Assembly: GCA_030017995.1 (NCBI GenBank)
Contig: JASEGS010000017.1
Span: 1-37,063 of the forward strand
Direction of reading: 5' to 3'
Source: Thermodesulfovibrionales bacterium
GTDB lineage: Bacteria > Nitrospirota > Thermodesulfovibrionia > Thermodesulfovibrionales > Dissulfurispiraceae
Length of the DNA stretch: 37,063 bases
The notes under the pieces were generated by a model. That model worked only from the letters and a program-made list of their open reading frames with translations, did not search any database and was not told where the DNA came from. Positions 1-37,063 of this stretch are shown one piece after another. The first letter of the stretch is position 1; every line of letters begins with the position of its first letter. The position numbers and the translations under genes are program-made.

Positions 1-37
1 AAAGAGGATTGCGGCATGAGTCAATTGGTGTCCACTA

Positions 38-67
38 TTGACGGCAGGGGTCAATGTAGCATAAATA
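38..67 (+). promoter_or_regulatory. Candidate promoter of the cobalamin operon
   Basis: TTGACG (38-43) and TAAATA (62-67) are separated by 18 bases, a plausible sigma-70-type promoter about 110 bases before the riboswitch. The -35 element lies in an inverted repeat, ATTGAC (37-42) and GTCAAT (50-55) with a 7-base gap, which could be an operator. Between here and the riboswitch is a possible hairpin (78-86 with 129-137). No convincing gene is seen in 1-182. Confidence 0.3.
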
Positions 68-182
68 ATATTTATGATGCACTAATCCATATCCCATCGC
101 TATTTTTGAGCAAATGGGGATCGCTTGCATTAGCGCAGATTAATATAGTATTTTATCGCATCAAGTCTTTGACTCGATATAA

Positions 183-428
183 AGGAATGCAGCAGAGGAA
201 ATGGGTGCGAGTCCCATACTGTCACGCAGCCGTAAAGGAAACGAAAACCCGATGAAGCCACTGCCGGAAATCTAAGATTTATGATTTATGATTGCAGATT
301 AACTCTAAAATCATCAATCTAAAATCTGAAATCTAAAAGACGGGAAGGCGGGTAAGTAGAAGAGATTGCTGCAATGCACGAAGCATTGTGGCAATAAAAT
401 GTCCTGAGTCGGAATACCGCTCATTCCT
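183..428 (+). promoter_or_regulatory. Cobalamin (AdoCbl) riboswitch
   Basis: The conserved landmarks of the cobalamin riboswitch family occur in order: a GGGTGCGAGTCCC hairpin near 202-214, ACTGTCACGCAGCCG, the B12 box AGCCACTG (256-263), GGGAAGGCGG (342-351), and the 3' GAGTCGGAATACCGC block near 406-420. The closing stem is AGGAATG (183-189) with CATTCCT (422-428), seven perfect pairs. It sits 27 bases before the first gene of a cobalt uptake and corrin synthesis operon, so cobalamin binding is expected to repress the whole set. The variable hairpin after the B12 box is enlarged by an AT-rich repeat insert. Confidence 0.93.
268..338 (+). repeat. Heptamer repeat insert inside the riboswitch
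   Basis: Imperfect tandem units of 7 bases: GATTTAT-like units in the left half (about 270-300) and AATCTAA/AATCTGA units in the right half (about 310-338). The two halves are roughly complementary in orientation (AGATTT versus AAATCT), so the insert can fold on itself and lengthen the variable hairpin between the B12 box and GGGAAGGC without breaking the conserved core. Confidence 0.75.
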
Positions 429-455
429 AAAACCTCGTATGAAGGAGAAGCGACC

Positions 456-1223
456 GTGTTTAAGAAAATTGTTATATTTGCCGTTGTATTGTTTCCTCTG
501 ATTTTATATTTCAATGAAAACTCCTATGCCCTTCACCCGCTAATAACCGAAGACACCGGCGTTCAGGGAAAAGGCAACACAGAGCTTGAATTCGGCATGG
601 AATACGCCCGTGAGTCAGAAGATGGACAGAAACAGACCACTTCCTCAGCAGCGCTCACAATGGCTTACGGACTCACAGACGCTATAGACCTTATTGTCGG
701 CATCCCGTATCAAAGGCTCAGAACAAAGACGGATGAAACAACAACAGAAAACGGCATTTCAGACATGATAGTAGAACTAAAATGGAAATTTTATGAAAAC
801 AATGGATTGAGCCTTGCGTTAAAACCGGGCATCAGCATCCCGTCCGGAGACAAAGACAAAGGACTTGGAAACGGCAAGGCAGCTTACGGAATATATTTCA
901 TCACCACAAAAGAAATAGAGCCTGTAACCCTTCATTTCAATGCCATGTACAAAAGAAATGAAAACAGCATAGAACAGCGTAAAGACCTGTGGCATCTGTC
1001 TTTGGCAGCCGAAGTCAAGGTGGCAGACGGCTGGAGAATAGTGGGAAATATAGGGATGGACAGGAATACCGATAAAGAGTCCGGCAAAAACCCGTCTTTT
1101 GCACTCGGAGGACTTGTATATTCACCGACAAAGGACATTGACATAGACCTCGGTTACAGGCAAGGTCTGAATAAGCCTGCAACCGATTATTCAATCCTTG
1201 CAGGCATTACATGGAGGTTTTAA
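456..1223 (+). CDS. Outer-membrane beta-barrel protein, putative metal/cobalt channel
   Basis: 255 residues. A signal peptide is visible (Lys-Lys near the start, a hydrophobic stretch, cleavage after SYA at about residue 25). The mature part starts LHPLITEDTG and continues as alternating amphipathic strands rich in Gly/Tyr, ending in the aromatic ITWRF, the usual C-terminal signature of outer-membrane barrels. It resembles the broad 'MetA-pathway of phenol degradation' transporter-like family, which is a weak functional guide. The start is GTG, preceded by GAAGGAG. It is the first gene after the cobalamin riboswitch and abuts cbiM, so I infer a role in passage of cobalt (or a cobalt complex) across the outer membrane. 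The barrel call is firm; the substrate is inferred from context only. Confidence 0.75.
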   Translation: MFKKIVIFAVVLFPLILYFNENSYALHPLITEDTGVQGKGNTELEFGMEYARESEDGQKQTTSSAALTMAYGLTDAIDLIVGIPYQRLRTKTDETTTENGISDMIVELKWKFYENNGLSLALKPGISIPSGDKDKGLGNGKAAYGIYFITTKEIEPVTLHFNAMYKRNENSIEQRKDLWHLSLAAEVKVADGWRIVGNIGMDRNTDKESGKNPSFALGGLVYSPTKDIDIDLGYRQGLNKPATDYSILAGITWRF

Positions 1224-1994
1224 ATGAGATTTCAAATTTCAAATTTCAAATTTCAAATTTTCTTTTTACTGTTCACTATTCACTATTCACTATTCACTGC
1301 CTCCGACGCCTATGCCATGCATATTTCTGAAGGCATACTTCCTTTTAACTGGGCAGCGCTCTGGTCTGTTATCTCTGTTCCATTTGTGGCATGGGGTTTA
1401 TATAAGCTCAAAAAACTATCGGCAGTTGACCTTTCATTCAAGCCGCTCGTGGGTTTGATGGCCGCTGTAGTTTTTATAATCTCATGCATGCCTATACCGG
1501 TTCCCACTGCAGGCACATGCTCTCATCCCTGCGGCACAGGAATATCGGGAATACTCGTAGGCCCTGCGATAAGCATATTGATAACTGCAGTGGCATTGCT
1601 GATTCAAGCCCTTTTCCTTGCACACGGCGGCCTGACCACATGGGGAGCCGATATCGTATCAATGGGAGTAATGGGCTCGTTCGCGGGATTTTTAACATTC
1701 AAGGCTTTGCGCTCGATGAAAATAAATCTGGCAGTATCAGGATTTATGGCAGGGTTGTTTGCGGATTGGGCGACATACCTGACAACATCAATAGAACTTG
1801 CATCAGGAATAAAAGGCGACGCGCCTTTCATTCCGTTATTCTATAAGATACTCGTCGCCTTTATTCCCACGCAGCTTCCGCTCGGAATCCTCGAAGGCGC
1901 GATGACGGCAGGCATGATAACGCTCCTTTATAAAAAGAGGCCAGACCTGCTTGTGAAAATGCGCGTTTTGAAACCCGAGGAGGTGGCAGCATGA
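1224..1994 (+). CDS. cbiM: CbiM, substrate-capture component of the ECF cobalt transporter
   Basis: 256 residues. The mature N-terminus MHISEGILP is the CbiM/NikM hallmark: the N-terminal Met-His region ligates the metal. Here it is preceded by a 31-residue signal peptide ending DAYA, so cleavage would expose Met32-His33. Several hydrophobic segments follow, with the conserved SCMPIPVPTAGTCSHPCGTG region around residues 91-110. Nearly all of the signal peptide is encoded by two heptamer repeats (1229-1260 and 1272-1298). The gene begins directly after the stop of the barrel gene and overlaps the CbiN-like gene by 4 bases. It acts in the inner membrane with CbiN, CbiQ and CbiO. Confidence 0.95.
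   Translation: MRFQISNFKFQIFFLLFTIHYSLFTASDAYAMHISEGILPFNWAALWSVISVPFVAWGLYKLKKLSAVDLSFKPLVGLMAAVVFIISCMPIPVPTAGTCSHPCGTGISGILVGPAISILITAVALLIQALFLAHGGLTTWGADIVSMGVMGSFAGFLTFKALRSMKINLAVSGFMAGLFADWATYLTTSIELASGIKGDAPFIPLFYKILVAFIPTQLPLGILEGAMTAGMITLLYKKRPDLLVKMRVLKPEEVAA
1229..1298 (+). repeat. Two heptamer tracts encoding the CbiM signal peptide
   Basis: The first tract (1229-1260) is four and a half units of ATTTCAA; the second (1272-1298) is about four units of TTCACTA. Both are read in-frame without stops, as the cycles I-S-N-F-K-F-Q and F-T-I-H-Y-S-L. Between them they supply the basic/hydrophobic leader of CbiM. Confidence 0.9.
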
Positions 1995-2329
1995 AGTTAA
2001 GAGTTAAGAGTTTAGAGTTAGGAGTTAAAATAAAAACACTACTGCTCTGCTGCTTTGCTGCTCTACTGCTCTTTTTCAGCCTTCAGCCTTCAGCTTTCAG
2101 CGCTGAGAAATGGCCGGGAGTGGATGAGTCGGTTGTAGAAAAGTATGCGAAGGAGCACGGCAGGGAAGCGCGCGAGCCGTTTATCAACACGGATCAGGGA
2201 GACCTTCTGCTTTTTGTATTCCTGATCGCTGGGACTGCCGGAGGTTTTGTTGCTGGATATTACTGGAGAGTTTTAATGGAGCAAAGGACAAAGAACAAAG
2301 AACGTGGAAATATTTGCGGAACACCTTAG
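1991..2329 (+). CDS. cbiN: CbiN-like small membrane subunit of the cobalt transporter
   Basis: 112 residues. A signal peptide (residues 1-38, ending SAFSA) precedes a short periplasmic part (KWPGVDESVVEKYAKEHG, with FINTDQGD) and one transmembrane helix (about residues 70-92, LLLFVFLIAGTAGGFVAGYY). This topology of two hydrophobic segments around a small extracytoplasmic loop matches CbiN, the partner that loads metal into CbiM. The sequence is divergent from enterobacterial CbiN, so the symbol rests on position and topology. The leader is built from three consecutive repeat families and the C-terminal tail (EQRTKNKERG) from a fourth. It overlaps cbiM by 4 bases and cbiQ by 26. Confidence 0.75.
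   Translation: MKLRVKSLELGVKIKTLLLCCFAALLLFFSLQPSAFSAEKWPGVDESVVEKYAKEHGREAREPFINTDQGDLLLFVFLIAGTAGGFVAGYYWRVLMEQRTKNKERGNICGTP
1994..2101 (+). repeat. Three back-to-back repeat families in the CbiN leader
   Basis: 1994-2030 has five units like AGTTAAG (period 7); about 2040-2072 has four units like ACTGCTCT (period 8); about 2075-2101 has four units of TTCAGCC/TTCAGCT (period 7). A perfect AGTTAAG run would read AGT TAA, a stop, at the seventh codon. The third unit is AGTTTAG exactly there, giving AGT TTA and keeping the frame open. Confidence 0.88.
2283..2303 (+). repeat. Heptamer tract between CbiN and CbiQ starts
   Basis: Three units of AAAGGAC/AAAGAAC encode the last basic residues of the CbiN-like protein and end just at the GTG start of cbiQ (2304), taking the place where a ribosome-binding site would lie. 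Confidence 0.75.
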
Positions 2330-3005
2330 AAAAGACCATCTGCTTTCAAAGGTTGATGCAAGGATAAAGCTCCTCTCGGCTTTATCCTTGCTCGGCATGG
2401 TATTAAGCTATAAAGGGTTTGCATTCCCCGTCATCATCACTGCGATATGCGTCTTTCTCTGCGTCAGGATGAAAATCCCTCTTAAAATATTTATCCTGAG
2501 ATTTTCAGAGCCGCTGTTCATAGCCGCTGTAATAGTCCTTCTTAAATTTTTCATCTCCGGCAGAGACGGCCTGATAGACGGCATTCTGATCGCATGCAGG
2601 ATTATAGGCGCTGTATCGGTCGTCGCTGTTTTAGGCTTCTCAACGCCATTCACAGAGATAATGTCAGCGCTTTCATGGATGCGCATCCCAAAAGGCTTTA
2701 TAGAGATACTCATGCTTGCCTACCGTTATGTATTCGTGCTTTTAGAAGACGCGATGGTAATTTACAACGCTCAGAAAAACCGTCTCGGCTATTGCAGCAT
2801 CAAGCGGGGATTAAGCTCTTTCGGGACATTGGCAGGGTCTTTGGTCTTAAAGGCATTCGAACACAGCCACAACATTACTACTGCAATGATTCAAAGGGGC
2901 TATGACGGCAATATTCCGGCAATGAAACACAAGCCTTTTAAGCTCCATGATATTGCCTTCTCTGTTATCCTTATCACTATAATAGGTGCGCTATGGACGA
3001 TATAA
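2304..3005 (+). CDS. cbiQ: CbiQ, transmembrane (T) component of the cobalt ECF transporter
   Basis: 233 residues with about five or six hydrophobic helices and the CbiQ-type beginning FAEHLRKDHLLSKVDARIK (compact 'DPRxK'-like motif). The cytoplasmic coupling region, about residues 150-195, ends in the family's Arg-Gly motif, here QRGYDGN. It couples ATP hydrolysis by CbiO to movement of CbiM. The start is GTG at 2304 inside the end of cbiN; no good Shine-Dalgarno is visible, so it is probably translationally coupled. The 3' end overlaps cbiO by 13 bases. Confidence 0.93.
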   Translation: MEIFAEHLRKDHLLSKVDARIKLLSALSLLGMVLSYKGFAFPVIITAICVFLCVRMKIPLKIFILRFSEPLFIAAVIVLLKFFISGRDGLIDGILIACRIIGAVSVVAVLGFSTPFTEIMSALSWMRIPKGFIEILMLAYRYVFVLLEDAMVIYNAQKNRLGYCSIKRGLSSFGTLAGSLVLKAFEHSHNITTAMIQRGYDGNIPAMKHKPFKLHDIAFSVILITIIGALWTI

Positions 3006-3874
3006 AGAGAATACAGAACACAGAACACAGAACACAGAAAAAGGACATCCGCATATCAGTGGAAATAAATTCTTTTAAATATCCCGATGGAACGCAGGCA
3101 GTATCAGGGATAAACATAGAAGTCAACAGGGGAGATTTCATAGGCCTGCTTGGGTCAAATGGCTCAGGCAAAACAACCCTTCTAAAAATAATGGACGGCT
3201 TGATTAAAGATTATGAAGGCAGCGTTTGCCTTGACGGCGTGGACATTAAAAAGCTTACGCCAAAAGATATTTATAGAAAAGTAGGCCTCATATTCCAGAA
3301 CCCTGATGATCAACTCTTTGCGCCTACAGTATTTGAAGACGTGGCTTTCGGGCCAACCAATATGGGTTTTTCGGAAAAAGAGATTAAATCAAGAGTAGCA
3401 GATGCACTCAGAAATGTAGAAATGGACGGATATGCGAAAAAGACGATTCACAACCTAAGCTTTGGACAGAAAAAAAGGGTATGCATCGCAGGCCTTTTAG
3501 CAATGGGGCATGAGATATTGCTCCTCGATGAGCCTACGGCAGGATTGGACCCTATGGGAGAGTATAAAATGATGAATCTTCTGACAAAACTAAATAAAGA
3601 AACGAGCGTAACAATCGTCATGGCAACGCACAGCGTTGACCTTGTGCCGCTGTTTTTAGACAGGCTTTACATACTGAGCAAGGGGCATATTGTAAGGGGC
3701 GGCGCTCCTGAAGAAGTATTTACCGCGCCAGATGAAATGGCTAATATAAAGCTCAGACTGCCGCAGATTGCTGAACTTATTTACAAGCTAAAGCATGAAG
3801 ACAATCTGCCGTTCAAGAAAATACCTTTGACAATCGGCGAGGCAAGAAGGGAGATGGTGCGATTGTATGCGTAA
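2993..3874 (+). CDS. cbiO: CbiO, ATPase of the cobalt ECF transporter
   Basis: 293 residues. ABC ATPase motifs are complete: Walker [10 protein letters not shown] (54-62), Q-loop Gln102, signature LSFGQ (155-159), Walker B ILLLDEP (175-181) and H-loop His213. The N-terminus carries a non-conserved, repeat-encoded extension (about residues 6-18, [12 protein letters not shown]) before the usual first strand. The last residues overlap the adenosyltransferase gene by 8 bases, consistent with one polycistronic mRNA. It energises cobalt import with CbiQ and CbiM. Confidence 0.95.
3013..3038 (+). repeat. Heptamer tract in the CbiO N-terminus
   Basis: About three and a half units of ACAGAAC, read in-frame as a short polar extension before the ATPase fold. 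It lies immediately after the cbiQ stop, so it marks the gene junction. Confidence 0.85.
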
Positions 3875-4385
3875 GGGATATGTGCAGGTTTACACCGGGA
3901 ACTCCAAGGGCAAGACAACAGCCGCGCTCGGCCTCGCGCTGAGGGCTGCGGGAGCTGGATTAAAGGTGTTTTTTGCCCAGTTTATAAAAAAGCGCCTATG
4001 TAGCGAACACAAAGCATTAGCCAGATTCTCAGACTTAATAACCATTAGGCAGTTCGGCACAGGTTTTATTCGGGGCGGTGCGCCATCTCAGGATGCTCTG
4101 AGCGCTGCTCAAAAAGGACTAAAAGCGGTTAAGAAAGCTGTAATGTCAGGCAATTACGACGTGGTCATTTTAGATGAGATTAATATTGCCATTCATAGCA
4201 GGCTCATCAACCCGGATGAAGTTATTGAAATCATCAATAATAAACCTCTCAAAACAGAGATAGTACTGACAGGCAGATATGCAGATGAAAACATTATAGA
4301 AAGAGCAGATCTTGTTACAGAAATGAAGGAGATCAAGCATTACTACAAAAAGGGCGTAAAGGCACGGAAGGGGATTGAGCATTGA
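3867..4385 (+). CDS. cobO: Corrinoid adenosyltransferase (CobA/CobO/BtuR type)
   Basis: 172 residues, close to the family length. P-loop GNSKGKTT (11-18) follows the typical start KGYVQVYTG. The segment VVILDEINIA is the second conserved block, and the C-terminal ERADLVTEMKEIKHYYKKG motif is typical. The enzyme transfers the adenosyl group of ATP to cob(I)alamin or cobyrinate intermediates. The start is ATG inside the end of cbiO. The gene overlaps cbiD by 4 bases, and the operon position next to cobalt uptake supports the call. Confidence 0.94.
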   Translation: MRKGYVQVYTGNSKGKTTAALGLALRAAGAGLKVFFAQFIKKRLCSEHKALARFSDLITIRQFGTGFIRGGAPSQDALSAAQKGLKAVKKAVMSGNYDVVILDEINIAIHSRLINPDEVIEIINNKPLKTEIVLTGRYADENIIERADLVTEMKEIKHYYKKGVKARKGIEH

Positions 4386-5524
4386 AAAGGCATCTTCGTT
4401 CGGGCTATACAACAGGCGCATGCGCCGCTGCTGCTGCAAAGGCAGCAACGATTTTATTAGTCAGAAGTCAAGAGTCAGAAGTCAAGAGTGCAAGGACTGT
4501 AAAGGAAGTGGAGATTCCTTTCCCTGATGGGAGCAGACACATATTCAAAATATCCGACTCAGGCTGTAAAGATAACCTTGCTTATGCATCGATTATCAAG
4601 GATGCAGGAGATGACCCTGATGTAACAAATGGAGCGGAGATAAGAGCCGAAGCCCGGCAGTGCGATAGTGCGAAAGGATTAGTTTTAAAAGGCGGCAAAG
4701 GTGTCGGGATAGTTACTAAGCCCGGTCTTGCCGTGCGTGTTGGCGAGCCTGCAATCAATCCTGTTCCGAGAAAGATGATACTGGAAGCGGTAATGGAAGC
4801 AATTGCAGAGCAGAAGAGCGGAAGACCAGAAGATCAGCAAAAAACTACTACTGCGCTTCTGCGCTTCTGCGCTTCTGCGCTTGAGATTACTATCTCTGTA
4901 ACTCACGGCGAAGAGCTTGCAAAAAAAACTCTGAATCCGAGGCTTGGCATAATAGGCGGAATCTCCATACTCGGAACGACTGGGATTGTTAAGCCTCTTT
5001 CTACAGAGGCATGGACAGCGACTATTACATCATCAATGGATGTTGCAAGGGCAATGGGACATGATGAGATAGTTCTGTCGGCAGGAAGGGCGTCCGAATT
5101 GGCGCACATGAAAAAATACAAGTTCTCAGAAGAGGCTTATGTGATGATGGGAGATTACCTTGAGTTTTCGCTCCTTGAAACAAAAAAACACGGATTTAAA
5201 AGAATCCACCTCTGCGCTCAGTGGGCAAAGATGCTAAAAATAGCGATGGCAACACCACAAACTCATGTGAGGCACGGGGCCATAAATATAAAAAAGGCAG
5301 CCGAATTCCTCAATAGCCTCGGTATTAAAATCCCAACAGACAGGGACTTTAACACAGCACGGGAAATATATGAATTAATCAATTCCACAGTCAGCAAACC
5401 GCAATCCGCATTAAAAAAAGTCTGCCGCGCTGCGAAAGGATACGCTGGATCACTCACATTGGGAATTCCGGTTAGCGCCTATCTTGTATCATATGATGGA
5501 GATATAATAGTAAACAGTGAATAA
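4382..5524 (+). CDS. cbiD: CbiD, cobalt-precorrin-5B C1-methyltransferase
   Basis: 380 residues. Family blocks visible are SGYTTGACAAAAAKAA (about 7-22), KGGKGVGIVTKPGLAV, NPVPRKMI, the GGISILGTTGIVKP block and LSAGRASELAH. Start TTG at 4382 is taken because it gives the conserved KRHLRSGYTTG beginning and overlaps the cobO stop by 4 bases. Two repeat-encoded inserts interrupt non-conserved loops: residues about 27-37 (SQESEVKS) and about 143-167, just before the conserved ITISVTHGEE segment. The second lengthens the protein compared with usual CbiD but leaves the conserved blocks intact, so activity is expected. Confidence 0.94.
   Translation: MKRHLRSGYTTGACAAAAAKAATILLVRSQESEVKSARTVKEVEIPFPDGSRHIFKISDSGCKDNLAYASIIKDAGDDPDVTNGAEIRAEARQCDSAKGLVLKGGKGVGIVTKPGLAVRVGEPAINPVPRKMILEAVMEAIAEQKSGRPEDQQKTTTALLRFCASALEITISVTHGEELAKKTLNPRLGIIGGISILGTTGIVKPLSTEAWTATITSSMDVARAMGHDEIVLSAGRASELAHMKKYKFSEEAYVMMGDYLEFSLLETKKHGFKRIHLCAQWAKMLKIAMATPQTHVRHGAINIKKAAEFLNSLGIKIPTDRDFNTAREIYELINSTVSKPQSALKKVCRAAKGYAGSLTLGIPVSAYLVSYDGDIIVNSE
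4459..4490 (+). repeat. Heptamer tract in cbiD, first
   Basis: Four and a half units of AGTCAGA/AGTCAAG, translated SQESEVKS, placed between the N-terminal helix and the next strand of CbiD. Confidence 0.9.
4810..4882 (+). repeat. Octamer tracts in cbiD, second
   Basis: Two period-8 families side by side: CAGAAGAG/CGGAAGAC/CAGAAGAT units at 4810-4838 and four near-perfect CTGCGCTT units at about 4851-4882. Both are in-frame and stop-free (the second reads L-R-F-C-A-S-A-L). They form an extra loop of about 25 residues. Confidence 0.9.
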
Positions 5525-6779
5525 ATTATATGTCATAGGCATCGGCTACAAGCCGCTCGATAAAAAGGCGCGGGAGATTGTGCTTAGCGCTGAAATCATT
5601 CTTGCATCCAAACGACTTCTTGAGGTCTTTGAGCAGTATGACGAATATAAGACGGTCAAGGATAAAATTTTAATACTGAACAATGTAGATGAAACGATTA
5701 ACTATATAAAATCTCGAATCCCTAATCTCAAATCTCATATTGTCTTATTAGCATCTGGGGATCCTGCTTTTTTTGGCATCGGCAGAAGGACGATCAGAGA
5801 ATTCGGCAAGGATATGGTTGAGATAATCCCAGACCTATCGTGTATTCAAATGGCTTTTACAAAAATAAAAGAGTCTTGGGATGATGCATTCCTTATGAGC
5901 CTTCATGGAGGCCCTGACCCTGAAAAAAGAAGAAGGCTGCCATATGAGATAACGGATATTCCCTCTTTACTTCAGCAGCACAATAAAATCGCTATTCTGA
6001 CCGATAAAGAAAATAATCCGTCAAAAATTGCAGTGGCTTTAAACTCGTCATTTATCGTTCGTCACTCATCGCTGATTATGAATGTATGCGAAAGGCTGGG
6101 CTATGATGATGAAAGGATTATTTCAGGCCCGCCTAAAGAAATTGCCTCGCAATCATTCAGGGAGCCTAATGTGGTGATAATACAGAAGACAGAAGACAAA
6201 ACACAGAAGACGGATATAGTATTTGGGCTTAAAGAAGATGATGTCGTTCATTCAAGAGGCCTTATAACGAAGGACGAGATACGAGCTGTAACATTACATA
6301 AATCAAGGCTTCCTCAAAAAGGTGTATTCTGGGACATAGGAGCAGGCTCGGGCTCTGTATCAATAGAAGCAGCGGGATTATATCCAGAATTGGATGTATT
6401 TGCCATCGAAAGAGATGAAGAACAGATTAATAATGCCAGAACAAACAAAATTAGATTCAATGCGACTAATATAAGAATAATAAAAGGCGAGGCGCCTGAT
6501 GCCTTGATAAACCTTCCGCATCCCGACAGAGTCTTCATTGGAGGAAACGGTGGAAACCTCAAAAAAATAATAGATTTTATTGCTCTGTTGCCGACTAAAA
6601 TCATTGTTATAAACGCCACTACAATAGAGACGTTAAATGAGGCTATCAAGTGCCTTGAAAATAAAAGTTTTGAGATCGAAATATCAGAAGTCTCCATATC
6701 AAGATCAAAGACAATAGCAGGCAAAAGACACATGAGTGCATTAAATCCAGTATTTGTTATTGTTGGAGAGAGGCTATAA
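5517..6779 (+). CDS. cbiET: CbiE-CbiT fusion: cobalt-precorrin-7 C5- and -6B C15-methyltransferase
   Basis: 420 residues. The first part (about 1-215) is a CbiE tetrapyrrole methylase: KLYVIGIGYKPL start, LASGDPAFFGIGRR, and LHGGPDPEKRR. The second (about 236-420) is CbiT: VHSRGLITKDEIRA, then the SAM-binding WDIGAGSGSVSIEAA near residue 270 and FIGGNGGNLKK. CbiT also decarboxylates C12. The order equals CobL of the aerobic route. The linker (about 222-232, TEDKTQKT) is encoded by a heptamer tract; two more tracts lie inside CbiE. Start is GTG overlapping the cbiD stop. It abuts cbiL with no gap. Confidence 0.94.
   Translation: MNKLYVIGIGYKPLDKKAREIVLSAEIILASKRLLEVFEQYDEYKTVKDKILILNNVDETINYIKSRIPNLKSHIVLLASGDPAFFGIGRRTIREFGKDMVEIIPDLSCIQMAFTKIKESWDDAFLMSLHGGPDPEKRRRLPYEITDIPSLLQQHNKIAILTDKENNPSKIAVALNSSFIVRHSSLIMNVCERLGYDDERIISGPPKEIASQSFREPNVVIIQKTEDKTQKTDIVFGLKEDDVVHSRGLITKDEIRAVTLHKSRLPQKGVFWDIGAGSGSVSIEAAGLYPELDVFAIERDEEQINNARTNKIRFNATNIRIIKGEAPDALINLPHPDRVFIGGNGGNLKKIIDFIALLPTKIIVINATTIETLNEAIKCLENKSFEIEISEVSISRSKTIAGKRHMSALNPVFVIVGERL
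5710..5737 (+). repeat. Heptamer tract in the CbiE half
   Basis: Four units of AATCTCA/AATCTCG/AATCCCT, read as SRIPNLKSH, just before the conserved ASGDPAFFG strand. A more degenerate tract of the same period (TCGTCAT-like units) lies at 6043-6074. Confidence 0.7.
6182..6212 (+). repeat. Heptamer tract at the CbiE-CbiT junction
   Basis: Four units of ACAGAAG (one degenerate, ACAAAAC) encode the linker between two enzymes that are separate proteins in many bacteria. Confidence 0.85.
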
Positions 6780-7532
6780 ATGACTGGCAAACTTTATGTC
6801 ATCGGCGTTGGCCCGGGAGACCCTGAACTCTTAACTCTCAAGGCAGTGAGAATTCTCAGGGAAGTTCCCTGCATATGCGTGCCAAAAGGCAAAGAAGAGG
6901 GACAGAGCCTTGCATTGTCTATTGCACAAAAGGCAATAAACCTTGATGGTAAAGAGATTTTAGAAGCATATTTCCCAATGGTGAAGACGAGAGAAAGTCA
7001 GGAGTCAGGAGTCAATAGTCAGGGGATAAAAAAAATATCTGTGAATGGGCTTGATGAAAAATGGGATGAGGCGGCAGATGCAATTTTAAACAAATTAAAA
7101 AGCGGAACAGATGTTGCCTTTCTTACAATTGGAGATCCGACTATTTACAGCACTTTCTTTTATGTGCATGAAAGACTTGTGAAGGTATCTCCATGCCTGC
7201 AGATAGTCTTTATACCGGGCATATCATCAATTAATGCCTCTGCAGCGGCAGCAGGCACATCCCTGAGCCTTGCCGATGAAAAGATTGCCATACTGCCCGC
7301 CACATATATTGAAGACATAAAGGATACGCTAAAAGAATTTGATACAGTTATTCTTATGAAGGTGCACAGGGTGTTTAGTAAGATACGCTCTGCTCTCAGG
7401 GAGCTTGCCCTCATTGAAAAAACAATCTATATATCAAGGGCTGGCATGGATGAAGAGAAGATATTTAAAAACCTTGATGATGTAAAGGATGAAGACCTAA
7501 ATTATTTTTCACTGATGATAATAAGGAAATGA
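6780..7532 (+). CDS. cbiL: CbiL, cobalt-precorrin-2 C20-methyltransferase
   Basis: 250 residues, tetrapyrrole methylase fold. The first SAM-binding loop is GVGPGDPELLTLKAVR near the start; the second conserved block is AFLTIGDPTIYST, followed by FIPGISSINASAAAAG. CbiL-specific features are the KEEGQSLAL segment and the long middle insertion. A repeat-encoded loop (about residues 73-84, ESQESGVNSQG) falls in that variable insertion. The stop overlaps the next gene by 4 bases. It methylates C20 early in corrin synthesis. Confidence 0.93.
   Translation: MTGKLYVIGVGPGDPELLTLKAVRILREVPCICVPKGKEEGQSLALSIAQKAINLDGKEILEAYFPMVKTRESQESGVNSQGIKKISVNGLDEKWDEAADAILNKLKSGTDVAFLTIGDPTIYSTFFYVHERLVKVSPCLQIVFIPGISSINASAAAAGTSLSLADEKIAILPATYIEDIKDTLKEFDTVILMKVHRVFSKIRSALRELALIEKTIYISRAGMDEEKIFKNLDDVKDEDLNYFSLMIIRK
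6996..7025 (+). repeat. Heptamer tract in cbiL
   Basis: Four units of AGTCAGG (one AGTCAAT), in-frame, placed in the variable loop between the first and second conserved blocks of CbiL. Confidence 0.9.
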
Positions 7533-8287
7533 AGAAAGTTTATTTTATAGGCGCAGGTCCCGGCGACCCTGAACTGATAACTGTCAAAGGCAGAAAGATG
7601 CTTGATAATGCAAATGTGGTCATATATGCGGGAAGCCTTGTAAATCCCGCCCTGCTTGACGGGATAAAAGCCGAGATTTATAACTCAGCATCAATGACGC
7701 TAAATGAGACGACAGAGGTTATACAGAAATCTGTCAACGCAGGAAAAATTGTTGTAAGGCTTCATACTGGAGACACTTCCTTTTACAGCGCTATTTCTGA
7801 ACAGATAGAGAGGCTCAGGGAATTGAACATAGGGTATGAAGTAATTCCGGGAGTTTCATCTGCAATGGCAGGAGCTGCAATACTTGGGCAGGAGCTTACC
7901 ATACCTGAAATCAGCCAGACAGTCATATTCACGCGCATTGAAGGGCGGACCCCTGTGCCTGAAAGCGAAAAGTTAAGCAGACTCTCAAAACATAAAGCAA
8001 CACTGGTTATATTTCTTAGTGTATGGATGATAGAAAAAGTAAAAGACGAACTCTTGCAGGGCTATTCAGAAAATACCCCTGTAGTGATAATTGAGAAAGC
8101 AACATGGCCGGAGCAAAAAATCATTCGCGGAACTCTTAAGGAAATTGATACGCTTGTTAAAGATGCAGGCATAAAAAAGACAGCGCTGATTTATGTTGGC
8201 GATGCATTAAAGGCATCAGAAGAATCCTTAAAAAAAGAATCAAGGCTTTATCATAAAGACTTTAAGCATGGATACAGAGGTGAATGA
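7529..8287 (+). CDS. cbiF: CbiF, cobalt-precorrin-4 C11-methyltransferase
   Basis: 252 residues. Tetrapyrrole methylase with [16 protein letters not shown] at the start, the CbiF/CobM-typical [29 protein letters not shown] and [13 protein letters not shown], and [13 protein letters not shown]. The length is usual for the family and no repeat insert is present. ATG start overlaps the cbiL stop by 4 bases; its own stop overlaps the cysteine synthase start by 4 bases. It methylates C11 before ring-contraction products are opened by CbiG. Confidence 0.94.
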
Positions 8288-9198
8288 TTATGGGGGTTAT
8301 TGACTGTATTGGGAATACGCCGCTCGTACGACTCGAAAAAATAAATTCAAATCCATCTGTTGCTATTTTTGCAAAGCTCGAAGGGAATAATCCAGGCGGC
8401 TCAGTAAAAGACAGAATCGCTTACTACATGATCAAAGATGCTGAAGAGTCCGGGCTTTTAAAAAAAGGCGATGTCATACTCGAAGCAACTTCTGGCAATA
8501 CAGGCATCGGACTTGCCATGGTTGGGGCTGCAAAAGGATACAAGGTCAAACTCGTGATGCCTGAATGCGTCAGTCTCGAGAGGAGAAAGACGCTGGAGGC
8601 ATTTGGCGCTGAACTCATACTAAGCCCCGGACATGAAGGAACTGACGGGGCAATACGCCTTGCACATGCAACTATGGCAGAAGCGCCAGAAAGATATTTT
8701 ATGCCAAATCAATTTGATAATCCTTCTAATATAAACGCACATTATGAAACAACAGGTGTCGAGATTATTGAACAGACAAAGGGGAATATAGATGTCTTTG
8801 TTGCAGGCATAGGTACGACTGGAACGCTCATGGGAACTGGAAAGCGTTTAAAAGAGTTCAACAACAATATCAGAATGATTGCGGTGGAGCCGCTGCTTGG
8901 ACATAGGATTCAAGGACTTAAAAATATGCAGGAATCGATTGTGCCAAAGGTATTTGATCCAGCCTTTGCAGACGAAAAAATCAGTGTCAATGACGATGAC
9001 GCCTTTTATGTCACAAGATTGCTTGCATTGGAAGAAGGTCTATTTGTAGGCATGAGCAGCGGGGCGGCTATGTACGGAGCTTTACAAATAGCCAAAAGGA
9101 TGCCTAAAGGAACAATTGTTGTAATCTTCCCCGATAGAGGCGACAGATATCTCAGTACAGCCCTGTTTGCCTCAGTATGCGCACATTGTCCTCCTTAA
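8284..9198 (+). CDS. cysM: Cysteine synthase (CysM/CysK family, PLP enzyme)
   Basis: 304 residues. PLP lysine in NPGGSVKDR (Lys42), the phosphate/substrate loop TSGNTG (69-74), and [12 protein letters not shown] for the PLP phosphate. The short length and absence of the long CysK C-terminus suggest the CysM (O-acetylserine sulfhydrylase B) branch. The C-terminus has an unusual CAHCPP tail with two cysteines. It forms cysteine from an activated serine and sulfide or thiosulfate. It lies inside the cobalamin operon with 4-base coupling to cbiF, which is not a textbook position; a link to sulfide handling in a sulfite reducer is inference. Confidence 0.9.
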
Positions 9199-9217
9199 AT
9201 CTCTGTCAGGAGCAAAT

Positions 9218-10972
9218 ATGTCTATAGCTATAATTTACATAACCAATGCCGGCTTAATGCTCGCAAACAAACTGCGAGAGCTTTATTCCGATGCAACAAT
9301 AGAAAGGTTCAACTTAAAGACTGTCTGTAATTTGTGGAGCCAACATAGAAGACTTATTTTCATTATGGCAGCAGGCATTGTAGTCAGAACCATCACGCCT
9401 CTGCTAAAAGATAAAAAGACAGATCCCGCGGTTGTAGTGCTTGACGAAAAAGGCAAATATGCCATAAGCCTCTTGAGCGGTCACCTCGGTGGCGCAAATG
9501 AAATTGCTAAAGAAATCGCAAATTTTCTTGGAGGCGAAGCAGTAATAACAACAGCTTCTGATATAAACAACCTGCCTTCCATAGATTTATGGGCACAGAA
9601 AAACAATCTGGTCATAGAAGAGTGGTCTCTTATGCCGCATATCAGCACTAAGCTTTTGAATAATGGTTTTTTGACGGCTTATTCAGACATAGACATTGAA
9701 CTGCCTAATGAATTCCAAAGGACAGTTAATCCTGAGACTGCCGACTTCCTTGTTACAAATAAAAGTCAAACTACTCGATCACCGTTCTGCTTCCATCTGA
9801 GGACTAAAAACCTCGTCGTTGGCATTGGCTGCAACAGCAGGACATCTGCAGAAGAGATAGAGGAAGTTGTCATGAGAACTCTCAGGAAGAATAATTTATC
9901 ATTTTTGTCCATACACTCTATAGCAACTATTGATAAGAAATCTAATGAGGCGGGACTACTGGCCTTTGCAAAAAAATATGGTTTTAGGATAAATACATTT
10001 ACAGCAAATGAGCTTAACACAGTTGAAGGGATAAAGAAGTCGGAGGCTGTATTTAAGGCAACAGGCGCCTATGGCGTTTCAGAGCCTGCGGCAATACTTG
10101 CATCAGACATGGGGAAATTAGTGGTGTCAAAACAAAAAGATGGGAATGTAACAATAGCGATAGCCGAAAGGCAGTCAGCAGTCAGCAGTCAGCCGTTAGA
10201 AAGACAAAAAAACTCAAAACTTTACATCGTTGGAACAGGTCCAGGAGGCATTGAGCATATTACCCCATATGCACAGAAAGCCATTAGAGAGTCGGACATT
10301 ATTGTTGGCTATAGCACATATCTTGATTTGATTAGGGATTTGATTTCAGACAAAGAGGTTGTATCTACAGGCATGACTCAGGAGATTGACAGATGCAAAA
10401 AGGCTGTAGAGCTTGCAATGTCAGGCAAAATAGTTTCTGTCATCAGCGGAGGCGATCCGGGTGTTTATGCAATGGCAGGGCTGGTGTTTGAAATAGTCAG
10501 AAGTCGGAAGTCAGAAGTCAGAAGTCAGAAATTGAAAATAGAAGTAGTTCCGGGAATTTCCGCGCTCAACGCCTGCGCAGCAAGGCTCGGCGCACCACTT
10601 ATGCATGATTTCGCATCAATAAGCCTCTCGGACAGGCTCACTCCGTGGGAGTTGATAGAACAAAGGCTTAAAGCAGCAGCAGAGGCTGACTTTATAACCA
10701 TTCTCTATAATCCAAAAAGCAAGGGGCGAACTGAACATATCCAAAATGCCCGTGCAATATTCCTAAAATACAGGAGTGCTGAAACACCCGTAGGAATAGT
10801 AAAAGCAGCAATGCGTGATAATGAAAGCATTATTATTACTAACCTTAGAGACATGCTCAATCACGACATCGACATGCAAACAACAGTGATAATAGGCAAC
10901 TCCAGCACATTCGTATTTGACAAATGGATGATAACTCCACGGGGTTATAAAAATAAGTATGAATACCAATAA
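9218..10972 (+). CDS. cbiGH: CbiG-CbiH fusion: cobalt-precorrin-5A hydrolase and -3 C17-methyltransferase
   Basis: 584 residues from ATG 9218, chosen because CAGGAG lies just upstream and the protein then begins MSIAIIYITNAG like CbiG; an ATG at 9167 is possible but overlaps cysM. CbiG part about 1-320: IFIMAAGIVVRTI, ISLLSGHLGGANEIA, LVVGIGCNSRTS and ATGAYGVSEPAAI. CbiH part from about residue 334: KLYIVGTGPGGIEHIT, ISGGDPGVYAMAG and PGISALNACAARLGAPL. A heptamer-encoded linker (QSAVSSQP) sits exactly at the junction and a second insert (RSRKSEVRSQK) lies within CbiH. CbiG opens the lactone; CbiH contracts the ring. Confidence 0.94.
   Translation: MSIAIIYITNAGLMLANKLRELYSDATIERFNLKTVCNLWSQHRRLIFIMAAGIVVRTITPLLKDKKTDPAVVVLDEKGKYAISLLSGHLGGANEIAKEIANFLGGEAVITTASDINNLPSIDLWAQKNNLVIEEWSLMPHISTKLLNNGFLTAYSDIDIELPNEFQRTVNPETADFLVTNKSQTTRSPFCFHLRTKNLVVGIGCNSRTSAEEIEEVVMRTLRKNNLSFLSIHSIATIDKKSNEAGLLAFAKKYGFRINTFTANELNTVEGIKKSEAVFKATGAYGVSEPAAILASDMGKLVVSKQKDGNVTIAIAERQSAVSSQPLERQKNSKLYIVGTGPGGIEHITPYAQKAIRESDIIVGYSTYLDLIRDLISDKEVVSTGMTQEIDRCKKAVELAMSGKIVSVISGGDPGVYAMAGLVFEIVRSRKSEVRSQKLKIEVVPGISALNACAARLGAPLMHDFASISLSDRLTPWELIEQRLKAAAEADFITILYNPKSKGRTEHIQNARAIFLKYRSAETPVGIVKAAMRDNESIIITNLRDMLNHDIDMQTTVIIGNSSTFVFDKWMITPRGYKNKYEYQ
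10172..10194 (+). repeat. Heptamer tract at the CbiG-CbiH junction
   Basis: Three perfect units of CAGTCAG, read SAVSSQP, at the boundary of the two fused enzymes. Confidence 0.92.
10495..10530 (+). repeat. Heptamer tract in the CbiH half
   Basis: Five units of AGTCAGA (one AGTCGGA), read SRKSEVRSQK, just before the conserved VVPGISALNA strand of the methylase. Confidence 0.92.
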
Positions 10973-12251
10973 AGCCGCTTTATTGTGGGATGAATCGTTT
11001 CTATGGGGATTGATGGCATACAAAGCACTCAAGCACAATAATCTCCCCTTTAACCTTATCCGTTCCCAAGATATAAAGGCAGGGGTGCTTAAAAAATACG
11101 CGTTATTATTTGTGCCGGGAGGCTGGGCGTCAAATAAACTAAAGGCGCTTGGCAACGAAGGCATTGCTGCTATCAAAGAGTTCGTGAATAAAGGAGGCAA
11201 TTATCTGGGATTCTGCGGTGGCGCAGGCGTTGCAACCCTTGATGGCATTGGACTTTTAAATATAAAAAGAAAACCAACCAAAGAAAGAGTGCCGAGCTTC
11301 AGCGGTAGGATTCATCTGAATATCGCAGGGCATCCGATATGGAACAGACCCGCAAAAGACATGGAGACACGAAGACACGGAGACACAGAGAATTCAATCG
11401 CCCATTCGCCCATCCACCCATCCACCCATTTACCTGTCTTTCATGCATGGTGGCCGTCACAGTTTCTCATAACTGACAAAAACATCAAAATACTCGCAAC
11501 ATATGGAAATGCCCTGCCCGATTCCTTCAGCTCTGATCTGAATGTCGGAGATATCAAGACAAATGGCGATTGGCATAAACTCGAAAAGCTTTATCAGATC
11601 AACCTCGATCCCAAACGTCTGATTAATGAGCCAGCTGTAGTCGAAGGGACATTTGGAAAAGGAAAGGTTATTTTATCGCTGATTCATTTTGATACGCCTG
11701 GAGATGAAAACGGCGCAAGAGTTTTAAAAAACTTATGGAAATATCTTGCTGAACAGGAGTCAGGGGTCAGAAGTCAGAAGTCAGAAGTCAGAAGTAAAGG
11801 CTTCCGAACTTCCGAGCTTGCAGGTGATATTGAGAATGCAGTTGATGACTTAATCAACCTTGGTATCCGCAACTTTCTTTGGTATTGGCGTAACCCGATG
11901 CTTTTGCAGTGGCGAAGAGGCGTAAGGGGGCTTGAATACTGCACCCTTTATGTGATGATAAAAGCGATCGTAGAAATACTGGGAAATCAGAAATCAGAAG
12001 TCAGAAGTCAGAAGCCAGAGTTAGATAGAATTAAAGACTTACTGATACCGTTTACAGAAAAAGCTAAACAGCTTTTGATTTTGGAAAGGATTGCCATGCA
12101 AAGCGGACATGTTACATACGAAAAATGCAATAACCCTGAGATACAAAGGATCAGGACAGAGTTGTTTTCAAGTTCTAAGAGTCATGGGGGGGTGTTTAAG
12201 AAGTTAATAGATGAGATTGATACTATTCTATATACTTTGATAAAAAAATAA
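10959..12251 (+). CDS. BPL_N / glutamine-amidotransferase-like protein, last gene of the cobalamin operon
   Basis: 430 residues. The N-terminal half resembles the biotin-protein-ligase N-terminal (BPL_N) domain, a class I GATase-like fold: ALLFVPGGWASNKL and the elbow NYLGFCGGAGVAT (Cys86 region, the position of a GATase nucleophile). A conserved FGKGKVILSLIHFDTP block follows at about 230. The C-terminal half is predicted helical and not recognised. Three repeat-encoded stretches are present (about 136-160, 266-282 and 343-354). The ATG start overlaps cbiH by 14 bases, so it belongs to the operon; a terminator follows the stop. Substrate unknown; an amide- or peptide-directed role in corrinoid metabolism is only a guess. 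Confidence 0.7.
   Translation: MNTNKAALLWDESFLWGLMAYKALKHNNLPFNLIRSQDIKAGVLKKYALLFVPGGWASNKLKALGNEGIAAIKEFVNKGGNYLGFCGGAGVATLDGIGLLNIKRKPTKERVPSFSGRIHLNIAGHPIWNRPAKDMETRRHGDTENSIAHSPIHPSTHLPVFHAWWPSQFLITDKNIKILATYGNALPDSFSSDLNVGDIKTNGDWHKLEKLYQINLDPKRLINEPAVVEGTFGKGKVILSLIHFDTPGDENGARVLKNLWKYLAEQESGVRSQKSEVRSKGFRTSELAGDIENAVDDLINLGIRNFLWYWRNPMLLQWRRGVRGLEYCTLYVMIKAIVEILGNQKSEVRSQKPELDRIKDLLIPFTEKAKQLLILERIAMQSGHVTYEKCNNPEIQRIRTELFSSSKSHGGVFKKLIDEIDTILYTLIKK
11363..11432 (+). repeat. Two octamer tracts in the BPL_N-like gene
   Basis: GGAGACAC/GAAGACAC units (period 8) at about 11363-11390 and four CCCATCCA/CCCATTCG units (period 8) at 11401-11432, read in-frame as ETRRHGDTE and SPIHPSTHLP. 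Confidence 0.9.
11757..11797 (+). repeat. Heptamer tract in the BPL_N-like gene, second
   Basis: Five to six units of AGTCAGA/GGTCAGA, read SGVRSQKSEVRSK, between the GATase-like and helical halves. Confidence 0.92.
11984..12020 (+). repeat. Heptamer tract in the BPL_N-like gene, third
   Basis: Five units of AATCAGA/AGTCAGA/AGCCAGA, read NQKSEVRSQKPE, inside the helical half. Confidence 0.92.
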
Positions 12252-12257
12252 TCATGC

Positions 12258-12281
12258 GCTTATAGAATTATAAGCTTTTTT
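12258..12281 (+). terminator. Rho-independent terminator of the cobalamin operon
   Basis: Stem GCTTATA (12258-12264) with TATAAGC (12269-12275), a 4-base loop, then six T (12276-12281). It starts 7 bases after the last stop of the operon. Confidence 0.85.
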
Positions 12282-12284
12282 CTA

Positions 12285-12314
12285 TTGACAACAGCGACAT
12301 ATAACTGGTATAAA
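12285..12314 (+). promoter_or_regulatory. Promoter of the DsrEFH-like/TusA operon
   Basis: Perfect TTGACA (12285-12290) and TATAAA (12309-12314) with 18 bases between. It follows the terminator immediately and gives a leader of roughly 75 bases before the first gene, which has an AAGGAGG ribosome-binding site. The sulfur-relay genes are thus uncoupled from the cobalamin operon. Confidence 0.8.
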
Positions 12315-12395
12315 TGTGAGTTTTAATAAAAACCGCAATTCAGGATTTGCAGTTGAATCTACAGTCTTTAAAATACTCAAAAAGGAGGTGTTAAA

Positions 12396-12692
12396 ATGAA
12401 ACTCGGAGTCCTTATGAGTGATTTCAGAACAGGCTCAGATGTCCTCGACAGGCTAAGCGCAGAGAAACTTGGAATCATCTTCGTAGGAAACGGAATTTAT
12501 CACGCCACAGTAAAGGAAGGGGGTAAAACCTCTCCTATTCTCGAAAAATCAGCCACTTACTATGTGCTGACAGAAGACCTTGAGAGCCGTGGTTTTACAT
12601 CTGCAAATGTGGACAGCCGCATAAAGCCTGTAACATACAATGACATGGTTGATCTGATCTTTAATGAGTACGAAAAATTTATATGGATATAA
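12396..12692 (+). CDS. DsrH/TusB-like sulfur-relay subunit
   Basis: 98 residues, the size of DsrH/TusB. The C-terminal NDMVDLIFNEYEKFIWI pattern matches the ending of DsrH proteins (a DLI/DLV, charged helix, then aromatic end). It has no cysteine, so it can only be a structural part of the hexameric DsrEFH/TusBCD-type complex. It is followed 12 bases later by the DsrE-like gene. AAAGGAGGTG precedes the ATG. DsrH assignment is by fold pattern, size and company. Confidence 0.72.
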   Translation: MKLGVLMSDFRTGSDVLDRLSAEKLGIIFVGNGIYHATVKEGGKTSPILEKSATYYVLTEDLESRGFTSANVDSRIKPVTYNDMVDLIFNEYEKFIWI

Positions 12693-12704
12693 AAGGAGGC
12701 AGTT

Positions 12705-13067
12705 ATGGGTAAATTGACAATAGGCTGCTTCGCTTCCCTTGTGGGTTCAGTATCGCTTGATTTTACAGTAAAACTCGCAGAGGCAGCAGTCAAGAAAGGG
12801 CATAAAGTGGATTTGTGGGTATCAGGAAATGCCACAATGCTCTCCAAAAAAGGCCAGAGGGCATTTAAGGACTATTCCGCTTTACAGAAGACAATAAATG
12901 GATTGCTTGAGACAGGCAATTTTCAGATGACAGCATGTGAGGCATGCGCGGAAGCAAGAGGTTATCACAAAGAGGACACAATGGAAGGCTGTAAAAGGTT
13001 CAGCATGGACTGGTATCTCGCGAGCTGTTTCAGCGCCGATAGGGTGCTTCACATAGGAGGTGATTAA
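12705..13067 (+). CDS. DsrE/TusD-like sulfurtransferase subunit
   Basis: 120 residues. Typical DsrE-family beginning (short strand, helix with KLAEAAVKKGH, then VDLWVSGNA). Cys78 in the segment TACEACAEARGY is at the position of the persulfide-carrying cysteine of DsrE/TusD (Cys78 there), with Cys81, Cys96 and Cys108 also present. It is expected to accept and pass on sulfane sulfur between TusA and DsrC. An AAGGAGG site precedes the ATG; the next gene starts one base after its stop. Confidence 0.78.
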   Translation: MGKLTIGCFASLVGSVSLDFTVKLAEAAVKKGHKVDLWVSGNATMLSKKGQRAFKDYSALQKTINGLLETGNFQMTACEACAEARGYHKEDTMEGCKRFSMDWYLASCFSADRVLHIGGD

Positions 13068-13068
13068 T

Positions 13069-13482
13069 ATGGCTACGAAAAGACTATGTTTTGTTATAAG
13101 GACCCTCCCCTATAAGATTGAAGGTTCAAGACTGGCAATGACCCATGCTATAGCGAGCCAAACAGTTGAGATATACCTTGAAGACGGCGACCTCGTTGAG
13201 GCCTCTGTATGCTTTATTGCAGACGGTGTGCTGAACTGCCTAAAAAATCAGGCTGCAATGAAACATTACGGCATCACAAGCATTGAACAGCACTTAAAAA
13301 ACTCCCTTCTCCTCGATATGAAAGTCATGATCTGCAAGGAAGATCTCGAAAAGTTCGGCATATCAGAAGATACTATTGTAAAAGATGCCGAGGATTTAGG
13401 CGGAGAAACAGTTGCTCAGATAGTTCCGTATAGCGAGATACAGAAGGAGATGGAAGCAGTTGATCATCTCTTGTTCTGTTAG
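13069..13482 (+). CDS. DsrE/DsrF-family sulfur-relay protein
   Basis: 137 residues from ATG 13069, picked because TAGGAGGTG lies just ahead; an in-frame GTG at 13060 would overlap the DsrE-like gene. DsrE/F-like alpha/beta pattern (FVIRTLPYKIEGSRLAMTHAIAS, strand VEIYLEDGDLVEASVCFIADG). Cysteines at 7, 48, 57, 89 and the very last residue (137). It completes a three-subunit set with the DsrH- and DsrE-like proteins. A 50-base gap separates it from tusA. Whether it truly equals DsrF is uncertain. Confidence 0.68.
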   Translation: MATKRLCFVIRTLPYKIEGSRLAMTHAIASQTVEIYLEDGDLVEASVCFIADGVLNCLKNQAAMKHYGITSIEQHLKNSLLLDMKVMICKEDLEKFGISEDTIVKDAEDLGGETVAQIVPYSEIQKEMEAVDHLLFC

Positions 13483-13532
13483 AAAGTAAATGATTATCTC
13501 ACAAACCTATTAACTAACAAGGAGGATAAAAA

Positions 13533-13781
13533 ATGGCATTAAGAGATGAAACTCCAACAGAAGTTCTGGATGTTCTCGGAAGGGTATGCCCATATCCACT
13601 GGTTTTAACGAAAAAGCAGCTTGAAAAGATGGGCAGCGGCACACTCTTGAAGATACTCTGCGATGCGCCTGCCTCAGCAGAGGATTCAATTCCAAGATAT
13701 GCTGACAAGCAGGGGTTTGGATTTGATTCCGTAAAAGTTGAAGACAAGGGATATTGGGAACTTTACATCAAGAAAAGCTAA
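13533..13781 (+). CDS. tusA: TusA/SirA-like sulfur carrier protein
   Basis: 82 residues with the diagnostic CPYP motif (Cys19-Pro22) in LGRVCPYPLVLTKKQL, then the short beta-alpha-beta fold. The cysteine carries persulfide sulfur, here probably to or from the DsrE-like protein next door. ACAAGGAGG precedes the ATG. A bidirectional terminator follows the stop by 19 bases. Confidence 0.92.
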   Translation: MALRDETPTEVLDVLGRVCPYPLVLTKKQLEKMGSGTLLKILCDAPASAEDSIPRYADKQGFGFDSVKVEDKGYWELYIKKS

Positions 13782-13799
13782 TCGTCTTGAATCGCGTAC

Positions 13800-13834
13800 A
13801 AAAAAAGCACTGAATTTCTTCAGTGCTTTTTTTG
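13800..13834. terminator. Bidirectional terminator between tusA and the ferredoxin gene
   Basis: Stem AGCACTGAA (13806-13814) with TTCAGTGCT (13819-13827), loop TTTC. A run of A (13800-13806) on the left and T (13827-13833) on the right serve as U-tracts on both strands. It ends both the + strand sulfur-relay operon and the - strand dsr operon. Confidence 0.92.
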
Positions 13835-13846
13835 TAATAAATTTAG

Positions 13847-14032
13847 TTACATCTCAGTTATTGTAATTGCCTCTGAAGGGCATACACCCAAACAACTCTG
13901 GCAGAATACACATTCAGATGTCTGATATGGATCGCTTTTGCCGTCAGCAAGCTGAAAAACCATCTGCGGGCATATATTGATACACTCCTCGCAGCCTGTG
14001 CACTTTGCTGCATCAACTGTAACCATGTACAT
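13847..14032 (-). CDS. Ferredoxin with two [4Fe-4S] clusters
   Basis: 61 residues with two CxxCxxCxxxC sets: Cys11/14/17/21 and Cys41/44/47/51. This is the bacterial 2[4Fe-4S] pattern. It is the last gene of the dsrC-M-K-cytochrome unit, preceded by AAAGGAGGTG, and 50 bases after the cytochrome gene. It may be the soluble electron partner of DsrMK or of DsrAB, which is inference from position. Confidence 0.93.
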   Translation of the reverse strand: MYMVTVDAAKCTGCEECINICPQMVFQLADGKSDPYQTSECVFCQSCLGVCPSEAITITEM

Positions 14033-14082
14033 CTCTCTACACCTCCTTTTGAACTAAACCTATATTCCCCGCTTATATATAT

Positions 14083-14601
14083 TTATTGAGGGATTATCTT
14101 CCTGATCCCTGCTGCAGAATGACACCTGTTGCAAAACTTTTCAGGTTCAAAATGGCATCCAAGACAACTGGTTATAGGCGCCTTGCCATAGATAATAGCC
14201 TCGTCATGTCTTGTGCGCCATTGTCCAATAGGCTGATGGTCAGGTGTAGGCTGCAACCCCTCTGTCACCTCAAGGGATAACAACTGCTTAATACCTTTCC
14301 CTTCAATTAAAACCTTTTTTGCGCCTACATACTCATGGCACTTATTGCAGAAATTTTCAGGCTCAGAATGACATGGTAAACACCCGCCAACTTTAACCCT
14401 GCCTGCATTAATTTCATCCATGTGCGTGCTTCTCCATTTTGCTACAGGCACATGGTAAGCAGGCATAACATCAACACCCGCTGCTGTCTGGAGCATAGCA
14501 GCGCCTTTGCTGCTGACTGAAGGCTTTTCAGACTTCTGACATGCTGCAGTTGAAATAAGAAACAGGGATAGGATTATCATCATTAATTTGAAATTTTTCA
14601 T
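14083..14601 (-). CDS. Tetrahaem c-type lipoprotein in the DsrMK operon
   Basis: 172 residues from the ATG at 14601, which has AAAGGAGGGG ahead and overlaps the dsrK stop by 4 bases. An N-terminal hydrophobic segment ends in ISTAAC (Cys21), a lipoprotein-like signal, so the protein should be anchored facing the periplasm. Four haem motifs: CLPCH (74-78), CNKCH (85-89), CLGCH (146-150) and CNRCH (157-161). The protein is two copies of one module: His-x-Pro, WR(S/T)xH, then CLxCHxEPExFCNxCH. Classical DsrJ has three haems and a different layout, so this is not a standard DsrJ although it occupies its place. Confidence 0.88.
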   Translation of the reverse strand: MKNFKLMMIILSLFLISTAACQKSEKPSVSSKGAAMLQTAAGVDVMPAYHVPVAKWRSTHMDEINAGRVKVGGCLPCHSEPENFCNKCHEYVGAKKVLIEGKGIKQLLSLEVTEGLQPTPDHQPIGQWRTRHDEAIIYGKAPITSCLGCHFEPEKFCNRCHSAAGIRKIIPQ

Positions 14602-16166
14602 ATCCCCTCCTTTGCTCCAAACACTATAGCTCTGCTTACAAGCTGGTGGATGCCGCCAACCTCCTCCATTGGATACCCATATGTTGGAAACATCTTCGAC
14701 ATCTGTGCCTTGCATATAGCGCATATAAGAGCTAAGAAGTTAACTCCATGGCTGTCTTTAACAACCTTTACTGCCTGCATCCTCGGCATTGCGCCTTTCA
14801 CCCTTATTGGCAGCATGTCATCACCCAATAATCCCTGACCAGCGCCACAGCAAAAAGTCTTTTCCTTTATGGTATTTTCAGGCATGTCAACAAATTTATT
14901 TACGCATGCCTTTATAACAGCCCTCGGTATCTCATACTGACCAGATGCTGTTCCTCCCATCTCCATACCCCTTGCAACCTGGCATGAATCATGGAATGTG
15001 ACTGTAAACTCATCATTTGCAGACTTATCAAGCTTAAGGGCGCCCTTATTTATAAGATCAAGGGTAAATTCACATATATGCTGCGGTATTGAATATTTAG
15101 GATTGAGCCAGTCGAATGGTCCGTTAAGGGTGTTGCTATATGAGCTGAGTACCCTCCACATATGTCCGCACTCGCCTCCGACAACCCTTTTAACTCCGAG
15201 CTCCCTCGATGCGTCCCATATACGTTTATTGATTATCTTCATGTTGTTATAGTTATGGACAAAGAGTCCGAAGTTTCCACCTTCTGATGCATATGTGCTC
15301 ATTGTCCAGCTTATCCCTGCCTGATGGAAAACCTTTGCATAACCATAAAGTGATTCAATGTGAGGGGATGCAAAGAAATCAGCAGAAGGTGTTACAAAGA
15401 GGATTTCCGCCCCTTTCTGATCGATTGGTATTTTTATATCCAACCCTGTCTGTTCCTGCAGATCGGTCTCTACGAATTCTATGGCGTTCCTGACAGCATC
15501 GGGAATCATGCCAAGGTTGTTTCCTATATACTGCGCCTTGTCTACGATCTCGTGCATGTATTTCTGAACAATGCCGATGCTGTTCATTATTTCCCTTGCA
15601 GCCATAGTAATTTCAGCAGTGTCAATTCCATAAGGACAATATACAGAGCATCTCCTGCATTCAGAACACTGGTAAAAGTATGTATACCATAGAGCAAGCA
15701 TCTCTTCGGTGAGGTCTTCCGAATTGGTCAATTTCTTTCCAAGCAGTTTGCCCTGAGGAGTAAAATACCTGCGGTATATTTTCCTCATAAGTTCTGCCCT
15801 CGCAACAGGCATATTATTTGGATCACCGGTTCCGAGATAGTAATGACACTTATTTGTGCAGGCGCCGCATCTGACGCATATGTCCATAAAAAGCCTTACA
15901 GACCTGTATTTCTTCAGCATCTCATCCATCTTCTCAAGGAACTTTTCCTTCCAGTTTGGAATTAGCCCCTCTGTTGGATAACCGAGACGCGCAATCGCAT
16001 CCTTGCCCTTATAAAGCTGAGCTTTATAGCTTAAAGAGGCGTTTTCCTTTATGCAAGGCGTCTCTATTTTTCCTGTAAGCTCAGGAGCCTCATACTTTAT
16101 CTTTTCCCATTTAATAAGGTCTTCAAAGCTGACGGGTTTTGCTTCTAATTTTCCTGTTTCAGCCAT
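14598..16166 (-). CDS. dsrK: DsrK, HdrD-like catalytic subunit of the Dsr membrane complex
   Basis: 522 residues from the ATG at 16166 (GGAGG 6 bases ahead; an earlier ATG at 16193 lies deeper inside dsrM). Two ferredoxin-type sets at Cys97/100/103/107 (CVRCGACTNKC) and Cys167/170/173/177 (CSECRRCSVYC), then a HdrD-type cysteine-rich part with GGECGHMWR, TFHDSCQ, TFCCGAGQG and LICAICKAQM. That C-terminal set matches the unusual [4Fe-4S] site of DsrK/HdrD proposed to reduce the DsrC trisulfide. It overlaps dsrM by 22 bases and the cytochrome gene by 4. Confidence 0.95.
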   Translation of the reverse strand: MAETGKLEAKPVSFEDLIKWEKIKYEAPELTGKIETPCIKENASLSYKAQLYKGKDAIARLGYPTEGLIPNWKEKFLEKMDEMLKKYRSVRLFMDICVRCGACTNKCHYYLGTGDPNNMPVARAELMRKIYRRYFTPQGKLLGKKLTNSEDLTEEMLALWYTYFYQCSECRRCSVYCPYGIDTAEITMAAREIMNSIGIVQKYMHEIVDKAQYIGNNLGMIPDAVRNAIEFVETDLQEQTGLDIKIPIDQKGAEILFVTPSADFFASPHIESLYGYAKVFHQAGISWTMSTYASEGGNFGLFVHNYNNMKIINKRIWDASRELGVKRVVGGECGHMWRVLSSYSNTLNGPFDWLNPKYSIPQHICEFTLDLINKGALKLDKSANDEFTVTFHDSCQVARGMEMGGTASGQYEIPRAVIKACVNKFVDMPENTIKEKTFCCGAGQGLLGDDMLPIRVKGAMPRMQAVKVVKDSHGVNFLALICAICKAQMSKMFPTYGYPMEEVGGIHQLVSRAIVFGAKEGI

Positions 16167-16993
16167 TTCTTCCTCCATTGTTCCTGAGACCACGGTTGGT
16201 AAGGTTCGTTTGTTTTAGAATCAATAGGTCTTGGACCATTAACCATTTTATCCCATGCCTCATCCGCCCATGGATTTAAATGTCTCTTAGTCCTCGGATT
16301 GTTCGCCTGATTTCTGGTTGGCGAGAGAAAATATCCAACTGCGTGAATGAGCTTACTGAATGGGAAGTAAATAAGCAATGCCATGACCGAGATAAAGTGA
16401 AGAATGAATACAGGGTTCATAGGGGCTTTAGACGGATGCAAAAAGATGAGGCTGAATATATAAGCCTTCACTTCCACAATATCAGGCCTTATCATATACT
16501 TCATTGTAAGACCTGTGGCAGCAATTAAAAATATAATAATAAGGATAGTCAAATCTGCAAATGTGGTTATATGTTTTACCCTCTCATTGGTATATCTCCT
16601 GAAGAAGAGGGCCAATATAGCAAAAAACATAACAATGCCTGCAAAAATACCTAAATCCTGCACAAGCATGACCCATGATGGAATAGGATTAGTGAAATAC
16701 CTTAAGTGCCTAAGAACGACCAAAAAAAATCCTAAGTGGAAAAACCAGCCTGCTGTCCAGAGGGCGCTCTCTGTCTCGCCCTTTGAAAGGCTTTTGAAAA
16801 ACAGCACATCTCCTGCCATTCTCGCTGCAACGCCTGAAACATTAGTTGACTGTGGGGTGGTAGGTATTTTGAGAGGGACAGGCGTTTTTTTTAGGATATA
16901 AATCTTATAAAGGACTCCAGCAGCAAAGATAGCAAATGAAGCATACGCAAGGACAGTTAGTGTAAAACTAAATAAATTCTGTAACACCGCCAT
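16145..16993 (-). CDS. dsrM: DsrM, NarI-like haem b membrane subunit
   Basis: 282 residues with about five or six hydrophobic helices (starting LFSFTLTVLAYASFAIFAAGVLY). His residues in FFHLGFFLVVLRHLRYF and in VFILHFISVMALLIYFPFSKLIH are placed as haem b ligands in NarI-like domains. The C-terminal cytoplasmic tail is basic and Trp-rich. It takes quinol electrons to DsrK. GGAGGCAAG precedes the ATG. It lies 83 bases after dsrC, with a hairpin in between. Confidence 0.93.
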   Translation of the reverse strand: MAVLQNLFSFTLTVLAYASFAIFAAGVLYKIYILKKTPVPLKIPTTPQSTNVSGVAARMAGDVLFFKSLSKGETESALWTAGWFFHLGFFLVVLRHLRYFTNPIPSWVMLVQDLGIFAGIVMFFAILALFFRRYTNERVKHITTFADLTILIIIFLIAATGLTMKYMIRPDIVEVKAYIFSLIFLHPSKAPMNPVFILHFISVMALLIYFPFSKLIHAVGYFLSPTRNQANNPRTKRHLNPWADEAWDKMVNGPRPIDSKTNEPYQPWSQEQWRKKWLKQEN

Positions 16994-17018
16994 CTTGCCT
17001 CCAAATTATCAAATTTAA

Positions 17019-17040
17019 GGGGATCTCATTAAAGATCCCC
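17019..17040 (-). terminator. Hairpin between dsrC and dsrM (partial terminator or mRNA processing site)
   Basis: GGGGATCT (17019-17026) with AGATCCCC (17033-17040), 6-base loop. On the - strand it is followed by TTAAATTT, a weak U-tract. Placed 36 bases after the dsrC stop, it could let dsrC be made in excess over dsrMK. Confidence 0.6.
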
Positions 17041-17076
17041 TGATGGTCAATTTATACTATATAGCGATGCTATGGC

Positions 17077-17412
17077 TTACACGCAGCCGGTAGGCTTTGG
17101 AAGCCCTGCATACCTACATGCCTGCTTTGCCGGCCCGTCAGGGAAAAGTTCATAGAGGTATTTTGTATTACCCTTTTCCGGACCAAGTATCTTTGCAATC
17201 TCTTTGACAAGAATCTTTATCATTGGAGCGATCTGGTATTTCTGATAATAATCCCTCAGGAAATTGATAACCTCCCAATGAGCTTCTGTCAGAGAGAGTC
17301 CGTCATCAGTCGCCATTTTCTCTCCTAATTCCTTTGTCCACTCATCCAGATTTACAAGATAACCGTCTTCATCGATTTCAACTTGTTTACCCTGAAACTC
17401 AACAGTTGCCAT
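17077..17412 (-). CDS. dsrC: DsrC, sulfur-carrier substrate protein
   Basis: 111 residues, the usual length. The flexible C-terminal arm ACRYAGLPKPTGCV holds both redox cysteines, Cys99 (CysB) and Cys110 (CysA, penultimate), which identifies a true DsrC and not a TusE-like protein lacking one of them. GPEKGNTKYLYELFPDGPAKQ is the conserved block before the arm. It accepts sulfite-derived sulfur from DsrAB as a trisulfide that DsrMK reduces. AGAGGAGG precedes the ATG. It opens the - strand dsrC-M-K unit with its own candidate promoter. Confidence 0.97.
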   Translation of the reverse strand: MATVEFQGKQVEIDEDGYLVNLDEWTKELGEKMATDDGLSLTEAHWEVINFLRDYYQKYQIAPMIKILVKEIAKILGPEKGNTKYLYELFPDGPAKQACRYAGLPKPTGCV

Positions 17413-17492
17413 TATTCTTTCCTCCTCTTTAATTATTTTTGCTGAATCTGATGCCAGATTTCCTTAATCATTGAACTTTTACAAGTCAAAAA

Positions 17493-17521
17493 ATATAATA
17501 TATAGATTTTAATCTGGTCAA
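17493..17521 (-). promoter_or_regulatory. Candidate dsrC promoter
   Basis: On the - strand TTGACC (17521-17516), 17 bases, then TTATAT (17498-17493), in an AT-rich region about 80 bases ahead of dsrC. An overlapping -10 with shorter spacing (TATTAT) is also possible. Confidence 0.4.
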
Positions 17522-17540
17522 ATAAAATAAAGTTATTTAT

Positions 17541-18563
17541 TCATTTAATATTCTTATTTGTTAAGATTCCCGCAATATCTCTAACCTTTCTCTTGATTAA
17601 CTCGCCGTCCTTATAGAAATTTATTATCTCTTCGCCATCACTCAAATTTTTTAAATGTCCGATAAAATCTTCACCGCCTATTATACAAAAAAACCAGGCA
17701 ACATACCCCCGAACATAAGGATTTTTGTCAGCGACCATGATCTCCATCTCATCAATCGCAAAATTCACAAGATCTGGCCTTACACTGCCTATTCTGGCCA
17801 TTGCCCATACTATCCCACCCCTGAACATTTCCTCTTCACGGAAAGACCAGAGTATTGGAATGATGTCACCAAATTCATCAGGGTTGCTGCGGATTATTTC
17901 TCCCAACATCTCAGGAGAGCTCCAGCCAATGCCTCCTGATTCCTCACCCATAGACCATAGAAGTCTTCTTATAATATCCCTTATGACCTCTGTCTTTCCG
18001 CTCCTTGAAAACTCGCCTGCAATTATTCCGAGGGCTTCCATTGCTCGCCAGCTTATCACATCATCTTTGTCATAGGTCGACGATATCAAACGCCTGAGAA
18101 TTCCCTTATCCTTATTCGCTGCCCTTACAATCTCGTCATAACGGCTATTCGCAAGTAAATCTTTTAACTGGCTTTTCGAAAGACAAGCGCCTTTTGTTTC
18201 ATTCGCGATGTCCTGTTTCACTTCCATCGGCATGATGCTGCCTGTAAGCTTGACAAATATCAGCTTGCCTCCGCCCTCTCCAGTGCTTTTGGAATAAAGC
18301 CTTGCATGTCTTTTGAGGTCATAGTCCATATCGGTCATAAAATAGTCCGTGTCGGGGCTCATTGAATAAATGTCCCAGTCTCCCTTTGCAAAGGCAAGGG
18401 CTTCCATATAAGCCTCGCCCATATTATGACCTGTAGGGTCGCACACATAGACCGCGCCACAGGCGCACCTGCCGGCGATTATCTCTCCAAGCTCCGCCTT
18501 TATCTTCTCTGGAGCCGTTATATGTTTTCCGCAAAACGGACATTCAGGCGTATATTTATTCAT
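17541..18563 (-). CDS. Zinc-ribbon plus HEAT-repeat protein, DVU0298-like
   Basis: 340 residues from the ATG at 18563 (AAAGGAAAAGAG ahead; an ATG at 18596 adds 11 unlikely residues). The N-terminus has CPFCG and CACG pairs, a zinc-ribbon pattern. Residues about 120-330 are helical repeats of HEAT type, with phrases like VISWRAMEALGIIAG, GGIVWAMARIG and YVRGYVAWFFC. It resembles a family annotated DVU0298, which I recall as conserved in sulfite/sulfate reducers; that recall is not tested here. It sits between dsrC and the CbiA-type gene on the same strand. Function unknown; a scaffold or chaperone role for Dsr proteins is a guess. Confidence 0.65.
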   Translation of the reverse strand: MNKYTPECPFCGKHITAPEKIKAELGEIIAGRCACGAVYVCDPTGHNMGEAYMEALAFAKGDWDIYSMSPDTDYFMTDMDYDLKRHARLYSKSTGEGGGKLIFVKLTGSIMPMEVKQDIANETKGACLSKSQLKDLLANSRYDEIVRAANKDKGILRRLISSTYDKDDVISWRAMEALGIIAGEFSRSGKTEVIRDIIRRLLWSMGEESGGIGWSSPEMLGEIIRSNPDEFGDIIPILWSFREEEMFRGGIVWAMARIGSVRPDLVNFAIDEMEIMVADKNPYVRGYVAWFFCIIGGEDFIGHLKNLSDGEEIINFYKDGELIKRKVRDIAGILTNKNIK

Positions 18564-18769
18564 CTCTTTTCCTTTCCATAACCCGCAAACAGACATTTTT
18601 AATATGGATGGCTGGCGTGGCGAAAAGACTTTAATAGCGATACCTTATGCCGAACCCTCCCGCTATTTAAAGGCATCTTCAGTATCACTTGTCCATTAAA
18701 CATAAAAACAGGCTCTTTAATAATCTCATCGCATTATTAAAGGCTTCGAGACATGCCTGCCATCCATAT

Positions 18770-20164
18770 TTACAGATTATACTCCTTATACTCTTTAGCC
18801 TTTTTTATAAATCCTTCCGCCCATTCAGGAGTGCCGAGGGCGTGGATATGGGTGTAGGCGGCAAGCACATTTTTATAGCATATACCGTCTGCCTTTTCTA
18901 TTATGCCGCAGCCTCTTTTCATCTTAAAAGAAAAATGCATGCCTTCTTTCTTTTCGATATTTACAACAGCGGAATAGTGAAACTCATGACCCCGCAGTTC
19001 CGTTCCAGCAGGATAAAACGGATTCTCCCTTTCTATTTCTACAATTGTGTATCCATGCGCCTGAGGCTTCTTTTTCATCTCAAATACTACGGGGAAAATG
19101 CCGGTCATAGGATATTTTTTATCATCAACGACAATAGAGTCTCCCAAAAACATGAGGCCGCCGCATTCGGCATAAACGGGAAGCCCATTCCCGGCAGCCT
19201 CTCGCACCGCTTTTCTGAAACCCTCATTCTCCGCAAGTCTTATCGCATTCGTCTCGGGGAACCCGCCTCCAATATAAAGACCGTGAATGTCCGGCAGTTC
19301 TTTATCCGTCAATGCATTTATCTCAACAAGCTCCGCGCCGAGTCTTTGCAGTTCCTCAAAATTTTCGGGATAATAAAACTGAAAAGCGGAGTCCCTGATA
19401 ATGCCGATCTTAATATCGTGATGTGTAATAGGTGATTGGTGAAGGGTTATAAATGACTTGCTAACGTCTAACGGCTCAGCAGATTGTGCAATATCAAAAA
19501 TTCGACCGAGGTCGAGATATTTTTTAGCCGCATCTTCCACAAATAATATCGCATTTGCGGTGTCAGGATGCTCTTGATGCGGCGTCAGTCCCATATGGCG
19601 CTCCGGCAGTTCCCCTTCTTTAAACCTCGGTATCGCTCCGAGCACTGGAAGCGCGCAGTATTTCTCTACGGCCTGTCTTATCACAGATTCGTGCCTGCCG
19701 CCGGATACCTGATTCAACACAACCCCTTTAATTAAAACATCCCTGTCCATATTCATACACCCAAAAACCAGAGCCGCGGCAGTCCTCGTCATCTTTGTGC
19801 AGTCAACAATCAGTATCACAGGCGATTTAAGGAGCTTTGCCAGTTCTGCGGTGCTGTAAGAGCCTTCCGCGTCCATGCCGTCATAAAGCCCTCTGTTTCC
19901 CTCGATAACGGCAATATCTCCATTAAAATGAGAAATAAACGAATTCAATATGGTCTCTTTCGATAGAAAAAATGGATCGAGGTTATAGCATGGATTCCCT
20001 GCAGCCGCAGACATCCATCCTGCGTCTATGTAGTCAGGGCCTTTTTTGAAGGGAATAACCTTCAATCCTTTTGCTTTCAGCGCTGCTATCAGGCCGAGAG
20101 AGAGCGTAGTTTTGCCACTTCCGCCCTTTATCCCTGCGATGATCAGTCGAGGAAATTCGTTCAT
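18770..20164 (-). CDS. cbiA: CbiA/DsrN-type cobyrinate or siroheme a,c-diamide synthase
   Basis: 464 residues. Synthetase part: P-loop GIKGGSGKTT (11-20), KKGPDYIDAGW, and EGNRGLYDGMD. GATase part: YIGGGFPE and the nucleophile elbow VYAECGGLMFLG (Cys334), then the C-terminal RGHEFHYS and YTHIHALGTPEWA. It amidates two side chains of a tetrapyrrole with glutamine. In the cobalamin operon of this window there is no other cbiA, but this gene lies among dsr genes, as the siroheme amidase dsrN does in sulfur bacteria. A short insert at the synthetase/GATase boundary (about residues 238-250) is repeat-encoded. Confidence 0.92.
   Translation of the reverse strand: MNEFPRLIIAGIKGGSGKTTLSLGLIAALKAKGLKVIPFKKGPDYIDAGWMSAAAGNPCYNLDPFFLSKETILNSFISHFNGDIAVIEGNRGLYDGMDAEGSYSTAELAKLLKSPVILIVDCTKMTRTAAALVFGCMNMDRDVLIKGVVLNQVSGGRHESVIRQAVEKYCALPVLGAIPRFKEGELPERHMGLTPHQEHPDTANAILFVEDAAKKYLDLGRIFDIAQSAEPLDVSKSFITLHQSPITHHDIKIGIIRDSAFQFYYPENFEELQRLGAELVEINALTDKELPDIHGLYIGGGFPETNAIRLAENEGFRKAVREAAGNGLPVYAECGGLMFLGDSIVVDDKKYPMTGIFPVVFEMKKKPQAHGYTIVEIERENPFYPAGTELRGHEFHYSAVVNIEKKEGMHFSFKMKRGCGIIEKADGICYKNVLAAYTHIHALGTPEWAEGFIKKAKEYKEYNL
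19419..19450 (-). repeat. Heptamer tract in cbiA
   Basis: On the - strand, units TTCACCA, ATCACCT, ATTACAC, ATCAC (period 7), read as TLHQSPITHH between the two domains of CbiA. The unit resembles the TTCACTA family in cbiM. Confidence 0.75.
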
Positions 20165-20172
20165 AGTTTTTA

Positions 20173-20178
20173 ATTATA
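20173..20178 (-). promoter_or_regulatory. -10 element just ahead of cbiA
   Basis: A perfect TATAAT on the - strand ends 8 bases before the cbiA ATG (20164), no good -35 and no Shine-Dalgarno are visible. If used, transcription would start at or next to the ATG. Confidence 0.4.
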
Positions 20179-20284
20179 ACTTATTTGGATGGAATATCCG
20201 GCAGGTTTGAAATATCGCACAATCGCCGATACTGTAGTCTCTTCTATCACAGGAGTTGCAATATACTTGAAGGCATACAAATCC

Positions 20285-20313
20285 TTGACAACCCAAAGTC
20301 CCTATGTTATAAA
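20285..20313 (+). promoter_or_regulatory. Strong sigma-70-type promoter of the accessory insert
   Basis: TTGACA (20285-20290), 17 bases, TATAAA (20308-20313). The ATG of the recombinase-like remnant lies at 20320, 7 bases after the -10, so the message would start at or very near its start codon. Confidence 0.7.
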
Positions 20314-20319
20314 TTGCTC

Positions 20320-20574
20320 ATGAATGCAGGAATAAGTTTGAGCAAGGATGACGGAAGAATAACAGTCGCCTTTCCTTATAATCCTGAATTTGTTACAAAG
20401 GTCAAGACCATCTCTGGCCACAGATGGAATCCTGACAAGAAACACTGGAGCTTCCCTAATACGGATGGGACTTTAGAGAAGATTCTAAAGGTTTTTGACA
20501 GAGAAGAAATTCATATAGACGCCGCATTAACTCCCCCAAGTTTAGGCAAGATAAAAGTCCTTTGGACAGCTTAG
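20320..20574 (+). pseudogene. N-terminal fragment resembling a tyrosine-recombinase/integrase arm domain
   Basis: 84 residues from ATG 20320 (in-frame sequence reaches back to 20185 but overlaps the promoter). The phrase ITVAFPYNPEF, then KTISGHRWNPDKKHWSFP, with its aromatic/basic pattern, is what I associate with an N-terminal domain found ahead of some integrases, and with HARP-like domains of helicases. The rest of such proteins is absent: the frame stops at 20574 after about 25 unrelated residues. A remnant is likely, though a free-standing small protein cannot be excluded. It is flanked by a strong promoter. Confidence 0.45.
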
Positions 20575-20818
20575 AACTTAAAGAAAGGAGTGATAAGTGA
20601 CAAAATCTGTTATTAGGGAGGGTTTCTGTCTGTTCCGCCAGAATTGAAATATCCGAACTCAAGTGCGGATACAACCGAGTTATCTGCTCATTGCGGGCAG
20701 GGAAAGGAGGTGAATAAGGGATAGTAGAACGTCCCAGGAGAGGAGATTGGTTGGTAATAATAACTGTATATATACCTCGCCCACCAAAATTTAAGACACC
20801 TTATGAAAGGGGAGAAAA

Positions 20819-21067
20819 ATGAAGGCCTGTAACTTTTGCGGAAACAAAAATTTTAGAGAAAAGCATGTCCAATATATCTACAAGCACAATGACCGATTTC
20901 TTGTTGTGAACAATGTTCCTTGCGAGGAATGCGAATATTGTGGAGAGCAGTATTTCAAGGCAGAAGCTTTAAGGAAAATTGAAGAAGATTTCAATGCTAT
21001 ACATGTCTCTAGCAAAAGAGCTAAAAGGGAAACTACAGTACCTATAGAGGAATTTGCAGAGATTTAA
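20819..21067 (+). CDS. YgiT-type zinc-finger protein (MqsA-like antitoxin N-terminal domain)
   Basis: 82 residues. Two CxxC pairs in CNFCGNKNF and CEECEYCGEQYF bind zinc as in the YgiT/MqsA N-terminal domain; the helix ending RKIEEDFNAI follows. AAGGGGAG precedes the ATG. Such proteins are usually antitoxins paired with a small toxin directly upstream. Here 20575-20818 holds no recognisable toxin gene, only a ribosome-binding-like GGAAAGGAGG and a weak -10 (TATATA near 20769), so the gene looks like an orphan. It sits between dsr units in an apparent insert that ends in an attC-like palindrome. Confidence 0.8.
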   Translation: MKACNFCGNKNFREKHVQYIYKHNDRFLVVNNVPCEECEYCGEQYFKAEALRKIEEDFNAIHVSSKRAKRETTVPIEEFAEI

Positions 21068-21078
21068 GACGGCGACTT

Positions 21079-21150
21079 CCGCTAACGCAGCACAAATGAC
21101 AAAGACACAAACCTGATGGCTTCGTTTGTGCTGGAAACGTTAAAGGGCGG
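21079..21150 (+). other. attC-like imperfect palindrome after the zinc-finger gene
   Basis: Left arm CCGCTAACG CAGCACAAA (21079-21096) pairs with TTTGTGCTG (21125-21133), CGTTA (21138-21142) and GCGG (21147-21150). Unpaired bases on the right arm (GAAA at 21134-21137, AAGG at 21143-21146) give the bulged look of integron recombination sites. TAAC on the left and GTTA on the right mimic the outer core sites, but the full RYYYAAC/GTTRRRY consensus is not met, so this could also be a plain hairpin. Confidence 0.35.
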
Positions 21151-21178
21151 AGAAAAGGATAATAAACTATTAAACAAA

Positions 21179-21212
21179 AAAGGCAGTTCACCTCTTCAGG
21201 CGAACTGCCTTT
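21179..21212 (-). terminator. Terminator of the dsrABD operon
   Basis: AAAGGCAGTTC (21179-21189) pairs with GAACTGCCTTT (21202-21212); the loop can form a further CCT/AGG pair. On the - strand a T run (complement of 21176-21180) follows. It lies about 30 bases after the dsrD stop. Confidence 0.85.
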
Positions 21213-21242
21213 AAATTTTAAAAATATAAAATCGTTAAGCGC

Positions 21243-21461
21243 TTACTCTTTCGGGGGTATCTCTACAAAGCTTCCGCCGAAGTAGGTATAAATGAGCTTG
21301 CCCTCATCAACGAGGTCTTTCAGAGCCTCTTTTACCTCATCGCGACTGATGCCGCAGTCAGCGGAAATCTGCTTCTGAATATCGCTGGACTTGAGCTTCT
21401 TTTTGCCAATAGACTTCTCGACCAGCTCGTAAATCTTCTGTGCTACTTCTGCCTTTTCCAT
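21243..21461 (-). CDS. dsrD: DsrD, winged-helix activator of DsrAB
   Basis: 72 residues, typical size. Winged-helix pattern with SSDIQKQI, then the conserved LIYTYFGGSFVEIP ending. DsrD is known to stimulate sulfite reduction by DsrAB and is found mainly in the reductive pathway, so it argues that this cluster works in the sulfite-reducing direction. It is the last gene of dsrA-dsrB-dsrD, 86 bases after dsrB, across a spacer that contains repeat units. Confidence 0.96.
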   Translation of the reverse strand: MEKAEVAQKIYELVEKSIGKKKLKSSDIQKQISADCGISRDEVKEALKDLVDEGKLIYTYFGGSFVEIPPKE

Positions 21462-21478
21462 AGCGCACCTCGTTCTTT

Positions 21479-21540
21479 TTAGGGATTGGTTATTAGGGTT
21501 TGAGGATTACTTATCTTGCTAACCCCAAACCCTAAATCCA
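21479..21540 (-). repeat. Degenerate heptamer tracts between dsrB and dsrD
   Basis: Units like TTAGGGT/TTAGGGA/TTGGTTA near 21479-21506 and AACCCCA, AACCCTA, AATCC near 21521-21540. The two are in opposite orientation and could pair, putting a hairpin between dsrB and dsrD. It is non-coding. Confidence 0.6.
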
Positions 21541-21547
21541 TTTGTTT

Positions 21548-22621
21548 TTACCACTTAAATGTTGCTGCTGTCCTAAAGGTCTCTCTGGCGATGGTAAAGT
21601 CATCAATGTGCTGGAACGTAAACGGCAGACCGGTAACCTTAAAGAACTTTTCCCAGCCGATTCTCTCTATCCATTCACCAACCCTTTCGTGCTTCTTAGC
21701 GTCGGCGAGATAAGCATCAAGTATCTTTTTTACAACAGTGACAACTTCAGGCCATCTCGGAGGATTATTCTTAATGAATGGAACTGCGAGCTTGGAGAAT
21801 TTCGGATTTGACCTGAGATTTCCTACCTTGCCGCCAACGACAATTGCCACACCGTCATTCTCCGGGTCATGGATTTCCATCGGAGGACATACAGTAAAGC
21901 AGTTTCCACAGTACATACATTTGTCGGCATTGACCTTTACGCTCTTCTTTGCCGGATCAGGGCTGATCGCGCCTGTGGGACATGCTGCGATGGTTGACGG
22001 AACTTCGCACATATTCTTAACCTTGTCATGATCAACAACAACAGGAACTTTCCTGTGAATTGCAACAACTGCAATGTCAGAACAGTGAACTGCACCGCAC
22101 ATGTTAACGCAGCAAGCAACCGCAAGCCTTACCTTATTCGGCGTCTCTTTTGTAGTGAAGTAATCTGCAAATTCATCCATCAGAACCTTAACGAGACCTG
22201 ACGCATCTGTACATGCAGAATGGCAATGAACCCATCCCTGTGTATGGACAATGTTACTTATCCTGCTGCCGATACCACCCATCATGTATTTTTTTGCCTT
22301 CAATTCGTTCTGAAGAGGAGTAAGGTTCTTTTCGTCTGAAACAAGGAACTCCACATTATTTCTTGTAGTAAACCTTATATAACCTCCGCAGTACTTTTCC
22401 GCCATATCGGCCATATCCCTTATGGTGTCTGTGCTGAGAAGCCTTGGCGATGCAACCCTTACAGACCAAATCTTATCTCCGCTGTTTGCTACATGGACCA
22501 TTACGCCGGCGTTTAAAACCTCATGATATTTCCAATCGCCGTAATTTTTCTGAATGACCGGCGGCAAGAAATCTTTATAATGGGGTGGGCCTATGTCTGT
22601 TCTTCTCTGTGGTGCTGACAT
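21548..22621 (-). CDS. dsrB: DsrB, dissimilatory sulfite reductase beta subunit
   Basis: 357 residues. Siroheme/[4Fe-4S] region with Cys133, Cys137 (HTQGWVHCHSACTDASG) and Cys170-Cys171-Cys175 (ACCVNMC); ferredoxin domain with Cys205, Cys214, Cys235/238/241/245 (CMYCGNCFTVC). The ending RETFRTAATFKW is typical of DsrB. It forms the alpha2beta2 enzyme with DsrA in the cytoplasm and reduces sulfite, passing sulfur to DsrC. A GGAGG ribosome-binding site lies ahead and the gap to dsrA is 33 bases. No repeat tract interrupts it. Confidence 0.98.
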   Translation of the reverse strand: MSAPQRRTDIGPPHYKDFLPPVIQKNYGDWKYHEVLNAGVMVHVANSGDKIWSVRVASPRLLSTDTIRDMADMAEKYCGGYIRFTTRNNVEFLVSDEKNLTPLQNELKAKKYMMGGIGSRISNIVHTQGWVHCHSACTDASGLVKVLMDEFADYFTTKETPNKVRLAVACCVNMCGAVHCSDIAVVAIHRKVPVVVDHDKVKNMCEVPSTIAACPTGAISPDPAKKSVKVNADKCMYCGNCFTVCPPMEIHDPENDGVAIVVGGKVGNLRSNPKFSKLAVPFIKNNPPRWPEVVTVVKKILDAYLADAKKHERVGEWIERIGWEKFFKVTGLPFTFQHIDDFTIARETFRTAATFKW

Positions 22622-22654
22622 ATATTTTCCTCCTTAATATATTTTAAAAGGTTT

Positions 22655-23839
22655 TTATTTCTGCAAATCCGCTTCTGTCCAGAAGAAGAATGGATCTCTT
22701 CTCGGCTCTTTTACCTGCTGCGGAACAGGCTCAACTCCTATAAATTCGAGGAATTCTCTCATGCCTTTTCTGATGACAAGTTCGCCTATCCTCTCTCTGT
22801 TCTTACCGTGCTCATCCCAAAACTCCCACATCTTTCTGATGAGGTCTTTCAGTTCATCATACGGCTCTTCCAGTTTCATAAATGGAACGATAACCCATGA
22901 GAGTGTTGCGCCTATAACGAACGGGGCCTTGCTTCCCATGAGGATTGTTGCGCCTTTTTCACCTGTTGGCTTCAATGCCTTTGTCATCTTCGCGATACAG
23001 TGCATACACCTGTTGCAATCAGCATCGTTTATAGTAAGCTTGCTGCCATCGTAACTCATACACTTTGTAGGACACATATTGACAATTTCCTCTGTAATAT
23101 TCATGCCCTTCTTTGCGTAATTGGCAACTTCGCTCTGGTCGACAGCTATCTTTCCCTTCCATGTTCCAATGATGGATAGGTCTGCGCGGGCTATTGATGC
23201 AATACAGTCAACAGCGCAGCCCGCTGTCTTGATCTTAAATTTATAAGGAAATGCAGGCCTGTGCATCTCGTCCTGAAACTCCTGTGTCAGATTGTAATTA
23301 ATATCGAGGGTGTTGATATTTGACCATTCGCACCTTGCGGGTCCAACACAGCAGCTCAGCGTCCTCATTGCAGATCCAGAACCTCCTAAATCCCATCCGC
23401 GTGAGGAAAACTCTGCGAATATCGGTTCAAGGTTTTCGGTGTTTGTCCCTAAGAGAACAAGGTCTCCAGTTGAGCCATGCAGATTGGTAAGACCGCTTCC
23501 GTATTGATCCCAGATGTCGCACATCTCTTTTAGGAACTGGGATGTGTAAAAGAAAGCTGAGGTAGAATTGATTCTTACTGTATGAAAGTTTGCTACATTG
23601 GGAAATTGCTCCCGAAGAGATGAATACCTTCCAATAATTCCGGAACCATAGCCACGCACTCCAACTATGCCTCCATGTTTCCAATAACCACGTTTGTCCC
23701 TATAAGACTTCTCGAGCTGTCCGAGTTCATCAGCAGCCATGTCACTTCTGGCGGCCGCTTTCTTGATCTCTGTTACGAAACTCGGGAACGGACCTTTTTC
23801 CAGTTCGTCCAACAAGGGAGTTTCATACTTCTTTGGCAT
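22655..23839 (-). CDS. dsrA: DsrA, dissimilatory sulfite reductase alpha subunit
   Basis: 394 residues. WKHGGIVGVRGYGSGIIGRY near 53-72, GSGLTNLHGSTGD at about 114-126. Siroheme-cluster cysteines: Cys164-x5-Cys170 (CCVGPARC) and Cys208-x3-Cys212. Ferredoxin domain: Cys256, Cys260, Cys275/278/281. All expected ligands are present. It is the first gene of dsrABD, with a strong GAGGAGG site 7 bases before the ATG. The upstream 160 bases are shared with the divergent smc gene. Confidence 0.98.
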   Translation of the reverse strand: MPKKYETPLLDELEKGPFPSFVTEIKKAAARSDMAADELGQLEKSYRDKRGYWKHGGIVGVRGYGSGIIGRYSSLREQFPNVANFHTVRINSTSAFFYTSQFLKEMCDIWDQYGSGLTNLHGSTGDLVLLGTNTENLEPIFAEFSSRGWDLGGSGSAMRTLSCCVGPARCEWSNINTLDINYNLTQEFQDEMHRPAFPYKFKIKTAGCAVDCIASIARADLSIIGTWKGKIAVDQSEVANYAKKGMNITEEIVNMCPTKCMSYDGSKLTINDADCNRCMHCIAKMTKALKPTGEKGATILMGSKAPFVIGATLSWVIVPFMKLEEPYDELKDLIRKMWEFWDEHGKNRERIGELVIRKGMREFLEFIGVEPVPQQVKEPRRDPFFFWTEADLQK

Positions 23840-23898
23840 AAAATCCTCCTCTATTTTATTGATTTTAAGGCTTAAAGTTCTGAAACAGATTTAAAAGG

Positions 23899-23925
23899 TT
23901 AATATACCATCGTAAAAATCGTCAA
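23899..23925 (-). promoter_or_regulatory. Weak candidate dsrA promoter
   Basis: On the - strand TTGACG (23925-23920), 15 bases, TATTAA (23904-23899). The spacing is short, so another sigma factor or a nearby variant may be used. The predicted leader is about 55 bases. Confidence 0.3.
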
Positions 23926-23962
23926 ATAAAAAAAAATTATCTTTATATTAATATTCTTTTGG

Positions 23963-23992
23963 TTGACCCTTTTATTGCTGTCCTCGTAAAAT
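23963..23992 (+). promoter_or_regulatory. Promoter of smc
   Basis: TTGACC (23963-23968), 18 bases, TAAAAT (23987-23992). The smc ATG is at 24000, 7 bases after the -10, and no Shine-Dalgarno is present, pointing to a leaderless message. Confidence 0.6.
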
Positions 23993-23999
23993 TAGGTTT

Positions 24000-26900
24000 A
24001 TGAAAATTAAACAGCTTGAGCTAATCGGGTTTAAATCTTTCGCTGACAAAACAACATTTCCCCTCCATAGTGGAATAACATGTATAGTGGGGCCTAACGG
24101 CTGCGGCAAAAGCAATATAGTTGACGCATTCAGATGGGTACTGGGAGAGCAAAGCGCAAAGAGCTTGCGCGGCGAAAAAATGGAGGAGATCATATTTCAG
24201 GGTTCTGCCACAAAAAAACAGAAAGGCATGGCCGAGGTAACGCTGACGCTTTCGCAGTCAGGACAGAGAAAAGAACAGGGCAATGGAGACAACCGGACGA
24301 CTGAAGAGAATACAGATGAAATATTAGTGGGACGCAGACTTTACAGGTCTGGTGAGAGTGAATATTTGTTGAATAAAAAGCAGTGCAGACTTAGAGATAT
24401 AAAAGACATATTTCTTGACACAGGTCTTGACGTCAAAAGCTATTCCATCCTCGACCAGGGAAAAATTGGAGAAATAATCAATGCAAAACCCATAGACAGA
24501 AGATTTCTCATAGAAGAAGTCGCCGGGGTTATGAAATATAAGGTCAGAAAAGCAGAAGCCCTCTCAAAACTTGAATCCTCGAAGCAGAACATTCAGAGAT
24601 TAAACGACATAGTATACGAGGTCAAGCGCCAGATTAACAGTCTCGACAAGCAGGTAAAAAAAGCAGAAAGGTACAAAAGACTCATAGACGAACTTAAGGC
24701 GCTTGAACTAAGAATCGCTAAGAGGGAACATGCGCAGATGACATCCACATTAAACTCGTTGCTCTCGGAAATCGAGCGCTTTAAGGAAGATGACGCCGTA
24801 AAGAGGGCTGAGCTTTCGACCCTCGAAAACTTTATAGAGTCCAGAAGGCTTGAGCTTGTAAATAAAGAGAAGGCTCTTTTTACGGTTGAAAGCCGTCTGT
24901 TTGAAAAAGAAAGGGCTTTAGCAGATTCCGAAAAAAATATAGCCGTATTAAAGACAAACATCGAAAACAGAAAGGCGGATATAGTACGCCTTACCGGCCA
25001 GCAGGAAGAAATGGATGCGAAGAAAGTCGAACTCTCTGAGAAAATCACCGAGCTTGACGACACCGAAAGCACCCTAATGTCTCGCATCGAAGACATATCG
25101 CTGGATCTTGGAGAAAAAAGGGATTGGGCAGCTAATACCGAGATTGGGATCAGAGACAAAGAAACAGAGATAGAGAACAAAAGAAAAGACCTCTTCAAAG
25201 TATCCGAACATCTCAGCAATAAAAAGAATGAATATCACAAACTCCAGTCTTCATATGAAACACTGAAATACCGTGAGTCAACTACAGTGAAAGATATAGA
25301 GTCCATCAAAGACGGGATTGAGGAGATGGAGAGAACTATCGGAGAAATAGAGGAATCCATAAAAGCAAAGACAGCCGAGTATCAGAGGCTCGAATATGAA
25401 AAAGAGAGCATTATATCCGATATAACGCAGACGGAAACAGAAATCGAAGACAAAAAGGCGCTATTTTCTCAGGAAAGGGAATCCTTTGCCTCTAACATAT
25501 CGCGGCTCAATTCATTAAAGGAATTGATTATCGACAGATCATTGATGGATTTTCTCTCCGGAGAGGACAATTCGGGGATCAAAGTGCACAGGGTGCTTTC
25601 GGATATTATAAACGCAGACAAAAATTATGAAGTAGCCATAGAGTCGGCTCTTTCCGAAAAGGTCAACTCCCTGATAATAGAAGAAATGGAAGACCTGATG
25701 TCCGTAATAAACCTTATCAAGGAGAAAAATCTTGGCAGGACAGCCATGTTGTACGCAGGGGTCGGGAGTCAAAAATCAGGAGGCAGTAGTCAGGAGTCAG
25801 CAAATATTACTCATGACGGTATTATTGGCAAGATATCAGACTTTGCGATATTTGAGAATAACGAAGTCAAAGAAAAAGTATTTGGCATAGCAGATACTAC
25901 TTACATAGTAAAAGATTTGCAAACTGCTATAGAAATCCTTTTTACCCATGCACCCATGCACCCATCTACCCATCCTGTTCATCTTGTTACCCTCGAAGGA
26001 GAGGCTATTAGCAGCGACGGATGGATATTTGCAGGACATGGCAAAGACATCCTGAAGAGAAAAAGAGAGATCAAGGAATTACAGAAGTTGACTGATAATC
26101 AGCAGGTCATGATAACAAATCTTGAAAATGAGCTTAACTCCATTGCCGCCGCTCTTTCAGAAAGAAAAGAGTCGTTAAAGGAGTCTGAGAACTCCATTGT
26201 TGATATTGAAAAAGGCATATCCCTCTTAGATCACTCACTGACAAGCCGGAAGGATGAGCTTGAAAGAAATATCAGAAGACTGTCATTACTCGATACAGAG
26301 ATTAGAACAATATCACAGGAAAAGGAATCCCTCGAAAACCTGCTTGAGTCAAAGACAAATGAAATCCAGAATATAGAGGAAGACAAAAGCGCAATGGACA
26401 AAGAGATATCGCTGATGCAGCAAACACTTATAAATATGCGGGCGGAATATGAAGAGACACGTTCGCATCTTACTGAGATAAAGCTCAACCTCACCTCGCA
26501 CAGGGAAAAGCTCGATGCCCTAAAAAAAGAAAAGGCTAACATATCCGATACAATTGCCGAGATCGAAAACAAAAAGGAGCAGGCGGCAAAAGAGATACAA
26601 GGGGCAGAGGCAAAGATACAGGAATCCGTCTCAGAACTGCAAAGGCTTGAACAGGAGATAAAGGCACTGATCATAGAAGTGGACAGCATAAGACAGCAGA
26701 AGGAAGCATTGAGAGAATCTATAAGCTCCGAAAATCAAGAATTGCTCTCAAAAGAAAGTGCCCTGAAAAATAGACGCTCTGAAATAGACGCTCTCTCGCA
26801 GCAACTTTCGGACCTCAATGCAAAGGCTTTGGAAAATAAATTAAGGATCGAAAATGTAGAAGGCTCCATCCATCAGAAATATGGAATGGACATAAAAACC

Positions 26901-27587
26901 GAAGCCATAGAGCTTGAGGGATTCGATCCTGCTGAAGATGAAAACAGGGGTTCTGAGCTTAACGACAAGATCAGGGAGCTTGGGCCTGTAAACTTAGGGA
27001 CAATCGAGGAGTATGAAGATTTAAAAACCCGATATGACTTCCTCACAAAACAGCAGGAAGACCTCAATATGTCTATCGCAGAACTGGAAGAGGCAATAAG
27101 CAGAATTAACACTACAACAAGGAGAAAACTCCGGGAGGCATATGAGTTACTAAGGACTAAATTCTCAGAGGTCTTCACTATCCTTTTTGGGGGCGGTAAA
27201 GCTGATATTATTCTAACTGATGAAGAAAATATACTCGAGGCAGGTCTTGACATAATAGCACAGCCTCCCGGCAAAAAACTCCAGAACATAAATCTCTTGT
27301 CAGGGGGTGAAAAAGCCCTTACGTCCCTCGCTATTCTTTTTGCAGGCTTTCTGATAAAACCAAGTCCTTTATGTGTCCTTGACGAAGCAGACGCTCCGCT
27401 GGACGAATCAAACACCGAAAGATTTGCAAAGATGATAAAGGGTCTCTCAAACGATACACAATTTCTGATAATCACGCACAACAAAACAACAATGGAGGCT
27501 GCGGATTACCTGTACGGCATCACAATGGAAGAACCAGGGACATCAAAAGCTATTTCTTTACAGTTTGCTGAAGCCAGCACTATATGA
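24000..27587 (+). CDS. smc: SMC chromosome-segregation ATPase
   Basis: 1195 residues, usual length. Walker A GPNGCGKSN near residue 31, long coiled coils (about 165-510 and 690-1020), hinge about 513-683, signature LLSGGEKALTSLA near 1100 and Walker B CVLDEADAPLD. It forms a homodimer that extrudes DNA loops with ScpAB. The hinge holds two repeat-encoded inserts (residues about 587-600 and 650-660), and a polar insert (about 85-105) lies in the N-terminal head. The first residues MKIKQLELIGFKSFADKT fix the start. It overlaps glcD by 4 bases. Confidence 0.97.
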   Translation: MKIKQLELIGFKSFADKTTFPLHSGITCIVGPNGCGKSNIVDAFRWVLGEQSAKSLRGEKMEEIIFQGSATKKQKGMAEVTLTLSQSGQRKEQGNGDNRTTEENTDEILVGRRLYRSGESEYLLNKKQCRLRDIKDIFLDTGLDVKSYSILDQGKIGEIINAKPIDRRFLIEEVAGVMKYKVRKAEALSKLESSKQNIQRLNDIVYEVKRQINSLDKQVKKAERYKRLIDELKALELRIAKREHAQMTSTLNSLLSEIERFKEDDAVKRAELSTLENFIESRRLELVNKEKALFTVESRLFEKERALADSEKNIAVLKTNIENRKADIVRLTGQQEEMDAKKVELSEKITELDDTESTLMSRIEDISLDLGEKRDWAANTEIGIRDKETEIENKRKDLFKVSEHLSNKKNEYHKLQSSYETLKYRESTTVKDIESIKDGIEEMERTIGEIEESIKAKTAEYQRLEYEKESIISDITQTETEIEDKKALFSQERESFASNISRLNSLKELIIDRSLMDFLSGEDNSGIKVHRVLSDIINADKNYEVAIESALSEKVNSLIIEEMEDLMSVINLIKEKNLGRTAMLYAGVGSQKSGGSSQESANITHDGIIGKISDFAIFENNEVKEKVFGIADTTYIVKDLQTAIEILFTHAPMHPSTHPVHLVTLEGEAISSDGWIFAGHGKDILKRKREIKELQKLTDNQQVMITNLENELNSIAAALSERKESLKESENSIVDIEKGISLLDHSLTSRKDELERNIRRLSLLDTEIRTISQEKESLENLLESKTNEIQNIEEDKSAMDKEISLMQQTLINMRAEYEETRSHLTEIKLNLTSHREKLDALKKEKANISDTIAEIENKKEQAAKEIQGAEAKIQESVSELQRLEQEIKALIIEVDSIRQQKEALRESISSENQELLSKESALKNRRSEIDALSQQLSDLNAKALENKLRIENVEGSIHQKYGMDIKTEAIELEGFDPAEDENRGSELNDKIRELGPVNLGTIEEYEDLKTRYDFLTKQQEDLNMSIAELEEAISRINTTTRRKLREAYELLRTKFSEVFTILFGGGKADIILTDEENILEAGLDIIAQPPGKKLQNINLLSGGEKALTSLAILFAGFLIKPSPLCVLDEADAPLDESNTERFAKMIKGLSNDTQFLIITHNKTTMEAADYLYGITMEEPGTSKAISLQFAEASTI
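25759..25800 (+). repeat. Heptamer tract in the SMC hinge, first
   Basis: Six degenerate units of AGTCAGG (GGTCGGG, AGTCAAA, AATCAGG, AGGCAGT, AGTCAGG, AGTCAGC), read in-frame as GSQKSGGSSQES, a Ser/Gly-rich loop. Confidence 0.88.
25947..25978 (+). repeat. Octamer tract in the SMC hinge, second
   Basis: Four units of CCCATGCA/CCCATCTA/CCCATCCT (period 8), read HAPMHPSTHP. It is the same family as the tract in the BPL_N-like gene at 11401. Confidence 0.9.
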
Positions 27588-28942
27588 AAACCCCTTCAGG
27601 CATCTCAGGCATTCATATCTCCACTGACAGAGAAGATCTCATATGCTATAGTTTCGATGCATCCATCGCAGAGCCTGCGCTTCCCCATGCAGTTGCATGG
27701 CCGAAGAACACCGATGAAGCTGTCCGGATAATCAAATACGCCACTGAAAACAACCTGCATGTGCTTCCGAGAGGCGCAGGTACGGGCATGGCAGGGGCAT
27801 CGGTGCCTTCCGGCACAGAATGCATTGTTGTCAGCCTCGAAAAAATGCGGAAAATCCTCGATGTAGACACAAAAAATATGACAGCAGTTGTGGAGCCAGG
27901 GGTTGTTAATGGAAGGCTTCAGAAAGATCTCGAATACCTCGGCTACTTTTATCCTCCTGACCCTGCAAGCCTGAATATCTGCACCATAGGCGGCAATGTT
28001 GCCACAAATGCAGGAGGCCCGAGAGCATTGAAATATGGGGTTACACGGGATTATGTAATGGGCATAGAGGTTGTCCTTCCTGACGGTAGCATAATCAACG
28101 CAGGCAGCAAGACCAGAAAACATGTAGTCGGCTATGATCTGAAAGACCTCCTCATAGGCTCGGAGGGAACCCTCGCCATTACAACAAAGATAATGCTCAG
28201 ATTGCTTCCGCTTCCTGAGGATGTAATAACCCTCCTCGTTATTTTTAAAGACCTTGAGTCTTCAGGACTTGCCGTCTCAAAAATCATCTCTTCAAAGATA
28301 ATACCGCGTACATTGGAATTCATGGACAGATCATCCATAGAGGCTGTAGAGAATTACAAGCCCACAGGGTTGCCTGAAAATGCAGAGGCATTACTTCTGA
28401 TAGAGCTCGATGGATACCCTTTAACCGTCAAAAAAGAGGCTGAAAAGGTGGTGGACATATGCAACAGGCTTGAAGGAGAGGCGATTATTGCAGAGGATGA
28501 CATTGCACGCGAACAGTTATGGGAGGCACGGAGGTCAATATCTCCTGCCCTCTATCAGATAAAATCAGCCAAGATCAATGAAGACATCGTTGTTCCGAGG
28601 GATAAAATCCCGTCCATACTCGTTAGTTTAAGAAAAATATCTGAGGACACCGGACTAAAGATTGTTAGCTTCGGACATGCAGGAGACGGCAACATTCATG
28701 TAAACATTATGGCAGACAAAGATGACAAAGAAGAATATGCAAAAGCCCTAAACGCTGTAAAAAAAATATTCGAGCATACACTTAAGCTCGGCGGCTCGAT
28801 ATCCGGAGAACACGGCATAGGCACAGTAAAGGCTCCCTATATAAGCATGGAAATAAAAGAAAGAGAACTGCAGTTGATGAAAGGCATCAAGGGATTATTT
28901 GACCCAAAAGGGACAATGAATCCCGGGAAAATATTCATTTAG
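27584..28942 (+). CDS. glcD: FAD-linked oxidase, GlcD (glycolate/D-lactate dehydrogenase) family
   Basis: 452 residues. FAD-binding domain with [16 protein letters not shown] (about 62-77), [18 protein letters not shown] and [12 protein letters not shown]-terminal domain with [11 protein letters not shown] and the [14 protein letters not shown] motif. It oxidises a 2-hydroxy acid such as D-lactate or glycolate and hands electrons to an Fe-S partner (not seen here) or the quinone pool. ATG overlaps the smc stop. Its 3' end overlaps the convergent hemB by 4 bases. Confidence 0.92.
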
Positions 28943-29910
28943 CCGTTTAAAATCTTAGCTGCCTCTTTTGCAAAATAAGTAAGTATCAAATCTGCGCCTG
29001 CGCGCTTTATTGAAAGAAGCATCTCCATCATCGCCCTCTGCTCATCAATCCATCCCAGTTTGCCAGCAGCCTTGATCATGCTGTATTCTCCACTTACATT
29101 GTATGCAGCAACAGGAATATCAAAGGATGATCTCACATCAGAGATAATGTCAAGATACGAAAGCGCAGGCTTGACCATTACTATGTCAGCGCCCTCTTCT
29201 ATATCAAGTGCAACCTCTTTTATAGCCTCGCGCCTGTTTGCAGGGTCCATCTGATAGGTGCGCCTATCTCCAAATTGGGGTATTGACTCAGCAGCTTCCC
29301 TGAAGGGCCCGTAAAATGCAGAGGCATATTTCGCGGCATATGACATTATAGGAATCCCGCTGAACCCTTCTTTGTCAAGTGCTGCCCTTATTGCTGCAAC
29401 CCTTCCATCCATCATGTCCGAAGGCGCAACCATGTCTGCTCCTGCCTTTGCATGGGAGACAGCCTCCCTTGAGAGGAGTTCCAAGGTAGGATCATTAGCT
29501 ACATCGCCTCTTTCTATAACGCCACAATGACCGTGAATGGTGTATTCGCACATACAGACATCAGTAATGACATACAACCCGGGCACAGCATCTTTTATGG
29601 CCTTTATGGCATTCTGAACCACACCTTTTTCATCACAGGCGCTGCTTCCAAATTCGTCTTTATGCTCAGGGATGCCGAAGAGTATTACTGACGGTATGCC
29701 GAGGGAATAAACTTCTTTTGCATTTTTGAGGAGTTCATCAACCGATTCCTGATAACAACCGGGCATTGAGGATATCTCCTTTTTCACACCCTTGCCGTAA
29801 GTCGCAAATATAGGATAGATAAAGTCATCAGTTGACAGATTAGTCTGCCTAACCATCTTTCTGATGACTTCATTCTTTCTAAGCCTTCTTCCTCTATGAA
29901 CAGGAAACAT
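28939..29910 (-). CDS. hemB: Porphobilinogen synthase (5-aminolevulinate dehydratase)
   Basis: 323 residues. Zinc-site segment [14 protein letters not shown] holds three cysteines, so it is the zinc-dependent type. Schiff-base lysines lie in [14 protein letters not shown] and [13 protein letters not shown]. It condenses two 5-aminolevulinate molecules to porphobilinogen, the common precursor of siroheme, haem and corrin, which all products of this window need. It lies 2 bases after the IscA-like gene on the same strand. Confidence 0.97.
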
Positions 29911-29912
29911 TC

Positions 29913-30233
29913 TTACCCGCAGCTGCTGCAGCCCGAATCACATGCCGAACCAGTTCCGCCGTTCAGGACAAAACCCTCTCCCTCGGGACTGACCATATAG
30001 TCAAGCTGCATGCCTGAAAGCGCAGAGAGCGTGTTCTTATCAACAAAGACTTGCAGGCCGTTCGTTTCAATAACCTCATCTTCAGCCGACGGCCTTTCAG
30101 CTATATCAAGACCATATGAGGGCCCGCAGCACCCTCCTCCTGCACTATATATCCTGAGACCCCAGTTGTCTTTTCCCTCTGCTGCAAGTATCTCTTTTGC
30201 CTTGTCAGCAGCCTTTTCAGTAATTGTTACCAC
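29913..30233 (-). CDS. IscA/HesB-family iron-sulfur protein
   Basis: 106 residues. HesB-type fold pattern ([30 protein letters not shown]) but the terminal C-x-C of IscA is replaced by a longer Cys-rich tail, [11 protein letters not shown]. The first cysteine pair (GGCCGPS) is retained. It probably carries or delivers [2Fe-2S]/[4Fe-4S] clusters. The start is GTG at 30233 with TGGAGG 8 bases ahead; it shares a message with hemB. Confidence 0.85.
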
Positions 30234-30256
30234 TTCATACCTCCAAAAGTTTAATA

Positions 30257-30285
30257 ATTATAGGATAGAAAATAATCCCTCTAAA
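30257..30285 (-). promoter_or_regulatory. Promoter of the IscA-like gene and hemB
   Basis: On the - strand TTTAGA (30285-30280), 17 bases, TATAAT (30262-30257), about 24 bases before the GTG start. Good -10, moderate -35. Confidence 0.55.
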
Positions 30286-30307
30286 AAGCAAACACAAAAG
30301 CAAATCT

Positions 30308-30337
30308 TTGACCTTTCCATTGCTGATGGGATATTTT
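30308..30337 (+). promoter_or_regulatory. Candidate lptF promoter
   Basis: TTGACC (30308-30313), 18 bases, TATTTT (30332-30337). The ATG at 30344 lies 6 bases later, again with no Shine-Dalgarno. Confidence 0.4.
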
Positions 30338-30343
30338 ATATTC

Positions 30344-31405
30344 ATGCTATTGATACACAGGACAATTGTAAAGGAACTCCTGTCATCATTCCTTCTGTCC
30401 ATACTCTTTCTGAACTTCGCATTGATGATGGAACATTTTCTGAGGTTAAGCAGAAAGCTTGCAGGGATTGGCACTTCAGTTTCTGATATCGCCATAATAA
30501 TCCTTTATCTGCAACCCCAATTGTTCATCTTCTCCATACCTATGGCAATGCTTCTGTCTGTCCTTCTTACCTACGGGAGAATGAATACTGACAATGAATT
30601 GATCATCTTAAGAAGTAGCGGAATGTCATTTAAAACCCTATCTCTTCCTGTTGTTTATTTAGGATTGGCTTGCTTTGCAGTCAGTACAGCCATGAGTTTC
30701 TATCTCGGTCCGAAAGGAAGCAAGATGTTAAGGGAAAAAGTATCGCAAATACTCACTACAAAAGCTCCCATGACCATAGAAGAAGGCATATTTAATACAG
30801 CATTTAACGGTTTTGTTATCCTTGTAAAAGAAAAACCATCCCCTGACAGGCTGTCGGAAATATTTATTGTTGACGAAAGAAAGAAAGAAGAACAGAACAT
30901 AATCATAGCAAAAGAGGGGAGAATAGTCCCTGAAGGTGATTCGTTGGGTTTTTCTTTAATAAGTGGGCATATTTACAAAATAAACAAGGACATGCTTACA
31001 AAGATAAGCTTTGGCAGATACAATTTTAAATTAACCCCGTCGGTTGAGACTATGGGCAAAAGGAACGCCGAACTTACACCAGCAGAACTGATAAAGACTG
31101 CAAAGGAATTCCCTGAAAAACGCATCCGCCTGCTCATTGAATTTTATAAAAGACTTTCAATGCCTGCTATATGCCTTTTGATCATGCTGTTAGGGCCACC
31201 TCTTTCCCTTATGGCGGGAAAATCAGGGAGAATGGGAGGGTTAACAATTGGTTTAATAATATTTACCGTTTATTATGCATTATTGATTTACGGGGAAAGT
31301 CTGTCGCAAGCAGGCAAGCTGCACCACTTTGTAGGAGCGTGGTTGCCTTTCGCTCTTCTGGGGGTCTTTTCAATATACATATTTAGGACAATCAACAAAA
31401 AATAA
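30344..31405 (+). CDS. lptF: LptF, permease of the lipopolysaccharide export complex
   Basis: 353 residues from ATG 30344, which gives the LptF-like start LIHRTIVKELLSSF; an in-frame TTG at 30308 lies in the promoter. There are three hydrophobic helices at the N-terminus, a large periplasmic domain (about 110-250) and three C-terminal helices (RLSMPAICLLIMLLGPPLSL and so on). With LptG and LptB it pulls LPS from the inner membrane. It is adjacent to lptG with no gap, which helps to show that the organism has an outer membrane. Confidence 0.93.
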   Translation: MLLIHRTIVKELLSSFLLSILFLNFALMMEHFLRLSRKLAGIGTSVSDIAIIILYLQPQLFIFSIPMAMLLSVLLTYGRMNTDNELIILRSSGMSFKTLSLPVVYLGLACFAVSTAMSFYLGPKGSKMLREKVSQILTTKAPMTIEEGIFNTAFNGFVILVKEKPSPDRLSEIFIVDERKKEEQNIIIAKEGRIVPEGDSLGFSLISGHIYKINKDMLTKISFGRYNFKLTPSVETMGKRNAELTPAELIKTAKEFPEKRIRLLIEFYKRLSMPAICLLIMLLGPPLSLMAGKSGRMGGLTIGLIIFTVYYALLIYGESLSQAGKLHHFVGAWLPFALLGVFSIYIFRTINKK

Positions 31406-32518
31406 ATGCTCACAATACAAAGATTATATATAAAAGAGTTTTTGAAAGTTTTGATAATCTTAGGACTTGGGATGTCCGCTGTCTTCAGCATTATAAATTT
31501 AATCGATAAGATTGATGAGTTTATGCCCCACAAACCGCCTCTTGTTCTCCTGTTTTACTATGCTGTCCTGAGCATTCCAGGCTATGCCCATTATCTGTTG
31601 CCCATGGCTATTTTGCTGAGCAGTCTTTTTGTATTCTCTCAGGCCATTAAGCGGAGAGAGATTATTGCTATAAAAACATCAGGAGGGAAGATGAGGAGTA
31701 TCCTTCTGCCATTCGTGGCAGGAGGGATAATTCTCACTTTTTCCGGTCTCATCCTCGGGGAAGTCATAATTCCAGCCACATCCAAAAAGATACATGATAT
31801 AACAGACAGGATAAAGAAGAAGAAAAAAGAGTTCACTTTTAAAGAGGGAACCATGTATATGAGAGGCAGGGATGGCTCTGTCATAAGTATCGCCTTGTAT
31901 ATGCCGGAGAAAAATATCTCCACTGGAATCAGCATCTACAAATTTAATGCCGAAGGTTTAAAAGAGAGAATCGATGCCGAGGTCGCAGAGTGGGAAGGCA
32001 AAATATGGAAGCTCAAGAAAGTGAGCGTGCATGATATAGCAAGCGGAGAGATAAAAACCCTAAAAGAAACCACATATCATGATATGGAATCACCAAAGAT
32101 CTTTCAGGAAAACATTTGGAAAGAAGAGATGTCATTGCCTGAGATGATAAGATATCAAAAGCGACTAAATGAGGCTGGGAGCAAAAACTCAAAAATGACT
32201 GTTGACATTAGCTCAAGGCTATCCTATCCGTTGATCAATCTGTTCATGCTTTTGCTGGGAATCTCACTCTCCATGGGAGACTTTATAGAACAACATCTCT
32301 TGAAAATAATCGCTTTGCATAATACCAAAGAGAGAACTGGAAACAGTATCATATCCGCAGGACTCGGACTCTTTATAAGTGCTGTTTACTGGCTTGGGTA
32401 TTCTTTTTTCCTATCGCTTGGATATACTGGAGCCATCCCACCCCTTGTTGCACCGTGGCTTGTCCCTTTAGTATTTGCTGTTTTTTCTGTTTACCTGTAC
32501 AGACAGATACCGGAGTAA
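31406..32518 (+). CDS. lptG: LptG, permease of the lipopolysaccharide export complex
   Basis: 370 residues, same fold as LptF: N-terminal helices (LTIQRLYIKEFLKVLIILGLG), periplasmic domain (about 100-260), C-terminal helices with LSYPLINLFMLLLGISLSMG. The ATG follows the lptF stop directly. About 130 bases without a gene follow; they hold a hairpin (GTCAGCCTG/CAGGCAGAC near 32546-32567) lacking a T run. Confidence 0.94.
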   Translation: MLTIQRLYIKEFLKVLIILGLGMSAVFSIINLIDKIDEFMPHKPPLVLLFYYAVLSIPGYAHYLLPMAILLSSLFVFSQAIKRREIIAIKTSGGKMRSILLPFVAGGIILTFSGLILGEVIIPATSKKIHDITDRIKKKKKEFTFKEGTMYMRGRDGSVISIALYMPEKNISTGISIYKFNAEGLKERIDAEVAEWEGKIWKLKKVSVHDIASGEIKTLKETTYHDMESPKIFQENIWKEEMSLPEMIRYQKRLNEAGSKNSKMTVDISSRLSYPLINLFMLLLGISLSMGDFIEQHLLKIIALHNTKERTGNSIISAGLGLFISAVYWLGYSFFLSLGYTGAIPPLVAPWLVPLVFAVFSVYLYRQIPE

Positions 32519-32647
32519 GATAGCAAATAAAAATAATACAACCTGTCAGCCTGTTTCAGGCAGACAAATAACTTGAAAATATATGCTGCATTATGATATT
32601 TTTTATCGAGGGGAAAAGACCGAAACTTATCAGCGCGGGGATATTGA

Positions 32648-33177
32648 GTGACCTTATCTGCTATCATAGAAAAACACCTGCAAACGAATGAAACAGGGCT
32701 TCTTTCTGTCAAATTGGAAGGTGCAAATCATCTGCTAAAGATATATCTCAGCAACAGGGAAATCGTATCAATATCCTTTGGCACGTGCAAAAACGAGGAC
32801 TGTATAAAAAATTAAATGGCATTATCCCCATAGAATATACCTTTGTAAAGGGTATTAAATCTTCGTTCCCTTCGCTTCCATTAACAGAAAAACTCTTGGA
32901 AACACTCGGCAGCTCTTTTAATTCCCATGAAACAGACAACATACCCTATAAAGGGCATTATATCCCTCCAGAACGCATTAGAGCCGTTGAAGAATATCTC
33001 GTGGAATTAATCGGGCCGATTGCTTCAATAATAATGGACAACATCTTTTCTGATATATCATATGCCCGCGAAAATCCAATGAGGTCAGAGGACTACACTT
33101 ACCTTCTAAATTCAATGGAAAAAGAATTGTCAGAGAATCAGAAAGTCGCATTGAGAACAAGATATGGCGTATTATAA
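32648..33177 (+). CDS. DUF4388/PATAN-like regulator, one frameshift (-1) needed
   Basis: The first frame runs from GTG 32648 to a TAA at 32813-32815 (55 residues: LSAIIEKHLQTNETGLLSV, then KIYLSNREIVSISFG, a DUF4388-like pattern). The protein then continues without a break in the -1 frame from 32812 to 33177 (KLNGIIPIEYTFVKG, and a C-terminal helical part with EYLVELIGPIASIIMDN like that seen after kinase/regulator domains). Joined length is about 176 residues. The shift falls on A AAA AAT right before the stop, so it may be programmed, a mutation, or a homopolymer error. Upstream of GTG a second out-of-frame stretch (from 32594) might also belong. It precedes a sensor gene by 41 bases. Confidence 0.6.
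32795..32815 (+). other. Candidate -1 ribosomal frameshift site
   Basis: Slippery heptamer A AAA AAT (32806-32812) in the zero frame, immediately followed by TAA (32813-32815). A Shine-Dalgarno-like GAGGA (795-799 of 32 kb) lies 6 bases upstream. The continuing frame encodes the expected rest of the protein. Confidence 0.4.
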
Positions 33178-33218
33178 AGATACTGTTATATTAACCAGAA
33201 TTCGGAGGTAACAACTAA

Positions 33219-34100
33219 ATGTTGAAGAATCTCAAGCTGAAGACACGGTTCACTGTAATAGTATTATTTGTTTATCTGGTATCGCTTCCAATAATAGTTT
33301 TTGTAAGTTATTATATCCTCAAAAAGAACGCCGTTGAGAGGACAGTACAAGAAGCAAACATTATGTTGGCAGCATGGGAAGGATCAGGGGCATACACAGC
33401 AAACATATTAAGGCCACTGCTTTCACAAAAATGCGGTGATGTCACTGCTCCGGAGATGATCAAGGGATTTTTCATAGCAAATGAAATCGAAAAGGCAATT
33501 AAGGAAACTGCGGGCAATTATTCATATAAGGTAGCAGCCTTGAACCCGAGGAACTCATCGCATACGCCTGATGAGTTCGAACATCAGAAACTCAAGGAGT
33601 TCCGCGAGGGCAAACTAACCAACGAATGGAAAGGTTTTAAAAAAGCCGCCGGGGAATTCTATGTCATAATGCGACCTTTACGGGTAGAAGCCGAATGTCT
33701 GAGATGCCACAGCGACCCTAACAATGCTCCAAAAGAGATCGTCCAGCGGTATGGCGGAGAGCATGGATTCGGGTGGAAACAGGGGGAAATAAATGCCGTC
33801 AGAATGGTTTATGTGCCTGTTGATATTCCTATTTCTTCAGCTAAAAAAACCCTTGCTATGTTATCATTTATATATAGCTGGTTTTTCTTTGTCCTTTTAA
33901 TCGCGATAAACATAATCGTTGAAAAAAATATAATTACACCAATAGAGAAGTTCGTTAAAGTAGCCAATGATATAAGTCGTGGACAATTTGATAAAGAATT
34001 TGATGTCAAGACAAATGATGAAATTAAAACCCTTGCCGATGCATTTAACAGGATGAAAATAAGCCTCGAAAAGGCTATGGACATCATGAGGAGGAAATAA
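33219..34100 (+). CDS. Membrane sensor with haem-binding DUF3365-like domain and HAMP
   Basis: 293 residues. N-terminal helix (about 13-35), then a periplasmic domain with one haem motif CLRCH in AECLRCHSDPNNAP (about 165-178) and the GFGWKQGE block, which is the DUF3365/Tll0287-like arrangement; second helix (about 213-235, SFIYSWFFFVLLIAINIIV), then HAMP (about 238-290). It ends right after HAMP with no methyl-accepting or kinase domain. Redox or gas sensing by the haem is inferred. It overlaps the next response regulator by one base. Confidence 0.85.
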   Translation: MLKNLKLKTRFTVIVLFVYLVSLPIIVFVSYYILKKNAVERTVQEANIMLAAWEGSGAYTANILRPLLSQKCGDVTAPEMIKGFFIANEIEKAIKETAGNYSYKVAALNPRNSSHTPDEFEHQKLKEFREGKLTNEWKGFKKAAGEFYVIMRPLRVEAECLRCHSDPNNAPKEIVQRYGGEHGFGWKQGEINAVRMVYVPVDIPISSAKKTLAMLSFIYSWFFFVLLIAINIIVEKNIITPIEKFVKVANDISRGQFDKEFDVKTNDEIKTLADAFNRMKISLEKAMDIMRRK

Positions 34101-35236
34101 TGAGTAAAGGCAATGTAGTCGTTATAGATGACAGCCATATAATGAGGAAACTTGCCATGATAGCTCTTTCAGAGGAAGGATATAAAGTTTACACAGCTGA
34201 AAATGGGGAAGAAGGTCTCGAATTAGCTGAAAAGGTTTCGCCATCTGTTATTGTAGTTGATTTTATAATGCCGAGGATGAATGGTTACCAATTTTGCAAA
34301 ATGTTGAAAGACAGCGAGAAACTCAAGGATATTCCTGTCATACTGGTCACAGGGAAGGGTGAAGATACAGGCATTCAGTTCAGAAAAAAGTTTGGCATTT
34401 GCAGTTATCTGGTCAAGCCTTTTGAACCCATTGAGCTTGTAGATATGGTGAATGCCAGTGCTCAACAAAGACAAGCAGAAACAATAGCATCCCCGGAAGA
34501 TGTATATTCTGCGCCAGAACCAGAGGAGGTCGCTGAACCTGTCCCCTCTTATTTAGAGGTCGAAGAAAAAATGCCTCCCCAAACAATCACAGAACCAGAA
34601 CCTGTTTACTCGCATGTGCCAGAAATTGAAAAAGTTATTGAATCGGCAATCAGGAACTATTTTCATAAAGAATTTCCATCGGTACTTCAAAATAATATTG
34701 CCAGCATACTGAAGCAATCGCCGGCTATGAAGATATCTGACATAATCCTTTCAGGAGAACTTTCTTACTTCAATATTTTTGATATCTTCCAACTGGTTGA
34801 CGTTGAGAAACTTACAGGGTGCCTGTATGTTTACTCACCTGCTGTGAGCTACGAGGTATATTTTGACAAAGGGTATGTAGTTTTAGCCACTACAAGCAGC
34901 GAAGGGAAAAATATTCTTTCCAGAGATGTCCTTGACAAAAAAGGCATCTCTAAGGAGGAGTATAATCGTGTTGTCAACCTTTCAAAGGAAAGAGGTATCA
35001 CTTTATTGGAGGTGTTTGTCTCTGAAGGCATTCTATCTGAAGAAGCGATAACAGCCATTCTCAGAGAGCATATGGGCAATGTAATCTGTGATATAATAGA
35101 CGTTGATGCAGGGAAATTCTTCATGGAAAAGGCTCCGTTGCCAGATTACATAATGAATATGCCTATAAGACTAAAAGCGTCTCAGTTCATTTTTGAAGCA
35201 GTAAAAAAAGTTGCGAAAAAAAGACATGCAATATAA
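34100..35236 (+). CDS. Response regulator with C-terminal DUF4388/PATAN domain
   Basis: 378 residues. Receiver domain 1-125: Asp10/Asp11, phospho-acceptor Asp54 (VVDFIMP), Thr in LVTGKG, Lys in VKPFEP. A Pro/Glu-rich linker (about 128-180) leads to a DUF4388-like domain (about 215-375, LSGELSYFNIFDIFQLVDVEKLTGCLYVY). No DNA-binding domain, so the output is probably protein-protein. It starts inside the stop of the sensor gene, so these two are co-translated and likely work together. Confidence 0.85.
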   Translation: MSKGNVVVIDDSHIMRKLAMIALSEEGYKVYTAENGEEGLELAEKVSPSVIVVDFIMPRMNGYQFCKMLKDSEKLKDIPVILVTGKGEDTGIQFRKKFGICSYLVKPFEPIELVDMVNASAQQRQAETIASPEDVYSAPEPEEVAEPVPSYLEVEEKMPPQTITEPEPVYSHVPEIEKVIESAIRNYFHKEFPSVLQNNIASILKQSPAMKISDIILSGELSYFNIFDIFQLVDVEKLTGCLYVYSPAVSYEVYFDKGYVVLATTSSEGKNILSRDVLDKKGISKEEYNRVVNLSKERGITLLEVFVSEGILSEEAITAILREHMGNVICDIIDVDAGKFFMEKAPLPDYIMNMPIRLKASQFIFEAVKKVAKKRHAI

Positions 35237-35267
35237 AAATAATCTTCAGAATTTTTAGGAGTGGAAT

Positions 35268-35636
35268 ATGGCAAAAATCCTTATCGCGGATGACAGCCCG
35301 ACAGACATCGAGTTTCTAAAGTCAGTTCTATCAAATACAGGACATGATTTCTCAATTGCCAGAGACGGGGAAGAGGCTGAGAAGTTAGTTAAAACCGAAC
35401 CTTTTGACTTAATAATACTTGATGTTGTGATGCCTAAGAAAAACGGCTATCAGTTATGCGGGGAGTTCAAAAAAGATGAAAAATTAAAAAACATCCCTGT
35501 GATAATGTTAACAGGCAAAGACCAGCAAAGTGACATGCTATGGGGACAAAAGCAGGGTGCTGATGAATACCTGACAAAGCCCTGTGAGCCAATGAAGCTG
35601 TTGCTGACACTAAAGAAAATGAGAGCAGTGACCTGA
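35268..35636 (+). CDS. Single-domain response regulator (CheY-like)
   Basis: 122 residues. Asp8/Asp9, phospho-acceptor Asp52 (LDVVMP), Thr in MLTGKD and Lys in TKPCEP. AGGAGTGG precedes the ATG. It resembles PilH/CheY-type receivers more than flagellar CheY. It overlaps the CheW start by 4 bases (CTGA). Confidence 0.9.
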   Translation: MAKILIADDSPTDIEFLKSVLSNTGHDFSIARDGEEAEKLVKTEPFDLIILDVVMPKKNGYQLCGEFKKDEKLKNIPVIMLTGKDQQSDMLWGQKQGADEYLTKPCEPMKLLLTLKKMRAVT

Positions 35637-36037
35637 AAGATAAAAAAACCGAATCAGAAGAAGTAACTTACAGCGTTTTCAAGGTAGGAGAAAAAGAATT
35701 CCTCCTGCCCGTGGAAAAGGTTATTGAAGTATTAGAAATATCCCGCGTATTTCCAATTCCCATAGCGCCTACATATATATCAGGCGTGGTTCCAATGCGC
35801 GGCAGCAAGGTAATACCTGCAATAGATCTGTCAAAGATTTATCAAACAGGAGAATTGTCTCTCAAAAACGCAAAACTTGTGGTCGTTAAGGCAGGGAATG
35901 AAAATATTGGCTTTCTTTCTGACATTATACCATATATGGTTTCCTTCAGTCCGGATATACCAGTTGATGGCTTGATCGATCTAAAAACCTTTTTTGAAAC
36001 TTATAAGGTAACGGGTCCCTGGCATGGCAGAGCTTGA
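35633..36037 (+). CDS. CheW-like coupling protein, apparently starting at CTG
   Basis: 134 residues if begun at CTG 35633. A CheW fold needs its first strand, YSVFKVGEKEFLLPVEKV, which lies before the only in-frame GTG (35711); no ATG, GTG or TTG precedes it in frame, while CTG overlaps the preceding stop (CTGA) and has GAGAG 8 bases ahead. The rest matches CheW: RVFPIPIAPTYISGVVPMRG and IPAIDLSKIY. It couples a receptor to the CheA-type kinase that follows. The alternative is a shortened protein from GTG 35711, or a sequence error that removed the start. Confidence 0.72.
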   Translation: MKDKKTESEEVTYSVFKVGEKEFLLPVEKVIEVLEISRVFPIPIAPTYISGVVPMRGSKVIPAIDLSKIYQTGELSLKNAKLVVVKAGNENIGFLSDIIPYMVSFSPDIPVDGLIDLKTFFETYKVTGPWHGRA

Positions 36038-37037
36038 GAGTTCAGACCTGCTCGATATCTTCCTATTAGAAGCAGAGGACTGCATAACAATCCTTGATAA
36101 GGGGATTTACGAACTCGAAACCTCCAGTGAAAACCCTCAAACAATAGAGGACATCTTTAGAGCCGCCCACACTCTTAAAGGCGCTGCAAGCATTGTTAAA
36201 CTTGATACTATAAGCAAAATTGCACATGTATTGGAGAATATCCTTGAAGATTTAAAACTCGGGAAAACAAGTTTTACCGCTGAGATAAAGGAGGTTTCAT
36301 TCTATATCCTTGACACCATTAAGGATTTGACACACAGCATTGCAGCCGGCAATAAGGAAAATTATGAACTCGGGAAACTTGCACTTGAGAAAATTGATGC
36401 GCTGCTTTCAAAAGAACAGACGCAAGGCTATCTTCAAGAAACAGCACAAACCGCCTATCGGTCTTCAGAAACTATTGAGCCAGAAATTGTTGAGAAACGA
36501 GAAACCTTTGGCAGAAGGGCGGAAGATATGGAGTTCTTTACAGGCAACTTTGTGAAGGTTAATCTACAAAAGGTCGAAAAGATATTGGACATTATGGGCG
36601 AACTTGTAATAATGAAAAACCTTTTGTCCCATAATACATCAGATACTCAGAAGGTATCTGATGAGATAGGGTTCATTGGCAACAGACTGCTCAGAGAAAT
36701 TGATAATTTCTCTGAAAAATATGCCTACTCCCTTCCCGTCAATGTAAAATATATTGATCCCCTGCTGTCAGAATTTGGAGAACTGGAATTTGACAGATAT
36801 GATGAACTAAACCTCTTTTCAAGAAAACTTCACGAAATAATGAATGATTTAACCGAAGCGCTAAAAGAATTGTCTGTATATTTTGACGCCTTTTCCAGCA
36901 GCGTTAAGACAACGGGTAAACTGTTAAATCTGCTGAGGGCAGATATTTCTGAAATGAGGATGATAGAGATAGGGAGACTGTTCCACTGCTTTGTTAGTCC
37001 TGTGCAACGAGCATGTCCCTTTGAGTTGTTGAAGTAG
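36024..37037 (+). pseudogene. CheA-type histidine kinase, truncated near the window edge
   Basis: HPt domain with phospho-accepting His49 in AAHTLKGAA, a linker (about 130-175), then the dimerisation/P3-like helices with KVNLQKVEKILDIMGELVIMKN (about 182-203) and RADISEMRMIEIGRLFHCF (about 307-325). Homologues go on into the ATPase and CheW-like domains, but here the frame breaks after VSP (about residue 326) into unrelated residues and a stop at 37035. The cut is probably real DNA junction or an assembly edge. ATG overlaps cheW by 14 bases. Confidence 0.8.
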
Positions 37038-37063
37038 GAAGCGGCCCCCGATTAGAATTGATT
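37002..37063 (+). mobile_element. Possible start of an intron or other insertion in cheA
   Basis: The bases after the point where CheA homology fails begin GTGCAACGAGCATG. Bacterial group II introns begin with GTGYG-type ends, and this one has GTGCA, a near match. Only 62 bases are available and no other intron part or reverse transcriptase can be seen, so the call is tentative; a different insertion or assembly artefact is equally possible. Confidence 0.25.

Follow-up and report, generated by a model that had tools for sequence, protein, structure and literature searches.

The window analysed here, 37,063 nucleotides long, is the whole of contig C8 of a 1.70-Mb draft genome of a Thermodesulfovibrionales bacterium (55 contigs, 97% complete). 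On the minus strand it carries a dsr cluster in the order dsrA, dsrB, dsrD, dsrN, a DVU0298-family gene, dsrC, dsrM, dsrK, a cytochrome gene and a small ferredoxin gene. The sulfite reductase genes dsrA (22655–23839; TIGR02064) and dsrB (21548–22621; TIGR02066) are followed by dsrD (21243–21461), assigned from its position and its similarity to syntenic homologues, and by dsrN (18770–20164), which encodes a CobB/CbiA-type amidase and was assigned from TIGR00379 and its position. Next come the gene for a HEAT-like protein of the DVU0298 family (17541–18596; NF045662) and dsrC (17077–17412; TIGR03342), whose product has both C-terminal cysteines in the sequence ...ACRYAGLPKPTGCV. The 83 bp between dsrC and dsrM (16993–17077) lack dsrT; in JOP-type relatives, a gene of about 190 aa occupies this interval (L039:4833–5399). 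The cluster ends with a gene for a 2[4Fe-4S] ferredoxin (13847–14032), as do many dsr clusters of the mini-J type described below and of the JOP type alike. Beyond it, on the plus strand (12396–13781), lie divergent DsrH-, DsrE-, DsrE-like and TusA genes recognised with Pfam; this DsrEFH type II-like set (compare PMC13293266) is also conserved next to many of the other clusters.

The dsrK gene (14598–16193, minus strand) encodes a protein with two 4Fe-4S sites and a CCG domain that scores 575 bits against the DsrK model NF045796, above its cut-off of 400. The product of dsrM (16145–16993, minus strand) is a short form of 282 aa; it falls below its cut-off (165 bits against 300, NF038037), yet it keeps all four NarI-type haem-b histidines (H86, H96, H199 and H217). 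Compared with JOP-type DsrM, the short form lacks an extra N-terminal helix, several inserts and a C-terminal tail, but it retains the four histidines in 24 of 24 sequences; in JOP-type DsrM, too, every sequence has them. As the first-pass annotation had proposed, dsrM and dsrK are present within the window and dsrO and dsrP are absent from it, and the place of dsrJ, directly after dsrK, is taken by the cytochrome gene.

This gene (14083–14601, minus strand) begins at an ATG at 14601, sharing 4 bp with the end of dsrK, and it encodes 172 aa with exactly four CxxCH motifs (C74, C85, C146 and C157). The signal sequence and lipobox Cys21 (14539–14601), a cysteine invariant in 19 homologues, indicate that the protein is probably exported and lipid-anchored. 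In this lipobox the +2 residue is Gln and the –3 residue is Thr, which is not the usual residue; given these two positions, the protein may instead sit in the outer membrane or be held by an ordinary signal anchor. The four motifs are arranged in two tandem modules, the first of which (14311–14463) contains P-x-Y-H-x-P, W-R-x-x-H-M, CLPCH and CNKCH, and the second (14098–14250) D-H-x-P, W-R-x-x-H, CLGCH and CNRCH. Over their 60 residues the modules are identical at 21 positions in an ungapped alignment. Their local alignment score is 142, whereas none of 2000 shuffles exceeds 54; with all CxxCH motifs masked, the corresponding values are 84 and 44. Because the alignment beats the shuffles even when masked, we regard the tandem duplication as real, in line with the earlier description of four CxxCH motifs in two copies of one module (H-x-P, W-R-x-x-H, CL-x-CH-x-EPE-x-FCN-x-CH). 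Downstream of the lipobox, the protein contains no cysteine outside CxxCH. An AlphaFold2 model of moderate confidence (pLDDT 69, pTM 0.48) gave only chance matches to PDB folds, and searches of the PDB by sequence with the cytochrome, DsrK and DsrJ returned no significant match.

How is this cytochrome related to DsrJ? Relatives of the same family often carry an ordinary C-(T)-M-K-J-O-P cluster at the equivalent place, and from such clusters and others we assembled a comparison set of 14 true DsrJ. Against the curated DsrJ model NF038038, each module gives a weak match, for a total of 43.3 bits where the cut-off is 100 and where a true DsrJ from a relative reaches 179 bits. A profile comparison with hhalign was more informative. 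Eight modules matched the 14 DsrJ at 98.1% (E 6.4e-14), with the HM-x-x-LN segment and the haem pair aligned. When every CxxCH was masked, the score was 33.2, and 60 column shuffles reached at most 19.1. With 20 diverse homologues of the cytochrome, 71 columns matched DsrJ at 98.3%, or at 80.7% after masking, whereas for two unrelated tetrahaem cytochrome families from the same genomes the masked similarity dropped to 14.6% and 0.5%. The masking, the column shuffles and these multihaem controls led us to reject chance likeness through shared CxxCH motifs. Because the masked match holds while the control families lose theirs, we conclude from these profiles that each module is homologous to the DsrJ core. 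We refer to a cytochrome made of one or more such modules as mini-J.

The relationship has limits. With the DsrJ of DsrMKJOP (Pires 2006 and Grein 2010, as cited in PMC8076601 and PMC9562282), mini-J shares the place directly after dsrK, an HM-x-x-LN-like motif, a CxxCH-x(5-6)-CxxCH-x-Y core and membrane anchoring on the periplasmic side. The third, CW-x-CH haem found in 14 of 14 DsrJ is absent from mini-J, which has two CxxCH per module. Also missing are a 21-residue stretch of DsrJ and C52, a cysteine outside CxxCH that is invariant in the 14 DsrJ; mini-J has His-x-Pro in that region. Being the only invariant cysteine outside CxxCH, C52 is likely the haem-ligating cysteine of DsrJ. Thus, mini-J differs from the DsrJ of DsrMKJOP in lacking the CWDCH haem, the CVEP cysteine, the 21-residue stretch and the accompanying DsrO and DsrP. 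DsrJ has a transmembrane anchor, whereas most mini-J have a lipobox, and in the present genome the core is duplicated to four haems. The view in the first-pass annotation that the cytochrome stands apart from DsrJ was therefore not borne out, since the modules are a DsrJ core minus the third haem and the cysteine, then duplicated. Homology to a normal DsrJ, the finding that would have overturned that view, was obtained as far as homology goes, but at 43 bits against 100 the protein is not a normal DsrJ.

The lost cysteine bears on a possible enzymatic role. A Cys-ligated haem has been described for DsrJ, and sulfur chemistry has been proposed for it (PMC9562282, citing Grein 2010). By analogy, mini-J might be a sulfur-handling haem enzyme in periplasmic sulfur oxidation, with TusA and DsrEFH-like proteins processing its product. 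The DsrEFH-like and TusA genes do adjoin the cluster, and it is the His/Cys haem of DsrJ for which a reaction with sulfur compounds is proposed in PMC9562282. Nevertheless, we consider this role highly improbable, since no cysteine follows the lipobox outside CxxCH and His-x-Pro stands where DsrJ has its cysteine.

We searched the rest of the genome with the DsrJ and DsrP models. The best match to the DsrJ model elsewhere in this 97%-complete genome is 12 bits, and the best genome-wide match to DsrP is 26 bits against a cut-off of 350. Two NrfD proteins are encoded, one in a Phs/Psr-type operon (C18) and one fused to CBS domains (C2). A complete dsrJOP set, which would have undermined the first-pass annotation, was not found elsewhere in the 55 contigs of the draft. 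The best DsrO-like candidate seen is the Fe-S protein beside the NrfD–CBS protein, whose DsrO score of 192 (cut-off 200) is exceeded by its TtrB score; the DsrP search yielded no partner with which a DsrO might pair. That locus (L042:5031–7850, minus strand) comprises a tetrahaem cytochrome, the TtrB-like Fe-S protein and the NrfD with its C-terminal CBS pair.

Could such a locus supply the function of DsrO and DsrP in trans, so that mini-J is simply a DsrJ minus a haem that works with DsrMK and an NrfCD-type module encoded elsewhere? A tetrahaem cytochrome, a TtrB/DsrO-like Fe-S protein and an NrfD–CBS protein do exist together in this genome. Moreover, beyond seven genomes without a DsrP above the cut-off (the present one, G000, with G041, G062, G071, G079, G088 and G095), most genomes with mini-J have either a DsrOhPh–tetrahaem module or a second dsrMKJOP, which could provide OP in trans. 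However, the C2 NrfD, a CBS-domain fusion, reaches only 32 of the 350 bits required for DsrP, DsrOhPh loci have their own tetrahaem cytochrome, and in cable bacteria these loci were judged independent of DsrMKJOP (PMC13047784). Because the seven genomes retain mini-J without a DsrP above the cut-off, the mini-J set appears to be kept without OP, and we regard help in trans as unlikely.

The distribution of mini-J also speaks to its place in the cluster. It occurs in 26 of 396 Nitrospirota genomes, directly after dsrK in 23 and beside or fused to a DsrM-like protein in three; at the 15 Nitrospirota loci measured, the gap from dsrK to mini-J is –4 to +2 bp. The tetrahaem form after dsrK was found in the present genome and in 11 members of a second family, among which are Magnetobacteria-like names, and the remaining Nitrospirota mini-J after dsrK are dihaem. 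Three of 400 Chloroflexota genomes have mini-J, all just after dsrK and all with a single-helix membrane anchor and no lipobox. In one of them (L090:5935–11888), the run dsrAB-C-M-K-miniJ is followed by genes for a Rieske protein, a small cytochrome, a molybdopterin oxidoreductase and NrfC/NrfD-like proteins. Mini-J likewise follows dsrK in Ca. Tariuqbacter and Hydrothermarchaeota; most of the hydrothermarchaeotal proteins carry three additional, appended haems, and the haem count across phyla is 2, 4 or 5. One hydrothermarchaeotal locus has a thioredoxin-like ORF (L095:5509–5865) between dsrK and a five-haem mini-J, and L096–L099 have a similar gap.

A mini-J after dsrK is always accompanied by a short DsrM and by a DsrK outside the DsrJOP-associated clade. 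In a tree of 44 DsrK sequences, those accompanying DsrJ group together in a single clade (100/100) that contains no mini-J DsrK, and the mini-J or DsrJ label changes once. This tree is unrooted, with one long and unreliable outgroup, and is compatible with either direction of change between mini-J and DsrJ. Since a mini-J cluster and a complete dsrMKJOP coexist in four genomes (G032, G336, G388 and G165), we take them to be two distinct complex lineages and not stages of gene loss. DsrK associated with tetrahaem mini-J form a clade (89/93) nested among those associated with dihaem mini-J. In a tree of modules, all 14 second modules fall in one clade (99/96), and first modules group with the single modules of dihaem proteins; the tetrahaem form is therefore best explained by one duplication, and independent duplications in this lineage and in the Magnetobacteria-like family are not needed.

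Where in the membrane complex would mini-J sit? Two relatives (G033 and G250) provide a clue, in that a mini-J module forms the C-terminal part of a DsrM-like protein at loci without dsrK; in a third (G056), an unfused mini-J gene adjoins a similar DsrM-like gene. At L036:7838–8662 and L116:1365–2189, the fusion of the DsrM-like protein with a dihaem mini-J is followed by a protein of 771–774 aa, with one CxxCH near its N-terminus, and then by a ferredoxin. In NarI, the N-terminus and haem bD are on the periplasmic side, and c-type haem maturation requires a periplasmic location. An AlphaFold2 model of the fusion (pLDDT 77, lower in the haem domain) has six membrane helices, and its best solved structural match is NarI. 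In this model, the sixth helix would bring the haem domain to the same side of the membrane as the N-terminus, which in NarI is periplasmic; the haem domain would thus be periplasmic. The fusions and the G056 pair retain the distal haem-b pair H96/H199 but are missing ligands of bP, the proximal haem nearer the cytoplasm (H217 in the numbering of the present DsrM and, in the fusions, also H86); in NarI, the bP ligands are His56 and His205 (PMC5338063). Retention of the bD ligands with loss of the bP ligands where dsrK is absent is the pattern expected if the module exchanges electrons with bD and bP serves only DsrK.

These observations also bear on a rival view, in which mini-J only happens to lie in the operon and, as a free cytochrome of the periplasm or outer membrane, shuttles electrons to or from the cell exterior. 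Its lipoprotein-like signal without Asp at +2, its tetrahaem form and the magnetotactic-type names of Nitrospirota relatives would suit such a shuttle. However, its strict place after dsrK in several phyla, the single-helix anchor of the Chloroflexota proteins in place of a lipobox, the fusion to a DsrM-like protein and the homology to DsrJ, which itself belongs to an inner-membrane complex, make a free shuttle improbable.

We therefore favour, with reasonable though not full confidence, the reading that mini-J serves as periplasmic subunit in a compact DsrMKJ complex lacking DsrO and DsrP, a wire of bis-His haems that would dock on DsrM. The suggestion of the first-pass annotation that the cytochrome is an electron partner for DsrMK is plausible in so far as it occupies the DsrJ place and JOP are missing, whereas its homologous core does not support a partner apart from DsrJ. 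Judging from the motifs, which offer two distal histidines in each module and no cysteine as ligand, all mini-J haems would be bis-His electron carriers. The DsrM fusion suggests a docking site for mini-J on the periplasmic face of DsrM, beside the distal haem b. Electrons might then pass between the periplasmic c-haems, the two b-haems of DsrM, the Fe-S clusters of DsrK and the DsrC trisulfide, a route parallel to menaquinol oxidation at DsrM. With the tandem duplication, the wire would grow to four haems, and a wider range of soluble periplasmic proteins could serve as its partner.

The genome offers a context for such a route. With sat-aprBA-qmoABC on contig C22 and dsrABD in the window, the organism is, by gene content, a Sat-AprBA-QmoABC-DsrABD sulfate reducer, although reverse or disproportionating use would be compatible too. 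Because of this gene content, electrons would likely flow inward, towards the reduction of DsrC. Also encoded is a NiFe hydrogenase of periplasmic type that comes with a cytochrome b, so electrons from hydrogen can enter through quinone. On contig C25, a gene for a NiFe hydrogenase large subunit (L158:1387–3099, plus strand) has TGA at both cysteine positions of the N-terminal L1 motif (RIUGVUTTVH) and keeps Cys in the C-terminal DPCxxC, and SelB is present in the genome (378 bits), which makes two selenocysteines plausible; in known NiFeSe enzymes, selenocysteine lies in the C-terminal motif. Contig C38 carries a second, divergent DsrC/TusE-like gene (L048:748–1113) with 32% identity to the DsrC of the window.

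Several known systems resemble this arrangement. The TmcABCD complex, which is taken to reduce DsrC with periplasmic electrons (PMC10553843), has the same architecture of a tetrahaem cytochrome c, an HdrD-like and a NarI-like subunit. Our proteins differ from it, as the present DsrK scores 189.5 bits with the TmcB model (cut-off 735) against 575 with the Dsr model, the present DsrM scores 34 bits with the TmcC model (cut-off 240) against 165, and the best Pfam match of mini-J to a type II cytochrome c3 (TmcA) is 16.5 to Cytochrom_c3_2 (cut-off 25). With all three cut-offs missed, membership of Tmc was rejected; by analogy, the compact complex may work like Tmc while being built from Dsr parts. 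Cable bacteria have a DsrMKJ whose DsrJ is divergent and, at another locus, a DsrOhPh–tetrahaem module (PMC10926707, PMC13047784). That module likewise places a tetrahaem cytochrome in Dsr-bearing genomes, but its cytochrome accompanies homologues of DsrO and DsrP and belongs to another sequence family, the control at 14.6% masked similarity, on which ground mini-J was excluded from it. Clusters with dsrM and dsrK and without dsrOP are known from archaea, Clostridia, Desulfurellales and others, where they are treated as DsrMK only (PMC10504309); the main text of that survey describes no J-like cytochrome in such clusters, unlike the one present here, and the survey PMC10591310 mentions no cytochromes. 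Within the mainly open-access literature covered, these papers thus describe no subunit of the mini-J kind, and an earlier description elsewhere is possible.

What might the compact complex mean for DsrMKJOP at large? For DsrMKJOP, there is a proposal that quinone cycles between DsrMK and DsrJOP (PMC8076601), and the Cys-ligated haem of DsrJ is unusual. A natural complex with the J core, without OP, the third haem and the cysteine, and locally fused to a DsrM-like protein, separates the functions of DsrJ. On this argument, the J core belongs to DsrM, and electrons can be fed into or drained from DsrMK without the cysteine chemistry. We offer a broader scenario as a tentative one, more doubtful than not: many "DsrMK-only" organisms might hold a widespread and ancient complex of DsrMK with mini-J, in which the DsrJ core would belong to DsrM and not to DsrOP; this complex would carry electrons from the periplasmic cytochrome pool directly to DsrC, bypassing quinone, and the three-haem, Cys-bearing DsrJ would be a later elaboration. 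Genomes listed as having DsrMK only may hide a cytochrome subunit under present model cut-offs, and the recurrence of the arrangement in several phyla suggests what DsrJ connects to.
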